Shown: positions 1-64,000 of the stretch, piece by piece
Layout: every line of letters begins with the position of its first letter
Position numbering within the stretch: the first letter of the stretch is position 1
Assembly (NCBI GenBank): GCA_913063265.1
Contig: CAJXZG010000006.1
Location: 1-64,000, forward strand
Length of the DNA: 64,000 nucleotides
Origin: an uncultured Prolixibacteraceae bacterium
GTDB lineage: Bacteria; Bacteroidota; Bacteroidia; Bacteroidales; Prolixibacteraceae
Direction of reading: 5' to 3'
Notes under the pieces: model-generated
Seen by the model: the letters and a program-made list of their open reading frames with translations, nothing else
Told to the model about the DNA's origin: nothing
The model's database searches: none
Translations under genes and position numbers: made by a program

Positions 1-1
1 C

Positions 2-1078
2 CGGGCGCATATGCCTGCAGATGAACTTAATACTTATCTTGAATCGTCACTTGTAACACCTTTAGACCAAACTGTAAATCAAATATCCGGAATTCAGGAT
101 ACCTTAATGACAATAATGATTTTGATTGCTATCCCTTTGTTATTATTCTCTTTGGATCTAAGAAAATGGCTAAAGCTGGCAAAAGGAGCAATTTTATCAT
201 TGGTGCTTGCTATGATTTCCATGTTAATTGTAATTTTTGCCGGTTATTACATTTTTCGGAATACAATAACAGAAACCAATAAAATAGCGGGAATGCTTGT
301 AGGTGTTTATACCGGAGGAACACCAAATCTGGCTGCAATTGGAACGGCTTTAAATGTAAATGCAGAAACCTTTTTACTTACCCATACTTCAGATTTAATA
401 GTTGGTTCGGTTGCTTTGATTTTTCTTATGACCATTGCCCAAAGAGTATTTCACATCTTCTTGCCCAAATTCCAAATGGTTTACAAAGCTGAAAACAAAT
501 TACACTTAAATGATGAACCTGAAGATTTTGAAAATTTTGCACCATTATTTAATAAAAAAAATGTTCCTGATTTACTCAAATCCTTCGGGATTTCAATATT
601 AATTGTAGCAGTAGGTGGCGGATTAAGTTTACTTGTTCCCAAGCCCTCGGATACTATTGTTGCCATTTTATCCATAACCACCCTGGGATTATTGGCTTCA
701 TTAGTAAAACCAATCCATAAACTGCACAACAGTTTTCAGTTTGGAATGTATTTGATTATTGTATTCTCTTTGGTAGTTTCTTCAATGGCCAATTTAGCCA
801 ATATGGTAAAACCGGAATCAACCCAATTGTTTTATTATGTTGCTATGGTTGTCATTGGTTCAATGGCAATTCATGTGGGTTTGGCCCGGGTTTTTAAACT
901 CGATGCTGATACAACTATTATTTCCATAACAGCCTTAACCTATTCCCCACCGTTTGTGCCTACTGTTGCAGGTGCTTTAAAGAATAAAGAAGTTATCATT
1001 TCAGGTTTAACTATTGGAATTTTAGGATATGCATTTGGAACCTATCTAGGTGTTTTTGTCGGAACTATTTTAAAGTAA
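2..1078 (+). CDS. DUF819 family membrane protein (5' end cut by window edge)
   Basis: This is a hydrophobic integral membrane protein of the DUF819 (YjcL-like) family, whose transport substrate is unknown. Many membrane segments are visible, and the conserved stretch around GVYTGGTPNLAAIGTAL is typical of the family; a second glycine- and proline-rich repeat lies near the C-terminus (YSPPFVPTVAGALKNKEV), as in inside-out duplicated transporters. The frame is open to the first base of the window, and family members usually carry one or two more N-terminal helices than the 355 residues readable from the ATG at position 11, so the true start is probably upstream. The stop is at 1076-1078. The next gene is convergent. 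Function beyond membrane transport is not known. Confidence 0.8.
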   Translation, partial: RAHMPADELNTYLESSLVTPLDQTVNQISGIQDTLMTIMILIAIPLLLFSLDLRKWLKLAKGAILSLVLAMISMLIVIFAGYYIFRNTITETNKIAGMLVGVYTGGTPNLAAIGTALNVNAETFLLTHTSDLIVGSVALIFLMTIAQRVFHIFLPKFQMVYKAENKLHLNDEPEDFENFAPLFNKKNVPDLLKSFGISILIVAVGGGLSLLVPKPSDTIVAILSITTLGLLASLVKPIHKLHNSFQFGMYLIIVFSLVVSSMANLANMVKPESTQLFYYVAMVVIGSMAIHVGLARVFKLDADTTIISITALTYSPPFVPTVAGALKNKEVIISGLTIGILGYAFGTYLGVFVGTILK

Positions 1079-1122
1079 AAATAGTTAATTCAGCATTGTT
1101 TTGCTGGTCCGGATTTTATTCT

Positions 1123-1809
1123 TCATCCCAGTTTTTTAAAAAACTGTTCACGATAACTGAGACTTACAGGAATTTTACGCTGACCGATTTTAACCAGGTT
1201 TCCTTCGATATAATCGATTTTGGAAATTGAAATCACATAAGATTTATGAATTCTGACAAATCCTTTTTCCGGAATTTGCTGAATAAAATCTTTTAACCTG
1301 CCATGTACAGTAATTGATTTGTCTGACAACACAAATCGTACATAATCTCCCTGAGCTTCAAGTATAAAAATATCATCAAAGTTTATTCGATATCTTTTTT
1401 TATTCGACCAAACCATTATATGCCCAGTCACTGGTGCATCATTTGTTTGATTTGCACTTCTGTCTAAAACCCTGTTTACCGCAAGTCGAAACCTTTCGAA
1501 CGATACGGGTTTTAATAAATAATCCACGGCGTCTACATCAAAACCATCAAGTGCAAATTCAGGATATGCAGTGATAAAAACGATGTATGGGGATTCTTTT
1601 AAACTTTTCACAAATCCTACTCCAGATAATTTAGGCATGTTAATGTCAAGAAAAATCAAATCAATATTTTCTTTCTTTAACACATTGCCTGCCTCCATTG
1701 CATCATTACAAACTGCTACAAGATTTAATTCCGGCGAGTCGTTTACAAAATCAACAATTACATCCTGCGAAAGCGGTTCGTCATCAACTATGATACAGTT
1801 TAATTGCAT
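1123..1809 (-). CDS. LytTR-family response regulator
   Basis: Two-component response regulator of 228 residues. An N-terminal receiver domain (about 1-120) has the acidic pocket IIVDDEP, the phospho-acceptor Asp in LIFLDINMP, a T in FITAYPEFA and the Lys in LLKPVSFER. A C-terminal LytTR DNA-binding domain (about 130-228) has the usual FVRIHKSYVISISKIDYIE signature. It starts 4 bases after the stop of the sensor kinase gene upstream, so the two are co-transcribed and almost certainly partners. Family members bind direct repeats upstream of their targets. The target genes cannot be read from the sequence, although the lipoprotein that heads the operon is one candidate. Confidence 0.93.
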   Translation of the reverse strand: MQLNCIIVDDEPLSQDVIVDFVNDSPELNLVAVCNDAMEAGNVLKKENIDLIFLDINMPKLSGVGFVKSLKESPYIVFITAYPEFALDGFDVDAVDYLLKPVSFERFRLAVNRVLDRSANQTNDAPVTGHIMVWSNKKRYRINFDDIFILEAQGDYVRFVLSDKSITVHGRLKDFIQQIPEKGFVRIHKSYVISISKIDYIEGNLVKIGQRKIPVSLSYREQFFKKLG

Positions 1810-1813
1810 TTCC

Positions 1814-2848
1814 TTAGTTAAGTTGTAATTGTAAATTTACCAGAAATACTTTTTTATCTTCAGAAATCTTTAATGAATGTTTTTCCGGATAAATTAATTT
1901 TAATCTTTTACGTACATTTTCAATTCCGATGCCCCGGTATTTACTATTTGTTTTCTGAACAGACTCTCCGACGCTGTTTCTAATGCTGAACTTGAGAGAA
2001 CTGTCATTAACATTTATATTTATTTCTACAAAAAGATTTTCTGCCCCACCTTTTATGCCATGTTTAAAACTGTTCTCAACAAAAGGTAGAAAAAGCAGGG
2101 GTGCAATTTTTTTATCCTTTGTTTCACCCTTAATAAGCAGTTCTATTTTGTCTTTGTCCTTGCTTCTCAGGTTTTGTAATTCAATATAGTTTTTGATCAT
2201 ATCCAGTTCTTTTTCAAGAGCGATAAACTCAACATCAGATTCATATAAAATATGTCTCATCAAATCGCTTAACTGAACAATCTTTAAGGGAACCTGCTCA
2301 GAACTTTTTCTTGCTAAACTGTAAATATTATTTAAGGAATTGAATAAAAAATGAGGATTAATCTGGGACTTCAAAGCTTTTAATTCGGCCAGGGTTTTTT
2401 CTTTTTCAGTTTCCTGCAAGCGAAACCAACTACGCGCCAACCGTATTAAACTTGTAAGCAAAAGATAAATGGCAAAAATTAAAGAAATATCCCAAAAATT
2501 ATAATAGGCGATAAAATAGTATCCCGGAAAGATATAATCTATCCAATGATTAAACAAGAGCAGATAAAACGAGGCCCCTGCAAAAACAAGGCATATAACG
2601 AAAGCCGTGTAAATAAAATATTTTGCTCTCTCCAAAAAAACAGGAAACAGTAATTTCAGATTTAAATAAACAATAAGTAAAACCGGTAAATGAAAAATGG
2701 CAGTATAAATCAGATCTATTGGTTTTATCTCTGCCGACACTTTGAAAATATTTATCAAAATCAGGAAGGAAAGTGACCAAAACAGAAAATGTTGCAACAC
2801 CCTGCTGTTGATAATCCTGACGACAATTATTTTGAGTTTTTGAATCAC
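1814..2848 (-). CDS. LytS-like sensor histidine kinase (His_kinase family)
   Basis: Membrane sensor kinase of 344 residues. Four hydrophobic segments fill the first 150 residues, with no recognisable extracellular sensor domain. A short coiled region (ETEKEKTLAELKALKSQ) leads to the His_kinase motif INPHFLFNSLNNIYSLA, which carries the phospho-accepting His. The C-terminal ATPase part has the N-box FVENSFKHG and a glycine-rich GIGIENVRKRL. The start is a GTG that directly abuts the TAG stop of the upstream lipoprotein gene (TAG|GTG), which implies translational coupling; no ATG is available before the first membrane segment. The partner response regulator lies 4 bases downstream. Confidence 0.92.
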   Translation of the reverse strand: MIQKLKIIVVRIINSRVLQHFLFWSLSFLILINIFKVSAEIKPIDLIYTAIFHLPVLLIVYLNLKLLFPVFLERAKYFIYTAFVICLVFAGASFYLLLFNHWIDYIFPGYYFIAYYNFWDISLIFAIYLLLTSLIRLARSWFRLQETEKEKTLAELKALKSQINPHFLFNSLNNIYSLARKSSEQVPLKIVQLSDLMRHILYESDVEFIALEKELDMIKNYIELQNLRSKDKDKIELLIKGETKDKKIAPLLFLPFVENSFKHGIKGGAENLFVEININVNDSSLKFSIRNSVGESVQKTNSKYRGIGIENVRKRLKLIYPEKHSLKISEDKKVFLVNLQLQLN

Positions 2849-3445
2849 CTATTTTCGTTTTAAAAGTGCATCCATTCCATCCTCAAATGCTTCTTTAGAA
2901 TTAACATATTTGACAACAAACTTTTGTAATTCCTTTGGTTTTGCGGTAAGTAAAATATAATCCCCGTTATATTCGTGCCGTATCCTGATTTTATTTTCCT
3001 TTATTAATTTTTCCAACCATTCCTGATCAAACCAGTTAATATAAAGCTGGTCTTCGCTAACTTCAACTTTTGCAAAAGTATGTATGGGGACAGCATGAAA
3101 ATCAGCTAATATAAGTTCATCCTTTTCCAAATAATCTTCCAAATAGAAATCGAGAAAATAGTGTCCGCCCAGCAAAATAATGTGTATTCGGAATTCACTT
3201 TTTTCACCATTTTCTTCGGTAACTGTCAAAATATAAGAAGTACTGTCGATATTTTCAGGAACTTTTTTCCCAAAATAGGCATGTTCAAATTTCCATTCTG
3301 TCTTTTCATCCTGCAACCACGTACCTGTTAAAATATCGTTGGGAAATAAATCTTCCTCTGTATATAAAGGATAATAGGAATAAACCACACACCCCGACAA
3401 GAATGCCACTAAAATTCCAATGATTAAAAGATTCTTAGATTTCAT
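2849..3445 (-). CDS. lipoprotein of unknown function, first gene of a two-component operon
   Basis: A predicted lipoprotein of 198 residues when started at the ATG ending at 3445 (MKSKNLLIIGILVAFLSGC); the reading frame extends 9 codons further, but those residues would spoil the signal peptide. The lipobox is FLSGC. The mature part has no family that I recognise. It contains repeated beta-like stretches (TGTWLQDEKTEWKFEHAYFG, EFRIHIILLGGHYFLDFY) that suggest a small lipocalin- or DUF-like fold. Its stop codon abuts the start of the kinase gene, so it belongs to the same operon and may feed a periplasmic or envelope signal to that kinase; this is inference from gene order. Confidence 0.75.
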   Translation of the reverse strand: MKSKNLLIIGILVAFLSGCVVYSYYPLYTEEDLFPNDILTGTWLQDEKTEWKFEHAYFGKKVPENIDSTSYILTVTEENGEKSEFRIHIILLGGHYFLDFYLEDYLEKDELILADFHAVPIHTFAKVEVSEDQLYINWFDQEWLEKLIKENKIRIRHEYNGDYILLTAKPKELQKFVVKYVNSKEAFEDGMDALLKRK

Positions 3446-3590
3446 GATTTTTCTGTTTGAATTTTTAATCAAATGTAAAGTGTAATGTTTTATCGGGCTA
3501 TTTTTTTCGTTAAGATTGAAAAAAAGATCGTTGAAATTGCTTTTCAGGAAAAGAGTTTTACAAATCCATATCCGGTCTTTGACAATAAAA

Positions 3591-4796
3591 TCAATTTATA
3601 GCCTTTTCAGCAATCTCTTTAAATTTATCGGAATAATTGTAATTACTTGGCATTAACTGGGTATAAAAAATAATAATTGATTTTTTATTCGGATTTAACC
3701 AAAATTTTGTGGACGCAGCCCCTGCCCATCCGTATTCACTGGTTTCTTCATTTACAGAACCTGCAAGGCCATGCCCCATCGTTCCTGCAAAAAATACCCC
3801 TTCAGGCATTTGGTTTGTTAATACCATTTCTGTAGTAGATTCTTTTAAAATCCTTGCACCATTTAATTCCCCTCCATTGAGCAGCATAAGACAAAAACTC
3901 AAATAATCGTCCATCGTAGATACCAATCCACCTCCACCAGAGAAAAGGGTTACCGGAGACCTAAATGCTCCGGCCATATTTCCTTCCATTTCTTTCACCG
4001 TATCATTTTCCACTGTATTTAAAGAGGTAAATCTGAAGTGTTTTTCTTCAGGGACATAAAATCCTGTATCATCCATTTTTAAAGGATCAAAAATTCTTTC
4101 CTTCATAAACTTATCGAGAGGCTGGCCAGATAAAACTTCAACCAAATAACCGGCTACATCAATAGACAAGCCATATTCCCATCTGGTTCCGGGCTGATAT
4201 TTTAAAGGCAGTTTTGCCAGGATTTTTATTTTATCAGCCAAAACACCATCCCAACCGCTTGCACCTGTTTCGCGATACAATGAGTCTACATAGGCATTCT
4301 GATCCCATCCGTATGTAATTCCCGATGTATGGGTAAGTAAATGCCTTATTGTCATTTCATTCTTCTGTGGTTCAAGTGTTTTGGTTTCTGCATTATAAAC
4401 CATTGCACCTTCAAATTCAGGAATATATTTTGCCACTTTATCATCCAGCTCAAATTTCCCTTCATCAAATAATGTCATTAACGCGACAGCAGTCACAGGT
4501 TTAGACATTGAAAAAATCCGAAAAATAGCATCATCTTTTAGTGGTGTTTTTTGATTTAGCTGAGCATAGCCAAAATTTTTCCGGTAAACTGTTTCTCCAT
4601 CTATATTAATTAATGCTGAAATACCAGCCAGTTTTTTATTCTCCACAAATTCATTTAAAACACTGCTTGCAATTTCAAGCGTATCCAAAGAAATATTTTC
4701 ATTTTTGGTCTGTTCTTTTTTACCGGTATCAGTACACGAATACTGAACCAACGCAGATCCTAAAAAAATAATTGAAAGCCAAACTACTTTTTTCAT
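3591..4796 (-). CDS. serine hydrolase of the beta-lactamase / DD-peptidase-like family, lipoprotein
   Basis: A 401-residue lipoprotein (lipobox Cys21 in VQYSC) with the class C beta-lactamase-like serine hydrolase domain. The catalytic SxxK tetrad is SMSK at residues 96-99, a YGLS (YxS-type) motif lies near residue 207, and a GHGLAG stretch sits where the third active-site element is expected. Enzymes of this group include esterases, D-aminopeptidases and transpeptidase-like proteins; beta-lactam hydrolysis cannot be assumed. It sits 24 bases downstream of the beta-barrel protein gene on the same strand, so the GH5, barrel and hydrolase genes probably form an operon. Confidence 0.87.
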   Translation of the reverse strand: MKKVVWLSIIFLGSALVQYSCTDTGKKEQTKNENISLDTLEIASSVLNEFVENKKLAGISALINIDGETVYRKNFGYAQLNQKTPLKDDAIFRIFSMSKPVTAVALMTLFDEGKFELDDKVAKYIPEFEGAMVYNAETKTLEPQKNEMTIRHLLTHTSGITYGWDQNAYVDSLYRETGASGWDGVLADKIKILAKLPLKYQPGTRWEYGLSIDVAGYLVEVLSGQPLDKFMKERIFDPLKMDDTGFYVPEEKHFRFTSLNTVENDTVKEMEGNMAGAFRSPVTLFSGGGGLVSTMDDYLSFCLMLLNGGELNGARILKESTTEMVLTNQMPEGVFFAGTMGHGLAGSVNEETSEYGWAGAASTKFWLNPNKKSIIIFYTQLMPSNYNYSDKFKEIAEKAIN

Positions 4797-4820
4797 AATT
4801 TAAGTTTAAACAGGTTAGTT

Positions 4821-6155
4821 TTAAAACAAGTAATTCAATGCAATGTATAATCCGGAAGTACCATCCCTTTTATCCACTACTCTACCATAATCAGCTTTTA
4901 TGATAAAGTTTTCATTCATCGCAATTCTAAATCCCGCACCATAGGAATAATGCAGCGTTTCAGCCCCAAAATCGAAATAATTTTCTGCACCGGGAATTGT
5001 TGCCAGATCAGGATTTACCTCAACCTTTTTTGTTACCATACCAAAATCGAGAAAGGCATTTAAGGCAAGGTAAAAGTTGTTGTTTATAAATCGAAATCTG
5101 TAGAATTTCCATCGGGTTTCGATATTTCCCAACAGGTATCCATCACCAACAACCCTGTTTCTTCTTACACCGCGCAAAGTTGTTCCACCACCAAGTCCTT
5201 CTGAGTTTGCGCCTTTTAATTCTGAGACGATAACCTGACTCTGATAGTAAAACGGAACATAACCACCAATTGTAGTCTGATAGTTTAAACGATATACAAA
5301 GGATAAATCTTCAGGAATAATTGTAAAATACTGACGATGGGTAAGGCTTAATTTTGCAAAAGAACTTTCAGCTCCAAGAAATGCAGGTGCACCCATAATT
5401 ACAGCATCTGTCCAAATACCTTTCATTGGATTTGGCCTGTTATCACGGGTATCAAATACCAATCCTCCTTTTAGCAATGGTACAAAACCACCATCAACTT
5501 CTTCAGCTTTTAGCACTCTCCATTCTACATATTTTTCATACAAACCGGGTTGTTCCGAAATTGGAGGCAAAACATCATTTCCATCTTTTCCTTTGTTTAG
5601 TTTATCAATATCTACCGAACCGATTTTAAAATTCAGAAGATTAATTCCACCCACCCATTTTAGTTTTTCGCCCGACAAATTTCCCAACAAATCGACTTTA
5701 AACCTGAACATTTTACGATCGTACTTATAAAACATCCGGCTTTTATAATTGGAATCATCCTGGTCAATCCAATCAAAATTTACCACAGCATCGTAGCCGT
5801 TAAATCCAAAAAAATCATATGCGCCATCCGACAAATAACTAATATCCACGGAGGTTCTCAGTCCTTTAATTAAACGATCAGAATCGTAGTAAAACCGGTT
5901 AATTCCACTCCCCTTTGTAAAACGCGAAACTTCAAAATAAAGCGAGTGGTCGTAGTTGGGATATCGGCTGCCATCGCCATAATGATACAGATTTACCAGA
6001 GCTCCGTATTGAAATCCCAAATCGGTATCGTAGGTAATTGTAGGTAAGGCGCCAAAATTCCAGCCATCTTTAATTACTTCCTGCTCTTTGTCATCTTGTG
6101 CAGTTGAATTAAAAATTACAAGAAAAAGAACACAAAAAACAATTATTTTTTTCAT
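4821..6155 (-). CDS. BamA/TamA-type surface antigen (Omp85 barrel without POTRA domains)
   Basis: An outer-membrane beta-barrel protein of about 444 residues. The start is placed at the ATG ending at 6155 (MKKIIVFCVLFLVIFNSTAQ, an ideal signal peptide), not four codons upstream. The rest alternates polar and aromatic residues. The C-terminal third has the surface-antigen (D15) hallmarks: GGGTTLRGVRRNRVVGDGYL, NNNFYLALNAFLDFGMV and a terminal strand ending in Phe (LYIALNYLF). The POTRA repeats of true BamA are absent, which is common for Bacteroidota paralogues of unknown cargo. It follows the GH5 gene by 42 bases and precedes the serine hydrolase by 24 bases. Confidence 0.85.
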   Translation of the reverse strand: MKKIIVFCVLFLVIFNSTAQDDKEQEVIKDGWNFGALPTITYDTDLGFQYGALVNLYHYGDGSRYPNYDHSLYFEVSRFTKGSGINRFYYDSDRLIKGLRTSVDISYLSDGAYDFFGFNGYDAVVNFDWIDQDDSNYKSRMFYKYDRKMFRFKVDLLGNLSGEKLKWVGGINLLNFKIGSVDIDKLNKGKDGNDVLPPISEQPGLYEKYVEWRVLKAEEVDGGFVPLLKGGLVFDTRDNRPNPMKGIWTDAVIMGAPAFLGAESSFAKLSLTHRQYFTIIPEDLSFVYRLNYQTTIGGYVPFYYQSQVIVSELKGANSEGLGGGTTLRGVRRNRVVGDGYLLGNIETRWKFYRFRFINNNFYLALNAFLDFGMVTKKVEVNPDLATIPGAENYFDFGAETLHYSYGAGFRIAMNENFIIKADYGRVVDKRDGTSGLYIALNYLF

Positions 6156-6197
6156 AACCGAAATCAATTTAATCTGTAAGAAAAGAGCCGGTGTAGT

Positions 6198-7289
6198 TTA
6201 TTTTCCCGAAATTATTTTAATAAAGTCTTCCCTGTTTTTCCCATCACCATCCAACAAGCCAAAGCTACCACTCTTATAGTTCCAGTTGGCATAAGCTATT
6301 CCATTTTCTTCAAACAAATCTATCATATCCTGGTACCATCTCAGCATATCTTCCTGAGCTGGGCCGGTAATAATTCCAAACTCGCCACAATATAATGGAA
6401 GTCCAAGTTCTTTTGCTTTTTTGATTGGTTTTTGCCACTCTTCCAGAATCCATTCTTTGTTAAACTCCTTGCCTACCCAATTTTTCGCCTGTTCTTTCAT
6501 TTCTTCCGGTAACAAATCAAATTCTTCCTTACTTAAAATTTCTCCCGGATAATGTACCGGGCCGGTATAACCTTTCATACCTGTCCAACTTGCATTGTAA
6601 TGTGTTAACATAAAAGGCTCATAAAAATGAAAACTCAATAAAATGTTTGGATCATTCTCAGGAACTTTTAACTCATCGAAAGTACCCACCGACTGCCATC
6701 TGTTTGAACCAATAACAATTGTCCTGTATGGTTCTATTTCGCGCAATGCTTTTGTGGCATTGGCTACAAGATTATTCCATAACTCAGGATCGTCGGCAAC
6801 TGCTTCGTTCATTAATTCATAGGCGACCAGGGAGTTTGGATAAACAGAAAGTGTTTTTGATAAATCTCTCCATAAATCATAAAACTTTTCCTGTTCTGCC
6901 GGATCTGTCCATAGGGGTTTTTCTTTTGCATTAAAATGGTGTGAACGTAATATGTGCAAATCAACAATAACACGAAGATTTGTTTCTGCACACCAATCAA
7001 TGCAGTTTGTCATCAATTGAAATGCATCATCGTTTCTGTTTCCCTGCTCATCCCACATTTGTTCTTCATCGATTGGAAGCCGGATATGATCAAAACCCAT
7101 TTCAGCTATTGCCACAACATCATCTCTGGTAAAAAACTTTTCTCGTTCAATCCCACGATTTCTGCTCTGAGATAACCAATGAGCAATATTTGTCCCCCTG
7201 AATACTTCAAATTTTGTTACATCTTTTTCTGCTTTGGGCTGACATGCAATACATACAACAAGTAATAATAACGGAAGGAATTTTTTCAT
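6198..7289 (-). CDS. GH5 glycoside hydrolase, lipoprotein
   Basis: A 363-residue glycoside hydrolase family 5 (cellulase-like) TIM-barrel enzyme anchored as a lipoprotein (Cys16 in VVCIAC). The fold is recognised from GFDHIRLPID near residue 65, VIVDLH near 108, the acid/base Glu162 in YELMNEAV, HFYEPFMLTHY near 221, and the nucleophile Glu303 in YCGEFG. A further aromatic stretch (YANWNYKSGSFGLLD) forms the end of the cleft. The likely substrate is a beta-1,4- or beta-1,3-linked glucan or mannan, but the subfamily cannot be set by eye. It lies after the susD terminator, 158 bases downstream of susD on the same strand, so it is probably transcribed from its own promoter. Confidence 0.9.
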   Translation of the reverse strand: MKKFLPLLLLVVCIACQPKAEKDVTKFEVFRGTNIAHWLSQSRNRGIEREKFFTRDDVVAIAEMGFDHIRLPIDEEQMWDEQGNRNDDAFQLMTNCIDWCAETNLRVIVDLHILRSHHFNAKEKPLWTDPAEQEKFYDLWRDLSKTLSVYPNSLVAYELMNEAVADDPELWNNLVANATKALREIEPYRTIVIGSNRWQSVGTFDELKVPENDPNILLSFHFYEPFMLTHYNASWTGMKGYTGPVHYPGEILSKEEFDLLPEEMKEQAKNWVGKEFNKEWILEEWQKPIKKAKELGLPLYCGEFGIITGPAQEDMLRWYQDMIDLFEENGIAYANWNYKSGSFGLLDGDGKNREDFIKIISGK

Positions 7290-7376
7290 AGTTTAAGTTT
7301 TAGTCGATATTGATTCAAATGTAGCTAAAGGAAAAAAAGAAACCAAATATTGGTTTAGACTGTCTTTCAAAGCATA

Positions 7377-7409
7377 AAAAAACTGCCGGATTTTCATCCG
7401 ACAGTTTTT
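7377..7409 (-). terminator. intrinsic terminator after susD
   Basis: An 11-bp stem (7381-7391 with 7396-7406, one G-U pair) with a 4-base loop is flanked by A and T runs. On the minus strand it reads as hairpin plus T-tract about 40 bases after the susD stop. It separates the ROK-susC-susD unit from the GH5 gene. Confidence 0.8.
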
Positions 7410-7447
7410 ACATTTATCTAACTAAACTATTGAGCAAATTATAATAT

Positions 7448-9142
7448 TTATTTTGCCCACCATAATTTTGTTTCCTGAGTATCCGGTCCTTGTTTAGAAA
7501 CAGCAATATTATATTGCTCTCCATTTTTACTGGATGCAGAATTTCCATAACGCATACGTTGAGGATACTTTCCGTTAATATCTCCTAATCCGTAAAGATC
7601 GATATCAGAAACACCGTCAGCAAGAACTTTTGGATACCCCATATCGCGAACAATTGCCCATGCTTCGAAACCATCTGTGTACGCCATAATCCAACGTTGA
7701 GAAGCAATTTTTTCAAGTTTTTCTTCCATGGTACCATCAAGTTGAGCCATTGCTTCGTTTTGTAAATAGGTATCAATATCACCATCGCTGACTCCCCAAA
7801 GTTTCATAGCCTGACGAATTCCTTCCTGATAAGCTGTTTGTGCATCATCACCTCCTAATCCTTTAACAGATGCTTCAGCTTTTAAGAAACTTGCTTCTGC
7901 CGCTGCAAAAATTAATTCAGCACGAATTGGGCCGGCATTTTTTCTTTCTATAATTTTATTTTCCGGTGTTGAAAAGAACTGATATGCTACATAGGGTTGC
8001 GTTTTTCCATTTAATCTTGTAGGTTGGCCAACATAATACACGTTTTCATCCATTGTGATTTCTACACCTCCGTCTTCAAGATCCGTTCTGGTAAACTCAA
8101 CTCCTGCTTCAGTAAGTACATTCAAAATAAAGTCCACTCTTTTTTCATGCTTGGCTGCCTCATCACCTTCAGGTTTTTCCAAAACAGCTGTACCCCCAGC
8201 GGCAGGTTTTGCATACATTGGAAGTCTTGGATCGTTATTATCCCGAAGTAAATCGATAAGTGTTTTACCGATTGTCCAGTCGGAACCCGTTCCAAAGTTA
8301 TACCAAACATCTCCATACGCTGCGCTACCCCATTGAGAAATCTCAATATCTTTCTCCATTGTTACATTATCTGATGCACCGTCAAGTAGCGGTGCACCCA
8401 AAGCTTCTGTTATCGCGGCTCCTGCAAAATCTGCACCTGGAGCGCCATGAGCACGCAATGCTATACGCAACTTTAAGGTGTTTGCCAATCTTTTCCATTT
8501 CTGAAGATCTCCACCACAATAAATATCATTAGAACCGATATCATCCACATTCGTTCCTGTTGAAGTCTCATCTCCAATTGTAGCCATTGCTTCATCTAAC
8601 TCTTTGATGATACCCATGTAGATTTCTCTTTGTTCATCAAATTTAGGTAATACAATATCCGGATTTGTAGCTTCGGAATATGGTATCATTCCAAATACAT
8701 CGGTGTACATTTGAAAATATAAACCTTTAATAATTTGCCCCATGGCATACATGTATTGATTCTCAAATTCGCCACCTTCATCTGTCATTTTCATAAAATT
8801 ATCCAAATCTCCAATGTAACCGGCGAGCCAATCATAAGATGCATCTGTATAACCGCTATGATAGCTATACCCCAGTTCATCATTCCACCAGCTTCCTTTC
8901 ATTCCAAAACAGAAGTGACCGGCATATCTGTCGGTATGAATCAAATGAGCCCGCCAATATGGATAACGGTCGGGAGCATATAATCTAAACTGAGGTCTTG
9001 TAATAAAATATTTAGCACTTACCTCTTCCTGTGTGAAAGAGTCGGGCTTTGTATTTATCTCATTGAATTTGTCGGTGCAGTTCGTTAAAATTGCAGCAAC
9101 AGCAACAATTATGAATATTTTTAAATAACTTTTCATTTTCAT
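7448..9142 (-). CDS. susD: SusD/RagB-like glycan-binding lipoprotein
   Basis: A 564-residue outer-membrane lipoprotein (Cys22 in ILTNC) of the SusD-like_2 group. It carries the typical start of the mature protein (DKFNEINTKPDSFTQEEV), helical TPR-like stretches (MYAMGQIIKGLYFQMYTDVF, GIIKELDEAMATI, WKRLANTLKLRIALRA) and the C-terminal ASQRWIMAYTDGFEAWA block found in this family. It binds glycans at the cell surface and caps the TonB-dependent transporter encoded directly upstream. The two genes are separated by 6 bases, so they are one transcript. The glycan is inferred from neighbouring sulfatases and glycosidases, not from this sequence. Confidence 0.94.
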   Translation of the reverse strand: MKMKSYLKIFIIVAVAAILTNCTDKFNEINTKPDSFTQEEVSAKYFITRPQFRLYAPDRYPYWRAHLIHTDRYAGHFCFGMKGSWWNDELGYSYHSGYTDASYDWLAGYIGDLDNFMKMTDEGGEFENQYMYAMGQIIKGLYFQMYTDVFGMIPYSEATNPDIVLPKFDEQREIYMGIIKELDEAMATIGDETSTGTNVDDIGSNDIYCGGDLQKWKRLANTLKLRIALRAHGAPGADFAGAAITEALGAPLLDGASDNVTMEKDIEISQWGSAAYGDVWYNFGTGSDWTIGKTLIDLLRDNNDPRLPMYAKPAAGGTAVLEKPEGDEAAKHEKRVDFILNVLTEAGVEFTRTDLEDGGVEITMDENVYYVGQPTRLNGKTQPYVAYQFFSTPENKIIERKNAGPIRAELIFAAAEASFLKAEASVKGLGGDDAQTAYQEGIRQAMKLWGVSDGDIDTYLQNEAMAQLDGTMEEKLEKIASQRWIMAYTDGFEAWAIVRDMGYPKVLADGVSDIDLYGLGDINGKYPQRMRYGNSASSKNGEQYNIAVSKQGPDTQETKLWWAK

Positions 9143-9148
9143 CTTCTT

Positions 9149-12100
9149 TTAAAATTTAATATTCACGTTAAATCCTATGCTCCGTGGCGTTGGTAAATTG
9201 TACGACAAAATACCCTGCCCGTTATTACCCGTACCCAAACTGGCTTCCGGGTCAACATGATCGACTTCTTTGTACAAGAAGAATAAATTTCTGCCAATAA
9301 GACCAACGTTAACACCTTTAATAAAACCATCTTTTAGTATTGAGTTTGGTAAATTATAAGAAAGCACAAACTCTCTCAGACGGATATTAGATTGAGAGAA
9401 TACATATTCAGATGCAATTCCTGAAACTGCTCCCCAATAATCCTGTCCACTTATTGATGTTTCATTTTTAACGTAGGTATCATCATCCTGCTTTACATAT
9501 CCATCAACAACAATTCCTTCGCGATGTTCGAGACTTTGTACAGAAACTCCCGAACCATCCAAAGCAGCACTTGTTTGAGAATATATTTTTCCACCAAATC
9601 TGGCATCGATTAAGAAACGCAAAGAGATATCCTTATAGGTTAAGGTATTGGTCAGTCCACCTATCCAGTCTGGTTGTGAATTTCCTAAGAATACTTTTTC
9701 GGTGGAAGCCTGTGGACGCCCGTTTGCATCAACTACCAACTGACCTGCATCGTTTGTACGCCAGGTTGTTCCATAAAGATCGCCATATCCGCCTCCAACT
9801 GTTGCCACAACACTAAGGTTACCAGAATTTGTGGTATTCAGCGGATGCTCCTCTAAATCTTCAATTAATTCGTTAAGTGAATTTTTGTTTTGCGAGAAGT
9901 TAGCGGAAATCTGCCATGAGAAATTTTCTGTTCTTACAGGAATACCCCCCACCAACATTTCAAAACCTTTATTCGTCATTTCGCCGATATTTTCTCTGAA
10001 ATAACTATAACCTGTTGATTCAGGAACCGGTACATCATAAATTTGATCTGTTGTTTTAATGTTATAAATCGAAACATCGAAGAACAACCTATTATTCAAC
10101 ATACTACCTTCAAGACCAAACTCCAGTGAAGCAATATTTTCGGGTTTTAATTCCGGATTGAATTTCACATTGGGACGAGACAATTGTGTTAATCCAAGAT
10201 AACCGTCTGAAGCTACATTATAATATGAGTACAATTGATAAGGAGAAGTATCGTTACCAACATTTGCCCAACTCGCTCTAACTTTTAACAGGTTAAATAA
10301 TTCTGCATCCCTGTCGAAAAGTTCATTGGCAAGAAACGAACCAGTAACAGACGGGTAGAAATAAGAGCGATTATTTTCGCCTAAGGTTGAAGACCAATCG
10401 TTACGTCCGGTAACATCGAGGTAAACAAAATCGCGGAATGACAAAGAAACCTGGCCATACAAAGAATTGATAATTTTCTCTTCCAACGGAGTATATGACG
10501 GTCTTTGAACAACTGAATTTGCCACCGTTGCACGTGTTGGTATTTTAAAGTTTTCACCATAAATACTTTGTGCTTCATATGTCCGGTAAGAGTGATTTCC
10601 TCCAAGATTTGCTGACAAATTAAAATCAGTACTTAAATCTTTATCAATCATGATAAGGAAATCAGCATTGGTTTCAGTGTTTCTGCTGTTTCCAAAGTTC
10701 AATCTTCCACTTTTGTAAAAATGATGTCCGGGCTGATTTACACTTTCATATCTGACAGAAGTAACATCCGTTCCAATTCTTACAAACGCCGAAATCCAAT
10801 CAGTAAACTCATAAGTTGCTTTGGCAAAGCCAAGGAAACGATCTCTTTTATTTTCGTTTCTGTCATGGTAAAGCATCCAATATGGATTTGCTCCGAGAGA
10901 ACCAAATGAAATAGAATTTAACGACTCTTCAGGTATTTGATAAACTTTCAAATCATTAATATCAACATTTCTTGGCATTGTAAGTATGGTTGATAAAACT
11001 CCTTCCGTACCCTGAGAAATCCTGTTATTTAAAACCTGAGTAAAGTAAGTTGCTTTTGCATCTACTGTAAATTTATCGGTCAAATCTACCACACTCCGAA
11101 GATTGAAGTTGTGACTTTTCAAGTCTGAATTCGGAATCATTGAAGTGGTTTTATTATTCGTATATGAAAAACGCATTGAATAATTTTCACCACCCCCATC
11201 TAAAGAGATTGTATTAACATACTTCTCTCCAGTCTGGAAGAAATCCTCAAAGTTAGAAGGTTGGGCAACATAAGGTCTTTCTTCTCCGGTATAATAGAGT
11301 TGATTGCTACCGTCCAGTTTGGGGCCCCACGAACCGGAAGCGCCTTTAAGGTCTGTAATATTCCCGGGAACATTACCCTGAGTACCTTGTCCGTATTCAT
11401 TTTGATATTCCGGTAAAATCATTGGATTATCAAACGTGATATTGGAGTTTAATGAAACACCCAATCCTTTATTACGATTACCTTTTTTGGTAGTAATCAG
11501 AAGTACACCGTTACCTGCTCTTGAACCATAAAGAGCCGCAGCATTTGGCCCTTTCAATACCGTGATTGATTCAATATCATCAGGGTTAATATCGGTAATA
11601 CCACCACCGGTTACAGTACTGTTATAAACACTACCACCGCTGTTTACACCACTGTCATCGATAGGTACACCATCAACAACAACCAGAGGTTGGTTATTTC
11701 CGGTTATGGAATTATTTCCCCTGATTATTACACGGGAACCTCCACCCGGGCCACCTGTTCCCTGGGTTACAACAACACCTGCCACTTTACCAACCAGTGA
11801 GTTGGCAGGGTTATGGTCTTTAACCATGGATATTTCGTCTCCTCCTACTTCAGTAACTGCATATCCCAGGGCTTTTTTATCTTTTGAAAGTCCGAGAGCA
11901 GTAACTACAACTTCCTCTAAACCAATTTCTTTTGGTAACAATGTAACATCGATAGTTGAACGCCCCTCAACCAGTTCTTCGATTGTTTGCATTCCTACAA
12001 AAGTGAAGACTAACGTGGCACTTTCAGACACCGTAATGGAATAACCACCATCAATGTCGGTTATAGTTCCATTAGCAGTTCCTACTTCCACTACTGTAAC

Positions 12101-12214
12101 ACCGGGAATCCCGACGCCATCATTTCCTGTAACCGTTCCGGTTACTGACTGTTGTGCAACTGCATTACCAATTAATGCAAAACACACAGCAAAAATCATC
12201 AGAATTTTTCGCAT
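9149..12214 (-). CDS. susC: SusC/RagA-family TonB-dependent outer-membrane transporter
   Basis: A 1021-residue TonB-dependent transporter. After the signal peptide (MRKILMIFAVCFALIGNAVA) comes a carboxypeptidase-regulatory-like beta-sandwich (about 22-100; SVTGTVTGNDGVGIPGVTVV), then the SusC/RagA plug with GLEEVVVTALG and the signature NPANSLVGKVAGVVVTQG, then a 22-strand-type barrel ending in Phe (SIGFNVNIKF). The family imports oligosaccharides together with the SusD partner. There is no FecR-like extension, so regulation through an anti-sigma factor is not suggested. The start lies 32 bases after the stop of the ROK regulator on the same strand, which points to one ROK-susC-susD transcript. 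Confidence 0.95.
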   Translation of the reverse strand: MRKILMIFAVCFALIGNAVAQQSVTGTVTGNDGVGIPGVTVVEVGTANGTITDIDGGYSITVSESATLVFTFVGMQTIEELVEGRSTIDVTLLPKEIGLEEVVVTALGLSKDKKALGYAVTEVGGDEISMVKDHNPANSLVGKVAGVVVTQGTGGPGGGSRVIIRGNNSITGNNQPLVVVDGVPIDDSGVNSGGSVYNSTVTGGGITDINPDDIESITVLKGPNAAALYGSRAGNGVLLITTKKGNRNKGLGVSLNSNITFDNPMILPEYQNEYGQGTQGNVPGNITDLKGASGSWGPKLDGSNQLYYTGEERPYVAQPSNFEDFFQTGEKYVNTISLDGGGENYSMRFSYTNNKTTSMIPNSDLKSHNFNLRSVVDLTDKFTVDAKATYFTQVLNNRISQGTEGVLSTILTMPRNVDINDLKVYQIPEESLNSISFGSLGANPYWMLYHDRNENKRDRFLGFAKATYEFTDWISAFVRIGTDVTSVRYESVNQPGHHFYKSGRLNFGNSRNTETNADFLIMIDKDLSTDFNLSANLGGNHSYRTYEAQSIYGENFKIPTRATVANSVVQRPSYTPLEEKIINSLYGQVSLSFRDFVYLDVTGRNDWSSTLGENNRSYFYPSVTGSFLANELFDRDAELFNLLKVRASWANVGNDTSPYQLYSYYNVASDGYLGLTQLSRPNVKFNPELKPENIASLEFGLEGSMLNNRLFFDVSIYNIKTTDQIYDVPVPESTGYSYFRENIGEMTNKGFEMLVGGIPVRTENFSWQISANFSQNKNSLNELIEDLEEHPLNTTNSGNLSVVATVGGGYGDLYGTTWRTNDAGQLVVDANGRPQASTEKVFLGNSQPDWIGGLTNTLTYKDISLRFLIDARFGGKIYSQTSAALDGSGVSVQSLEHREGIVVDGYVKQDDDTYVKNETSISGQDYWGAVSGIASEYVFSQSNIRLREFVLSYNLPNSILKDGFIKGVNVGLIGRNLFFLYKEVDHVDPEASLGTGNNGQGILSYNLPTPRSIGFNVNIKF

Positions 12215-12246
12215 AGATTTTAATTTTCATAGTTAATAATTCAAGT

Positions 12247-13479
12247 TTAATTTTTCCTATTCATTTCGCTGAACAACTCTTTAAACAGCATTGCTGTTAA
12301 TCCGAGTAGTCCGGATTGTTCCCAATTTTCAGAAATCACAATTTTTACGTTGGAAGAAATTTTATCAAGGCAAAATTTATTTAATGTGTATTCAACAGGT
12401 GCAAGTATAAATTGATTGGCCTGCGATACAACACCTCCCAGTACAATGATTTCAGGATTTAATAATTGAACAGCTACCGACAAGCCCTTCCCCAGTGCCT
12501 TCCCCAAATCGTGCAATAATGAAATGGAGAATTCATCTCCTGATTTTGCAGCTTTTATTACATCTTCAGGTTGTAATTGATCAGTTTTGTTTTTAAAATT
12601 TAAAGTGAGCTGAGATACAACATTTTCTTCAATTCCTTTTATTGCATTATTAACCAGGACATATGAAGAAGCTATGGTTTCCAGACAACCCCGTTTCCCG
12701 CAAATACAAAGTTCACCTTCATCCACAAACTTTGAATGTGAAAGTTCTCCTGCAAAACCTGTTGAACCGTTGTATAATTTTTTGTTTAAAATCATACCCA
12801 TTCCAATCCCCAGGTTCCAGTTTATGATCACAGCATTCGAATGCCCCCTGGCTTTTCCAAAAATATATTCACCATACGCCTGCATTCGGGCATCGTTATT
12901 TACATATACATATTTATCAAACTTACTTTCAAGCCTTTGTTTTACATAAATGTATTCCTTGTTTTTTATAGTATAATTTATTCCGGAAGTCTCGTCAACC
13001 AACCCGGGCATAGATAATCCAACAGCGAAGATTCTGTTCTCATCAATTTCGAATTCTTTTATTAAATCCTGAGCATTATCATAAATTTTTTCAACCAGTT
13101 GGTTATCATCAATAGAGGTTTCGAAATATCGCATGGCAGTAACAGGCTCATTATGTGAATTGTAAACTATCATTTTTGCTTTGAACCGCAAGAGCTCGCA
13201 TGCAATAATATAAACCGATTCATTAAGTAATCTGAACATTACCGGCTTTCTGCCGCCACTGGATTTTCCGGTACCACAAGCCTCAACAAATTTTAAATCC
13301 GATAATTCGCTTAGTAACGCTAACGCAGTCGGAAGACTTACCCCAATTTTTTTACTTAATACTGATCCTGATAAAGAATCATGTTGATAAAGCAGTTGCA
13401 AAATTTTCTTCTTTTGCCTGTACTTTTTTAGTTCGTTTCCGCTAAGCTTAAGTTCTTTAATATCTTCAGAAAAAATCAT
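12247..13479 (-). CDS. ROK-family transcriptional regulator (NagC/XylR/Mlc-like)
   Basis: A 410-residue ROK protein. The first 75 residues hold a winged helix-turn-helix (KKKILQLLYQHDSLSGSVLSK), followed by the sugar kinase-like ROK fold. Within it, WNLGIGMGMILN is the phosphate loop and GELCICGKRGCLETIAS contains the Cys-x-Cys-Gly...Gly-Cys zinc site of the family. Such proteins usually repress transport and catabolic genes until a sugar or sugar phosphate binds. Because it is encoded just upstream of susC on the same strand and divergently from the first sulfatase, it probably controls this locus, perhaps also itself. The inducer cannot be read off. Confidence 0.92.
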   Translation of the reverse strand: MIFSEDIKELKLSGNELKKYRQKKKILQLLYQHDSLSGSVLSKKIGVSLPTALALLSELSDLKFVEACGTGKSSGGRKPVMFRLLNESVYIIACELLRFKAKMIVYNSHNEPVTAMRYFETSIDDNQLVEKIYDNAQDLIKEFEIDENRIFAVGLSMPGLVDETSGINYTIKNKEYIYVKQRLESKFDKYVYVNNDARMQAYGEYIFGKARGHSNAVIINWNLGIGMGMILNKKLYNGSTGFAGELSHSKFVDEGELCICGKRGCLETIASSYVLVNNAIKGIEENVVSQLTLNFKNKTDQLQPEDVIKAAKSGDEFSISLLHDLGKALGKGLSVAVQLLNPEIIVLGGVVSQANQFILAPVEYTLNKFCLDKISSNVKIVISENWEQSGLLGLTAMLFKELFSEMNRKN

Positions 13480-13797
13480 TCAATTTTATTCTAAATAAAA
13501 ATATCGATGCAATTTACAGCTATTTTTTTATTAACTCCAACTATTTATTAAATTTTTTTATAAAGTATTGCACATTGAGTAAATATTATAGCAACACTGA
13601 AAAGTCTTTTATTCACGTGAAGCTAAATTTTCATCCGATTTAAAACAACTATACTTTCCGGTTTTCCTGAAAGCTTTCTTTTTAGTAAACTTGTAATTTT
13701 AATAAAAAACGGAAACAACTTTTTAAAGCTTATCCTGCTAATAGCTCAAATAAATGCAGGAAACAGTAATATTGTAATAAATCAAAAAATCATAATT
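13480..13797. promoter_or_regulatory. divergent intergenic region between the ROK regulator and first sulfatase
   Basis: This is 318 AT-rich bases without an ORF. It must hold the promoter of the ROK-susC-susD unit and that of the sulfatase. A near match to the Bacteroidota -7 box (TAAACTTG, one mismatch to TAnnTTTG) lies at 13686-13693 on the plus strand. I see no clear palindromic ROK operator by eye, although one would be expected here. Confidence 0.5.
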
Positions 13798-15423
13798 ATG
13801 AATCTAAGATCACTAAACTCAATAACTCTGATTCTTTTGGGTTTGATATTATTTTCCTGCGAAACTTCTGAAAAGGAGAAACAGCAAAAACCCAATATTC
13901 TTTTTATCATGAGCGACGACCATGCGTATCAGGCAGTTAGTGCTTATGGACATGGATTGAACAAAACACCAAACATCGACCGTTTGGCTGAGGAAGGTGC
14001 CGTTTTTACCAGGGCAACAGTTACCAATTCTATTTGTGCACCAAGTCGCGCTGTATTGCTTACGGGGAAGCATAGTTTTATAAATGGGAAAGTAGACAAT
14101 GTTCAGCCCTTTAACTGGGACCAGGACAATTTTCCAAAATTAATGCAGGCAAACGGTTACCAAACCGCAATGATCGGAAAGATCCATCTTGACGGACTTC
14201 CTCAGGGATTTGATTTTTCAATGGTACTTCCGGGTCAGGGACACTATTATAATCCGGATTTTTTAATAAACGGAGAACGAAAAAGATTTGAAGGTTACTG
14301 TACAGAAATCATTACGGAAACCATGCTTGACTGGTTAAAAAATAAAAGAGATCCAAATAAACCTTTCTGTGCATTGTACCATCAAAAAGCACCCCATAGG
14401 AACTGGAAGCCTGCACCAAAATATTTAACGCTTTACGATGATGTTACATTTGATCCTCCGGCAAACTATTTTGATGACTATGAAGGAATGGGAACTGCCG
14501 CAAAGGAACAGGAAATGCAGATTGATGGCCATGCGCGTTGGGGGCACGATTTTAAAATGCTTGTAGATCCTGACGGAAATCCAACTGGTTTTGAAAACGA
14601 ATTAAAACGTTTCAATGAAAAACAAAAAGAAGACTGGCTGGCTGCCTACACCCCAAAGAATGAAGCAATGAAAGCTGCCAAACTTGAAGGAAAAGAACTG
14701 GGATTGTGGAAATTCAACCGTTACATTAAAGATTATTTACGTACTATTAAATCTGTTGACGATGGTGTTGGTGAAGTACTTGATTATTTAGATGAGGCAG
14801 GTCTTGCGGAAAACACAATTGTAGTTTATACTTCAGACCAGGGATTCTATCTTGGAGAACATGGCTGGTTCGACAAACGTTTTATGTATGAAGAATCATT
14901 CCGGACACCTTTGTTGATGCGTTATCCAAAAGAAATTGAGGCTGGCACAAAAATCGATAAATTGGTTCAAAACCTCGACTTTGCTCCTACTTTCCTTGAT
15001 TATGCAGGAATTGAGATTCCGGAAGAAATGCAGGGAGAATCTTTCCGTGAACTGGTAGGTGGAAAAACCGAAGAATGGCGTGATGCCGTTTATTATACCT
15101 ACTACGAGTACCCATCGGTACATATGGTAAAACGTCACTACGGTGTGGCAACCGAACGTTACAAATTGATGCATTTTTACTACGATATTGATGAATGGGA
15201 AATGTATGATTTGGAAACAGACCCATCTGAGATGCAAAACGTTTATGGCAATCCTGAATATGCGGAGATTCAAAAAGAACTACATTCAAGATTAGAAGAA
15301 TTAAGGGAGTACTACGGAGATAGCGACGAAAATAACGAGAAATTTAAAAAAGCATATCTCAACCATCAGGAAAAGAGAAGGAAAGAACAGGAAGCACGTC
15401 AGGCTGCTCAAAAAAATAACTAG
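13798..15423 (+). CDS. sulfatase (S1 family, Cys-type), lipoprotein
   Basis: A 541-residue type I sulfatase exported as a lipoprotein (Cys21 in LILFSC). The metal-binding N-terminus PNILFIMSDDH and the signature CAPSRAVLLTG are present, so Cys80 is the residue oxidised to formylglycine. Further active-site elements are MIGKIHLDG, HQKAPH and YTSDQGFYLGEHGWFDKR. The C-terminal subdomain (YKLMHFYYDIDEWEMYDLETDP) is typical, and a charged Lys/Gln-rich tail ends the protein. No formylglycine-generating maturase is encoded in this window, so one must be elsewhere. It removes sulfate from a saccharide, probably in the periplasm; the S1 subfamily is not assigned. Confidence 0.95.
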   Translation: MNLRSLNSITLILLGLILFSCETSEKEKQQKPNILFIMSDDHAYQAVSAYGHGLNKTPNIDRLAEEGAVFTRATVTNSICAPSRAVLLTGKHSFINGKVDNVQPFNWDQDNFPKLMQANGYQTAMIGKIHLDGLPQGFDFSMVLPGQGHYYNPDFLINGERKRFEGYCTEIITETMLDWLKNKRDPNKPFCALYHQKAPHRNWKPAPKYLTLYDDVTFDPPANYFDDYEGMGTAAKEQEMQIDGHARWGHDFKMLVDPDGNPTGFENELKRFNEKQKEDWLAAYTPKNEAMKAAKLEGKELGLWKFNRYIKDYLRTIKSVDDGVGEVLDYLDEAGLAENTIVVYTSDQGFYLGEHGWFDKRFMYEESFRTPLLMRYPKEIEAGTKIDKLVQNLDFAPTFLDYAGIEIPEEMQGESFRELVGGKTEEWRDAVYYTYYEYPSVHMVKRHYGVATERYKLMHFYYDIDEWEMYDLETDPSEMQNVYGNPEYAEIQKELHSRLEELREYYGDSDENNEKFKKAYLNHQEKRRKEQEARQAAQKNN

Positions 15424-15465
15424 AAGAATTAATAATATCATACGATATAAATAAAATTTAAAAGA

Positions 15466-15880
15466 ATATTCGCTTTACATTTCGCTTCTAATGACAGATT
15501 TTTATGAAAGACCATGAATCCGTCAACTTACGGCCAGGGTGACGTTCTTAACTGGCTTCTGCACAGTTTATTTTGTCGGCATGCTGTCCGCCAGCTGGCG
15601 GATTCAGCATCTCTGTCATTTCCTCATTATGCCCAAAAAATTTGTGGTGAGCCCTCTGATTGACAAACAATTGCGGATATAGGGTAAAAGAATAGAGGTT
15701 TGTAGAAATACTGCAAACCCTTATTCTTTTACTATTAAATTGCCATTCCAACTACCCGATTCAATTTTATGTAGTACTTTTTAGCGCTGAATGCAGTGAA
15801 CTCGCTTAGTGGTTTTGAACCGCTTAGCGCATACCAAAAACAATCTGTCATTGGAAGCAAAGCGAGGAATCTTTCTTTAT
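15466..15880. repeat. MITE-like repeat island with inverted ends
   Basis: The left end (about 15466-15505, containing cgcttctaatgacagattt) and the right end (about 15838-15875, containing aatctgtcattggaagcaaa) are imperfect inverted copies of the tGTCATTnnGAnGC-type dispersed repeat often seen between Bacteroidota genes. Inside are a 30-base near-perfect palindrome at 15581-15610 built around TCCGCCAGCTGGCGGA, a hairpin with two 22-base arms (15684-15705 and 15711-15732, 19 of 22 positions matching) and a 5-base loop, and a weaker hairpin near 15803-15828. There is no coding potential. It may be a non-autonomous mobile element or a structured RNA. Confidence 0.6.
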
Positions 15881-15906
15881 TCAACTTAATTCAATACATT
15901 ATTTTT

Positions 15907-15914
15907 TATTTTTG
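15907..15914 (+). promoter_or_regulatory. possible -7 box of the second sulfatase gene
   Basis: TATTTTTG matches the Bacteroidota consensus TAnnTTTG. It lies 23 bases before the ATG, which would give a very short leader. No convincing TTTG -33 box is seen. Confidence 0.35.
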
Positions 15915-15936
15915 GAAACAAATAAACGACTGAACC

Positions 15937-17691
15937 ATGCAAAAACTTTTCATTTTTATAATTCTACTATTCGTTCTTTTTTCCTGTTCAAAAACAAATG
16001 AAAACCAACAACCTAACATAATCATCATTTTAACCGACGACCAGGGCTGGGGCGATTTAAGTATAAATGGAAATACTAACATTTCAACTCCAAACATCGA
16101 TAAACTGGCAGAAAACGGAGTTACTTTTGACAGGTTTTATGTTTGCCCGGTTTGCTCTCCTACACGCGCCGAATTATTAACAGGCAGATATCATGTTCGT
16201 TCGGGTGTGTGGGAAACAGGTGCCGGTGGCGAAAGAATGGATTTAGACGAAACCACCATTGCAGAAGTATTTAAAGAAGCGGGCTACGCTACTGCAGCTT
16301 ACGGCAAATGGCATAACGGAATGCAAGCACCTTATCATCCTAATTCAAGGGGATTTGATGACTATTATGGTTTTTGCTCAGGTCACTGGGGAAATTATTA
16401 CAGTCCGATGTTAGAACACAATGGCGAGATTGTTCAGGGAAAGGGATTTATCATCGATGACCTTACCAACCATGGAATCGAGTTTATTAAAAAGAATAAA
16501 GACAATCCCTTTTTCCTTTATTTACCATACAACACACCACACAGTCCAATGCAGGTGCCGGATGAATGGTGGGATAACTTCAAGGACAAAAATCTAGAGA
16601 TGTACAATCGTGAACCTGAAAAAGAAGACACACTTTTTACAAAAGCAGCACTTGCCATGTGCGAGAATATCGACTGGAATGTGGGCCGGATTGTAAAACA
16701 GGTTGAAGAATCCGGACTGCTTGAGAATACGATTATAATGTATCTATCTGACAATGGGCCAAACGGTATCCGATGGAACGGTGGTATGAAAGGCAAAAAG
16801 GGCTCCACCGATGAAGGTGGTGTTCGTTCTCCATTGTTTGTGCAATGGCAAGGTACCTTGGGAAAAGGGAAAGTAGTTAATGAAATTGCTGCAGGAATAG
16901 ACTTTTTACCAACGCTCGCAGAAATTGCAGGTATAGAAATTAATTCTGAGAAACCTTTGGACGGTAAAAGTTTAACACCACTTTTGTTTGAAGACAGTCC
17001 GCAATGGGCAGACCGTTCAATATACAGTCATTGGCATGGAAGAGTGAGTGCACGAAACCAAAAATTCAGACTGGATAATAAAAACCAGCTATTTGACATG
17101 GAAAACGACCCGGGACAATTTATCAATGTAGCTGAGGAATTTCCCGATGTTTACAAAAAGATGGTGGCCGAAAAAGAAAAATGGGAACAAGAAGTACTTT
17201 CAGAACTTGAATTTGGAAAACTTCAGCCTTTTACCGTTGGTGCACCAGATTTTGATTTTACTCAATTACCGGCAAGAGATGGTATTGCTCACGGAAATAT
17301 TATACGTTCAAACCGTTGGCCAAATTCTTCGTATTATTTAAACTGGATTAGTACTAAGGATAGCATTACCTGGAATGTGGAAGTTTTAACAGAGGGAACA
17401 TATGAAGTTGAACTTTATTATACATGCGCAGAGAAAAATATAGGTTCTGAAATAGAATTAAAATTTAAAAACGAAAGGTTGCAATATAAAATTTTGGAAG
17501 CCTTTGACCCACCGCTTTTGGATGATGACGATATTTATCCCAGAGGAGAAGGTTATGTAAAACCATTCAAAAAAGTAAAAATGGGAAATTTGAAACTCTC
17601 AAAAGACACAGGGACCTTGACCTTAAAAGCAAATACTATTCCCGGAACACAGGTGATGGATTTTAGATTGTTAATGTTAAAAAGAATCTGA
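15937..17691 (+). CDS. sulfatase (arylsulfatase A-like, Cys-type) with C-terminal accessory domain
   Basis: A 584-residue lipoprotein sulfatase (Cys17 in LFVLFSC). PNIIIILTDDQGWGD starts the catalytic domain, and CSPTRAELLTGR gives Cys73 as the formylglycine precursor. AAYGKWHNG, PYNTPHSPMQVP and MYLSDNGPNG complete the active site. The sulfatase fold ends near residue 430. Residues from about 440 to 584 form an extra beta-rich domain (TEGTYEVELYYTCAEKNIG, a shape reminiscent of carbohydrate-binding or DUF-type sandwich modules). It is encoded downstream of the first sulfatase and upstream of GH110, so it likely acts on the same glycan at another sulfate position. Specificity is not assigned. 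Confidence 0.94.
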   Translation: MQKLFIFIILLFVLFSCSKTNENQQPNIIIILTDDQGWGDLSINGNTNISTPNIDKLAENGVTFDRFYVCPVCSPTRAELLTGRYHVRSGVWETGAGGERMDLDETTIAEVFKEAGYATAAYGKWHNGMQAPYHPNSRGFDDYYGFCSGHWGNYYSPMLEHNGEIVQGKGFIIDDLTNHGIEFIKKNKDNPFFLYLPYNTPHSPMQVPDEWWDNFKDKNLEMYNREPEKEDTLFTKAALAMCENIDWNVGRIVKQVEESGLLENTIIMYLSDNGPNGIRWNGGMKGKKGSTDEGGVRSPLFVQWQGTLGKGKVVNEIAAGIDFLPTLAEIAGIEINSEKPLDGKSLTPLLFEDSPQWADRSIYSHWHGRVSARNQKFRLDNKNQLFDMENDPGQFINVAEEFPDVYKKMVAEKEKWEQEVLSELEFGKLQPFTVGAPDFDFTQLPARDGIAHGNIIRSNRWPNSSYYLNWISTKDSITWNVEVLTEGTYEVELYYTCAEKNIGSEIELKFKNERLQYKILEAFDPPLLDDDDIYPRGEGYVKPFKKVKMGNLKLSKDTGTLTLKANTIPGTQVMDFRLLMLKRI

Positions 17692-17785
17692 TTTTGAAAG
17701 TAACTTCTTGCAACACTACTTAAAAATGTTTCTTTTTGGTTTAAACCAATTTTTATAACTTGCCATACCATTAAATACAAAACCC

Positions 17786-19681
17786 ATGAAGATAAAATTG
17801 ATCCTTACAGTTTTTCTTTCAGTGATTCTAGCTTCTAATAACATAGTTGCAAAAGAAAATATTAAATCGCCAAATAATTCTGCTCAACGGGATACAACTA
17901 TTATATATCTGAATGAATTCGGGTTAAGAAATACCAAAAGAAAAGATTGTAATAAGTTTATAAACGAGGCCATTAGTACCATAGAAAAAGGCAAACCTAC
18001 AAAATTGGTTTTTACACGCGGTACTTACCATTTTTACCCCCAGGAAAGTAATAAAAGAAACTATTTCGAATCGAATACCACCGACATAAATCCAAGAAAC
18101 TGTGCATTTCTTTTTGAAGAGATGAGTAATGTTGTGATTGAAGGAAATGGAAGTAATCTTATTTTTCATGAACAGATGCAACCCTTCACTTTCGACAAAT
18201 GTCAGAACATTGTTCTCAAAAATGTAAATATCGATTGGGAACAACCTTTAATAGCACAGGCCCAGATACTGGAAGTTCAGGATAAAAAAATCAGGGTAAA
18301 CATTAACTTAAAAGAATCTCCTTTTAGAATTGATGAAGGTAAAATATTGTTCGGAACATCAAAGCAAAATGTCAGGCCATGGAGCCGTACAATGGAATTT
18401 GACCGCGAAGGAAGATATATTGTACCCCAAACCGGCGATGCAGGATGCCTTGGAAAGGGATGGGAAAAATATCTGGCGGAAAATATTATTCCCGGAATGG
18501 TTGAAATTCATTTGCCGCTTACCAGAAAACCTGCAGTTGGAAACTATCTCATTATGCGACATGCAGAAAGGCTTCATTCAGGAATATTTATTCAGGGCTC
18601 AAGAAATATTCGAATCGAAAATGTAAATCTTTATCATGCCACCGGTCTGGGAATACTGGCCCAGTTTAGCCAGGATTTAACTTTCAACGGATACCGCGCA
18701 ATACCAAATCCCAACAAAAACAGGTACTTTGGCGGTGGTGATGACGGAATTCAGATTTCGAACTGTAAGGGACAAATTACAGTAAAAAACTGTGAGTTTG
18801 CAGGATTAATGGACGATCCGATAAATGTACATGGAACCAGTGTTCAGATAATTGAAAAACTTTCTGACAAACACCTGAAATGTAAGTTTATGCACCCTCA
18901 AAGTACAGGATTAAACTGGGGGCATCCGGGCGATAAAATCAGCTTTATAGAAAACTCTGTAATGAAATCCATCGGAACCGGAACCGTTGGACTTTTCAGA
19001 TTACTTGACAATGAAACCTTTATGTTGATATTAAAAGAATCTGTTCCTGAAGAACTTGAGGTTGGAGATGCGCTTGAAAATTTAACATGGTCACCGGATT
19101 TGCTTGTAAGTGACTCACATTTTAAAAATTGCCGGGCACGTGGACTGTTGGTTTCCACTCCAGGAAAGGTAGTTATTCAGAATAATATTTTTGAATCGAG
19201 TGGCAGTGCCATTTTAATTGCAGGAGATGCAAACAAATGGTTTGAATCCGGAGCAGTTACTGATGTTCTGATAAAAAATAATGTTTTTACCGATTTGTGT
19301 AATACCAGTCCCTACCAGTTTTGTGAAGGAATAATTTCTATTTATCCCGAAATACCGGTATTAAACAAAGAGACTCCTCAATTTCATCAAAACATCAGGA
19401 TTGAAAATAACGAATTTAATCCTTTTGATTATCCGGTACTTTTTGCCAGGTCGGTAAACGGAATCGTATTCAACAATAACAAAATTACCCGAAGTACAAG
19501 ATTTGAACCCTACCATAAAAGAAAATATACCTTTACATACGAGGCTTGCAAAAACATCGATATTTCTGGGAACACTTTTAACGGCGATATTTTAGGTAAG
19601 AATATCTATTTAAAATGGACCAGTACGAATGAGTTAAAATCCGATGAAAATCAAAATTTAGAAATTAAATCGATGAAATAA
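17786..19681 (+). CDS. GH110-like alpha-1,3-galactosidase (right-handed beta-helix)
   Basis: A 631-residue secreted protein (signal peptide about 1-22) with the pattern of glycoside hydrolase family 110: a long right-handed beta-helix with GGGDDGIQISNCKG (Asp319/Asp320), the segment MDDPINVHGTS (Asp343/Asp344), RARGLLVSTPGKVVIQNN and GDANKWFESGAVTDV. Characterised GH110 enzymes hydrolyse terminal alpha-1,3-linked galactose with inversion; the acidic residues in the two motifs align, from memory, with their catalytic aspartates. Next to two sulfatases, it suggests degradation of carrageenan-like or mucin-like glycans. The stop is only 4 bases from that of the convergent DUF748 gene. Family assignment is by motif recognition, not by a search. 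Confidence 0.83.
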   Translation: MKIKLILTVFLSVILASNNIVAKENIKSPNNSAQRDTTIIYLNEFGLRNTKRKDCNKFINEAISTIEKGKPTKLVFTRGTYHFYPQESNKRNYFESNTTDINPRNCAFLFEEMSNVVIEGNGSNLIFHEQMQPFTFDKCQNIVLKNVNIDWEQPLIAQAQILEVQDKKIRVNINLKESPFRIDEGKILFGTSKQNVRPWSRTMEFDREGRYIVPQTGDAGCLGKGWEKYLAENIIPGMVEIHLPLTRKPAVGNYLIMRHAERLHSGIFIQGSRNIRIENVNLYHATGLGILAQFSQDLTFNGYRAIPNPNKNRYFGGGDDGIQISNCKGQITVKNCEFAGLMDDPINVHGTSVQIIEKLSDKHLKCKFMHPQSTGLNWGHPGDKISFIENSVMKSIGTGTVGLFRLLDNETFMLILKESVPEELEVGDALENLTWSPDLLVSDSHFKNCRARGLLVSTPGKVVIQNNIFESSGSAILIAGDANKWFESGAVTDVLIKNNVFTDLCNTSPYQFCEGIISIYPEIPVLNKETPQFHQNIRIENNEFNPFDYPVLFARSVNGIVFNNNKITRSTRFEPYHKRKYTFTYEACKNIDISGNTFNGDILGKNIYLKWTSTNELKSDENQNLEIKSMK

Positions 19682-19685
19682 AGTT

Positions 19686-21896
19686 CTATTGTTCTTCATA
19701 ATCTTCTGCCAGAGTTAAACGAACTTCAAATCTGGGACGGCTTCCAATATTCAATACTTCGTTTTCGTTGTAACCTTTAATTCTTATATTGGTGGAATCG
19801 CCACGGGCTTCGATAAATCGATTTAATAAGTACATTCTCATCGACTCTCTTTCCTGAACCATTTGTTTTACTTCTTCAGAAGGGGCCAGCAAAACTTCGT
19901 AATCCTGCACCAGTAAAGAGTCTTTTCCAGTTTCATTCTTTAAAAAATCCAGATATTCCTTACTTCTGAAATTGGTTCTTCTTCCCGACTTCTGATAATA
20001 TTGTTCAAGCACAATCTGGCTGGCAGCATCATATTCTTCAAGCTTTTTGTCGTTTAAATAACACAATTCGATTAAAAATTCTGGTTTTTCCTGTTCAAGT
20101 TGAAAAAGTAAGTCGAGACTTTTAATGTGCTTATTAGTTAAGGTAGTATCGGCATAATCAAAGGCTATTTCTTCCAAATCTTCAGGATTTGCATTAATCA
20201 TATTTCCCATTGCTTTAAATGGTGATGCAACAATTTTAAATATAAATCCCTTAAAAGTATCCCAAACTATTTTCCCCACTTTTACTTCAGGATCTGACAA
20301 ATCACCGTTAACCGGAATATCCAGTACAATATCACCATTTACATCTTTTAAAATAAAAAGTGCCAGCTTTATTGGGATATCGTATAAACCTCCTGTTTTC
20401 CTTCCCATCTCAACATTTCTGATGATTAATTCATTTTCACTGTTGAGCTGTCTGTTAATGATAGTGGTTTTACTTACATAGTACATATCCCCAAAAAGAA
20501 TCGGAAGTCCAACATAGTGTTTGGAATAAATATTAACATCGGGTAATTGAAAATCTGTTAATACATAATTCAGCTCAATTTTACTGAATGGATCAGACGG
20601 ATTTAAGCCAAGTTGAGCTTCAAGCGTACCCCTTTTGTTAAGCTTCATGTTGGCATTTAAGTTTACCCAATTATCGTTTAACGAAATGGTATCCATATTT
20701 ACCTTAATTTCTGAAAGCTCATAATTAAAATCTTCATTCATGGTTTGGTCACTAAAATCCATCAAACCATTTGAAATAATAAAGTGATTCAGCACAACAT
20801 TCCCATTAATTTCCTCATCTGCATTCTGCTGAACATAATCTTGTTCCAAATCATCTTCGTTTCCGGAAACCAGCATCTTTTCAAAATTGAACATGGAGTC
20901 TTCAAGTGCCAGATAAATATAGGGTTCAGAAATCGATACTGAATCAATATTGATTTGATTAAGAATTGGATATGATTTTTTGAATACAACACGAATTTTT
21001 TCCCCTTCAAGAACTTCATTTTCCATTTTATCAAAGGCTTCAAGCTTATCTAATTCCAACTCTCCATTAAACGAAAATTGATTAATGTCAGAAACCAGGC
21101 CGTTAAAATTAACAAAAGCCGAGACTGTTCCATTCAAATCAGATAACTCAATATTCTGCTGTATATAAGGAAGAAAAGCTTTGGTTTCCAGTTGGTCTAT
21201 TTGAACATAGCCTGAGTATTCTCCAAGGTCTGCATTATAATTGAATGAACTTGCAAAATCTCCACCATCCGCCAGTTTAAACTCTACATCAGCTTTACTG
21301 CTATCGCGTTTGCTCCACACTATCTGAGGAATTGCAAAGGATACTTGCTCAAGTTTTATGGTATTATCCACCTTCAAATCAGTGTAATGCAAATCACCAT
21401 TCTTCAATTCCAGGTTATGTAAGTTTAACTTATAAGATTTCGACTCCTTTTTCTCTTTATTCTCAGTTTCGGATTCTGAACTTTCAAAAAAAGTCAACAG
21501 ATCATCGAAATTAAAAATGGTGTCGTTTTGAAAAATATTGGCATTTGAATTCACCATCTTAAGTTCTTGCACATAGATTTCGTTCTTTAACAAACGTAAT
21601 GGTTTCATATTAACCATAAAAGAATCGAAGGAAAGAAACAAATCGGAACCATTTTTTTCGAAATATTTAAAGCCCTGAACTTTTAGGGTTGAAGTAAAAT
21701 AATTGTATTTGATTTTTTCAATATTGATGGTTCTTCCGGCCAGTTCTTTTCCATTTTTATTGATATAATTTTTTATTAAGGAAGGTGCCAAAATCATGGC
21801 ACCTGATATTATAATTGCCATAATACCCAGCACGTACAACAACATTTTCTTTCTTTGAATTAAACTGGTTTTTTGGGAAGATTCCTGTTCATTCAT
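19686..21896 (-). CDS. DUF748 / AsmA-like envelope protein
   Basis: A 736-residue protein with a short cytoplasmic N-terminus, one membrane helix (about 18-40) and a large periplasmic part. The N-terminal INIEKIKYNYFTSTLKVQGFKYFEKNG and the middle part resemble AsmA/DUF748 proteins, which form elongated beta-taco structures thought to bridge the envelope for lipid transfer or barrel assembly. The C-terminal part (EQEKPEFLIELCYLNDKKLEEYD, VRLTLAEDYEEQ) is typical of the DUF748 group in Bacteroidota. It stands alone, convergent with the GH110 gene, and nothing links it to polysaccharide use. Confidence 0.8.
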   Translation of the reverse strand: MNEQESSQKTSLIQRKKMLLYVLGIMAIIISGAMILAPSLIKNYINKNGKELAGRTINIEKIKYNYFTSTLKVQGFKYFEKNGSDLFLSFDSFMVNMKPLRLLKNEIYVQELKMVNSNANIFQNDTIFNFDDLLTFFESSESETENKEKKESKSYKLNLHNLELKNGDLHYTDLKVDNTIKLEQVSFAIPQIVWSKRDSSKADVEFKLADGGDFASSFNYNADLGEYSGYVQIDQLETKAFLPYIQQNIELSDLNGTVSAFVNFNGLVSDINQFSFNGELELDKLEAFDKMENEVLEGEKIRVVFKKSYPILNQINIDSVSISEPYIYLALEDSMFNFEKMLVSGNEDDLEQDYVQQNADEEINGNVVLNHFIISNGLMDFSDQTMNEDFNYELSEIKVNMDTISLNDNWVNLNANMKLNKRGTLEAQLGLNPSDPFSKIELNYVLTDFQLPDVNIYSKHYVGLPILFGDMYYVSKTTIINRQLNSENELIIRNVEMGRKTGGLYDIPIKLALFILKDVNGDIVLDIPVNGDLSDPEVKVGKIVWDTFKGFIFKIVASPFKAMGNMINANPEDLEEIAFDYADTTLTNKHIKSLDLLFQLEQEKPEFLIELCYLNDKKLEEYDAASQIVLEQYYQKSGRRTNFRSKEYLDFLKNETGKDSLLVQDYEVLLAPSEEVKQMVQERESMRMYLLNRFIEARGDSTNIRIKGYNENEVLNIGSRPRFEVRLTLAEDYEEQ

Positions 21897-21990
21897 TTTA
21901 TCAATTTTCTAATCGTAAATACATTTTGAAGTTAATTCTAAATCTCTCAATAAAACAAGATTAATTATGTCAAAGTTCAATACATTTATC

Positions 21991-22033
21991 AAAAAAAACT
22001 TCCTCATTTAAAACAAGTTAAATGAGGAAGTTT
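21991..22033 (-). terminator. intrinsic terminator after the MFS transporter gene
   Basis: A 15-bp near-perfect stem (left arm up to 22010, right arm from 22019) encloses a loop of about 8 bases. On the minus strand it is followed by a run of eight Ts. It ends the ThuA-MFS transcript. Confidence 0.8.
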
Positions 22034-22066
22034 AAAATTAATTTTATCTAATATGTATGCTCTGTT

Positions 22067-23392
22067 CTAAGCAGTTTTTTTATTCTTAACAAGAAGGTAA
22101 AGAATTATAAATGCAACTACCAAAATCATGGGTAAAACAGACATTCCTTTTATTGTTTCAACCGGTCCTGCATCCTGAATTGATTTCCCCATAATCGGCA
22201 GAACCATGGCTGTTGCAACAAATCCTGCACCTCCAAGAATCGACATACCCAATGCACCGCTTTTTGGCACATACTCCGAAGTTACCCCAATCATAGTCGG
22301 CCAGAAATAACAAACACCTACTGCAAAAACAGCAGCCGAAACAACGGTCATAATTGCTCCCGTTGAAATGCTGAGTAACCATAATCCAGCTACTGAGAAT
22401 ACGGCTGATCCTATCAAAACTCCGGAAGGATTAAGGCGATGAACCAAACCACCGGCAAAGAAACGTCCTACTGCCATTAGCCCGGTTACTACAGCTAAAA
22501 TAATCATCGGGTGTATTCCTCTGTCATCCAATAGTTTTTCAATCCATGTGGTAGTGCCCAATTCTGTAGATGCCGTTAACAACATACATCCAAAAATGAA
22601 CGGGAATAACAAAGTAATTTTGTTTACCAGTCTGCCTTCAATAATTATAGCAACTGCAATTACCGCAATAATTATAAGCGGTGTTGTATAATTGGCGGTT
22701 ACCGCACTTGAAATTGCAGTACTATTGGCCACTAAAATCATAAAAATTACGGTAAGTGTAATGGTAACAGGTGCTCCTACATTACGCATCATTTCTTTAT
22801 ATGATACTCCTGTTGTTACACGTTCTGTTTCCGGAATTTTCTGGCCAAAGAAAAGGTATCCGTATATGGCTAAAGGAATAAACAATACACCTACCAGAAC
22901 CTGCCATGAAAGATTCAAAGAATCCATTATTATGGTGGCCAACAAACTTCCGACCACGATTCCTCCGGGGAACCAAACATGGAAACGATTCAACATTTTT
23001 GTTCTTTTATCAGGGAACAGAGCAGTTACCAATGGGTTACAGGCAGCCTCAACGCTACCGTTGCCCAATCCAAGAAATACATTGGCAATAAATAACGAGG
23101 TATAATCTTTTGCAATCAATAAAAGAACAATTCCTATTAAATGCATTGCAAAAGCTGCCCAGATGATAGATTTCGTTTTAACAATGTCGATAAAATAACC
23201 ACCGGCAAACATAGCCACCGCAAAGCCCCAAAAAGCCGGTGCCATAGCTCGTCCGACATCTTCACTTGCCAAACCGTAATCGTCAATAAAAACACCTGTA
23301 ATTTTTGCCCTGATTGCAAATGTAATTGCAGTAACAAGCAGCGCCAGACTGGAGGCAACAAATAGTCTTTTTCGATTTACACTTTCCGTCAT
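22067..23392 (-). CDS. MFS sugar transporter
   Basis: A 441-residue major facilitator protein with about 12 membrane helices. The loop 2-3 region GGYFIDIVKTKSII and the NVFLGLGNGSVEAACNPLVTALFPDKRTKMLNRFHVWFPGG segment (read here in two parts) are typical of the FucP/NagP-like sugar:proton symporters and relatives that sit in Bacteroidota glycan loci. The gene follows the ThuA-like gene by 42 bases on the same strand, so they are co-transcribed. The substrate is probably a monosaccharide or disaccharide released in the periplasm, such as galactose or a derivative, but this is inferred from position. Confidence 0.87.
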   Translation of the reverse strand: MTESVNRKRLFVASSLALLVTAITFAIRAKITGVFIDDYGLASEDVGRAMAPAFWGFAVAMFAGGYFIDIVKTKSIIWAAFAMHLIGIVLLLIAKDYTSLFIANVFLGLGNGSVEAACNPLVTALFPDKRTKMLNRFHVWFPGGIVVGSLLATIIMDSLNLSWQVLVGVLFIPLAIYGYLFFGQKIPETERVTTGVSYKEMMRNVGAPVTITLTVIFMILVANSTAISSAVTANYTTPLIIIAVIAVAIIIEGRLVNKITLLFPFIFGCMLLTASTELGTTTWIEKLLDDRGIHPMIILAVVTGLMAVGRFFAGGLVHRLNPSGVLIGSAVFSVAGLWLLSISTGAIMTVVSAAVFAVGVCYFWPTMIGVTSEYVPKSGALGMSILGGAGFVATAMVLPIMGKSIQDAGPVETIKGMSVLPMILVVAFIILYLLVKNKKTA

Positions 23393-23434
23393 TTTCGTTT
23401 AATTTTAGGTTGATAAAAAATTTATTTAGTTGTT

Positions 23435-24145
23435 TTAATTTGTACCTGCCAAATATTTAATCGCCTGTGTTACCAATTTTCTGTATTCCCCCGATTCATA
23501 AGTCCGGTAATCGTGACCAGGCTGCAAATAAACAATTTGCGAATTTTTGTATTTGTGTTGCCAGGCTACATATTCCATACTTTTTGGATGAGTAGTTCTG
23601 AGCAAAGGGATAACATCTTCTGAAATGCGCACATTACCATAAATTTCGTCAAAAAAACGAGGCTCCTTAAGTCCAACTGTAACTGCCGTATACTTTTCTA
23701 CCCGCGTATAAACCCAAACATCATGTTCGTAATTTGAATGCTCTTCTTCAGGAATGTTTCTCCCTGCTTCAACGTATTTGCCGCCAATAATTTTTTCAAA
23801 CTCAGGCCATTTTTGGTACGAGGCTATGGCGTGATGTAAAAATAACAGAGGTTTACCTTGCCCGGTTAAACGCATGTACGCATCTTTTTCCAAAGCGGAA
23901 ATGCTCTTCCACATATCGTAAAAAACCACAACATCAAAATCTTTTGCCAAATCTTTTACCAGTTTATTATTGGCTTTTGGTTGTTGATAATGCTCATATT
24001 CTATACCCGGCAGCGCATCAAACATTTCAAAAAACTGAATAGTATCATACGAATGACCACCCGTAACTAGCATTATTTTAACAGGTTGCGCAGCAAGTAT
24101 AAAAACTGAAAGAATAAAAAAAGTCAAAAGACAAATTCGCTTCAT
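23435..24145 (-). CDS. ThuA-domain protein, secreted
   Basis: About 236 residues from the ATG ending at 24145 (MKRICLLTFFILSVFILAAQ, a signal peptide); the frame extends 14 codons upstream without a better start. The ThuA-type class I glutamine amidotransferase-like fold is seen in VKIMLVTGGHSYDTIQFFEMFDALPG, FDVVVFYDMW, GKPLLFLHHAIASYQKWPEFEKIIGG and the conserved PEEEHSNYEHDVWVYTRVEKY. ThuA-like proteins occur with sugar oxidoreductases and transporters and are linked to use of trehalose-like or 3-keto sugars. Here it pairs with an MFS sugar transporter. Confidence 0.88.
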   Translation of the reverse strand: MKRICLLTFFILSVFILAAQPVKIMLVTGGHSYDTIQFFEMFDALPGIEYEHYQQPKANNKLVKDLAKDFDVVVFYDMWKSISALEKDAYMRLTGQGKPLLFLHHAIASYQKWPEFEKIIGGKYVEAGRNIPEEEHSNYEHDVWVYTRVEKYTAVTVGLKEPRFFDEIYGNVRISEDVIPLLRTTHPKSMEYVAWQHKYKNSQIVYLQPGHDYRTYESGEYRKLVTQAIKYLAGTN

Positions 24146-24347
24146 AGGCTTAGCAGATAATTTCAGCATTAAAAATAGCAAATTCATTCAAACACCAATT
24201 CTTTTTTCTTAATTAAACTGTTTGAAAAATTGTGTCAATCCAGGCAATTATAATATTCTTAAGTTTAAAATCGAATAAAAGATAAATTTGACTATTATTG
24301 TCTCGTTAACTTTAAATTGAAGATAGCTTAATAAATTTCATTAATTT

Positions 24348-24355
24348 TACATTTG
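24348..24355 (+). promoter_or_regulatory. possible -7 box of the lipase-like gene
   Basis: TACATTTG fits TAnnTTTG and lies 48 bases before the ATG of the hydrolase gene. No clear -33 box is present. Confidence 0.35.
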
Positions 24356-24403
24356 AATTGATTTGGAATCAATTAAATAAGTCAATTCGATAAATATATT
24401 GCC

Positions 24404-25642
24404 ATGAAAAATAGTATCCTGAACAGAATAATATTACTTCTTTTTCTTATTGTAACTTTCTCAGCTTGTGACACTAACAACACCGGGGGTGATCCGGAAC
24501 CTGTTAATGAATACCTTGTTAGTTACGAAAAACATAAATCCTATAGTGCCACTGAAATACAGTCCATTATAGATTCGTATAAACTTTTATTCCCTTCACT
24601 TCAAAGTATTGTTGATGAAGTTCAATTCGGAATAGAAGTGTTTATAATTAACTATGCAACTACCTTTAAAGGTGAAGAAATTATTGCTTCAGGCCTGATA
24701 TCTGTGCCGAGTGTGGAAGGGAGTTACCCTGTTATAAGTTTCCAGAATGGAACAAATACAAAACACAGCGATGCTCCAACAGCAAAACCGGATGACCAGT
24801 TGTACATGATGCTGGAATTCCTTGCATCAACAGGTTTTGTTATCGCGGCGCCTGATTACCTTGGATTTGGAGCATCCAGCAATATGTTCCATCCGTATCT
24901 TGAAAAAGAATCAACAATAAGCTCACTTGTTGATATGCTAAGGGCAACCAAAGAGTTTTTGGCAAACTATAATGACGCAAAGTCAAATAAAGACTTATAT
25001 ATTATGGGTTATTCGCAAGGTGGATGGTCAACTTTACAATTACAAAAAGCCATCGAGCAAAAATACAATTCAGAATTTAATCTGAAAGCAAGTTCATGTG
25101 GAGCAGGACCTTACGATTTGAGATTTGTAAACGACTATATACTTTCTCAGGAGACTTACCCAATGCCATATTATGTTGGTTATATTTTTAACAGTTACAT
25201 TAAAACGGGAGATATAACAAACCAAGCTTCTGATTTATTCCAATCGCCCTATGATGAAAGAATAATGACTTTATTTGACGGACTGCATTCCGGACCTGAG
25301 ATAAATGCACAACTTACAAGAACAATGGCGGATTTGTTTACACCTGACTATTTAAGTAATTCTTCAAGCGATGAAAAGTTTTCTTCGATAATAACAAGCC
25401 TTGACAAGAACAGTATTTCTGCATGGAAAACAAATATTCCAATGTTTTTATCTCATGGTGGTGCAGACAGTTATGTACCTGTTCAACTTTCCGATAATTT
25501 GTATAAGGACTTTTTAGCAGCAGGAGTTGATGAATCAAATATAACCTACCTGCGAATTGAGGATGGTGATCATGGCACTACTGTAATTCCGTCGATGGCT
25601 GCCACCTTTAATTGGTTTATCAATATAAAAAAATCAAATTAG
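24404..25642 (+). CDS. secreted alpha/beta hydrolase (secretory-lipase-like), lipoprotein
   Basis: A 412-residue lipoprotein (Cys22 in FSAC). After a linker, the alpha/beta hydrolase core has NGTNTKHSDAP near the oxyanion position, AAPDYLGFGAS, the nucleophile elbow GYSQGGW (Ser), a late Asp in LSHGGADSYVPVQL and His in EDGDHGTT, giving a complete triad. The arrangement resembles fungal-type secretory lipases and bacterial esterases of unknown natural substrate. It stands alone, divergent from the ThuA gene. A role in removing acyl or acetyl groups from glycans is possible but not shown. Confidence 0.85.
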   Translation: MKNSILNRIILLLFLIVTFSACDTNNTGGDPEPVNEYLVSYEKHKSYSATEIQSIIDSYKLLFPSLQSIVDEVQFGIEVFIINYATTFKGEEIIASGLISVPSVEGSYPVISFQNGTNTKHSDAPTAKPDDQLYMMLEFLASTGFVIAAPDYLGFGASSNMFHPYLEKESTISSLVDMLRATKEFLANYNDAKSNKDLYIMGYSQGGWSTLQLQKAIEQKYNSEFNLKASSCGAGPYDLRFVNDYILSQETYPMPYYVGYIFNSYIKTGDITNQASDLFQSPYDERIMTLFDGLHSGPEINAQLTRTMADLFTPDYLSNSSSDEKFSSIITSLDKNSISAWKTNIPMFLSHGGADSYVPVQLSDNLYKDFLAAGVDESNITYLRIEDGDHGTTVIPSMAATFNWFINIKKSN

Positions 25643-25723
25643 ATTTTTTCCCTGATATTATATATTTCCATTTCGCCAGATTGTGAATCTAACAATTTTA
25701 CTTTCTTATAAAATCAATTTTTA

Positions 25724-25731
25724 TAGTTTTG
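25724..25731 (+). promoter_or_regulatory. probable -7 box of the T9SS GH5 gene
   Basis: TAGTTTTG matches TAnnTTTG exactly, 22 bases before the ATG. A TTTC that could serve as -33 lies 18 bases upstream. Confidence 0.45.
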
Positions 25732-25753
25732 TCATTTTTATAAAAAGTTTATT

Positions 25754-27484
25754 ATGAAAACCAGAATTATATTATTGTTTTTCGCAATCGCATTGGGAGC
25801 TACTGCTCAAAACAAAGAACATGCTTTTGAGGTAAATAAAAGATTAGGCAGGGGCATTAATTTTGGAAATATGTTTGAAGCCGAATCTGAAAACGCTTGG
25901 GGAAATCCCTGGGAACCGGAATATAGTGGTATTGTATCAGAATTAGGTTTTAATCACATCAGGTTGCCAATAAGATGGGAACCATCGGCCCGCAGCAGTT
26001 CTGTGGCACCATATACCATCAACCCAACTTTTTTAAAAAGAATAAAACAAGTAGTTGATTCAGCACTGGCAAATGGTCTTCAAATAATTATCAACATGCA
26101 CCATCATGAAGCATTGTACGATAATCCCGATGGACAAAAAGCCAGGTTTCTTGCTCAATGGGAGCAAATCTCGGAATACTTTAAAGATTATCCTGATTCA
26201 TTATTGTTCGAGGTAATGAACGAACCCCATGGTAATTTGAATCCGGCAAAATGGAACGAGCTGTTTTCCGATGCTTTAACAACTATCAGAGAAACAAATC
26301 CAACAAGAGTGGTTTTAATGGGAACTGCCGAATACGGAGGTTTGGGAGGCTTGTCAAAGCTTGAGCTACCTGAAGATGACAACATTATTGTGACGGTACA
26401 CTATTATAATCCCTTTCATTTTACACACCAGGGAGCCAGTTGGGTTGGCGATGGCAAAGAAGCAGATGCATGGTTAGGAACTACCTGGAATGATTCAGAA
26501 ACCGAAAGACAGGTAATCAGACAGGATTTTGCCGCTCTGAAAGCGTTTGAAAATAAACACAATGTCCCGGTGCATATTGGTGAATTTGGAGCATACAGTA
26601 AAGCGGATATTAAATCCAGGGCAAAATGGACAACTTTTATTGCACGACATTTGGAAACATTGAACTGGAGTTGGGCCTACTGGGAATTTAGTGCCGGATT
26701 TGGTATTTACGACAAAAACAGAAAGACGTACAACCGTGAACTGGTTGATGCACTCTTGCACAATGAAATGCCTGAGCCTGCAAAATATGTTGGAGTTCCG
26801 CTTTATACTTCAGACTTTAAGTTTAACAATAACGGGTGGAATTTTACCAGGCACCAGGGAAGTGCTTCCTTTTCTCGTCAGGATGGTGCTTTAAAAGTGG
26901 ACATCACCGATGGCAGTACCGAAAACTGGCATTTACAGCTGGTTCGTAACAATTTTAGAATTGAAGAAGGCAAAGAATACAGGCTTTCTTTTAAAGCAAA
27001 AGGAGCCGCAAACAGAAATGCTACCGTTTATATGGGTATGACTTCTTCGCCCTGGTCTGCTTACAGCGGATATGTAGGATTTGCAGTTGCCGATACTTTT
27101 TCTACTTACACCATTGTTTTTAAATCTGCCGTGACAGATAGTAAAGCAAGAATAGTTTTTGATATTGGCAATTCAAATGAAGATTTTTATGTGACCGATA
27201 TTAAATTTGAAGAAATTTACATTCAATGGCCAACAAATGTGGAATCCTTTTCTGGTTATGAAACTTCGATTTATCCTAATCCTGCTTCTGATGTTATAAC
27301 AATCAACAACCTGGATAATTTTCAATCTTTTGCCATTATTAATATGCAGGGAGCATTAATTAAATCGAAAAGTTTATATCAGAATTTAAATCAAATAGAA
27401 ATAAACGATTTACCTCCGGGTTTGTACATTGTAAAACTCAAAGGAGAGAACAAAACGATATCACATAAGATAATTAAGAAATAA
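25754..27484 (+). CDS. GH5 endoglucanase-like enzyme with carbohydrate-binding module and T9SS tail
   Basis: A 576-residue secreted enzyme. After the signal peptide (1-19, ending ATAQ) comes a GH5 TIM barrel: GRGINFGNMFEA, GFNHIRLPIRW, INMHHHEAL, acid/base Glu157 in VMNEPHG, VHYYNPFHFTHQG and nucleophile Glu277 in HIGEFGAYSK. Residues about 345-490 form a CBM-like jelly roll (YTSDFKFNNNGWNFTRHQGS). The last 75 residues are a type A T9SS sorting domain (SIYPNPASDVITINN ... GLYIVKLKG), so it is secreted or cell-surface anchored. Endo-beta-1,4-glucanase or related activity is likely. A bidirectional terminator follows. Confidence 0.92.
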   Translation: MKTRIILLFFAIALGATAQNKEHAFEVNKRLGRGINFGNMFEAESENAWGNPWEPEYSGIVSELGFNHIRLPIRWEPSARSSSVAPYTINPTFLKRIKQVVDSALANGLQIIINMHHHEALYDNPDGQKARFLAQWEQISEYFKDYPDSLLFEVMNEPHGNLNPAKWNELFSDALTTIRETNPTRVVLMGTAEYGGLGGLSKLELPEDDNIIVTVHYYNPFHFTHQGASWVGDGKEADAWLGTTWNDSETERQVIRQDFAALKAFENKHNVPVHIGEFGAYSKADIKSRAKWTTFIARHLETLNWSWAYWEFSAGFGIYDKNRKTYNRELVDALLHNEMPEPAKYVGVPLYTSDFKFNNNGWNFTRHQGSASFSRQDGALKVDITDGSTENWHLQLVRNNFRIEEGKEYRLSFKAKGAANRNATVYMGMTSSPWSAYSGYVGFAVADTFSTYTIVFKSAVTDSKARIVFDIGNSNEDFYVTDIKFEEIYIQWPTNVESFSGYETSIYPNPASDVITINNLDNFQSFAIINMQGALIKSKSLYQNLNQIEINDLPPGLYIVKLKGENKTISHKIIKK

Positions 27485-27489
27485 ATGAT

Positions 27490-27527
27490 AAAAAAAATGC
27501 CTGAGTTCTGACTCAGGCATTTTTTTG
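27490..27527. terminator. bidirectional intrinsic terminator between GH5 and GH16 genes
   Basis: A perfect 10-bp stem (27497-27506 with 27511-27520) closes a TCTG loop and is flanked by an A run on the left and a T run on the right, so it can serve both convergent genes. Confidence 0.88.
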
Positions 27528-27542
27528 TTAATCATTGATGAT

Positions 27543-28361
27543 TTATTTCTGCTTATAAACTTTTACATAATCAATATAATATTTCTGAGGAAGAATCGAC
27601 TTATCAAGACCTTCACTGCCTCCCCATGAACCTCCAATTGCAAGATTGATGAGTAAATAATGTGGTTTATCAAAAGGCCATACATCATTTCCTGTTCCTT
27701 CGTTTTCAAAAGAAAAATAGATTTCATCATTCAGGTAAAAGTCCATATGATCTTCAAACCATTCAACCGCATATACATTGAAGTTTTCATAAGGTTTCTC
27801 AATGGTAATCTTATTTCCTTTATTTGTCCCAATGGAATGATTGTACGCTTTTGTGTGAACATTGGCATGAATTACATCGGGGTCGTAACCTACGTTTTCC
27901 ATAATATCGATTTCGCCGCAGTCGGGCCAGCGTGTTCCTTCTTTGTGTGCATCGCCCAACATCCAGATTGCAGGCCAGGTACCCAGTCCGGTCGGTAGTT
28001 TTGCCTTTACTTCAATCCGTCCATATAACATACCTTTTTTACCATAGGTATTTAAACTTGCCGAGGTAATTTCGTTGCCTTCATAATTGTCTTTTCTTGC
28101 TTCAATTACCAGGTTGCCGTTTTCAACACGTGCATTTTCCAATCTTTCTTTTGTATAATACTGGGCTTCTTTATTTCGAATAAATCCTTCTTCATATCCC
28201 CAGATTTCAGGATTTGGCAAACCATCCTCATCAAAATTATCTTCCCAAACCAATTCCCACTCTGGTTCGGCAGATTTAGTAACATTTTCAGTATTTGATT
28301 TTTTTGCATTATTACAGGACAGTGTCATCAATACGACAGATAAAAACAGAATTAGTTTCAT
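27543..28361 (-). CDS. GH16 beta-glucanase (laminarinase-like), lipoprotein
   Basis: A 272-residue lipoprotein (Cys16 in LMTLSC) consisting of one GH16 jelly roll. The catalytic motif is GEIDIMENVG, with nucleophile Glu150, Asp152 and acid/base Glu155, the ExDxxE spacing with extra Met found in laminarinases. WELVWEDNFDEDGLPNPEIW, LPTGLGTWPAIWML, HANVHTKAYNH and LLINLAIGGSWGG are all standard. It probably hydrolyses beta-1,3-(1,4)-glucan at the cell surface or in the periplasm. It is convergent with the T9SS GH5 gene, with which it would make a compact beta-glucan toolset. Confidence 0.94.
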   Translation of the reverse strand: MKLILFLSVVLMTLSCNNAKKSNTENVTKSAEPEWELVWEDNFDEDGLPNPEIWGYEEGFIRNKEAQYYTKERLENARVENGNLVIEARKDNYEGNEITSASLNTYGKKGMLYGRIEVKAKLPTGLGTWPAIWMLGDAHKEGTRWPDCGEIDIMENVGYDPDVIHANVHTKAYNHSIGTNKGNKITIEKPYENFNVYAVEWFEDHMDFYLNDEIYFSFENEGTGNDVWPFDKPHYLLINLAIGGSWGGSEGLDKSILPQKYYIDYVKVYKQK

Positions 28362-28486
28362 GATTTAGATTTTATAATTTCATGTAAAGATAAAAAGCTT
28401 TAAGTGATTTTTAAATCTCGGATAAAAAAAAGCAAAGCAAACAATATGTGAAAGGAGAATGTTACATTCGCAACAAATCGTTGATA

Positions 28487-29098
28487 ATGACAATAAAAGT
28501 TCATCCTAACGCCAGAGCACTTATTTTTGATTTAGACGGCACCTTATCCGATTCATTACCGGTACATCTTGAAACCTGGAATCAAATAGGTAAAAAATTT
28601 GGATTTCATTTCGATCCAAAAATTTTGTTGGAGATGACAGGCCGCCCGACTATTGAGTTTGCTGAACGGATTGTTGAACAATATGGCCTTGCGGAAAAAC
28701 CTGAAAACCTGGTAAGGATGAAACAGGAATCATTTTGGAAATCTTCGCATTTGTTAAAACCGATAGAAGAAGTTGTATCGATTGTAAAATCGAGTTTTGG
28801 AAAAATGCCAATGACCCTTGGAACAGGTGCAAGCCGAACAAGTGCAGAAGTACAACTAAAAGCTTTGGGATTATCAGAATATTTTGATGGAATTGTTTCT
28901 GCCAATGAAGTTACACGGCATAAACCTCATCCGGAAACTTTTTTGGAATGTGCGAAACTTATGGGTGTAGAGCCAAAATATTGCCAGGTTTTTGAAGACG
29001 GAATTTTGGGGATAGAAGCAGGCCAAAAAGCAGGAATGATTGTGACAGATGTCCGCCCTTTTATCAAATATGGCGAGTGGGCAATTGTCAAGAGTTAG
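28487..29098 (+). CDS. HAD hydrolase, beta-phosphoglucomutase-like
   Basis: About 203 residues from the ATG at 28487 (MTIKVHPNARALIFDLDG). A GTG 39 bases upstream is in frame, but its residues match nothing in the family. HAD motif I is FDLDGTLSDS, motif II LGTGAS, motif III the Lys in RHKPHPETF and motif IV FEDGILGIEAG. The helical cap between motifs I and II fits subclass I (beta-phosphoglucomutase / sugar-phosphate phosphatase). The substrate is probably a hexose phosphate. It follows the glucanase genes but is divergent from GH16, so co-regulation is uncertain. Confidence 0.9.
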   Translation: MTIKVHPNARALIFDLDGTLSDSLPVHLETWNQIGKKFGFHFDPKILLEMTGRPTIEFAERIVEQYGLAEKPENLVRMKQESFWKSSHLLKPIEEVVSIVKSSFGKMPMTLGTGASRTSAEVQLKALGLSEYFDGIVSANEVTRHKPHPETFLECAKLMGVEPKYCQVFEDGILGIEAGQKAGMIVTDVRPFIKYGEWAIVKS

Positions 29099-29101
29099 GC
29101 A

Positions 29102-29164
29102 GGTTACTGGATGCTGGTTACTGGTTGTTAGTTGCTAGTTATTGGTTGTTGGTTGTTGGTTATT
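29102..29164. repeat. short tandem repeat (GGTTNNTGGTTGTT type)
   Basis: Degenerate repetition of units such as ggttactgg, ttgttag and ttggttgttgg follows directly after the HAD gene stop. No ORF or stable hairpin results. Confidence 0.65.
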
Positions 29165-29217
29165 TTACAACATTTTATATTCATTAGATATTGTCAAAGC
29201 GTTAAAAAATCTGTTTC

Positions 29218-30147
29218 ATGGGACACTTTCTGGTTGCATTTAAAACTGTGCTTCCTCTTTTTCTTGTGATTGTTTCGGGAGCAGTTTTTTCCCGAACAAA
29301 AGTTTGTACCTCGGAATGGACGGATGTTCTGAATAAATATGCTTTATACATTGGATTTCCGGCACTTGTAATTGCATCTATGTTTGAGCTTGAGATTGGA
29401 AAAGAATCTTATGCTGAACTGATAATTTATACTTCAGTTTATATTGTGTTTTGTATGGTTCTGGCTTTTCCGATAGCCAAAATTTTCCGGCTCTCAAAAA
29501 ATATGTTGCGTTCGCTGTTTTTAATTTTACCTTTTGGAAACTTTGCTTACCTGGGAATTCCGGTTTTGGAGAATGCCTATGGAAAAGAGATATTGCCTGC
29601 CGCTGCAATTATTTCTGCCATTTATCTTTTTTGGTTACTTACACTGGGAATAATCCTGATTGAAATTTATGGCGAAGAACAAATCCATCCAAAAAAACTG
29701 GCACTAAACCTTGTTCAAAATCCACTGCTGCTTTCGGTTATTGCCGGGCTGCTTATTGTATTTCTCAGAATTGAATTGCCTGAGTTTGCAGTTAAAACCA
29801 TTCAGCTATTTGCAGGTTCGGTAACTGCTGTTGTACTTTTCTCCCTGGGCATTTTTTTGGGTAAACAAAAAACTGGTAAACTAAAAGAATGGTATGGAGT
29901 TTTTATTTTGGTTGGCTTAACCATGTTGATTTTACCCTTTATTTTTTACCAGGTGTTGTTACAGACGGACATCCCTACCCGCTTATTAAAAGCTTCTGTA
30001 ATCGATGCTTCGATGCCACTGGGATTAACCCCCTATGTTCTTTCTGAAATGTATAAGCTAAAAACCACACTGGTAGCACGAATTGTTGTTTTTGGAACAA
30101 TAATTTCAGTAGTTGTTATTCCTTTTTGGATGGTAATTTTGGGGTAA
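29218..30147 (+). CDS. AEC-family transporter (auxin efflux carrier-like)
   Basis: A 309-residue membrane protein with about 10 helices in two inverted halves. GNFAYLGIPVLENAYG in the first half and ASMPLGLTPYVLSEMY in the second are the family's broken-helix motifs, and LVQNPLLLSVIAGLL marks the start of the second half. Bacterial members carry small organic acids or amino acids, often malate. The neighbours give no clue to the substrate. A terminator follows at 30190-30231. Confidence 0.88.
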   Translation: MGHFLVAFKTVLPLFLVIVSGAVFSRTKVCTSEWTDVLNKYALYIGFPALVIASMFELEIGKESYAELIIYTSVYIVFCMVLAFPIAKIFRLSKNMLRSLFLILPFGNFAYLGIPVLENAYGKEILPAAAIISAIYLFWLLTLGIILIEIYGEEQIHPKKLALNLVQNPLLLSVIAGLLIVFLRIELPEFAVKTIQLFAGSVTAVVLFSLGIFLGKQKTGKLKEWYGVFILVGLTMLILPFIFYQVLLQTDIPTRLLKASVIDASMPLGLTPYVLSEMYKLKTTLVARIVVFGTIISVVVIPFWMVILG

Positions 30148-30189
30148 AGAACATATTTTAATCAAAAAAACTTTTGTAAAAATAGTTTT

Positions 30190-30231
30190 AGGGAAAGGTT
30201 AAAAATTTAAAATCACTTAAAACCTTTCCCT
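30190..30231. terminator. probable terminator between AEC and giant-protein genes
   Basis: Perfect 11-bp inverted repeats (arms around GGGAAAGGTT at 30191-30200 and AACCTTTCCC at 30221-30230) are separated by about 20 AT-rich bases and followed by TTTATTAT. It lies 43 bases after the AEC stop and may also serve the convergent giant gene. Confidence 0.65.
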
Positions 30232-30263
30232 TTATTATAAAATGATGAATTTATATTAGAAAC

Positions 30264-33200
30264 CTATTCCTTTTTATAAATTGCTTTACCGTAATAAACT
30301 CCCTTACCAATTCTTACCCGGTAAAAATACATTGCACTTACTATTTTATCCGGTATAAACTCTGCATTATAAGCAGTACCACCTATTATTATCTGGTCAA
30401 ATAAAGTTTCTATATAGCGACCAGTCATATCATAGATATCAATTTTCGCTTCAACAGTTTCCGGTGAACTAAATTCAAACCTCAAATGATGATTAAAAGG
30501 ATTTGGATAAACTTTCAGGTCTGCATATTTAAGGTCTCGTTCAATAGAAGTTACAATTTCAGCAGATTTATCCTTATCTTTTGCTGAATGGATTACAATT
30601 GAACCACCACTGATTGTTGTTGCAGGATCTGCATTCTCATCATCATTCGAATCGATACAGTTATTATCATAAACAACTTTATTGCTATTGTCCTTATCCC
30701 AGATTTTTATTCGGAATTTATCCAAACCGTCTCCTTTTATTTCACCGTCTATCGCTGATACAAGGAAACCATAATTACCGATTCCGTTAATAGTTCCGGT
30801 ACCTGTGTAATTAGCCTTGAAATTTGCAATTACCAGGCGCATGTCATCATATGCCGAACTATGGAAGTTGATATCACCGGCTTTAAACTGGAATTCGGTG
30901 TTGCCATCCGGAACTGTTGATCCTTTTTTGTATTTGGCCACCAATCCAAAACTGGCTTTGCCCGTTACACCCTCACCTTCCGCATTTTTAAAGCCACACT
31001 CAGGAGACCAGAACCAACCACCACCGGTTACAAATCCACCATCGGGATCATATACAACTACATACTTGTATTCATATACATCAATTTCGCCACAGGGATC
31101 TGTTACTGTAACAGTAACTGTATAAACTCCCGGTTCTGAATATGTATGGGTGGCAATTAGTGAACCTGTTGAAGTGGAATAATTGTCTTCAAGTAAATCA
31201 TCCCATTGAACATTTACTTCTGTTGCATTATCATCGGTAAATGAAATATTCAACGAAGTTTCCGTACCGAGTTGCATTGGCTCAATTGTATTTGGCAGAA
31301 CCTCATTAATTAAAGGTACAGCATTAAGCAGATTAACATTGAACGTGCAGTTAACACTGTTCCCGTTTCCATCGTCAGCAGTGAGCGTAACGGCAACAAT
31401 CTGAGCACCATGGTATGCGGTACCGGAAGCCGGACTCTGGGTTACAGTTACACCGCAGTTATCCGTGGCTGCACCGACAGTAAAGTCGGGTATCGTTGCA
31501 CCACAGGTTCCATCGAGCACAATAGTCTGGTCAGACGGGCAAGAAAGCACCGGCGGAATATTATCCACGACTGTTACAGTTGCCTCACATGTAGATACAT
31601 TTCCATTTACATCAGATACAGATAGGATTACTATATTTGTTCCAATATGGGTACAGTTAAAATCAGTCTGGCTTAGTCCAAGTGAAACAATTCCGCAGGC
31701 ATCACTGGAACCGGCATCAATATCAGTTGCAGTAATCGAAGCCGCACCGTTGGCATCCAATTGAATGGTAATATCCTGGCAAATGGCCGCTGGTGGAATG
31801 TTGTCAACGACTGTTACTGTAGCCGTACAGGTTGATACATTATCATTGTTATCCGTCACGGTCAGGGTGACGTTATTTGGCCCAATGTTGGTACATGTAA
31901 AGGTATTAGGAGTTACACTTAGTGACTTGATACCACAGGCATCGTTTGAGCCTTTGCCTGATGGAGCGCCTTCATCCTTAATACAACGGACACTAAAACC
32001 GTAGTATTTTTTATCATCTGCACGATAGATTTGACCGGTATGACTGTTCAGACTCCGATTCCATGCGAGTATAGCGGATATCTCTGTAGAACTCCACCAA
32101 CCACCCGTGATTCCAATACGAGAAAAAATACCATTGTCAGTTCTGTGGGCACCAGGGAGACATGAAAAGCCAGAATCATCAGTTCCGTTACCATAATTCC
32201 AACCACTGGTAGCTTTTAATTTAGTCCCTTCATCCGTGCCTCGATAACGTGTACCATCAGCTTGACTTAGAGTCATGCCGATAAATATCTCCAATTGTTT
32301 AATTTCTTCATCAGTTGGGATATGCCAACCTGAAGGACACAGTTTTCCAGAATTAACTGCATACCAGTTATAAAGTGGACCGTAAGTATTATGAAAAGTA
32401 TCATAATCGTTGTTATACCAGCATAAACCTGGTGAAATTAAATTTGTCCATGCAATATCATCTGTTACAACTGGAATAGTTGTGCCATCATTGAATTTAG
32501 TGGCTTTCAGATTTTCAGCCATCCAGATTTGTTCTCCTATCCTTATCCATTTATATTCATGCCCGTCGCGTTCATCAATAAATGTACCTGATTCACCGGA
32601 AAAAGGTGAACTATTGTCAATATCTTCGGCTGTAATCATAGCAATTCCTGATTCGTCCAGTTCCACTGTAATATTCTGGCAGAGCGCTTCCGGCGGGATA
32701 TTGTCTTCAACAGTTACTGTTGCTTCGCAGGTAGAGAAATTCCCGCTGTTGTCGGTCACGGTCAGTATGACGGTATTTTCCCCGACATCATCACAAGTAA
32801 ATGTATTTGGAGCAACGCTCAACGAAGCTATTCCACAGGCATCACTGGAACCGTCATCCACATCATCAGCACTAATTGAAGCTGCACCACTGGCATCCAG
32901 TTCAACGGTGATATCCCGGCAAAGAGCCAGAGGAGGAATATTGTCCAACACAGTCACAACCGAGGTGCAAGTCGTAACATTATCATTGTTATCAGTCACG
33001 GTCAGGGTGATGGTATTTGGCCCGACATTAGCACAGGTAAAGGTATTTGGAGTCACACTGATTGATTGAATACCACAGGCATCGTTTGAGCCATTGCCTG
33101 AACCTGCTGAGGCACTTGCATCCTTAATGCATCTGACACTAAAACCAGGTGTCTTATAGTCTCCAGCTCGATAGATATTAGTGCGAGCGTATCCTAATCG

Positions 33201-36200
33201 ACGGTGCCATGCAAAAGATTGCGTATCCTCTGTGGTACTCCAATAATAACCGATTTGTCCAATGCCCGCGAATGAGCTGGATCCTGAATAACCTCCAGGA
33301 ATACCCATAAAACCTGTTTCTTCAAAAACAGGATCCAATTCTAACAATCCATCAAGCCATAGATTAGCATTCCCGGCCAGTTTGCTACCCTCATTTGTAC
33401 CTCGCCAAAATATCTCATCAGCTTCACTTTGGCCCATTCCCAAAAACATTTCCAATTGTTTCCATTCTGCATCACTTGGCAAGTGCCAGCCATCTGGAGA
33501 TATCCCCTGTACACCACTTGGATTGGCAGAACTACTGCCTGCACCTGCCATTGCAGCTATCCAGTTGTATAAAACTCCATAAGTGGAGTAATTAGCCGTT
33601 GCTTTTGCTTCTGATACATCAGTACCAAAGTACTCATAAACACAATAATGGGGTTCCGTTCCGGATAATTGCGGAGGACTTACAGAAGGCAGGTAAGCCA
33701 GATTTTCAGCCATCCAGATTTGATCTCCGATTTTTACCCATTTGTATTCATGCCCGTCGCGTTCATCCGTAAATGTACCTGATTCACCAGTAAAAGGTGA
33801 GTCAAAATCAATATCTTCGGCTGTAATTGTTGCCATTCCTGATTCGTCCAGTTCTACCGTAATATTCTGACAGAGTGCTTCAGGAGGCACGTTGTCTTCA
33901 ACTATTACTGTAGCAGTACATGTTGATTCATTCCCGTTAATATCAGTGACGGTTAAAGTTACATTGTTAGTCCCAACATGAGTACAGTTAAAATCCGTCT
34001 GGCTCAGCACAAGCGAAGCAATACCACAGTCATCGTTTGAGCCGTTATCAATATCTTCTACAGTAATTGTTACTGTACCATTGGCATCGAGTTGAACCGT
34101 AATATCCTGACAAACGGCGATAGGTGGGACATTGTCTTCAACTGTTACTGTAGATGCACATGTTGAAACATTACCGTTATTGTCGCTTACAGTTAATAGT
34201 ACCGAGTTGGGACCAACTTCTGTACAGGTAAACGTATTAGGCGAAACTGTCATAGATGCAATTCCACAGGCATCGTTTGAACCATTGTTTATATCAGCTG
34301 CTGTAATGCTTACGTCTGCTGTTGTTACGCTAACATCCTTTATACATCGAACTGAATATCCAAGTTCTTTCATGCTGTGACTGATGCTGGCATAATCCCT
34401 GGAATAGGCTAAACGAAAATCTCCACCGCGATCAGAAGAAAATTCGAGACTACTCCACCAATAGCCATAATAAGTACTGCTTCTGAAAATACCGTCTGCG
34501 CCTAAATTACCACTAGGAAGAGCTGTAAAGCCAAAATCATCAGTTCCGGCGCCGGTTACCTGCCAATCCAATATAGCTTTGAGTGCTTTACCTTCAGCAC
34601 TTGAATGTCCGTTGACGGCTAAATAATTGATTAGTTCTGTCCATTCAGCCTCAGTGGGAATATGCCAGCCGTTAGGAGCTACTCCCTGCAAACTGACTGG
34701 ATCAGAAGTACTGTTCCCTTCAAGGGCCATTGCGGCTGGCCAATTATACAATACACCATAGGTAGCATAGTAATTACTTGATTTTGCTTCATTAACATCT
34801 GTACCATTGTATCCCATGACATAGTAATAGGACTCAGTAGAGGATCTTACACTACTCGGACTGACAGAAGGTAGGTAAGCAAGGTTTTCAGCCATCCATA
34901 CCTGGTCTCCTATTTTTACCCAATTGTATTCAGTACCATCCCGTTCATCAGTAAATGTACCGTTTTCTGAAGCATCAAGCTGAACAGTTATGTCTTTACA
35001 TAGGGCTTGCGGCGGAATGTTGTCTTCAACAGACACTGTAGCTTCACAGATAGAGACATTCCCGTTAACATCGGTGACTGATAAGGTTACCAAATTATCG
35101 CCTACATCGTCACACCCAAATGCATTCGGAGATACGGTCATTGATGCAATTCCACAATTATCATTTGAACTATTATCAATATCTGCTGCTGTGACTGTGG
35201 CAAATCCTGAAACTTCGCCTTCGTTTACCATGACAATATTTACATCCTTAATACAACGAACACTTAAACCATAATTTTTATAAATACTTTGTCTTGCTAT
35301 TTCATCATAAGGTTTATCCAGATGTCTATACCAAGCCTCAGATTCATATGTTTCATTCTGCGATGAAGTCCACCAACTTCCATAATGCGATGCACCATAA
35401 AAAGATCCGTTTCCATGCAAATAACCGCCAGGAAATGCAGTAAAACCATAATCATCGGTACCATTGCCATCAGCCCGCCATCCAATGGTTGATTTTAATT
35501 TAGCTCCTACATTTGTACCTCTCCATCCTGTATTATCAGCTTCACTTTGGCTCATTCCCAGGAACATTTCCAGTTGTTTCCACTCTTCATCTGAAGGCAA
35601 ACGCCAACCTTCAGGGCACGCGGAAATAGCAGTTTCCCAATTATATAACCTGCCATAGGTTGCTACATTTGTTTCATCATTGTTATATGCCCAGCATCCT
35701 TCAACTGCATTATAAGCCAGGTTTTCAGCCATCCAGATCTGTTCTCCTATTTTTACCCATTTGTATTCATGTCCATCGCGTTTGTCGGTAAATGTTCCGT
35801 GACCTGAGGCATCAAGTTGAACAGTGATGTCTTTGCATAGGGCTTGTGGCGGAACATTGTCTTCGATAGTCACTGTAGCTTCGCAGGTTGATACATTGCC
35901 ATTATTATCGGTAACAGTAAGAATGACTGTATTTTCTCCTACATCTGAGCAAGTAAAAACACTTTGCGAAACAGATAAGGTAATTTGATTGCCAGTACTA
36001 CCGTCGTCAATAGATGAAGGTTCAAGGATTGCCTGACCATTATTGTCGAGTTGGAGTGTGGTATTTTGACATATTGCTGCACAGGAACTTCCTAGTCGGG
36101 CAACAAAAATATCATCAAGACCTGAGCCAGTTAGGTTTATTTCATCAAAAGTTCCGGATCCTCCATAGCTTCCTGTTACAACTAAGTTATCTAAATTCCC

Positions 36201-37436
36201 CAGAGCAATGTTGAATCCAATATCATCTCCCGGGCCACCTGCTTGTTTTACCCATATAACATTACCCAATGGATCATATTTAGAAACAAAAATATCTAGT
36301 CCTCCAGCACTGTTTAACGAGAATGCATCAAATAATCCGATATTCTCGAAACATCCAACAACTATGCTGTTTCCCGTTTCATCCGTAACTATTTGCGGTA
36401 CAAAATCATGTTGTGATGGAGGTATTGTTCCGCCACTTTGTTTCACCCAAACAATGTTTCCCAGATTATTATATTTAGCAACAAAAATATTATCATCACC
36501 AACACTGGAAAGCAATGTCCCGCTAAAGTTTGCATTATCCTGAAAATAACCAGAGACATAACAGTTACCAAACATATCTGTGTCTATCCCATGTCCCTTA
36601 TCACCTTCTACACCACCTGCACTGTTAGCCCATAATACATTACCATTCTCGCTATATTTGGCAACGAAAATATCGTGACTCCCAGAACTGTTAAGTGTAA
36701 CAACATCAAAATTAGACCATTCATAAAAATAACCTGTTATAAAAATATTATTGGCATCGTCAACACTAATATCAGTGGGAATGTCTGTACTTGGCCCACC
36801 ATTTCGTTTGGCCCAAATTACATTTCCCGAAGCATCATATTTTACGATGAAGACATCACCCCATCCGGCACTTGACAGGACAATTGATTCAAAAGCTACG
36901 TTATGCTGAAAAAATCCGGTAATTATTATATTCCCTAATTTATCAGTTACGACATCCCATCCTTCATCCCAACTTGGACTGCCATGTTGTTTTGCCCATA
37001 ATACATTGCCGTTTGGGTCAAACTTTACTACGAATATATCTCCCCAACCGGCACTGGTGAGACTTATTGTTCCAAAGGTTGCTGTACCTTCTAAACATCC
37101 TGTAACAATAATATTTTCAGATTCATCGGTTGTTATTCCATATCCTTTAACAGATCCCGAACCTTCTGTTTGTTTTGCCCACATCAAACTGCCTGATTCA
37201 TCATACTTGGCAATAAAAAGTGAATAATCGCCATTGCTAGTCAATGTTGTAATACCAAAATTCGCTACACCAGAAAATCGACCTGTAACAATACTATTAC
37301 CTAAATTATCAATGGCAACATCATATCCATATTCATTATCTATTCCTCCAGCAGATTTTGCCCAAAGAAAATCAGGAATTTGTGAATACGTTATATTTGA
37401 AATAAGAAAAAATATTATTAGATATAAATTCTTCAT
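30264..37436 (-). CDS. giant T9SS-secreted protein: SBBP propeller, HYR-like repeats with nested FISUMP domains, PKD
   Basis: A 2390-residue secreted mosaic. After a signal peptide (1-18) there are seven SBBP repeats (about 24-455), each ending like DIFVAKYDxxGNVLWAK, which would close a seven-bladed propeller. Then come nine HYR-like units of the pattern PPxAxCxDITVxLD ... CGI ... VTDNNGNVSTC ... VEDN. Units 2, 3, 5 and 7 are interrupted by FISUMP (Fib_succ_major) domains, each starting GTFTDERDGHEYKW (or a variant) and ending SVRCIKD. A PKD-like domain (THTYSEPGVYTVTVTVTDPCG), a conserved GGGWFWSPECGF module and a T9SS type A tail (KVYPNPFNHHLRFEF) follow. Probable roles are adhesion or surface recognition; no catalytic motif is seen. 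Confidence 0.9.
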   Translation of the reverse strand: MKNLYLIIFFLISNITYSQIPDFLWAKSAGGIDNEYGYDVAIDNLGNSIVTGRFSGVANFGITTLTSNGDYSLFIAKYDESGSLMWAKQTEGSGSVKGYGITTDESENIIVTGCLEGTATFGTISLTSAGWGDIFVVKFDPNGNVLWAKQHGSPSWDEGWDVVTDKLGNIIITGFFQHNVAFESIVLSSAGWGDVFIVKYDASGNVIWAKRNGGPSTDIPTDISVDDANNIFITGYFYEWSNFDVVTLNSSGSHDIFVAKYSENGNVLWANSAGGVEGDKGHGIDTDMFGNCYVSGYFQDNANFSGTLLSSVGDDNIFVAKYNNLGNIVWVKQSGGTIPPSQHDFVPQIVTDETGNSIVVGCFENIGLFDAFSLNSAGGLDIFVSKYDPLGNVIWVKQAGGPGDDIGFNIALGNLDNLVVTGSYGGSGTFDEINLTGSGLDDIFVARLGSSCAAICQNTTLQLDNNGQAILEPSSIDDGSTGNQITLSVSQSVFTCSDVGENTVILTVTDNNGNVSTCEATVTIEDNVPPQALCKDITVQLDASGHGTFTDKRDGHEYKWVKIGEQIWMAENLAYNAVEGCWAYNNDETNVATYGRLYNWETAISACPEGWRLPSDEEWKQLEMFLGMSQSEADNTGWRGTNVGAKLKSTIGWRADGNGTDDYGFTAFPGGYLHGNGSFYGASHYGSWWTSSQNETYESEAWYRHLDKPYDEIARQSIYKNYGLSVRCIKDVNIVMVNEGEVSGFATVTAADIDNSSNDNCGIASMTVSPNAFGCDDVGDNLVTLSVTDVNGNVSICEATVSVEDNIPPQALCKDITVQLDASENGTFTDERDGTEYNWVKIGDQVWMAENLAYLPSVSPSSVRSSTESYYYVMGYNGTDVNEAKSSNYYATYGVLYNWPAAMALEGNSTSDPVSLQGVAPNGWHIPTEAEWTELINYLAVNGHSSAEGKALKAILDWQVTGAGTDDFGFTALPSGNLGADGIFRSSTYYGYWWSSLEFSSDRGGDFRLAYSRDYASISHSMKELGYSVRCIKDVSVTTADVSITAADINNGSNDACGIASMTVSPNTFTCTEVGPNSVLLTVSDNNGNVSTCASTVTVEDNVPPIAVCQDITVQLDANGTVTITVEDIDNGSNDDCGIASLVLSQTDFNCTHVGTNNVTLTVTDINGNESTCTATVIVEDNVPPEALCQNITVELDESGMATITAEDIDFDSPFTGESGTFTDERDGHEYKWVKIGDQIWMAENLAYLPSVSPPQLSGTEPHYCVYEYFGTDVSEAKATANYSTYGVLYNWIAAMAGAGSSSANPSGVQGISPDGWHLPSDAEWKQLEMFLGMGQSEADEIFWRGTNEGSKLAGNANLWLDGLLELDPVFEETGFMGIPGGYSGSSSFAGIGQIGYYWSTTEDTQSFAWHRRLGYARTNIYRAGDYKTPGFSVRCIKDASASAGSGNGSNDACGIQSISVTPNTFTCANVGPNTITLTVTDNNDNVTTCTSVVTVLDNIPPLALCRDITVELDASGAASISADDVDDGSSDACGIASLSVAPNTFTCDDVGENTVILTVTDNSGNFSTCEATVTVEDNIPPEALCQNITVELDESGIAMITAEDIDNSSPFSGESGTFIDERDGHEYKWIRIGEQIWMAENLKATKFNDGTTIPVVTDDIAWTNLISPGLCWYNNDYDTFHNTYGPLYNWYAVNSGKLCPSGWHIPTDEEIKQLEIFIGMTLSQADGTRYRGTDEGTKLKATSGWNYGNGTDDSGFSCLPGAHRTDNGIFSRIGITGGWWSSTEISAILAWNRSLNSHTGQIYRADDKKYYGFSVRCIKDEGAPSGKGSNDACGIKSLSVTPNTFTCTNIGPNNVTLTVTDNNDNVSTCTATVTVVDNIPPAAICQDITIQLDANGAASITATDIDAGSSDACGIVSLGLSQTDFNCTHIGTNIVILSVSDVNGNVSTCEATVTVVDNIPPVLSCPSDQTIVLDGTCGATIPDFTVGAATDNCGVTVTQSPASGTAYHGAQIVAVTLTADDGNGNSVNCTFNVNLLNAVPLINEVLPNTIEPMQLGTETSLNISFTDDNATEVNVQWDDLLEDNYSTSTGSLIATHTYSEPGVYTVTVTVTDPCGEIDVYEYKYVVVYDPDGGFVTGGGWFWSPECGFKNAEGEGVTGKASFGLVAKYKKGSTVPDGNTEFQFKAGDINFHSSAYDDMRLVIANFKANYTGTGTINGIGNYGFLVSAIDGEIKGDGLDKFRIKIWDKDNSNKVVYDNNCIDSNDDENADPATTISGGSIVIHSAKDKDKSAEIVTSIERDLKYADLKVYPNPFNHHLRFEFSSPETVEAKIDIYDMTGRYIETLFDQIIIGGTAYNAEFIPDKIVSAMYFYRVRIGKGVYYGKAIYKKE
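31973..35800 (-). repeat. four FISUMP-domain copies nested in HYR-like repeats
   Basis: FISUMP copies lie at about 35240-35800, 34330-34965, 33118-33785 and 31973-32590. All share the entry (W-V-K-I-G-D/E-Q-I/V-W-M-A-E-N-L), a GWxLPSDxEWKQLE-type core, a YWWSST-type segment and the exit SVRCIKD. The DNA of the entry segment is nearly identical between copies over about 60 bases, while the central parts differ, so copies have been duplicated or homogenised within the gene. Confidence 0.8.
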
Positions 37437-38130
37437 GACTTTTGGTTTTTTGAATTGTTATAAGAAAGTTGTTTGCGTTAAACAACCTTAATAAATGAAC
37501 TAAATCAATTATTTCAGAACTCCCTTTAAACTCTGATAGTTTTTTGGGAAAGTACTTTGCTGGTAAGTTCATCTACAACTTAAAAGGAGAAAATCTTGAA
37601 TGTTTAGCTTAAGGATTAAAACACTAACTATAGCACCATCCATACAAAACATTTAAAAATGAATAATTAATCTCTGTAAAGAATGGTTAGAAAAAAGGAA
37701 TCGCTATTTAATGGTTTTTATGGATAGTTTCCCCTTGTACTTCGGCCCTTTTAATTCTTATGAATAAATAAGACTTTATACTTTAAGTTTTGATTGCCTG
37801 TTCTGACAAAACAAATTTCAAACAATTGTTTGAGTACCAAAATGAAATTTAATGTGCTTTTAATCTTTATACACATTAGCATCACTATTAAAGAACTTAA
37901 ATCTGTGCAAAGGCATTTATTCAATTTAAGGTTTGCAAAAACATAATAAGTTACAAATAAAATGCCTTATTTACAATTACTTATGTTCATAATCCTGATA
38001 TAAAAGTCTATTTAAATTCAATAGAAATAATACCGGTAAAATTTGTTTTTTAAAGTTCAGCAGGATTCGAGAAATAAAGATTCTCATTCAAAACGCTTAT
38101 TGAGAAACAGTTCTAAACATAAAAAACGTT
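37437..38130. other. 694-base gene-free region upstream of the giant gene
   Basis: AT-rich sequence with stops in all frames. The only open frame (minus strand, 37372-37572) overlaps the giant gene's start and resembles nothing. A 14-base palindrome, CAAACAATTGTTTG, occurs near 37819-37832. The promoter of the giant gene should lie in the left part; I could not identify its boxes, and I see no terminator for the CobW-type gene. Confidence 0.6.
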
Positions 38131-39045
38131 CTAAAACTCAAGTTCTAAATCCTTAAAAACTCCTATCAAAACCACTTCGCTTTTTATTTCTCCCACAATC
38201 AAATCTCCTTCCAAGATTTCAAAACTCCCTCCCACTCCCTGCAAAATATATTCAAAGGGTTCGTTCTCAAAACAAAGAATTCCTTTTATACGATAGATTT
38301 CTTTTTTATAAATATCAAGATTGTATGAGAGCCAATCCATAAACTTTTGCCGGTTTATAGGGTGGTTAAATTTTAAGGTTTTTGTTTTGATACCTGAATG
38401 AATGGATTCTGAATTATTAACATCAGGAAAAAACTTTTTTTGATATTCCAAACGACCGAGATTAAAATCAGCAACACTCCCAAATTTTGACGGTTTGATT
38501 TCCGCCAAAGAATTGATTTTATAAAGTTCATTTTTGAGGCTATTTATTTTTTCATCAGCAAGCTTTTCAGTTTTGTTGATTAGAATAAAATCGGCTGTGG
38601 CTATTTGTTTTAAGCTAATTTCCTTTTCAGGTTGTGTAGCAAAATTTAAAGCATCGACCAAACAAACCGTTCCCTGAAACTGATAGATTTTTTTTAGGTT
38701 TTTATCGGTGAAAAAAGGCCGGATAACCGGAGCCGGATCTGCCACCCCTGTAGATTCAATTAGCAAATGTTCAACATTAGGGAAACGCTCTGCCAATTCC
38801 TGAAGTACCAGTTCAAATTCATCGGTGATGGTGCAGCATATACAGCCCTGTTTAAGTTCAAACATCTGACTGGCATCAACACCTTTTATCAGTTTTGTAT
38901 CGATAGCTACTTCGCCAAATTCATTTTCAACAAGAGCAAACCGGGTTGAGGGATTATCTTTTAAAAGCCTGTTAATAAAAGTAGTTTTCCCTGCCCCCAG
39001 AAAGCCGGTAATTAAAGTCACTGCTATTTTTTGCTTATTAATCAT
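38131..39045 (-). CDS. CobW/COG0523 family metal-trafficking GTPase
   Basis: A 304-residue G3E-family GTPase. The P-loop is GFLGAGKTT (14-22), followed by the conserved [15 protein letters not shown], the metal-binding CICC motif (Cys68, Cys70, Cys71), [14 protein letters not shown] (Walker B region) and NKTE as the base-recognition motif. The C-terminal domain has the CobW_C features ([20 protein letters not shown]). Members are zinc chaperones or cobalt/nitrile hydratase activators. No zinc-starvation gene is adjacent; the neighbour upstream is a TSUP exporter, so the metal cannot be inferred. Confidence 0.92.
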
Positions 39046-39055
39046 TATGCAATTT

Positions 39056-39152
39056 ATGACCCCCTAAATCCCCCAAAGGGGGACTAAGAAAACAACATGC
39101 TTAAAATTTCTTTCTCCTCTCCTTTGGAGAGGTTGGGAGAGGTCATAAAATA
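39056..39152. repeat. dispersed intergenic repeat with two GC-rich hairpins
   Basis: The left hairpin at about 39061-39085 pairs CCCCC and GGGGG arms (cccctaaatcccccaaaggggg). The right hairpin at about 39115-39145 pairs cctctcc with ggagagg copies. This two-hairpin combination is a well-known type of filler repeat between Bacteroidota genes. It lies between the TSUP and CobW-type genes. Confidence 0.65.
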
Positions 39153-39164
39153 AATTTTGAACTA

Positions 39165-39920
39165 CTAACCAAAAACCCCAAACAAATTTAAAATCACAAC
39201 CACCATAGCAAGGATTAAAACATACCGCACATATTTAGCCCCTCCCTTTACCTGAAAGTGAACTCCCAGCCAGGCGCCAAACATATTTCCGGCAGCCAAT
39301 ATAAGTCCGGCAGTAATATCTACTTGTTTATGCCAAATAAAAATTCCGAGTGAAAATAAGGTATATATCAGTACAATAAAAACTTTTAAGGCGTTTGCTC
39401 TCACAAGGTTTTGGCCACATCCCAGTACCAATCCTGCCAGCAGAAAAAAACCAACACCCATTTGAATAAAACCTCCGTATAAACCAATTAAAAAGAATAT
39501 CAGGTATTGAAACAAAGTGGGTTTAGCCACGGAAGAATTTGCCTGTTCTTTTACCCAAACCTCGGGTTTTAAAACTACAATAAAAAACATTACTACCATT
39601 AATCCCGCAATTATTTTTTTAAGAATATCTGGATCTATTTCAACTGCAAAAAACGCCCCTATTATTGAGCCAGCTATTGCAGGAATGGCTAGTTTGTAAT
39701 CAGTTTTTACATCAAGAACCTTCTTTTTTCTAAAAGTATTTACAGCAATAATATTCTGAAAAAAAATGGCAACACGATTTGTACCATTCGCTACGTTTGC
39801 CGGCAAACCCAAAAACATTAACAATGGTAAAGTGAGCATAGAACCACCTCCGGCGGTAGTATTGATAAAACCGGCAGCAACTCCGGTTCCAATTAATGCA
39901 AGAATAATATACCACTCCAT
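39165..39920 (-). CDS. TSUP (TauE/SafE) family sulfite/sulfonate exporter-like protein
   Basis: A 251-residue membrane protein with eight or so helices in two repeats: GVAAGFINTTAGGGSMLTLP at the N-terminus and GLYGGFIQMGVGFFLLAGLV in the second half are the two hallmark glycine-rich motifs. TauE/SafE proteins move sulfite, sulfoacetate or similar organosulfur anions. In an organism with sulfatases such a role would be plausible, but the gene is 20 kb from them and grouped with the CobW-type GTPase. Confidence 0.88.
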   Translation of the reverse strand: MEWYIILALIGTGVAAGFINTTAGGGSMLTLPLLMFLGLPANVANGTNRVAIFFQNIIAVNTFRKKKVLDVKTDYKLAIPAIAGSIIGAFFAVEIDPDILKKIIAGLMVVMFFIVVLKPEVWVKEQANSSVAKPTLFQYLIFFLIGLYGGFIQMGVGFFLLAGLVLGCGQNLVRANALKVFIVLIYTLFSLGIFIWHKQVDITAGLILAAGNMFGAWLGVHFQVKGGAKYVRYVLILAMVVVILNLFGVFG

Positions 39921-39957
39921 AAACAGAATTGCTATTTCTTAAATCAAAGAAAAGAAA

Positions 39958-39985
39958 AACCCTGAAGAAATTAATCCTCAGGGCT
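39958..39985 (-). terminator. intrinsic terminator after glyA
   Basis: A 9-bp stem (39960-39968 with 39975-39983, one G-U) and a 6-base loop are followed on the minus strand by TTTTTCTTTTC. It lies about 90 bases after the glyA stop. Confidence 0.72.
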
Positions 39986-40010
39986 GATTATATTTTTAAT
40001 GTCATCTAAA

Positions 40011-40075
40011 GTCTTTCAACTTTGAACTTTCAACTTTGAACTTTCAACTTTGAACTTTGAACTTTAAACCTTCAA
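40011..40075. repeat. short tandem repeat of CTTTCAACTTTGAA units
   Basis: Units of 7 bases (ctttgaa / ctttcaa) are repeated about eight times immediately after the glyA stop codon. It is non-coding. Confidence 0.8.
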
Positions 40076-41356
40076 CTAGTAAGCAAACAAAGGATAATCT
40101 TTCATCATTGCGTTAACTTTCTCTCCAATAGATTTTATCATTTTATCATTTTCGATATTGGCAATGGCATCGTCGATTAACTGTACGATAACGGGCATCA
40201 AATCTTCTTTGACCCCTCTTGTAGTGATTGCCGGTGTTCCAACTCTTAAACCTGAAGTCTGGAATGGAGAACGACTATCAAAAGGTACCATGTTTTTGTT
40301 TACTGTAATTTCAGCATGTACTATTGTATTTTCTACCAGTTTACCCGTAATTTCGGGGTATTTGGTTCTTAAGTCGATTAACATAGAATGGTTATCTGTT
40401 CCACCTGAAATTACTTTGTAACCTAAATCTACAAAAGCCTGTGCCATAACTGCAGCATTCTTTTTAACCTGTGCCTGGTACTCTTTATACTCAGGTTCCA
40501 GTGCTTCGCCGAATGCTACTGCTTTTGAAGCGATAACATGTTCAAGTGGTCCACCCTGTTGTCCGGGAAATACAGCTGAATCCAATAATGAAGACATTTT
40601 CCGCACTACTCCTTTTTTTGTTGCAATTCCCCATGGATTTTCAAAATCTCTTCCCATCAGAATAATTCCTCCGCGAGGACCACGTAAAGTTTTATGAGTA
40701 GTTGAAGTTACAATATGTGCATGTTCGATTGGATTTTTTAATAATCCCGCTGCAATCAAACCGGCAGGATGCGCCATATCTACCATAAACATTGCACCCA
40801 CTTTATCAGCAATGTCGCGCATACGTTTGTAATCCCATTCGCGACTGTAAGCCGATGCACCACCAATGATCAGTTTTGGTTTATGCTCGATAGCCAGGGC
40901 TTCCATTTCATCGTAATCCACCATTCCGGTTTCCTCTTTTACTTTATATGCAACCGGATTGTAAAGAATTCCAGAAGAGTTTACCAGAGAACCATGAGAA
41001 AGGTGTCCGCCATGCGAGAGGTCTAATCCAAGAAAAGTATCGCCCGGTTTTAGAATTACACTTAAAACTGCCGCGTTTGCCTGAGCTCCTGAATGAGGTT
41101 GAACATTTGCCCATTCCGCTCCATAAATTTCTTTTATTCGATCGATTGCCAGTTGCTCTGTCATATCAACAAACTGACAACCTCCATAATATCTTTTGCC
41201 GGGATAACCTTCTGCATATTTATTGGTCATTACCGAACCCATAGCTTCCATTACCTGGTCGCTGACAAAATTTTCAGAAGCAATTAATTCTATTCCGCCC
41301 AGTTGGCGCTGACGTTCTTTTTCAATGATTTCAAAAACCAAATTATCTCTCTTCAT
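40076..41356 (-). CDS. glyA: serine hydroxymethyltransferase
   Basis: A 426-residue PLP enzyme interconverting serine and glycine with tetrahydrofolate, supplying one-carbon units. Recognised from [37 protein letters not shown], the active-site region [11 protein letters not shown] with the PLP lysine, and [14 protein letters not shown]. Length and motif order match the bacterial enzyme. The gene stands alone, with a terminator and a tandem repeat after the stop. Confidence 0.98.
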
Positions 41357-41563
41357 TTTGGATTATTCTTAAAATTTGATGCGGCAAAGGTAATACAATT
41401 TAGTGCAGAGAATAACTACTATTCATTTCAAATAATCATAAGTTTTTAACATTTAACAAATGAGAGAAATGCGATATCAAAATCATCATTATTATTGATT
41501 ATTACAAAATGAAATCCATTCCCAAAAACAGGGAATGGATCTCCACAAGGGTAAAAAGTACTT

Positions 41564-42166
41564 CTAATCTTCAAGCAAACCGTCAGCAACCCATTTTTCA
41601 AGAGTTGCAATTTCTTCATCCGATAATTTTGCACCATTAACAGGCATAAAACCACTTGATCCTGGATCGCGTTTAACTCGGTCTATTATACTACTTATTT
41701 TGTTTTTCGTTGTATTGTAATCGTCCCATTTATTGGGATTAGTTCCACCAGCCACATGACATGGGGCACATAAACCGGTCAACATAGGTTTTACATCTGC
41801 CGCGTACGTTACTTTGAGTAAATTCACTGTAACTTCAACAGTAATTGGATCTCCTTTTACTCCACCTGCCGTTGGGACAACAGTATAAATTGCTTTTCCA
41901 GAGTCACCACCATCCACAGTTAAAGTTTGTGTAATTGCAGAACCTGAGCCTGCAGAGGCACCTGTAACTCCCGTTTGTGCAACGGTCCATGCAAATGTTG
42001 TACCTGCAATTGTGCTTGTTAAATTTATTGATGTCGTTTCTCCTGAAGAAATAATTTGAGCCGGAGGATCTGCCATTGCTATCGGCTTCGGAGGATCTTC
42101 ATCTTTACAGGAGACTGCAATAATCAATAAGGCAAAAAAAGCGATTTTAAAATGGATACTTTTCAT
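41564..42166 (-). CDS. lipoprotein with PKD-like domain and c-type heme site
   Basis: A 200-residue lipoprotein (Cys20 in IIAVSC). Residues about 30-115 form a PKD-like or gliding-type beta-sandwich (TSINLTSTIAGTTFAWTVAQ ... GDPITVEVTVN). The C-terminus is a small monoheme cytochrome c domain with CAPCH (Cys133, Cys136, His137), a GFMPVNG stretch offering the axial Met, and a final helix (LSDEEIATLEKWVADGLL). It is probably a surface- or periplasm-exposed electron carrier of unknown partner. No other respiratory gene is nearby. Confidence 0.82.
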   Translation of the reverse strand: MKSIHFKIAFFALLIIAVSCKDEDPPKPIAMADPPAQIISSGETTSINLTSTIAGTTFAWTVAQTGVTGASAGSGSAITQTLTVDGGDSGKAIYTVVPTAGGVKGDPITVEVTVNLLKVTYAADVKPMLTGLCAPCHVAGGTNPNKWDDYNTTKNKISSIIDRVKRDPGSSGFMPVNGAKLSDEEIATLEKWVADGLLED

Positions 42167-42503
42167 AAAGAATGATTTAAAGATTGAAATTTTTAGACAC
42201 CTTAATAAACCACTGCAACACTAAATTTATCACAACACTGCAATTTATAATTGTTGTTATTAATCATGTAACAAATTATCTTTTATTTTTGATTAACAAA
42301 TATTAAGATTTTTTTATTTTTTAATGTGTTTTTACATTTTAATTCACAAATAAAAACCTGTTTTACAAATAGTTGGAATACCAATCCAAACCATTTATTT
42401 TACGCATCAAATCAATAATCAACAATAATCATATAAAATCGTTTTAACTGTTATAAATTTGTGCTGCTGAAATAATCAGGAAAAATTTAAAATCAAAAAT
42501 CGT
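42167..42503. promoter_or_regulatory. divergent intergenic region between heme lipoprotein and S9 peptidase
   Basis: 337 very AT-rich bases with no gene. A TAAATTTG box matching TAnnTTTG lies at 42454-42461, 42 bases before the peptidase ATG, and is the likely promoter. No -33 TTTG was found at the usual distance. Confidence 0.5.
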
Positions 42504-44933
42504 ATGAAAAAAATAGCTGTATTAACTTTTCTCTTTGCATTTCTGTTTACCGGATTATATGCCCAACTTGATATTACCTATCAGAAACCACCCAAAGAAA
42601 TTCTTGAAATCGCTGATGCTCCGATGGCACCAACAGTTGAAATTGACAAAAAAACTGAAAACATTGTTTTACTTCATCGCAACAGGTTTAAAAGTATTGC
42701 AGAGCTTTCAGAACAGGAATTAAGGCTTGCAGGATTACGTATAAATCCGGCTACCAACATTGGAAGCCGCACAAGATTTTACAATAATATTACCTTGATG
42801 AAAGTAGGAGAAAAAGCAGAGCGCAAGGTTTCAGGATTGCCTGATGATCCCCTTCTGGCCTATTTTTCATGGTCACCCGATGAAAGCAAAATGGCTTTTA
42901 CAAATACAACAAAATCAGGTGTTGAAATCTGGATTTTGGATATTGAAAAAAGTTCCTGTACAAAAATCAGTGAAGCCAATGTTAATGCAAATTTAGGACG
43001 CCCTTTTTCCTGGTTTGCAGATGGACAAGCTTTATTGGTAAAATTATTACCTGATGATAAAAAACCATTAATTGTAAAATCGGAAGCCATTCCGCTTGGC
43101 CCGACAGTTTCCGTCAGCGAAGGGAAAGAAGCACCAAACCGGACTTATCAGGATTTGCTAAAAGACAAAGCCGATGAATTCAATTTTGAGCAATTGGTGC
43201 GGTCAGCATTGTACAAGATTGACTTGCAGGGTAATAAAACCTTATGGATGGAAACCGATATGGTCAGAAGTTTTGATTTTTCACCTGACGGTGAATATGT
43301 ATTGCTAACCACCATTCAAAAACCTTTTTCATACCTGGTAACATACTACAGATTCCCTTCCAAAACAACAATATTTGACAAAGCCGGCAATGAAGTTACG
43401 GTTTTGGTTGAATCACCTTTGGTTGAAGATATGCCAAAAGGAAGAAACGCAACAGTTAAAGGAATGCGTTCGATTGACTGGAGAGATGATAAACCTTCAA
43501 CCATAAAATATGTAATGGCTCTTGATGACGGTGATCCAAACGTTGAAGCTGAATACCGTGATGAGATTTTTATATTGGAAAAGCCATTTACGGGTGAAGC
43601 TAAATCTGTTGTAAAAACAATAAATCGTTATTCAGGAGTAACATGGGGAAATGATGAAATTGCAATTGCCGGCGACAGATGGATGAAAACCAGAAACAGT
43701 AAAACCTACCTGTTTAATCCTGAAAATCCATCAGAAAAAGCTGAAATTATATTCGACAGAAATTATAACGACAGGTACAATAATCCCGGATCTTTTGTGA
43801 CAGAGAAAAACGAATTTGGTGAAAATTCGCTGGTTATCAGAAATAATAAATTATACCTCAGAGGAACAGGTTATTCAGCGGAAGGAATAAGACCATTTTT
43901 TGATGAATATGATTTGAAATCAAAAACTGCATTAAGGTTATGGCGTGCCGACGGTAAAGAAAATCTGGAACTTATTTCTGAAGTTATTGATGCCGAAAAA
44001 GGTGTTCTTCTAACCCGGGTTGAAAGCAAAACAGATTATCCGAATTATTTTATACGGAATACAAAAAAAAGAATAGCGCCACAGCAGATTACATTTTTCA
44101 AAAATCCCTTTGAAAGTATTGCAGGGATTCATAAGGAAGTAATTAATTACAAACGATCTGATGGAGTGGATTTATCAGGAACATTGTATTTACCCGCCGG
44201 TTACGATATGGATAAAAAAGAAAAACTGCCAATGGTTCTTTGGGCATATCCAAGAGAATTTAAGGATGCTTCAAATGCCGGACAGGTAACCTCTTCACCT
44301 CACACATTTACTCAACCTTCATACGGCTCACCGGTTTTTTGGGTAACTCAGGGTTATGCAATTTTGGACAGAGCTGCATTTCCAATAGTCGGAGAAGGAG
44401 ATGAAGAACCCAACGATACTTTTATTGAACAACTGCTGGCAAATGCCCAGGCAGCTATCGATGCTGTCGACAAACTGGGTTTTATCGATAAAAACAGAGT
44501 AGGTGTTGGCGGACACTCGTACGGAGCTTTTATGACTGCAAACCTGCTAACTCACTCCGATTTATTTGCAGCAGGAATTGCCAGAAGCGGTGCTTATAAC
44601 AGAACCTTAACTCCTTTTGGTTTTCAGAATGAAGAAAGAACCTATTGGGAAGCACCACATATTTACAACACCATGTCGCCGTTTATGAATGCCGACAAAA
44701 TGAAAACTCCGCTTTTATTGATTCATGGCCAGGCGGATAATAATTCGGGGACCTACCCAATGCAAAGCGAGCGTTACTTTAATGCCTTAAAAGGAATGGG
44801 TGCCCCTACCCGACTGGTTATGTTGCCCAAAGAAAGTCATGGTTATGTAGCCCGCGAATCGGTTTTACATGTGATTTGGGAACAGCATCAATGGCTTGAA
44901 AAATATGTAAAAAACAAAGCTGAGAACCAATAA
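42504..44933 (+). CDS. S9 family (prolyl oligopeptidase-like) serine peptidase, secreted
   Basis: An 809-residue exported peptidase (signal peptide ending GLYA). The N-terminal two thirds form a beta-propeller with repeats such as YFSWSPDESKMAFTN and SFDFSPDGEYVLLTT. The C-terminal alpha/beta hydrolase has the nucleophile in GVGGHSYGAFM (Ser at about 671), Asp in IHGQADNNSGT and His in KESHGYVARES. It resembles the Bacteroidota S9 glutamyl-endopeptidase-like group, probably acting on peptides in the periplasm. It is a single gene. Confidence 0.93.
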   Translation: MKKIAVLTFLFAFLFTGLYAQLDITYQKPPKEILEIADAPMAPTVEIDKKTENIVLLHRNRFKSIAELSEQELRLAGLRINPATNIGSRTRFYNNITLMKVGEKAERKVSGLPDDPLLAYFSWSPDESKMAFTNTTKSGVEIWILDIEKSSCTKISEANVNANLGRPFSWFADGQALLVKLLPDDKKPLIVKSEAIPLGPTVSVSEGKEAPNRTYQDLLKDKADEFNFEQLVRSALYKIDLQGNKTLWMETDMVRSFDFSPDGEYVLLTTIQKPFSYLVTYYRFPSKTTIFDKAGNEVTVLVESPLVEDMPKGRNATVKGMRSIDWRDDKPSTIKYVMALDDGDPNVEAEYRDEIFILEKPFTGEAKSVVKTINRYSGVTWGNDEIAIAGDRWMKTRNSKTYLFNPENPSEKAEIIFDRNYNDRYNNPGSFVTEKNEFGENSLVIRNNKLYLRGTGYSAEGIRPFFDEYDLKSKTALRLWRADGKENLELISEVIDAEKGVLLTRVESKTDYPNYFIRNTKKRIAPQQITFFKNPFESIAGIHKEVINYKRSDGVDLSGTLYLPAGYDMDKKEKLPMVLWAYPREFKDASNAGQVTSSPHTFTQPSYGSPVFWVTQGYAILDRAAFPIVGEGDEEPNDTFIEQLLANAQAAIDAVDKLGFIDKNRVGVGGHSYGAFMTANLLTHSDLFAAGIARSGAYNRTLTPFGFQNEERTYWEAPHIYNTMSPFMNADKMKTPLLLIHGQADNNSGTYPMQSERYFNALKGMGAPTRLVMLPKESHGYVARESVLHVIWEQHQWLEKYVKNKAENQ

Positions 44934-45066
44934 GAACAATTATCGGGAAAAGCAAATCCGGTAAGTTGGCCATTACAAATCAGATTTACTATTCCCAATA
45001 TTTTTTACAGAACAATAAAAACAAATTAAACAATTAGTGATTATTGGAATGACATTAAAGTACTAG

Positions 45067-45783
45067 CTATTGTTTTTCTAAAATTTCCAAAACCGTATTT
45101 TTATAGGTCCTGCTTATGGGTATCTGTTTTTTCCTAATTTCGATAAATTCGTTGGTAAAAGAGTCAATTTTTGGTAGTGAAATAACAAAAGAACGATGAA
45201 CCCTGACAAAATCTTTTTGAGGTAGCCTTGCCTCTATACTTTGCATTGTTTCCCTGGTAACAACAGTTTTTTCCGGTAAATGAATTTTTACATAATCAGC
45301 CAGACTTTCGATATAATGGATTTTGGGAATAGAGATCTTAATCATTTTACGTTCCGAACGAACAAAAATATAATCACTCTTATCAGCTATTATTTCTTTA
45401 CTTTCTTCTTGTTCAACATGTACATTCTCATCGAGATATTTATTAACGGCCTGCAATAAACGTTCAAAAGAAATCGGTTTAAGCAGGTAATCAACCGCCT
45501 GTAAATCAAATCCATCTACAGCGTATTCACGATAGGCAGTTGTAAAAATAATTTTAATGTTTTTGTTTATTGATTTGGCAAACGACAAACCAGAAATTTC
45601 AGGCATATTAATGTCAAGAAAGATTAAATCAATCTTTTCGGTGTTTATATAATTGAAGGCCTGAAGTGCGTTTTTACATTCTGAAACAACTTCTATGGCA
45701 TCAATTTTTGCCAGATATTTTTCCAGAATTTCGCGAGCTACAGGCTCATCATCTACTATCAAACATTTTATCTTTTTAAACAT
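45067..45783 (-). CDS. LytTR-family response regulator (second pair)
   Basis: A 238-residue response regulator: receiver domain with CLIVDDEPVARE, phospho-acceptor in LIFLDINMPEISG and LLKPISFERL, then a LytTR DNA-binding domain (residues about 135-238, DFVRVHRSFVISLPKIDSF). The ATG overlaps the last 8 bases of the kinase gene upstream, so the two are translationally coupled. It is closely similar in architecture to the regulator at the left end of the window. Target genes are unknown. Confidence 0.94.
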   Translation of the reverse strand: MFKKIKCLIVDDEPVAREILEKYLAKIDAIEVVSECKNALQAFNYINTEKIDLIFLDINMPEISGLSFAKSINKNIKIIFTTAYREYAVDGFDLQAVDYLLKPISFERLLQAVNKYLDENVHVEQEESKEIIADKSDYIFVRSERKMIKISIPKIHYIESLADYVKIHLPEKTVVTRETMQSIEARLPQKDFVRVHRSFVISLPKIDSFTNEFIEIRKKQIPISRTYKNTVLEILEKQ

Positions 45784-46846
45784 GTTTTATTTTGTTTAAA
45801 TCGAAAATAGTAAGTATTACGATATAGTTATTGCTTTCCAACTTGTTTTCTAAACTATAGTTTTCTGAATAATTCAACTCCAGTCTTTTCCTTATATTTT
45901 TAATACCGATTCCCCCTGATTCTTTCTCTACACTATCATTTAAAACAGTATTACTGATAAAAAACCGAAGCTGCTCCTTTTCAACCCTGACTGAAATTTC
46001 GATGTTTAAAAATCCATTGATTATGTTTCCGTGTTTGAATGCATTTTCAACAAAAGGAATCAGAATCATGGGTGCAATTTTAATATTTTCGTCAATCTCA
46101 TCACTTTTAAATATTACTTTTAAAGTATCCTGAAACCTTATTCTTTCCAATTCAACATACTCTTTAATGTGCAACACCTCTTCTTTTAAACTTACGGCTG
46201 GTTTATTTACCTGGTACAGTATATAATCAAGTAAATTTGAAAGTTTTAAGATAATATCGGGCGTTTGAACAGACTGTTTTAAAGCAAAACCATAAATCGT
46301 ATTTAAAGTATTGAACAAAAAATGAGGATGGATTTGATGTTTCAAATAGTGTAACTCCTGTTCTTTTAATTGTAATTGCGTATTTAGAATTTTATTCTGC
46401 AACTCTTTATTTCTGGATATCGTTTTGAAATTATTGTTCAGCAAACTGACAAAATTTACAATTCCGACAACTAAAAAAACCAAAATCAGGATAAAGAAAA
46501 AGTTTTTGCTCATTGGTGGCATTATCGAGATATTAAACTGTAATAATAGAATTAAGCAGGTGTATAATACCAAAACAATTAAATACGATGAAAAAACAAG
46601 GGTATAAAAACTGTACAATGCAAACAGAGCATATTTCTTTTGTAGTAAAAACTTAGGAATCAGATAGTAATTTACAAAATATGTAAGCCCCATTGTTAAA
46701 GGCAGTAACGCACTCGAAAACCATGTAACATAAACCGTATCGTTTGAATTGTAGCTAAAAAAATAGAAAAAGAAAAACCATACTCCTACCCAGAATATAA
46801 AATGAATAAATACAGATTTCAGGTTTATCTTTTTTAGTTTGTCCAA
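45776..46846 (-). CDS. LytS-like sensor histidine kinase (second pair)
   Basis: A 356-residue kinase with four membrane helices in the first 155 residues, a short coiled coil (KELQNKILNTQLQLKEQELH) and the His_kinase motif IHPHFLFNTLNTIYGFAL. The ATPase region has FVENAFKHGN and GIGIKNIRKRLELNY. It has no extracellular sensor, so signal perception is probably through the membrane part. The response regulator gene starts 8 bases before its stop. It is divergent from the mini ExbB-like gene. Confidence 0.93.
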   Translation of the reverse strand: MDKLKKINLKSVFIHFIFWVGVWFFFFYFFSYNSNDTVYVTWFSSALLPLTMGLTYFVNYYLIPKFLLQKKYALFALYSFYTLVFSSYLIVLVLYTCLILLLQFNISIMPPMSKNFFFILILVFLVVGIVNFVSLLNNNFKTISRNKELQNKILNTQLQLKEQELHYLKHQIHPHFLFNTLNTIYGFALKQSVQTPDIILKLSNLLDYILYQVNKPAVSLKEEVLHIKEYVELERIRFQDTLKVIFKSDEIDENIKIAPMILIPFVENAFKHGNIINGFLNIEISVRVEKEQLRFFISNTVLNDSVEKESGGIGIKNIRKRLELNYSENYSLENKLESNNYIVILTIFDLNKIKHV

Positions 46847-47045
46847 ATCCTCTTTGATTGAAAAGCTTAAAACACGAATTTATGTAAAAAGTAAATATAG
46901 TCAGTTTTAAATCGACGAATTACCGGTTTAACACTTTATTTTGTCTGATTGGTTTCTAAATTTCGTTTCGCTTGTTTATTTTTGTTAAGCAAGCTTTTAA
47001 AACTTTCGTTCGTCGCAAATAAAAAATTCGAATTAAAATCTGCAT

Positions 47046-47053
47046 TAGTTTTG
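47046..47053 (+). promoter_or_regulatory. probable -7 box of the mini ExbB-like gene
   Basis: TAGTTTTG matches TAnnTTTG, 29 bases before the ATG of the 119-residue membrane protein. Confidence 0.4.
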
Positions 47054-47082
47054 GCTTAGTACAAATTTTAAAATCAAAAATC

Positions 47083-47442
47083 ATGACTGAATTAATTGGT
47101 AAATTTAACGACGGAGGCCCGATTTTTACTTATCCAATTCTTATTTTTCTGCTGACAATTATTGCACTTTTTATTCTTGAGTTTTTTAAACCGGGTGACA
47201 GAGACAAAACTGTTTCATTAATAAAACACATTTCTTGGCTTGCTGTTGCTTGGGGATTTTTAGGACGTACTTTTGGACTGATAAAAGCTTTTGATTTGGT
47301 TGCTGCACAGGGTGAACTTACTCCCAGACTATTGGCCGGCGGATTAAAAATGGCGCTTGTCGATCCCCTTTTCGGAATATTTGTTTTTATAGTTGCTCGG
47401 GTTTTGATTATTACCCTTGTGGCTGCACAAAAAAAGAACTAG
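47083..47442 (+). CDS. small MotA/TolQ/ExbB-like membrane protein
   Basis: A 119-residue membrane protein with three predicted helices (about 15-33, 47-66 and 92-113). The segment LLAGGLKMALVDPLFGIFVFIVARV resembles the third and fourth helices of ExbB/TolQ/MotA proteins (family pattern GxxxALxxTxxGLxVAI), but the long cytoplasmic domain is missing. No ExbD/TolR partner is adjacent. The start has a sensible promoter upstream, and the frame ends just before the convergent isoprenoid gene. It could be a minimal proton-channel relative or a DUF protein; function is unknown. Confidence 0.72.
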   Translation: MTELIGKFNDGGPIFTYPILIFLLTIIALFILEFFKPGDRDKTVSLIKHISWLAVAWGFLGRTFGLIKAFDLVAAQGELTPRLLAGGLKMALVDPLFGIFVFIVARVLIITLVAAQKKN

Positions 47443-47467
47443 TTCATAAAAAACTCCCAAACCATTA

Positions 47468-48703
47468 TTAAACAAAACGTAACTTTCCGTTTTTAGACTG
47501 TTCAAAATACTTTTGAAACATTACAAAACGTTGCGATTTCGATTGTGATTTTTTCTTCCTTATAAAATCGAAATGTAAGGGTGAATATTTCTCAATTTCC
47601 TGCAGATAATCAGTTGAAAATCCGGAGCCGTTTAAACCTACAGATTCTATAATCATTGTTTCTATACTTCGGTTCATCAGATTCAAAAATACCTCAACAT
47701 TTTCCGCTTGAAAACATTTCATTTCTTCCAATGCTGTTCTTCCAAAATTAATGGTCTGATTTACAAATTCGCCCAGATTTTTTTGTTTCAAATATGAACA
47801 CATGGTATTTGTATCGGCATCGGCATCTTCTTTTATATCCTGAATATCGTCAAGTAATTGCAAATAAATTCCATACCCCATTAAGGCCTGTTCCTGCCTG
47901 GAAGTTAGTTTTCCTGCTACAAGGTAACCATCTGCCAAAACAGAAGTTCCACCTTTTTCAAAACAAATTTGTCTGATTTCAGCATCTGATAAACCATCTT
48001 GTTTTAATAATTGCAAACTATCCGTTTGCCCTTTCTGAATCGCATATAAACTTTCATAAACCTCCGGAAACTTATTCCTGTCGTATTGTTTTTCGAACAT
48101 GCTAACCAATTTATAAAGTTGGGATTCTGTAAAATTTATCGGCAATACTTTTTCACCATGTAACCGTGCATTAAACCTTATGCTAAATTCCTGTTTTTCT
48201 TTTGGCGAAATGCCGGCATCATCCAGAAAATTATCGCTGTAAGGGTAAATCATACTATATGCAAAAACCGACGGAGTAATTTCAACCGGAATATCCATCA
48301 TCAGCTGTAAACCGTTCATTATCCATACATTTCTTAATCCCTGATAAATATTTTCCGGTGATAATTCAGGTCCGAATTCCCTTGCCCGGTAAAAAAAGTC
48401 TTTGCTGACATTTCTGAATTCATCTGAAAGAATAATATCAAGATGGGCTTTTTCAAAATCAAAAATATCCTCTAAAAAAGATTTAAATACCGGGAAAAAA
48501 GTCTTTTCGGGTTTACTTCTTCTAAGTTTATTTACAGCTGATGGTGATTGCAAAGATTTTAACTTTAACAGTATTTGCTCAAAGTTGGATTCTCTGTTAA
48601 ATTTTTCTGTTTCAGAATAAATTCGATTAAAAGCCGGGAATTGGTTTGAACTTTTTTCCCAATCTTTTATAAAATGGTCGAGATAGTTTTGAACGTTGAG
48701 CAT
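47468..48703 (-). CDS. class 1 isoprenoid biosynthesis enzyme
   Basis: A 411-residue, all-helical protein with two aspartate-rich motifs: DNFLDD (157-162), like the DxxxD of squalene/phytoene synthases, and LLDDIQDIKED (Asp285-Asp293), with GGTSVLADGYLVAG between them. These mark a class I terpenoid-synthase fold using diphosphate-bound magnesium. It is longer than prenyltransferases (about 300), and the usual prenyl-transferase FARM/SARM pair is altered, so product and substrate are unknown. It is convergent with the mini ExbB gene and has no other isoprenoid gene nearby. Confidence 0.78.
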   Translation of the reverse strand: MLNVQNYLDHFIKDWEKSSNQFPAFNRIYSETEKFNRESNFEQILLKLKSLQSPSAVNKLRRSKPEKTFFPVFKSFLEDIFDFEKAHLDIILSDEFRNVSKDFFYRAREFGPELSPENIYQGLRNVWIMNGLQLMMDIPVEITPSVFAYSMIYPYSDNFLDDAGISPKEKQEFSIRFNARLHGEKVLPINFTESQLYKLVSMFEKQYDRNKFPEVYESLYAIQKGQTDSLQLLKQDGLSDAEIRQICFEKGGTSVLADGYLVAGKLTSRQEQALMGYGIYLQLLDDIQDIKEDADADTNTMCSYLKQKNLGEFVNQTINFGRTALEEMKCFQAENVEVFLNLMNRSIETMIIESVGLNGSGFSTDYLQEIEKYSPLHFDFIRKKKSQSKSQRFVMFQKYFEQSKNGKLRFV

Positions 48704-48911
48704 AGTTTTTAGTTTGTATATAAAAATATGTATTTGTACTTATAAGGCAGTCATTTTTTAGATAAACTGCTGTAACTAAAAGGGCAATGCATGTTTTTAT
48801 ATGGAGAATAAAGAATTTGTGAATTGGAGCAAAGCTAATGCCGATAAAACTAATATTTAGGTATCACATTGTGAGATTCGGCAAAATAAGTGATATCAGT
48901 GTTCGATTCGC

Positions 48912-48944
48912 AAAAAAAAGGAACGCCATAACTGACATTCCTTT
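48912..48944 (-). terminator. intrinsic terminator after the yebC gene
   Basis: An 11-bp fully paired stem including G-U pairs (arms at about 48917-48927 and 48934-48944), with a 6-base loop, is followed on the minus strand by seven or eight Ts. It lies 20 bases after the yebC stop. Confidence 0.85.
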
Positions 48945-48964
48945 GTTCTGCTGGTGAATTCAAA

Positions 48965-49675
48965 TTATGCAATGTTGGTATAAACTGCCTGTACATCGTC
49001 ATCTTCTTCCATTTTATCGAGCATTTTTTCAATTTCTTCCAATTGCTCATCAGAGAATTCTACAGGGGTAGTTGGAAACCTTTTTAGTACAGCTTTCGAA
49101 ACCTCAATCCCCTGGTCTTCAAGTGCCTGAGACATTTCACCAAAATGAGTATAATCTGCATACACATACAATGTATCCTCATTTTCTTCAATCTCATCCA
49201 GCCCTGCATCAATCAGTTCCAGTTCCAATTCTTCCAGGTCAATACCATCGGGTTTGGCAAATTCAAAAACTGCCTTTCTGTTAAACATAAACTCGAGGGA
49301 ACCGGTAGGTACCAAACCTCCGTTTGCCTTGTTAAAGTAACTTTTTACATTGGCTACTGTTCGTGTAGTATTGTCGGTTGCACATTCAACAAAAACCAAA
49401 ACGCCATGTGGCCCTTTCCCTTCATAATTCACTTCAGTAAAATCCGCAGCATCTTTACCTGAAGCACGCTTAATTGCTGCATCGATATTGGTTTTTGGCA
49501 TGTTCTGTGCCTTAGCGTTCATTATCGCCGTTCTAAGCGCTGCATTTGTGTCCGGCTCAGGTCCACCCTCTTTTGCTGCAATGGTTATTTTCTTAGCCAG
49601 TTTTGGAAAAATTTTGGACATTTTGTCCCAACGTTTTTCTTTTGCCGCCCTGCGGTATTCAAATGCTCTTCCCAT
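48965..49675 (-). CDS. yebC: YebC/PmpR family protein
   Basis: A 236-residue protein from the ATG ending at 49675 ([21 protein letters not shown]); an in-frame ATG 18 codons upstream gives residues foreign to the family. Conserved blocks are [57 protein letters not shown] and [19 protein letters not shown]. YebC-type proteins were described as transcription regulators, and members are now linked to relief of ribosome stalling. The gene is followed by a strong terminator. Confidence 0.95.
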
Positions 49676-49850
49676 GAATAATATTTTAGCTGTTAATTTT
49701 TTTGCGAAAATAATCAACTGAATCGACAAAAACCATAATTCAAAAAAGAAATAAAAAAAGAATCCCTGTTTCCAAAAAAATGGATGATGAAATGGAAGAT
49801 TAAAAGGATTTCTTTTTAGTCAGGCACTAACAAGAATTAATAAAAAAAAC

Positions 49851-49979
49851 TTAATCATGCAGTTTTACCGGTTTACAGGCTTTCTTTTTCTTGTTCACCT
49901 TTGCCCCGCACTTTTTACATTCAAATTTTGGATATTCCTTATCAACAAATCCTTCCTTCTTACACGCTTTTTTGCTCAT
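49851..49979 (-). CDS. 42-residue zinc-ribbon-like small protein
   Basis: A small ORF starting MSKKACKKEGFVDKEYPKFE, with four cysteines (6, 21, 24 and 35), including a Cys-x2-Cys knuckle (ECKKCGAKV), and eleven lysines. It is the size and composition of small zinc-ribbon proteins that occur in Bacteroidota genomes. The ATG lies 8 bases after the stop of the APH-RapZ gene on the same strand, so it is most likely the last gene of that transcript. Function is unknown; RNA or ribosome binding is possible from its charge. Confidence 0.75.
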   Translation of the reverse strand: MSKKACKKEGFVDKEYPKFECKKCGAKVNKKKKACKPVKLHD

Positions 49980-49987
49980 TTAAAGTT

Positions 49988-51409
49988 TTATTGCTCCCGG
50001 TGAATAAGAACAACGTTGACAGGAAAATTGTTTCGAAGATGTTCGGCCATTTTTTCAGCTGAATACACCGAGCGATGCTGCCCTCCGGTACAGCCAAAAC
50101 TTACTGAAAGATTTGTAAATCCCCTGTCAATATAAGTTTTTACTGACTGATCGACAATTAATTTTACGGTATTGAGAAAAATTCCAATTTCCGATTTTTT
50201 TTCCAAAAACTCCTGCACCTCTAAATCCTTGCCGGTTAATGTCTGATACTCAGCATAACGTCCCGGATTATTTAAAGCACGACAATCAAAAACATGACCT
50301 CCTCCGTTTCCGCTGTTATCAACCGGATATCCTTTTTTATAAGAAAAGCTTGTCACTGTAACCGTCAAAGTTTTTTCAGAACTTCCGATTTTTTTTAATA
50401 CTTCGGAATGTGTCAACTGATTTAAAACATTAAATAACTCGGGTATATCCACGGGTAATTTTATATTCTTGAGCAGGTATTCAAGATTCTTTAAAGCAAA
50501 GGGAATACTTTTCAGAAAATGTTCTTTCTTCTCATAAAATCCGCGAAATCCGTATGCCCCCATGGCCTGCATTATCCGAATTAAAACAAATCCTTTAAAA
50601 AATGATTCAAATTTTTCGTCGTTTACAGGAATGTATTTTTTCAATTCAGCGATGTACAAGTCAAACAGTTGCTTTCTGACACTCTCAGGTATATCAGCTT
50701 TTCCATCGTAAAGCATGGATGCTAAATCGTATTGTAATGCACCTTTGCGTCCTCCCTGATAATCAATAAAATAAACTCTTTCATCTTTCAACATTACATT
50801 TCGTGACTGAAAATCACGATATAAAAAGTAGTTCGAATCTGCACTTAACAAATAGTTGCTAAAAGTCTGAAAATCGTCTTCCAAAGCCTGTTCGTCAAAC
50901 TGAATTTTTGCCAGTTTTAAAAAGTAGTATTTAAAATAATTTAAATCCCACATCATCGACGTTTTATCAAAAGCTGCCCTGGGGTAACAAACAGAATAGT
51001 CAAGGTTTTTACCGGCTACAATCTGAATTTTTGGCAATAACCTTAACACTTTTTTGTATTCAGAAATTATTTGTTCCGAAAAACCTTCCTTTTCACGGGT
51101 TGTACTTAAAAAATCGAAGAGTGTTATATCACCCAGATCTTCAAGCAGATATTTTTTTAAATCGTTGCTCACTGCAAATACTTCAGGAACCGGAATTTCA
51201 TTCTTTTTAAAATGACTGGTAAAAGATAAAAAAGCAGCATTTTCTTTTAAGTCGTTGTTAAAAGCACCAATTACTGTTCGACTGCTGTTACTTAGCCTGC
51301 AGTATTCACGATAAGAACCCGATGCAGGAAGGACCTTCACATTGTCAACTTTTTCGTTAAAATGCTGCTCAAAAAGCTGTATAATTTCGTTTTTATCTGA
51401 TGTTTTCAA
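49988..51409 (-). CDS. APH-type sugar kinase fused to RapZ C-terminal domain
   Basis: A 473-residue two-domain protein. Residues about 1-335 form an aminoglycoside/choline-kinase-like phosphotransferase, with YLLEDLGD as hinge, YFLYRDFQSRNVML as catalytic loop (Asp and Asn) and VYFIDYQGG as metal-binding Asp; this subgroup resembles AmgK-type sugar-1-kinases. Residues about 345-473 match the C-terminal domain of RapZ (VTSFSYKKGYP, GGHVFDCRALNNPGR, LSVSFGCTGGQHRSVY), which binds sugar phosphate or RNA in enterobacteria. The fusion couples sugar phosphorylation to a RapZ-like sensor, probably in cell-wall amino sugar recycling. It is not an antibiotic-resistance gene by this evidence. Confidence 0.87.
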   Translation of the reverse strand: MKTSDKNEIIQLFEQHFNEKVDNVKVLPASGSYREYCRLSNSSRTVIGAFNNDLKENAAFLSFTSHFKKNEIPVPEVFAVSNDLKKYLLEDLGDITLFDFLSTTREKEGFSEQIISEYKKVLRLLPKIQIVAGKNLDYSVCYPRAAFDKTSMMWDLNYFKYYFLKLAKIQFDEQALEDDFQTFSNYLLSADSNYFLYRDFQSRNVMLKDERVYFIDYQGGRKGALQYDLASMLYDGKADIPESVRKQLFDLYIAELKKYIPVNDEKFESFFKGFVLIRIMQAMGAYGFRGFYEKKEHFLKSIPFALKNLEYLLKNIKLPVDIPELFNVLNQLTHSEVLKKIGSSEKTLTVTVTSFSYKKGYPVDNSGNGGGHVFDCRALNNPGRYAEYQTLTGKDLEVQEFLEKKSEIGIFLNTVKLIVDQSVKTYIDRGFTNLSVSFGCTGGQHRSVYSAEKMAEHLRNNFPVNVVLIHREQ

Positions 51410-51536
51410 ATTGATTAAATTTTTATGTTCCTTACAATTTTAATAATCCATAAAGATTAATTGTACTTTTATATCGTACTGCGAGGTTAACAAGTTTATT
51501 ATGACAGAAATTTTAATTCAAAATCTTCTTATTCCT

Positions 51537-51607
51537 TTTTGTGTTATTTTGTGCTTTAGTGTATTTGTGGCTAAACTTTTGCCACTAAATCACAAAATCA
51601 CACAAAT
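51537..51607. repeat. inverted repeat, about 25-base arms
   Basis: The left arm (about 51537-51561, core GTGTTATTTTGTGCTTTAG) and the right arm (about 51581-51607, core CTAAATCACAAAATCACAC) are reverse complements over about 23 of 25 positions, separated by 20 bases. It lies in the promoter-side gap between the divergent APH-RapZ and YdcF genes. It is similar to dispersed TTTGTG-rich repeats of Bacteroidota. Confidence 0.65.
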
Positions 51608-51664
51608 TTAATTGCGGACTTAAATAAACTGCACGTGAGTTTTTAAATTTACAACAAAAGCAAA

Positions 51665-52393
51665 ATGACCAATTCTAAACTCAAAGCCAAAAGTATCTAT
51701 TTTTTAAAGATAGTTCGAAAAATATTTCTGCTTATTGGAATTTTCTTTTCGATTTGTATTTTGCTGGCACTAACTGAACAGCCTTTTTGGGCATATCATT
51801 GGTTGGGAACAAGTAAAACTGAGCTAAAATGGGAACCCGATGTTATTGTTTTACTGGGTGGCGGAGGAATGCCCAGCCAGTCGAATCTTATGCGTAGCTG
51901 GTTTGCTGAAAAAGCTGCAAAATCCTTTCCCGATGCAAAAATATTAATCAATATTCCCGGAGATATAAATGATAGCCTTAGCACACCTCAACTTGTAAAA
52001 AAGGAGTTACAGCTTCGAGGAATTGATTCAACTAAAATATTCTTTGAGGCTGATGCTACCAATACCCGATCTCAGGCATTAAACTGCAAAAAACATATAA
52101 AAATGCAAACTCCCATTTTATTGATAACCTCTCCCGAACACATGCGCCGTGCAGTTTTGAGTTTTAAAAAAGCGGGTTTTGAGAAAGTAAATGGATTACC
52201 GGCTTTTGAAAATGCTTTGGAAGCAGATCTATCTTTTGAAGATGATGAACTGGGTGGAAATAAAACTGCCGTTCCGGATGTTGGAAAAAGTATTAATGCA
52301 AGATATCAAATCTGGAACCACCTGAAATACGAAATTTTAATTGCCCGTGAAATTGTTGCCCTGGCTTATTATAGATTGCGGGGGTGGATTTGA
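51665..52393 (+). CDS. YdcF/DUF218 family protein
   Basis: A 242-residue protein with one N-terminal membrane helix (about 17-36) and a DUF218 domain: PDVIVLLGGGGMPSQSN, ILINIPGDIND, DATNTRSQALNCKKHI and PILLITSPEHMRRAVLSFKKAGF. The family includes SanA/ElyC/YdcF proteins linked to envelope integrity and undecaprenyl-lipid metabolism; the exact reaction is unknown. It faces outward with its domain on the periplasmic side. It is convergent with the DUF302 gene. Confidence 0.88.
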   Translation: MTNSKLKAKSIYFLKIVRKIFLLIGIFFSICILLALTEQPFWAYHWLGTSKTELKWEPDVIVLLGGGGMPSQSNLMRSWFAEKAAKSFPDAKILINIPGDINDSLSTPQLVKKELQLRGIDSTKIFFEADATNTRSQALNCKKHIKMQTPILLITSPEHMRRAVLSFKKAGFEKVNGLPAFENALEADLSFEDDELGGNKTAVPDVGKSINARYQIWNHLKYEILIAREIVALAYYRLRGWI

Positions 52394-52395
52394 GG

Positions 52396-52446
52396 GATTT
52401 TGACTTTCCAAAGTCAAAGAAAATATGTCCGACTTCGGAAAGTCCG
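52396..52446. repeat. short palindromes between convergent genes
   Basis: TTGACTTTCCAAAGTCAA is a perfect 18-base palindrome at about 52400-52417; GTCCGAC occurs twice around GACTTCGGAAAGTC at about 52426-52447. They resemble dispersed gactttCCGAAGTC-type repeats and may also terminate transcription, though no T-run follows. Confidence 0.5.
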
Positions 52447-52455
52447 ACTCCCGGA

Positions 52456-52845
52456 TTACAATCCATCAACTACTCTTTTTAGTTTTTCAGCAACTTCGGC
52501 AGCCAGGCCTCCAAGATCATGGTTTTTTACTGCCGTCATCGAAGCTACCGGATCAACCGCTGAAATCTCAACATCTCCGTTGTTGTGTTCCTGTACGATT
52601 ACATTGCATGGTAGCATGGTTCCAATTTTATCCTCGTTTTGTAATGCTTTAAAAGCAAAATGCGGATTACAGGCCCCCAGAATTTTGTATTGGCGAAAAT
52701 CCACATCAATTTTCTTTTTCAGGGTATCTTGCATATCGATTTGTGTAATTATACCAAAACCTTCTTTTTTTAACTCTTCGGTAACTTTTTCGATCGCTTC
52801 ATCGAAACCTGTATTTTTAAATGTTTTACTTAAATAATAACTCAT
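52456..52845 (-). CDS. DUF302 family protein
   Basis: 129 residues from the ATG ending at 52845 (MSYYLSKTF); a longer in-frame start 12 codons upstream gives a Lys/Gln-rich extension not usual in the family. DUF302 features are EAIEKVTEELKKEGFGIITQIDM, YKILGACNPHFAFKALQNE, IGTMLPCNVIVQE and the C-terminal helix. The conserved Cys (LGACNP and LPCN) suggest metal or redox chemistry, but no function is established. It stands alone. Confidence 0.85.
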   Translation of the reverse strand: MSYYLSKTFKNTGFDEAIEKVTEELKKEGFGIITQIDMQDTLKKKIDVDFRQYKILGACNPHFAFKALQNEDKIGTMLPCNVIVQEHNNGDVEISAVDPVASMTAVKNHDLGGLAAEVAEKLKRVVDGL

Positions 52846-53209
52846 GATTTTTTGTTTTTTTGATAACATGGTAACAAACATTTGTAAAAAATGTTGAATA
52901 GGAATTGGATTTAATTAAAATGATTTTCTGCAGTATTAAAAACAATTCCGGTTGTTAAAAACAATATTAATCCGGAACTTTAATTGCAGTATTATTTTGT
53001 TTATGCAAAAATCTGGTTTAAACAAATTTATATTTCAATACCACTAAAACCGAATATTGATTTTGAAATATAATTTGAAAAAAATTTGTTATGCCGGATT
53101 TTGGATGGATATCATAATTAAAACAAATAGATACAATAAAAATATCATCTACGATGATAATAACATGTTACAGATTATTTTAAATATATTCCAAATAAAA
53201 CATTACCAG

Positions 53210-53839
53210 ATGATTGCACCAGACAAAGACATTATCTTTCCTCTTGAAAATATTCAAAGACTTTGTTTCCTGAAAAATATTATCAAGAATCCAAACATTA
53301 TAGTTGGTGATTACACCTATTATGATGATTTTGAAAATGTTGAGAATTTTGAAAAAAATGTAAAATATCATTTTGACTTCGTTGGTGATAAGCTGATTAT
53401 CGGAAAGTTTTGTATGATAGCTTCAGATGTAAAGTTTATAATGAATGGTGGCAATCATTTGACAGATGCTTTTTCCGCCTATCCCTTTTCAATTTTTGGT
53501 CATGGCTGGGAAAGTGCAATGGAAGGGAAAAAGTATCCAAATAAAGGCGACACCAATGTTGGCAATGATATTTGGATTGGTTATAATTCGACAATAATGC
53601 CGGGAATAACAATAGGAGACGGAGCAATAATTGCTGCCAACTCCACTGTAGTTAAAAACGTTGAGCCTTATACAATAGTCGGCGGTAATCCGGCTAAAGA
53701 AATCAGAAAGCGATTTGACAGAAACGTGATTGAAAGACTTTTAAAGATAAAATGGTGGGAATGGGATATAGAAAAAATAACCAGGAATGTTAAGTCACTG
53801 AACAGTAACGACCTTGAAAAGTTGGAAAAATGTGATTAA
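53210..53839 (+). CDS. Vat/CatB-type O-acetyltransferase (left-handed beta-helix)
   Basis: 209 residues from the ATG at 53210, the length of Vat/CatB xenobiotic acetyltransferases. The frame continues 51 codons upstream, but those residues are low-complexity, AT-rich and unlike the family. Hexapeptide repeats (VGNDIWIGYNSTIMPGITIG, DGAIIAANSTVVKNVEPYTIVGG) form the left-handed helix; the loop with GKFCMIASDVKFIMNGGNH holds the catalytic His, and FGHGWE follows. Relatives acetylate streptogramin A or chloramphenicol, or sugars; whether this one confers resistance cannot be told. The next gene is 51 bases downstream on the same strand. Confidence 0.85.
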   Translation: MIAPDKDIIFPLENIQRLCFLKNIIKNPNIIVGDYTYYDDFENVENFEKNVKYHFDFVGDKLIIGKFCMIASDVKFIMNGGNHLTDAFSAYPFSIFGHGWESAMEGKKYPNKGDTNVGNDIWIGYNSTIMPGITIGDGAIIAANSTVVKNVEPYTIVGGNPAKEIRKRFDRNVIERLLKIKWWEWDIEKITRNVKSLNSNDLEKLEKCD

Positions 53840-53889
53840 ATCAATGGATTGGAATTCCAATTCGTAAATTTGAAATAAACCAGCATAAC

Positions 53890-54705
53890 ATGAAAAGAAG
53901 AGCATTTGTAAAAACACTGGTATTTGCCTCGGGAGTTTTGTACAAAACAACAGATGGAATGTTTCAATCAAAACCCGACAAAGAAAGCTTCAGAATTTCA
54001 ATGATTTACAACAATATTGGCGACTATAAAAACCTAAAAAATGCATGGGGATTATCAATCTGGATAGAGACCATAAACAACAATATACTTTTTGATACCG
54101 GAGGCGATGCAAATGTTTTACTTGATAATATTTCCAATTTGAACCTGGATATTCAAAAGCTATCTAAAATTATACTCTCGCACAATCATTGGGATCATAC
54201 AAATGCCCTGGATGATATTTTAGAAAATCATGCAGGTTCTCCAGAGATTTTTGTTGTTAAAAATGACCTTGAGGAATTTTTAAAAAAATATCCGGCTGCA
54301 AAAATTAAGGGTGTTAATTCATTCCAACAAATTGACAAAGATATCTGGACTACCGGTGAGCTAATTGGCACAAACGGGAATACATTATGCGAACAGGGAT
54401 TATTACTTGTGCACGAAAGAAATCTTGTTCTTTTGACAGGATGTTCGCACTCCGGAATTGTTGATATGGTAAAAAGAACAAAACAAATATTTCCTGATAA
54501 ATCATTGGAACTGGTTGCTGGCGGATTTCATCTGGGAACAAAGTCAATCAAAGAGATAGCAGTGATTTCTAAAGATTTAAAGGCTTTAAAAGTAAAGAAT
54601 ATAGCCCCATCACATTGTACCGGCGATAACGCTATCAATTATTTTAGAAATGATTGGCAGGACAATTTTATAGATTTGAACCTGGGCGAAGAATATTATT
54701 TTTAA
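53890..54705 (+). CDS. metallo-beta-lactamase-fold hydrolase (COG1237-like) with Tat-like signal
   Basis: A 271-residue MBL-fold protein. The N-terminus MKRRAFVKTLVFASGVL has the twin-arginine pattern (KRRAFVK), so export by Tat is possible. The zinc motif is SHNHWDH, followed by LLTGCSHSGIVDMV, VAGGFHLG and PSHCTGDNA, which place it with the dihydropterin/RFA-P synthase-like COG1237 group. The metal site looks intact. No pterin pathway gene is near; it follows the acetyltransferase by 51 bases. Confidence 0.87.
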   Translation: MKRRAFVKTLVFASGVLYKTTDGMFQSKPDKESFRISMIYNNIGDYKNLKNAWGLSIWIETINNNILFDTGGDANVLLDNISNLNLDIQKLSKIILSHNHWDHTNALDDILENHAGSPEIFVVKNDLEEFLKKYPAAKIKGVNSFQQIDKDIWTTGELIGTNGNTLCEQGLLLVHERNLVLLTGCSHSGIVDMVKRTKQIFPDKSLELVAGGFHLGTKSIKEIAVISKDLKALKVKNIAPSHCTGDNAINYFRNDWQDNFIDLNLGEEYYF

Positions 54706-54809
54706 GTAATAATCTATAAATATACTAATCCCGGAAACCTCACAAAAAACGCTAATAAAAAGATTTTTCTAATTTTATACATTCATAAAAAATTTTAAAC
54801 CAAACCAAC

Positions 54810-56639
54810 ATGAAAAAATATCTTTTTATTCTCATCTTAAGTTTATTCACAGGTAAAATTTCTACTGCTCAACCTTCCGGAGGACCATATGGTCCTGTGC
54901 ATAAAACATATGAACTGCCTGATGTTTCAGGAACAATATATTATGTTTCACCTGCCGGTAATCCCGATGCAACCGGGGAAGATATTTCTCAGCCAACTAC
55001 TTTAAAGACTGCAGTAGAAAAAGGAGTAACGGGTGATGCCATTATTCTTCGGGGAGGAGTATATCGCACAGGAGAGCTGGTATTTAACCAGGGTTTGACT
55101 TTTCAACCTTATAAAAATGAGCAACCATTATTAAAAGGGACTTTTGTTGCAAAAGATTGGGTAAAGGAAGGTGAAAAATTATGGAAGACCAAATGGGAAT
55201 ACCTTTTCCCTGCTGACCCTGAAGACTGGTGGCGGCGTGAACGTGAAGAAAAATTTACCCCTTTACATCGCTTTAACGACGATATGGTATTTGTTGATGG
55301 AAGATTCCTTCAGTCGGCTGGAAACACTGCTGAACTGGATGACAGTACCTTTTATGTGGATTACGACAAGAATGAAGTATATATTGCCATTGACCCAACA
55401 GAAAAATTTATAGAGATAACGGCTTTTAGCGGTGCCTTTCACAGGGTATTTCATGATGTAAACGGCAAAACAAACGATGGAATCGGACCTGTTATCAGGG
55501 GAATTGATTTTACCCAATACTCAGATTCAACCATTTTTGTTGAATGTAAGGATCCAACCCGGAAAATGGATGAATCAGAAATGGGAAAAGAAGTGCAGGG
55601 AACACTTATTGAAAATTGCGAGATTTCTTATTGTTCCAGAATTGCAGCATTCTTAATGGGAGATAAAATGATAATGAGAAATTGTAAGGTAAGTAATACT
55701 AGCAGAGAAGGAATTTATGTGGTTGGTTCGGCCGATGTGCTTCTTGAAAAAAATATTATTGCCACAAATAACATTGAAAATATTACAGGTTGTTATCCTG
55801 CGGGTGTTAAAATATTTAACCAGTGTTATCGATGTACTTGTCGCGATAATCTTGTTACCGATATGCCAAATTCAAATGGCATCTGGTACGATGTTGGTAA
55901 TGTAGACGGACGCTTTCTCAACAACTGGATTGAGAATGTTGGCGGAGGAAGGGTTGCCGAAAGGAATATCTGGCCAAGTAGTCAGGGATTCTTTTTTGAG
56001 ATATCTAAAGGTGCAGTTGTTGCCGGAAATGTTTTTGTAAACTGCGACCGGGGAATTTTAGCCTTAAACAGCTCAGGTGTAGAAATCTACCAGAACACCT
56101 TTGTAAACAGTACGGTATGCATTGCAAGGGATACGCGAAGTGCCCAGGGAGACCATTTTGGATTTCACCCGTCAACCGGCCCTGATGTAGATGAACGTTT
56201 TGGCCATGTTTTCATGAATAACCTGTTAACCGGTGATGAAAATTTTGAAAGGCCATTGCTTTTGGTTTGGCAGCCCGGAGTGCTCTGTGAAAAACTAAAT
56301 GAATCGCCATTTAAACAATTTGACCATAATGTTTTTGTTCAACATGCCAAAAGCGATTACAAAACACTTGCCTTTTGGAGTCCGTTTCAAAATGAAAGAT
56401 GCCAGGAAGAAATTGTTACAATAGAAGATTTAAAGAAAGTGAGCAAAGCAGCCGATAATTGCATGCTGTTTAAAAACAATCATATGCCACTTTTCAAAAG
56501 CCCAATTCTTGGAAACTATAAATTAATGGAAGCGTTTCCCGGAGCTGACATTGCAACAGAATTACCGGATAATATTAAAAAGATTATTGGTTTACCTAAA
56601 GGAAACAAAAAATACATCGGTGCCTATCAAAGTGAATAA
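54810..56639 (+). CDS. secreted right-handed parallel beta-helix protein (lyase- or glycosidase-like)
   Basis: A 609-residue protein with a signal peptide (1-20) and an opening typical of DUF1565-type beta-helices (IYYVSPAGNPDATGEDISQP, then AIILRGGVYRTGELVF). Later coils repeat IENCEISYCSRIAAFLMG, NCKVSNTSREGIYVVGSADVLLE and EIYQNTFVNSTVCIARDTRS. Such proteins include polysaccharide lyases and GH families with beta-helix folds. I could not assign the family and I see no decisive catalytic signature. It has its own terminator and no SusCD pair nearby. Confidence 0.75.
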   Translation: MKKYLFILILSLFTGKISTAQPSGGPYGPVHKTYELPDVSGTIYYVSPAGNPDATGEDISQPTTLKTAVEKGVTGDAIILRGGVYRTGELVFNQGLTFQPYKNEQPLLKGTFVAKDWVKEGEKLWKTKWEYLFPADPEDWWRREREEKFTPLHRFNDDMVFVDGRFLQSAGNTAELDDSTFYVDYDKNEVYIAIDPTEKFIEITAFSGAFHRVFHDVNGKTNDGIGPVIRGIDFTQYSDSTIFVECKDPTRKMDESEMGKEVQGTLIENCEISYCSRIAAFLMGDKMIMRNCKVSNTSREGIYVVGSADVLLEKNIIATNNIENITGCYPAGVKIFNQCYRCTCRDNLVTDMPNSNGIWYDVGNVDGRFLNNWIENVGGGRVAERNIWPSSQGFFFEISKGAVVAGNVFVNCDRGILALNSSGVEIYQNTFVNSTVCIARDTRSAQGDHFGFHPSTGPDVDERFGHVFMNNLLTGDENFERPLLLVWQPGVLCEKLNESPFKQFDHNVFVQHAKSDYKTLAFWSPFQNERCQEEIVTIEDLKKVSKAADNCMLFKNNHMPLFKSPILGNYKLMEAFPGADIATELPDNIKKIIGLPKGNKKYIGAYQSE

Positions 56640-56652
56640 AATTGAAAATTCC

Positions 56653-56698
56653 AATATTATAAGGAGTTAATTCACCTCTTTTAACTCCTTGTAATATT
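56653..56698. terminator. terminator hairpin that runs into the esterase coding end
   Basis: Arms at 56653-56670 and 56681-56698 match in 17 of 18 positions, with a 10-base loop. It lies 13 bases after the beta-helix stop. The right arm and loop contain the last codons of the convergent esterase gene, whose stop is at 56667-56669. Confidence 0.78.
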
Positions 56699-57545
56699 TT
56701 CGCAACCAACTCTCACCGCGCAGTAAACCAAGTTCATCGAGAAATATTTCGGTTCTTGACAGCGTTTTTTTAAAATGTTTTGGACTCTTTCCGTAATTAA
56801 AAAATCCGTGCCCTTGTTTTTTGTAAGCTACCAATGTGCATTCATTGTGTTGCTGTTTCATCAGATAGTTAAACCGTACCACGTTTTCAAAAGGCACTGT
56901 TGTATCATCTTTACCATGCATTATTAAAGTTGCAGGAACATTTGAAGTAATATGATGAACAGGACTGATTTCAAATTCGCGTCCGGCAAGTCTTTCCTGT
57001 CCGTATCCTTTTTTGCCTGTATCAACCACGGGGTTAAACAACACTAAAGCCATAGGTACCGGGGATATATTTAAATCATCCGTTGACTCATTAACATTTT
57101 TTATAAGTGCTGTACAAGCGGCCAGGTGCCCCCCTGCTGAACCTCCTGAAGCTACAATCCTGCTTGTATCAATCCCTAATTCTTCTCCCCTGGCTTTTAA
57201 ATATCTTATCGCTGTTTTAGCATCTTTAACACTTTCAAAAGGTGTGGTTCCATGTTTCGATTTGGTACGGTAATCGGGGCAAAACGCAACAATTCCACGA
57301 GTTGCCAGATATTGTGCCTGTAAATCAAAATGGCCGGGATTTCCACTTACCCAGCCACCACCAAAGAAAAAGACAATCGCCGGCAGTTTATATCCGTTGG
57401 AAATCCGGGGCATATACATTACCATTTCAAGTTCAGTGCCGTTGATAGATTTATAAACAAAACTACTTTTTTCTACTTCGTAATTTTGTGCAGATAGTTG
57501 TGAAAGGGAGATTAAAACCAATAAAACTATTTGGATTTTTCTCAT
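56667..57545 (-). CDS. alpha/beta hydrolase (feruloyl/acetyl-xylan esterase-like)
   Basis: A 292-residue exported esterase (signal peptide ending LSAQ). The oxyanion motif is FFFGGGWVSG, the nucleophile lies in ASGGSAGGHLAA, the acid Asp in MHGKDDTTVPF and the His in QGHGFFNYG. This is the small BD-FAE/AxeA-like carbohydrate esterase type found in hemicellulose loci. Its ATG overlaps the stop of the M28 peptidase gene by one base (TAATG), so the two are translationally coupled. The substrate is unknown. Confidence 0.86.
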   Translation of the reverse strand: MRKIQIVLLVLISLSQLSAQNYEVEKSSFVYKSINGTELEMVMYMPRISNGYKLPAIVFFFGGGWVSGNPGHFDLQAQYLATRGIVAFCPDYRTKSKHGTTPFESVKDAKTAIRYLKARGEELGIDTSRIVASGGSAGGHLAACTALIKNVNESTDDLNISPVPMALVLFNPVVDTGKKGYGQERLAGREFEISPVHHITSNVPATLIMHGKDDTTVPFENVVRFNYLMKQQHNECTLVAYKKQGHGFFNYGKSPKHFKKTLSRTEIFLDELGLLRGESWLRKYYKELKEVN

Positions 57546-59305
57546 TATAACTGAACGATTAATACAGTTTCTTTTTCATCTCTGATTATATCTACAGAAA
57601 CAGTTTGTCCTTTTTCCAGGGATTGTAAACGGCTCATATAATCATGAATTCCACCTACTTTTTTACCGTTGATAGCAGTAATAATGTCTCCTTTTTTCAT
57701 CCCTGCTTTGAATGCCGGTTTATCTTTTGTTACGGCATCAATTCTTAATCCACGTTTTTCAAGTCCGGCAAAATCGGGCATAATCCCAAAAGTTACTTTT
57801 AATCGTCCCCCGCGACTTCGTTGAAATTTTGGCCCTGCTTCCTGAAAAGTTAAGGCTTCATCTTTGTTAGCCACTTCCAAAATAACTTCATAACTGTAAT
57901 CGGCAACTTTTTTAGCCCCTTCGTAATTGATTAATTCGGCATCATCTTTTGGCGTATGATAATCGGAATGAGCACCTGTTGAAATAAAAAATACCGGGAT
58001 ATTCTGAAGATAAAATGAAGCATGATCAGAGGGCCCGACTCCCTCCGGAGAAAATGCAAGTTCAAAATCAGTATTAAGTTCGGTTAACATCTCTTCGGTT
58101 TCTTTGGCAGTCTGACTTCCTCCAATACTTAGACCATTGGTTTCTTTATCCAAACGGCCTACCATATCAAAATTCATCATGGCGACCATTTCTTCAGTAT
58201 CCACAGGCGGATTATTTGTAAAAGCTTTTGAACCCACAAGTCCCATTTCTTCAGCTCCAAATGCCACAAAGATAATGCTGCGTTTATTATTCTTCCTGGA
58301 AGCAAATTTTTCAGCCAGTTGAATTACTGCTGCAACCCCGGATGCATTATCATCGGCTCCGTTATGCACAGCAACAGTATCAACCGCACGCGAACCGGAA
58401 CCCGGTCCACCCATACCCAAATGGTCGTAATGAGCACCTACCACGATATATTCATTTTTCAGTACTTCGTCGGTACCACGAAGCATGGCTACTACATTTT
58501 GCGATTCGGTTTCTTTTTGCTTTACATTTACAGTAACTGAAACTTTTGTTTTACAATCCAAACTTATTGTGGCGTTAGAATTGTTTATTTCTTCTTCTAA
58601 TTTTTCGATACTGGTTTCTGCAAGTATTTCGTCAGCCACCTGTCTTGTAACCTGAATAACAGGGATGTTATATCGGGCACTGTTTTTATCAAAAATTAAT
58701 GAAGATAATTCATCTTTCTCGCTGAATTTCGGTCCTGCCACCAAAATAACTCCTGCTGCTTTTTTGTCAGAAGCAATCAAAGCTTTTGTTCTTTCTGATG
58801 AGAACTCGATGTAGGGACTTTGTGGATTTTCCAAATCGGGATCACCCTGTAAAATTAAAACCCATTTTCCTTCAACATCAAGATCCTTGTAATCGTTCCA
58901 TTGTAATGTATCACGGTTTACATCTAATCCAAAACCGGCAAATACCACATCTGCAGATACAGTTTTGTTTGCAGAAAATGCATAAGGAAGAAATTGTTTT
59001 TCAACTTCAAATGTTTTATCGTTAACTGTTAATTGATTGCCTTCCCCTATTTCAGCTGAAGTAACTAATGTAAAATTCTGATATCCTTTATCATATAAAA
59101 GTTCCAGTCCGGCAGTTTTAAATTTTGAACGGATATATTTTGCAGCTTTCAAATCACCTTCTTCACCTGATTTTCTACCTTTCAGCTCATCCGAAGCCAG
59201 GTATTCAATATTTTCCTTTAACTCCTTAACAGTAATTTCCGGATCAAATTTTTGTGCACTCGCTGTGACTGCAATAACCAGAAAAAGAAAAAACAAAATT
59301 CTCAT
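57545..59305 (-). CDS. M28 family zinc aminopeptidase with PA-like and PDZ domains
   Basis: About 586 residues from the ATG ending at 59305 (MRILFFLFLVIAVTASAQ). A PA-like insert (about 100-225) precedes the M28 catalytic core: VVGAHYDHLGMGG, NGADDNASGVA, AFGAEEMGLVGS, MNFDMVGR and SDYHTPKDD hold the His, Asp, Glu, Asp and His ligands of the two zincs. A PDZ domain (about 505-586, GDIITAINGKKVGGI) closes the protein. It cleaves peptides in the periplasm. It is encoded with the esterase and divergent from the VWA-like operon. Confidence 0.94.
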   Translation of the reverse strand: MRILFFLFLVIAVTASAQKFDPEITVKELKENIEYLASDELKGRKSGEEGDLKAAKYIRSKFKTAGLELLYDKGYQNFTLVTSAEIGEGNQLTVNDKTFEVEKQFLPYAFSANKTVSADVVFAGFGLDVNRDTLQWNDYKDLDVEGKWVLILQGDPDLENPQSPYIEFSSERTKALIASDKKAAGVILVAGPKFSEKDELSSLIFDKNSARYNIPVIQVTRQVADEILAETSIEKLEEEINNSNATISLDCKTKVSVTVNVKQKETESQNVVAMLRGTDEVLKNEYIVVGAHYDHLGMGGPGSGSRAVDTVAVHNGADDNASGVAAVIQLAEKFASRKNNKRSIIFVAFGAEEMGLVGSKAFTNNPPVDTEEMVAMMNFDMVGRLDKETNGLSIGGSQTAKETEEMLTELNTDFELAFSPEGVGPSDHASFYLQNIPVFFISTGAHSDYHTPKDDAELINYEGAKKVADYSYEVILEVANKDEALTFQEAGPKFQRSRGGRLKVTFGIMPDFAGLEKRGLRIDAVTKDKPAFKAGMKKGDIITAINGKKVGGIHDYMSRLQSLEKGQTVSVDIIRDEKETVLIVQL

Positions 59306-59454
59306 CTTTACTAACATGTTTAAAATTCGTAATATTTACTAAATCAATTTCAACAAAAAAATAAGGGGGATTGTTTCGGGGGTAATATTACACATTAATA
59401 GTCATTAAAAAAAAGGAGTTATGTATATTTACCAACCAATTTAAACAAAGACTT

Positions 59455-61542
59455 TTGGTATCATTTGGCATAAAATATTGGTTTTTATATTTATTAGCAG
59501 CCTTATTGGCAGCTGTTGGAGTAATATTAATAGCCTATTTCAGGAATAAAGACAGCCGGGAATTAAGTAAAACCCAACTTTGGATTTTAATTCCGCTTCG
59601 TTATGTTGCGTTTTTTCTGATTGCGTTTTTATTGCTCTCGCCCTTTGTACGAAACCTGAAAAAAATAACACAAAATCCGATTGTAATAACAGCTTGGGAC
59701 AATTCTTCTTCAATGATTTCTATTCCTGATTCGTTGAAAGTTATAGGCGAAACTGAAAGAATAAGAGATAAAATGGTTAGTGATTTATCCGATAAATATT
59801 CTGTTGTGGAATATACTTTTGGTGAACAAACATCCTTGCTGCAAACTATTAGCTATTCAGAAAAGAAAACAGATTATAATGATGCTATTAATAACATAAT
59901 CAATAATCATTTTAATGAAAATATAGGTGCATTGGTTTTGGTCGGCGACGGAATAAACAACCAGGGCAAAAATCCCTTAAATACGCTGAGTGAGATTAAT
60001 TTTCCGATTTTCACGCTGGGTTTTGGGGATACTACCGAAATTGTCGACTCCAGGATACTGGATATCAGGGTAAACCGAACTTCCTTTTCAGGAAACAAAT
60101 TCCCTGTAGAGATTGATGCTCAATTTTCCAAATTATCAGGAAAACCATTAAAACTATCGATTTCGCAAGAAAATAAAGAGCTCACAAGTGTTGTTATAAC
60201 TCCTGTGAATCCAAATTATTTTTATTCAGAAACTTTTATTCTGGATGCAGGCAATGCCGGATTAAAACATTTTTCAGTTAAAATAGAACCTGTTGAAAAC
60301 GAAAGAAATATTGAGAATAATATCTCCGGATTTGTGATTAATGTTCTGGAAGACAAACAGAAGATTTTGATTCTTTCTGATGGGCCTCATCCCGATATTG
60401 GCGCCATAAAGAACACATTGAGTTTACAATCGACTTACGACGTTTCCGTATTTACAGCAGAACCTTTTCCTTCCGATTTATCCGACTTTAATTTATTAAT
60501 ATTAAATCAGATTCCTACAGCCGGAAATTCAGCTTCAGAGATTCTTTCAAAAGCCAAAAGCAATAGAATACCGGTTTTGTTTATGGTTGGAAATAAAACA
60601 TTTTTGCCACAGTTAAATACACTGGCTCAGGGTATAAATATCAGAACACTTGCAGGTTCGGGGGAAGAAGCACAGGCTGCTATAAATAAAGCATACGGAA
60701 CATTTAATTTGAGTGACGATCTTAAGGAAATATTACCCAAGTTTCCGCCATTGCTGGTTCCTTTTGCCGAATACGAATTACAGGATGGATTTACACCACT
60801 TTTTTATCAGAGGATTATGAACATAGAAACGGCCAAACCATTACTGGCTACCGGAATTGTGGAAGGAAGAAAGACCGGCTTTGTTTTAGGTGAAGGAATC
60901 TGGCGTTGGCGATTATTTGATTATTATCAAAATCAAAATCACATTCTTTTTAATGAATTGGTTAATCAACTGGTTCAATATCTGGCATTGCGTCAGAATG
61001 AAGATAATTTTATGATTGATTTTAATCCGGTATATGATGAAACAGATGACATCATTCTAAAAGCCGAGGTGTACAACGATGCATACGAACGAATTAATAC
61101 AGAAGAGATTACTGCAATAATAACAAATTCTCAGGGAGAAGAATTGGAATACACATTTGATGTGCAAGGTGAAAACTACCTCCTAAATGCCGGACATTTA
61201 CCAATGGGTGATTACTCTTTCGATGCAGAAGTTACGGTCGGAAATGAAACCTACACCGAATCGGGCCAGTTTACAATTACACCCGTTAATTTTGAAACTC
61301 TTGACTTAAAAGCCAACCATACATTATTGTACCAACTGGCAATACAAAGCGGAGGTAAGTTTTTTACTCCTGAAGAAATTACAGAGCTCATTGCAGAAAT
61401 TAAAAATAATAATAGTTTAAAAGCAACATCTTATTTTCAGGAAATGGTAAATGAACTCTTAAACCTGAAATGGCTCTTTTTTGTTATTTTGGCATTGTTA
61501 AGTGTGGAATGGTTTTTGAGAAAATACTGGGGCATTTACTAA
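59455..61542 (+). CDS. VWA-like membrane protein
   Basis: A 695-residue protein with two N-terminal helices (about 8-28 and 43-64) and one near the C-terminus (about 673-688). In between is a VWA-like region with DNSSSM at 82-87 (a DxSxS metal site) and LVGDGINNQG. Two beta-sandwich-like regions follow. It resembles BatA/BatB-type or DUF proteins that sit in the cytoplasmic membrane with periplasmic domains. The first in-frame start is a TTG at 59455, since the upstream ATG at 59421 is out of frame and blocked; the exact start is therefore uncertain. It leads an operon with the DUF6340-like genes. Confidence 0.8.
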   Translation: MVSFGIKYWFLYLLAALLAAVGVILIAYFRNKDSRELSKTQLWILIPLRYVAFFLIAFLLLSPFVRNLKKITQNPIVITAWDNSSSMISIPDSLKVIGETERIRDKMVSDLSDKYSVVEYTFGEQTSLLQTISYSEKKTDYNDAINNIINNHFNENIGALVLVGDGINNQGKNPLNTLSEINFPIFTLGFGDTTEIVDSRILDIRVNRTSFSGNKFPVEIDAQFSKLSGKPLKLSISQENKELTSVVITPVNPNYFYSETFILDAGNAGLKHFSVKIEPVENERNIENNISGFVINVLEDKQKILILSDGPHPDIGAIKNTLSLQSTYDVSVFTAEPFPSDLSDFNLLILNQIPTAGNSASEILSKAKSNRIPVLFMVGNKTFLPQLNTLAQGINIRTLAGSGEEAQAAINKAYGTFNLSDDLKEILPKFPPLLVPFAEYELQDGFTPLFYQRIMNIETAKPLLATGIVEGRKTGFVLGEGIWRWRLFDYYQNQNHILFNELVNQLVQYLALRQNEDNFMIDFNPVYDETDDIILKAEVYNDAYERINTEEITAIITNSQGEELEYTFDVQGENYLLNAGHLPMGDYSFDAEVTVGNETYTESGQFTITPVNFETLDLKANHTLLYQLAIQSGGKFFTPEEITELIAEIKNNNSLKATSYFQEMVNELLNLKWLFFVILALLSVEWFLRKYWGIY

Positions 61543-61554
61543 TTTTTCAAAAAA

Positions 61555-62604
61555 GTGAAAGAACAGTTCAGTAAAATATCCAATATAATGGCAGTAGTTT
61601 TACTGAGTATTACTTTTTTCTCTTGTGTAACTACCAAATCCCTTTATATTGAAATTCCTCAAAGTTCAAAAAAAGAGTTACCGGATGATATTCAAAGTTT
61701 GTTACTTGTAACACGGGTTGTTGACAATATTTTTTCAAATCTGGAATCCGATTCTTTACAACGTATTTTTTACAAGCAAAGTTTTGATTACGATACACTT
61801 GTAAAGGATTTACAAATGGTTGATACATTGTTACAGGCGCTGGGAGAATTACTTTACGAATCAGAAAGATTTGACATTGTAATACCTGAAGAACGCCATC
61901 TCGATTTTTCGAAAAACAGTTTGATTACACGAGAAATGACATGGGATGAAGCCGGTACTTTATGCGAAAGATTTGAAACAGATGCCGTTTTATCGCTGGA
62001 TTATTTAAAAACCAAAGTTTTAACATCGTTTGACAGGGATAGTGAATATGATATTCGAAATGATGCATTTGTAAATATTGTTGTAGCAGAAATGAAGGTT
62101 GCCTATGAGGCATTATTCAGAATATATGATCCTTTTGATGAAAAAATAGTGTATCGAAAATTTTTGCGTGATACGGTTTACTGGGAAGCCGCCGATTACA
62201 CCATCGAACGTTTATTTAGTCGGTTCACCTCTGTAAAAACAGCCTTGTCGGAAACAGGAATTGCACTTGCCCTTGATATTTCCGGAGAAATCAGTCCTAA
62301 CTGGAGAAGCGGGAAACGAACTTATTTTGCAACCGGAAATTCAGAATTAAAAGAGGCAGCAACTGTAGTTGAAAAAGGTGATTGGCTTGCGGCCAAAAAA
62401 ATCTGGGAAGACATTGCCGAAAACACCGGTTCAAAAGCACTAAAAAGTAAAGCAGAATACAACATAGCATTGGCTTACGAAATGCTGGGAGAACTTGATT
62501 TATCCGTTGAATGGATAATTAAATCCTATAAAACCATGTACCGAACGCAAACGGTAAATTATATGGAAGTGCTTCAATACAGATTAAAAGAAAAAAATAT
62601 GTAA
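61555..62604 (+). CDS. DUF6340-like lipoprotein, copy 1
   Basis: A 349-residue lipoprotein (lipobox Cys24 in TFFSC) starting at GTG 12 bases after the VWA gene; an internal ATG at 61588 is an alternative. The N-terminal pattern IEIPQSSKKELPDDIQSLLLVTRV, the middle TDAVLSLDYLKTK and the C-terminal TPR-like part (KGDWLAAKKIWEDIAEN ... YNIALAYEMLGELDLSVEWI) are shared with the next two genes. Family function is unknown; a surface or periplasmic scaffold is plausible. Confidence 0.82.
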   Translation: MKEQFSKISNIMAVVLLSITFFSCVTTKSLYIEIPQSSKKELPDDIQSLLLVTRVVDNIFSNLESDSLQRIFYKQSFDYDTLVKDLQMVDTLLQALGELLYESERFDIVIPEERHLDFSKNSLITREMTWDEAGTLCERFETDAVLSLDYLKTKVLTSFDRDSEYDIRNDAFVNIVVAEMKVAYEALFRIYDPFDEKIVYRKFLRDTVYWEAADYTIERLFSRFTSVKTALSETGIALALDISGEISPNWRSGKRTYFATGNSELKEAATVVEKGDWLAAKKIWEDIAENTGSKALKSKAEYNIALAYEMLGELDLSVEWIIKSYKTMYRTQTVNYMEVLQYRLKEKNM

Positions 62605-62670
62605 ACAATTATTCTTTTTAATATGAAAACCTTTTTTGCAAGTAACGAAAACAAATAACCACAAATAGCC

Positions 62671-63690
62671 ATGAAAAACAATCTTACCTGGTTTTTAGGA
62701 CTTATAATTATCTTTAGTTCATGTACAGTTTACAAAGAATACACAATTGATGTTTATAAACCCGGTCAAATTAATGTACCTCAGGATGTTGAAAATATTG
62801 CGCTTGTATACCGGAATTTTAAATATAAAAACGATACGCTTCAGCATTACTACAAACATGATTATCAATTAAAAAAGGCCACAAGGGATCCCAAAAATCT
62901 TGATAGCATTCTGGTTCATTTTTGTTTAAACGAACTGGCATTAAATTTAAAAAAGAATCAATTTAACAGAATTCACATTTTCCCTGAATTGTTTACCCGT
63001 CACACAGGCACAAAACTTCCCGCGATTGATTTTAAAATCATCGATAAACTCACTACTGAGACCAACACAGATTTAGTGATATCGCTTGAAACTTACTCCT
63101 ACTTCTATACTGAATTTAGTGCCGACAGAAACACACCTAATCCAAGAGAAGTAATTACCGCAAATGTATGGGCTGTGTATGACCCCATGGCCAACAGGCT
63201 TTTAGAACGTAAAACCATGATTGATACTTTATACTGGAATACTTTTGATGAAAATGGTGCAAGTGTAAAAAGCAACAAACTTCCTCCCCGAACTACTGCA
63301 TTAAAAATTGCCTCTCAAATGGCAGGAGAAAACTATTCTAAAAGATTTTTTGCCTCATGGGAAACTGTGGGCAGAATGTATTCGATGCCACCACCTTCGG
63401 ACTTTGAGATTGCAGAAAAATATTTATTAAAAGGAGACTGGGACAATGCCATTACTATATGGCAACGATATGCTGAAGAAGACAATGGTAAACTTGCAAT
63501 ACATGCACGATATAATCTGGCCCTTGCCTATGAAATGAAAGATGATTTGGAAACCTCGATAAAGTGGTTGAATGCAGCTAAAAAAGTGGCAAGCGATTAT
63601 CGCAGCAAAGACGACCTGAAAGCCATTGAAAGCTATAACAGAGTTTTATTACAACGCCAAAAAGATATCTTGCGGTTAAACAGCATGTAA
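62671..63690 (+). CDS. DUF6340-like lipoprotein, copy 2
   Basis: A 339-residue lipoprotein (lipobox Cys18 in IFSSC). It has the same layout as copy 1: IDVYKPGQINVPQDVENIAL, TDLVISLETYSY, WAVYDPMANRLLERKTMIDTLYWN, and a C-terminal TPR-like pair (KGDWDNAITIWQRYAEEDNG, YNLALAYEMKDDLETSIKWL). It differs in the loops, so the duplication is old. Function is unknown. Confidence 0.83.
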   Translation: MKNNLTWFLGLIIIFSSCTVYKEYTIDVYKPGQINVPQDVENIALVYRNFKYKNDTLQHYYKHDYQLKKATRDPKNLDSILVHFCLNELALNLKKNQFNRIHIFPELFTRHTGTKLPAIDFKIIDKLTTETNTDLVISLETYSYFYTEFSADRNTPNPREVITANVWAVYDPMANRLLERKTMIDTLYWNTFDENGASVKSNKLPPRTTALKIASQMAGENYSKRFFASWETVGRMYSMPPPSDFEIAEKYLLKGDWDNAITIWQRYAEEDNGKLAIHARYNLALAYEMKDDLETSIKWLNAAKKVASDYRSKDDLKAIESYNRVLLQRQKDILRLNSM

Positions 63691-63692
63691 AA

Positions 63693-64000
63693 ATGAGCCG
63701 TATTGTAAACATTACTTTTTTATTGCTGGGTATTATACTTTTTTTAAGCTGTAATACCATGGTTAGTGTGACAACAACCAAACTTGAGATCGTAATTCCC
63801 GGCAAAATCAAAATTCCTCCTGAATACAGAAAAGTAGCGTTTAGATACAATAATGTAAATGTGGCTTTAAATCAGAATTTTTCAAAATATTCTGAAGATG
63901 GTAAAATATTTAGTGATACCATAAACCTTGATAGCATGGCTTCATTATTGTATTTCGAGTACTTTACAAATCATATAAACTACCAGAATTTTTTTGATAC
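63693..64000 (+). CDS. DUF6340-like lipoprotein, copy 3 (cut by window edge)
   Basis: The ATG at 63693 lies 2 bases after the stop of copy 2. The first 102 residues are visible: a lipoprotein signal (LGIILFLSC), then LEIVIPGKIKIPPEYRKVAF, which aligns with the first domain of copies 1 and 2. The remainder lies outside the window, so integrity is unknown. Confidence 0.8.
   Translation, partial: MSRIVNITFLLLGIILFLSCNTMVSVTTTKLEIVIPGKIKIPPEYRKVAFRYNNVNVALNQNFSKYSEDGKIFSDTINLDSMASLLYFEYFTNHINYQNFFD

Follow-up and report, generated by a model that had tools for sequence, protein, structure and literature searches.

The window analysed here (the whole stretch of DNA, 64 kb or 64,000 nt) contains a single uninterrupted open reading frame coding for a 2390-aa product (Table 1), hereafter the stalk protein. 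A Pfam search with the complete product identified four FISUMP domains (PF09603, total 526 bits) together with HYR, SBBP and PKD matches. The order along the chain is a putative signal peptide, propeller repeats, nine HYR-like units (U1 to U9), a PKD domain, a post-COAP-like region and a T9SS tail. A reading made from the sequence only had placed a seven-bladed SBBP propeller at one end and a T9SS tail at the other, and both were found: there are seven W-[AV]-[KN] repeats at aa 25-395, spaced 61-65 aa, and the tail scores above the cut-off of NCBIfam TIGR04183, with Pfam PF18962 at 23.3 bits, below its cut-off of 27. Its description of the region between them stood for the four FISUMPs in HYR-like units and needed amending in that there are nine units, of which five are uninterrupted, with two insertion sites, and in that the stalk is separated from the tail by a PKD domain and a weak post-COAP-1 match. 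No RTX repeat family appeared among the Pfam and NCBIfam matches of the protein, which has a T9SS tail instead, and the protein would be exported and anchored to the surface through this tail.

Table 1. Features of the stalk gene and its product; coordinates are those of the window.
Feature	Residues (aa)	Coordinates	Strand	Basis
Whole ORF, probable T9SS-secreted surface protein	2390 aa in all	30264..37436	-	Pfam, NCBIfam
Probable signal peptide	1-19	37380..37436	-	by eye from translation
SBBP beta-propeller region, seven ~61-aa repeats	20-452	36081..37379	-	SBBP 60 bits, seven W[AV][KN] motifs
HYR-like unit U1, intact	453-530	35847..36080	-	unit alignment/profile
U2, first part	531-546	35799..35846	-	unit alignment/profile
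FISUMP F1, in U2 at site A	547-731	35244..35798	-	PF09603 146.7 bits
U2, remainder	732-809	35010..35243	-	unit alignment/profile
U3, first part	810-825	34962..35009	-	profile, AlphaFold2 model
FISUMP F2, in U3 at site A	826-1034	34335..34961	-	PF09603 125.1 bits
U3, remainder	1035-1105	34122..34334	-	profile, AlphaFold2 model
HYR-like unit U4, intact		33882..34121	-	profile, AlphaFold2 model
U5, first part	1186-1219	33780..33881	-	unit alignment/profile
FISUMP F3, in U5 at site B	1220-1439	33120..33779	-	PF09603 144.1 bits
U5, remainder	1440-1502	32931..33119	-	unit alignment/profile
HYR-like unit U6, intact		32691..32930	-	profile, AlphaFold2 model
U7, first part	1583-1616	32589..32690	-	profile, AlphaFold2 model
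FISUMP F4, in U7 at site B	1617-1821	31974..32588	-	PF09603 150.4 bits
U7, remainder	1822-1882	31791..31973	-	profile, AlphaFold2 model
HYR-like unit U8, intact		31551..31790	-	profile, AlphaFold2 model
HYR-like unit U9, intact		31311..31550	-	HYR 22.5 bits
PKD domain region	2043-2122	31071..31310	-	PF18911, PF00801
Post-COAP-1-like region	2135-2252	30681..31034	-	NF041523 24.5 bits, below cut-off 40
T9SS type A sorting domain	2309-2386	30279..30512	-	TIGR04183 28.3 bits, cut-off 23

The intact units (U1, U4, U6, U8 and U9) are 78-80 aa each. When they were scanned singly, U9 alone reached the cut-off of the Pfam HYR family (PF02494, 21.7 bits), U1, U4 and U6 scored 18.3-19.7 bits and U8 gave no HYR match at E 0.1, and for this reason we designate the units as HYR-like; over the whole protein, the HYR score was 60.2 bits. 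The four FISUMPs, designated F1 to F4 (185, 209, 220 and 205 aa, counted from GTF to CIKD), are all full length (PF09603/TIGR02145), matching positions 1-187 with 125-150 bits against a cut-off of 33.9. We then examined the interrupted units with a profile of the unit, based on 313 non-redundant units out of 496, all from other fetched loci. The profile matched U2 (positions 1-20 and 12-79), U3 (1-20 and 14-79), U5 and U7 (both 1-27 and 25-79), in each case split around the FISUMP, with the two complementary pieces overlapping by 3-9 profile positions. Site A (U2, U3) is located after the first strand, following LDAS, with the first match extending a few residues into the FISUMP, and site B (U5, U7) in the next loop, after AEDID. 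Likewise, in an alignment of U6-U7-U8 with eight intact triplets and nine FISUMP sequences (A7), the FISUMP was bridged by a gap in all eight triplets, and the FISUMP sequences filled this gap; alignments A5, A6, A9 and A10 were discarded because FISUMP ends or a row had been put in the wrong place, and A8 was not chosen. The complementary pieces at all four sites bear out the earlier claim that four FISUMPs of 180-220 aa interrupt HYR-like units whose sandwich sequence then resumes. As judged from the sequence, U2, U3, U5 and U7 are each discontinuous around a complete FISUMP, as are the units of split-domain adhesins.

Two segments were modeled with AlphaFold2, U6-U7[F4]-U8 (alignment of 20 rows; mean pLDDT 86.4, pTM 0.56) and U3[F2]-U4 (19 rows; mean pLDDT 81.7, pTM 0.59), both from alignments that contained intact units, which could favour a nested fold. 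Over 80 unit positions, with the break placed from the unit profile, the DSSP states of nested U7 were those of U6 at 78 positions and those of U8 at 77, and nested U3 agreed with U6 of the other model at 78 and with its neighbour U4 at 73; the intact units U6 and U8 agreed at 75, and the best of 200 rotated controls of U7 against U6 at 47. At site A the strand state alone is no proof, because this strand might instead be paired with the beginning of the FISUMP. Confidence in the first parts, in blocks of 10 residues, was 94 then 74 for U3 and 86, 89 and 71 for U7, and 93-97 for the equivalent stretch of intact U6; the pLDDT of the FISUMPs fell to 47-60 in parts. The sequence-only reading had proposed that an interrupted unit would fold as one sandwich with the FISUMP looping out, and in the models the strands and helices of U7 and U3 do match those of intact units. 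The models thus support that the two parts of U3 and of U7 carry the predicted strands and helices of an intact unit, and from the DSSP strands and pLDDT we infer that the two halves would pack into one sandwich. The top PDB matches in Foldseek were 6xi1, the tandem extender from an RTX adhesin of Aeromonas, for U6-U7[F4]-U8, and 6s5y, tandem Rib domains, for U3[F2]-U4, with low TM-scores because the queries are multi-domain; in a viral structure library the best match was a phage FISUMP protein. The Aureispira grappling hook protein GhpA (9flv, 9flp) was among the Foldseek matches of both models. A sequence search of solved structures found no convincing relative of the FISUMPs.

A profile spanning the whole nested unit (positions 1-304) was matched only by the stalk gene, among the matches listed, both in 140 genomes of the family, scoring up to 16 candidates per genome, and in 393 genomes of the order and 395 of the class, up to five candidates per genome, the three sets overlapping. 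A scan of genome contigs (best 80 matches), which may leave out near kin, matched the HYR-like part and exposed other nested units. FISUMP and HYR-like matches occurred in one ORF in five of the 187 fetched loci, all five being the stalk gene itself. Among 58 other FISUMP ORFs longer than 450 aa, many of them cut at the ends of the stretches and some of them duplicates, there was no case of a split HYR-like unit enclosing a FISUMP, and six had a weak partial unit match. No second gene with FISUMP and HYR in the same order was therefore found among the matches listed, in agreement with the sequence-only reading, and the titles and opening lines of abstracts listed by a literature search made no mention of HYR nesting.

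HYR-like units are, nevertheless, interrupted by other inserts in other genes. We surveyed 88 other HYR-like ORFs in 94 fetched loci (76 genome contigs and 18 viral contigs, with some overlap), which yielded 725 whole units and 46 matches ending mid-unit after the first part. Leaving aside 17 broken units without a following match, one with a run of N (L134) and one with an insert of less than 25 aa, there remained 27, in 17 loci; all 27 were completed after the insert (89-228 aa) and in no case did a new whole unit come next. In 20 pairs the two parts join to within eight profile positions, and in the other seven they overlap by 15-31 positions, so that their breakpoints are not sharp. The mean mismatch was 8.5 positions, against 13.3 with permuted partners, and none of 10,000 permutations was as low. 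The rough break positions were 44-58 in 14 units, 32-43 in nine, 22-31 in three and beyond 58 in one. These numbers are not unbiased nesting rates, because the loci were chosen by similarity to the C-terminal half of the stalk gene.

Pfam scans of the 27 inserts (E 0.01), with insert ends placed by hand from two passes, identified LamG (Laminin_G_3) in nine, SUEL lectin in two, lamin-tail domains in four (two below the cut-off) and DUF4394 in two (one below the cut-off), and no family in the other ten. In a metagenome-assembled genome of Lewinella, Lamin Tail Domains above the cut-off lie inside HYR-like units at L139:9552-10058 and L139:10803-11324. The ten inserts without a Pfam family (89-227 aa), in loci L125, L138, L124, L133, L166, L172, L186, L152 and L131, are candidates for undescribed binding domains. 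The C-terminus was complete in 11 of the 17 ORFs with nested units, and nine of these contained a T9SS type A domain above the cut-off; no such domain scored above it in L177 and L166. By record title the 17 loci belong to Bacteroidota names or groups, Roseivirga being confirmed, and for most of them we take the phylum to be Bacteroidota.

The stalk gene has two glycoside hydrolase (GH) genes nearby: its third gene neighbour codes for a GH16 enzyme (27543-28361), adjoining the fourth, which codes for a T9SS-tailed GH5 cellulase with a CBM_4_9 domain (25754-27484). These neighbours would fit a contact of the stalk protein with polysaccharides, and prove nothing. Four of the five FISUMPs of the genome are in the stalk gene, and the fifth (L222:4748-5413, on contig C10) is a stand-alone protein of 221 aa whose start resembles that of a secreted protein; by eye, its gene is flanked by what look like genes for GH9- and GH28-type enzymes. 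Two other giant HYR-like proteins of the same genome, L217 (contig C44) and L219 (contig C40), appear by eye to have the PKD, post-COAP-like and C-terminal end in common with the stalk protein, and L217 also a propeller-like head. In contrast with the stalk protein, their heads are different and they had no match in the FISUMP search of the genome; no split unit was seen by eye in four HYR-like ORFs of this genome.

The four FISUMPs are not each other's closest kin. In a tree of F1 to F4 with 70 of 138 qualifying FISUMPs, the four fall in four clades and the starred branches force four label changes, although these are short, divergent domains and the tree is not settled (bootstrap correlation 0.970). 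Each body had its best BLAST match, by bit score, in another genome (48-60% identity), against 36-48% with its siblings, which ranked 25th to 143rd in a comparison set that was chosen by likeness to F1-F4 and contains some duplicates. The frames, on the contrary, are closely kin within site B: U5 and U7 agree at 28 of 33 residues ahead of the FISUMP and at 47 of 61 behind it, and their bases are 83-90% identical as far as roughly codon 60, 33-71% in the body and mostly 75-87% past it, with 72% in the last six codons. Among codons for the same residue, U5 and U7 were identical at 41 of 49 in the segment ahead of the body, which comprises the HYR part and the start of the FISUMP, against 25 of 51 within the body itself (Fisher p 0.0003), and at 78 of 105 over all flanks (p 0.002), and U2 and U3 at 24 of 35 against 15 of 37 in the body (p 0.02), with segments picked after the identity profile had been seen and uncorrected p-values. 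For U2 and U3 the contrast was small on the C side (22 of 42 after the FISUMP against 15 of 37), and pairs across sites (U2 or U3 with U5 or U7) showed no kinship at silent sites over the start of the HYR part (1-3 of 10). The four clades, together with closely kin U5 and U7 frames and a sharp drop inside the FISUMP, suggest that the payload was exchanged as a cassette. The simplest reading of the sequences is that duplication of a nested frame took place in each site class, followed by replacement of the body through recombination inside the conserved FISUMP ends; independent FISUMP insertions with flanks homogenised later would also be conceivable.

Could the apparent nesting be simply a string of domains arranged end to end, with the FISUMPs and the HYR halves as separate small domains and the half-units as degenerate repeats? 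The nested unit is indeed not visible by Pfam alone and single intact units score low, but the parts are complementary and conservation at the level of the unit is kept at all four sites, the secondary structure is that of intact units in both units modeled, a one-strand stretch of 16 residues would have no core of its own, and in the survey a first part never preceded a whole unit (0 of 27), which makes this arrangement very improbable. Even less credible is an assembly or sequencing artefact joining unrelated genes: the genome is a draft of 190 contigs and the gene is repetitive, yet the eight joins preserve the reading frame across 2390 codons free of stops and all are at two structural loops, and named isolates, among them Roseivirga ehrenbergii and Christiangramia aestuarii, also have nested units with other payloads.

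Cassette exchange has its own competitor, namely that units were duplicated first and their FISUMP bodies then diverged where they stood, under diversifying selection or through a diversity-generating retroelement (DGR). It is favoured by the divergence of the bodies between conserved ends, and FISUMP is a DGR target domain according to two reports (PMC4159848; PMC8934634). However, body silent sites, with all pairs pooled, are 45% identical, near the 42% expected from codon usage over the whole alignment, those of U5 and U7 ahead of the body are 84% identical, and the bodies are nearer to FISUMPs of other genomes than to one another, so that divergence in place is unlikely. A DGR as the main reading was rejected, since no DGR-type reverse transcriptase was found in the genome (94% complete); its sole RVT_1 match has motifs that we take to be those of the group II intron type. 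As to their role, the nested FISUMPs might be stiffeners, spacers or inert passengers instead of binding modules. Against this, 11 of the 27 nested inserts elsewhere belong to families named as lectin-like (the LamG and SUEL ones), RTX adhesins have glycan binders of measured affinity on their split domains (PMC12077191), and a landfill study refers to a FISUMP protein as a putative cellulose-binding protein (PMC5541161); we consider a non-binding role improbable.

Overall, we think it likely that the gene codes for a giant T9SS-exported surface protein with a split-domain design, in which four FISUMPs are side branches of an Ig/HYR-like stalk. In U2, U3, U5 and U7 the chain would exit the sandwich via a loop, fold the FISUMP and re-enter to complete the sandwich; because the chain goes back into the sandwich that it left, the points where the payload begins and ends would be next to each other, with the payload's far face pointing away from the stalk axis. 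The payloads probably bind glycans or other surface ligands. We favour a multivalent adhesin or substrate-binding stalk, by analogy, because of the split-domain anatomy of RTX adhesins, the FISUMP literature and the GH5 and GH16 neighbours. The sandwiches might act as sockets, whose payloads would be swapped through recombination at the conserved ends of the FISUMPs. Extending this to Bacteroidota at large, so that HYR-like sandwiches would be general-purpose T9SS display sockets in about four different loops of one fold, with payload cassettes exchanged by recombination, is a generalisation that we hold with even expectations for and against; it covers FISUMP, LamG, lamin-tail, SUEL lectin and unnamed domains as payloads and, if true, binding range would change with the stalk untouched. 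The results hint at a way in which surface proteins might change what they bind and leave the stalk as it is. They also provide a rule for searches, in which a broken HYR-like unit is taken as the sign of a payload and leads to candidate binding domains, including the 10 of 27 inserts without a Pfam family.

Compared with known systems, the four inserts are like the FISUMP domains (PF09603) of other FISUMP-domain and DGR variable proteins in being full length and above the Pfam cut-off. The stalk protein differs from these in the nesting, which none of the 58 other ORFs had, and in that no DGR-type reverse transcriptase was found. The closest design is that of RTX adhesins, where Ig-like 'split domains' hold a ligand-binding domain off axis with its two ends together, as described in two reports (PMC12077191; PMC10865825). 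The claim that no described protein has this architecture held for FISUMP in HYR in the literature searched, but not for the principle, already published for those adhesins. As in Vibrio FrhA, Marinomonas MpIBP and Aeromonas AhLap, a binding domain emerges from an Ig-like unit beside an Ig-like stalk, and in FrhA the first section of the split domain is a single strand, like that of site A (PMC10865825; PMC12077191). In contrast, RTX adhesins have RTX repeats and a type I secretion signal where the stalk protein has a T9SS tail, and the latter has another sandwich family, another payload, and four payloads at two loops with evidence of payload exchange. The split-domain principle is thus known, and what is new is its T9SS/HYR-like setting, the FISUMP payload, the apparent exchange of this payload and the recurrence with other payloads, which adds giant T9SS-tailed proteins to the RTX adhesins as bearers of the design. 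By analogy, the stalk protein would work like a split-domain adhesin without being an RTX adhesin, following the RTX 'split domain' plan with other parts and another secretion route.
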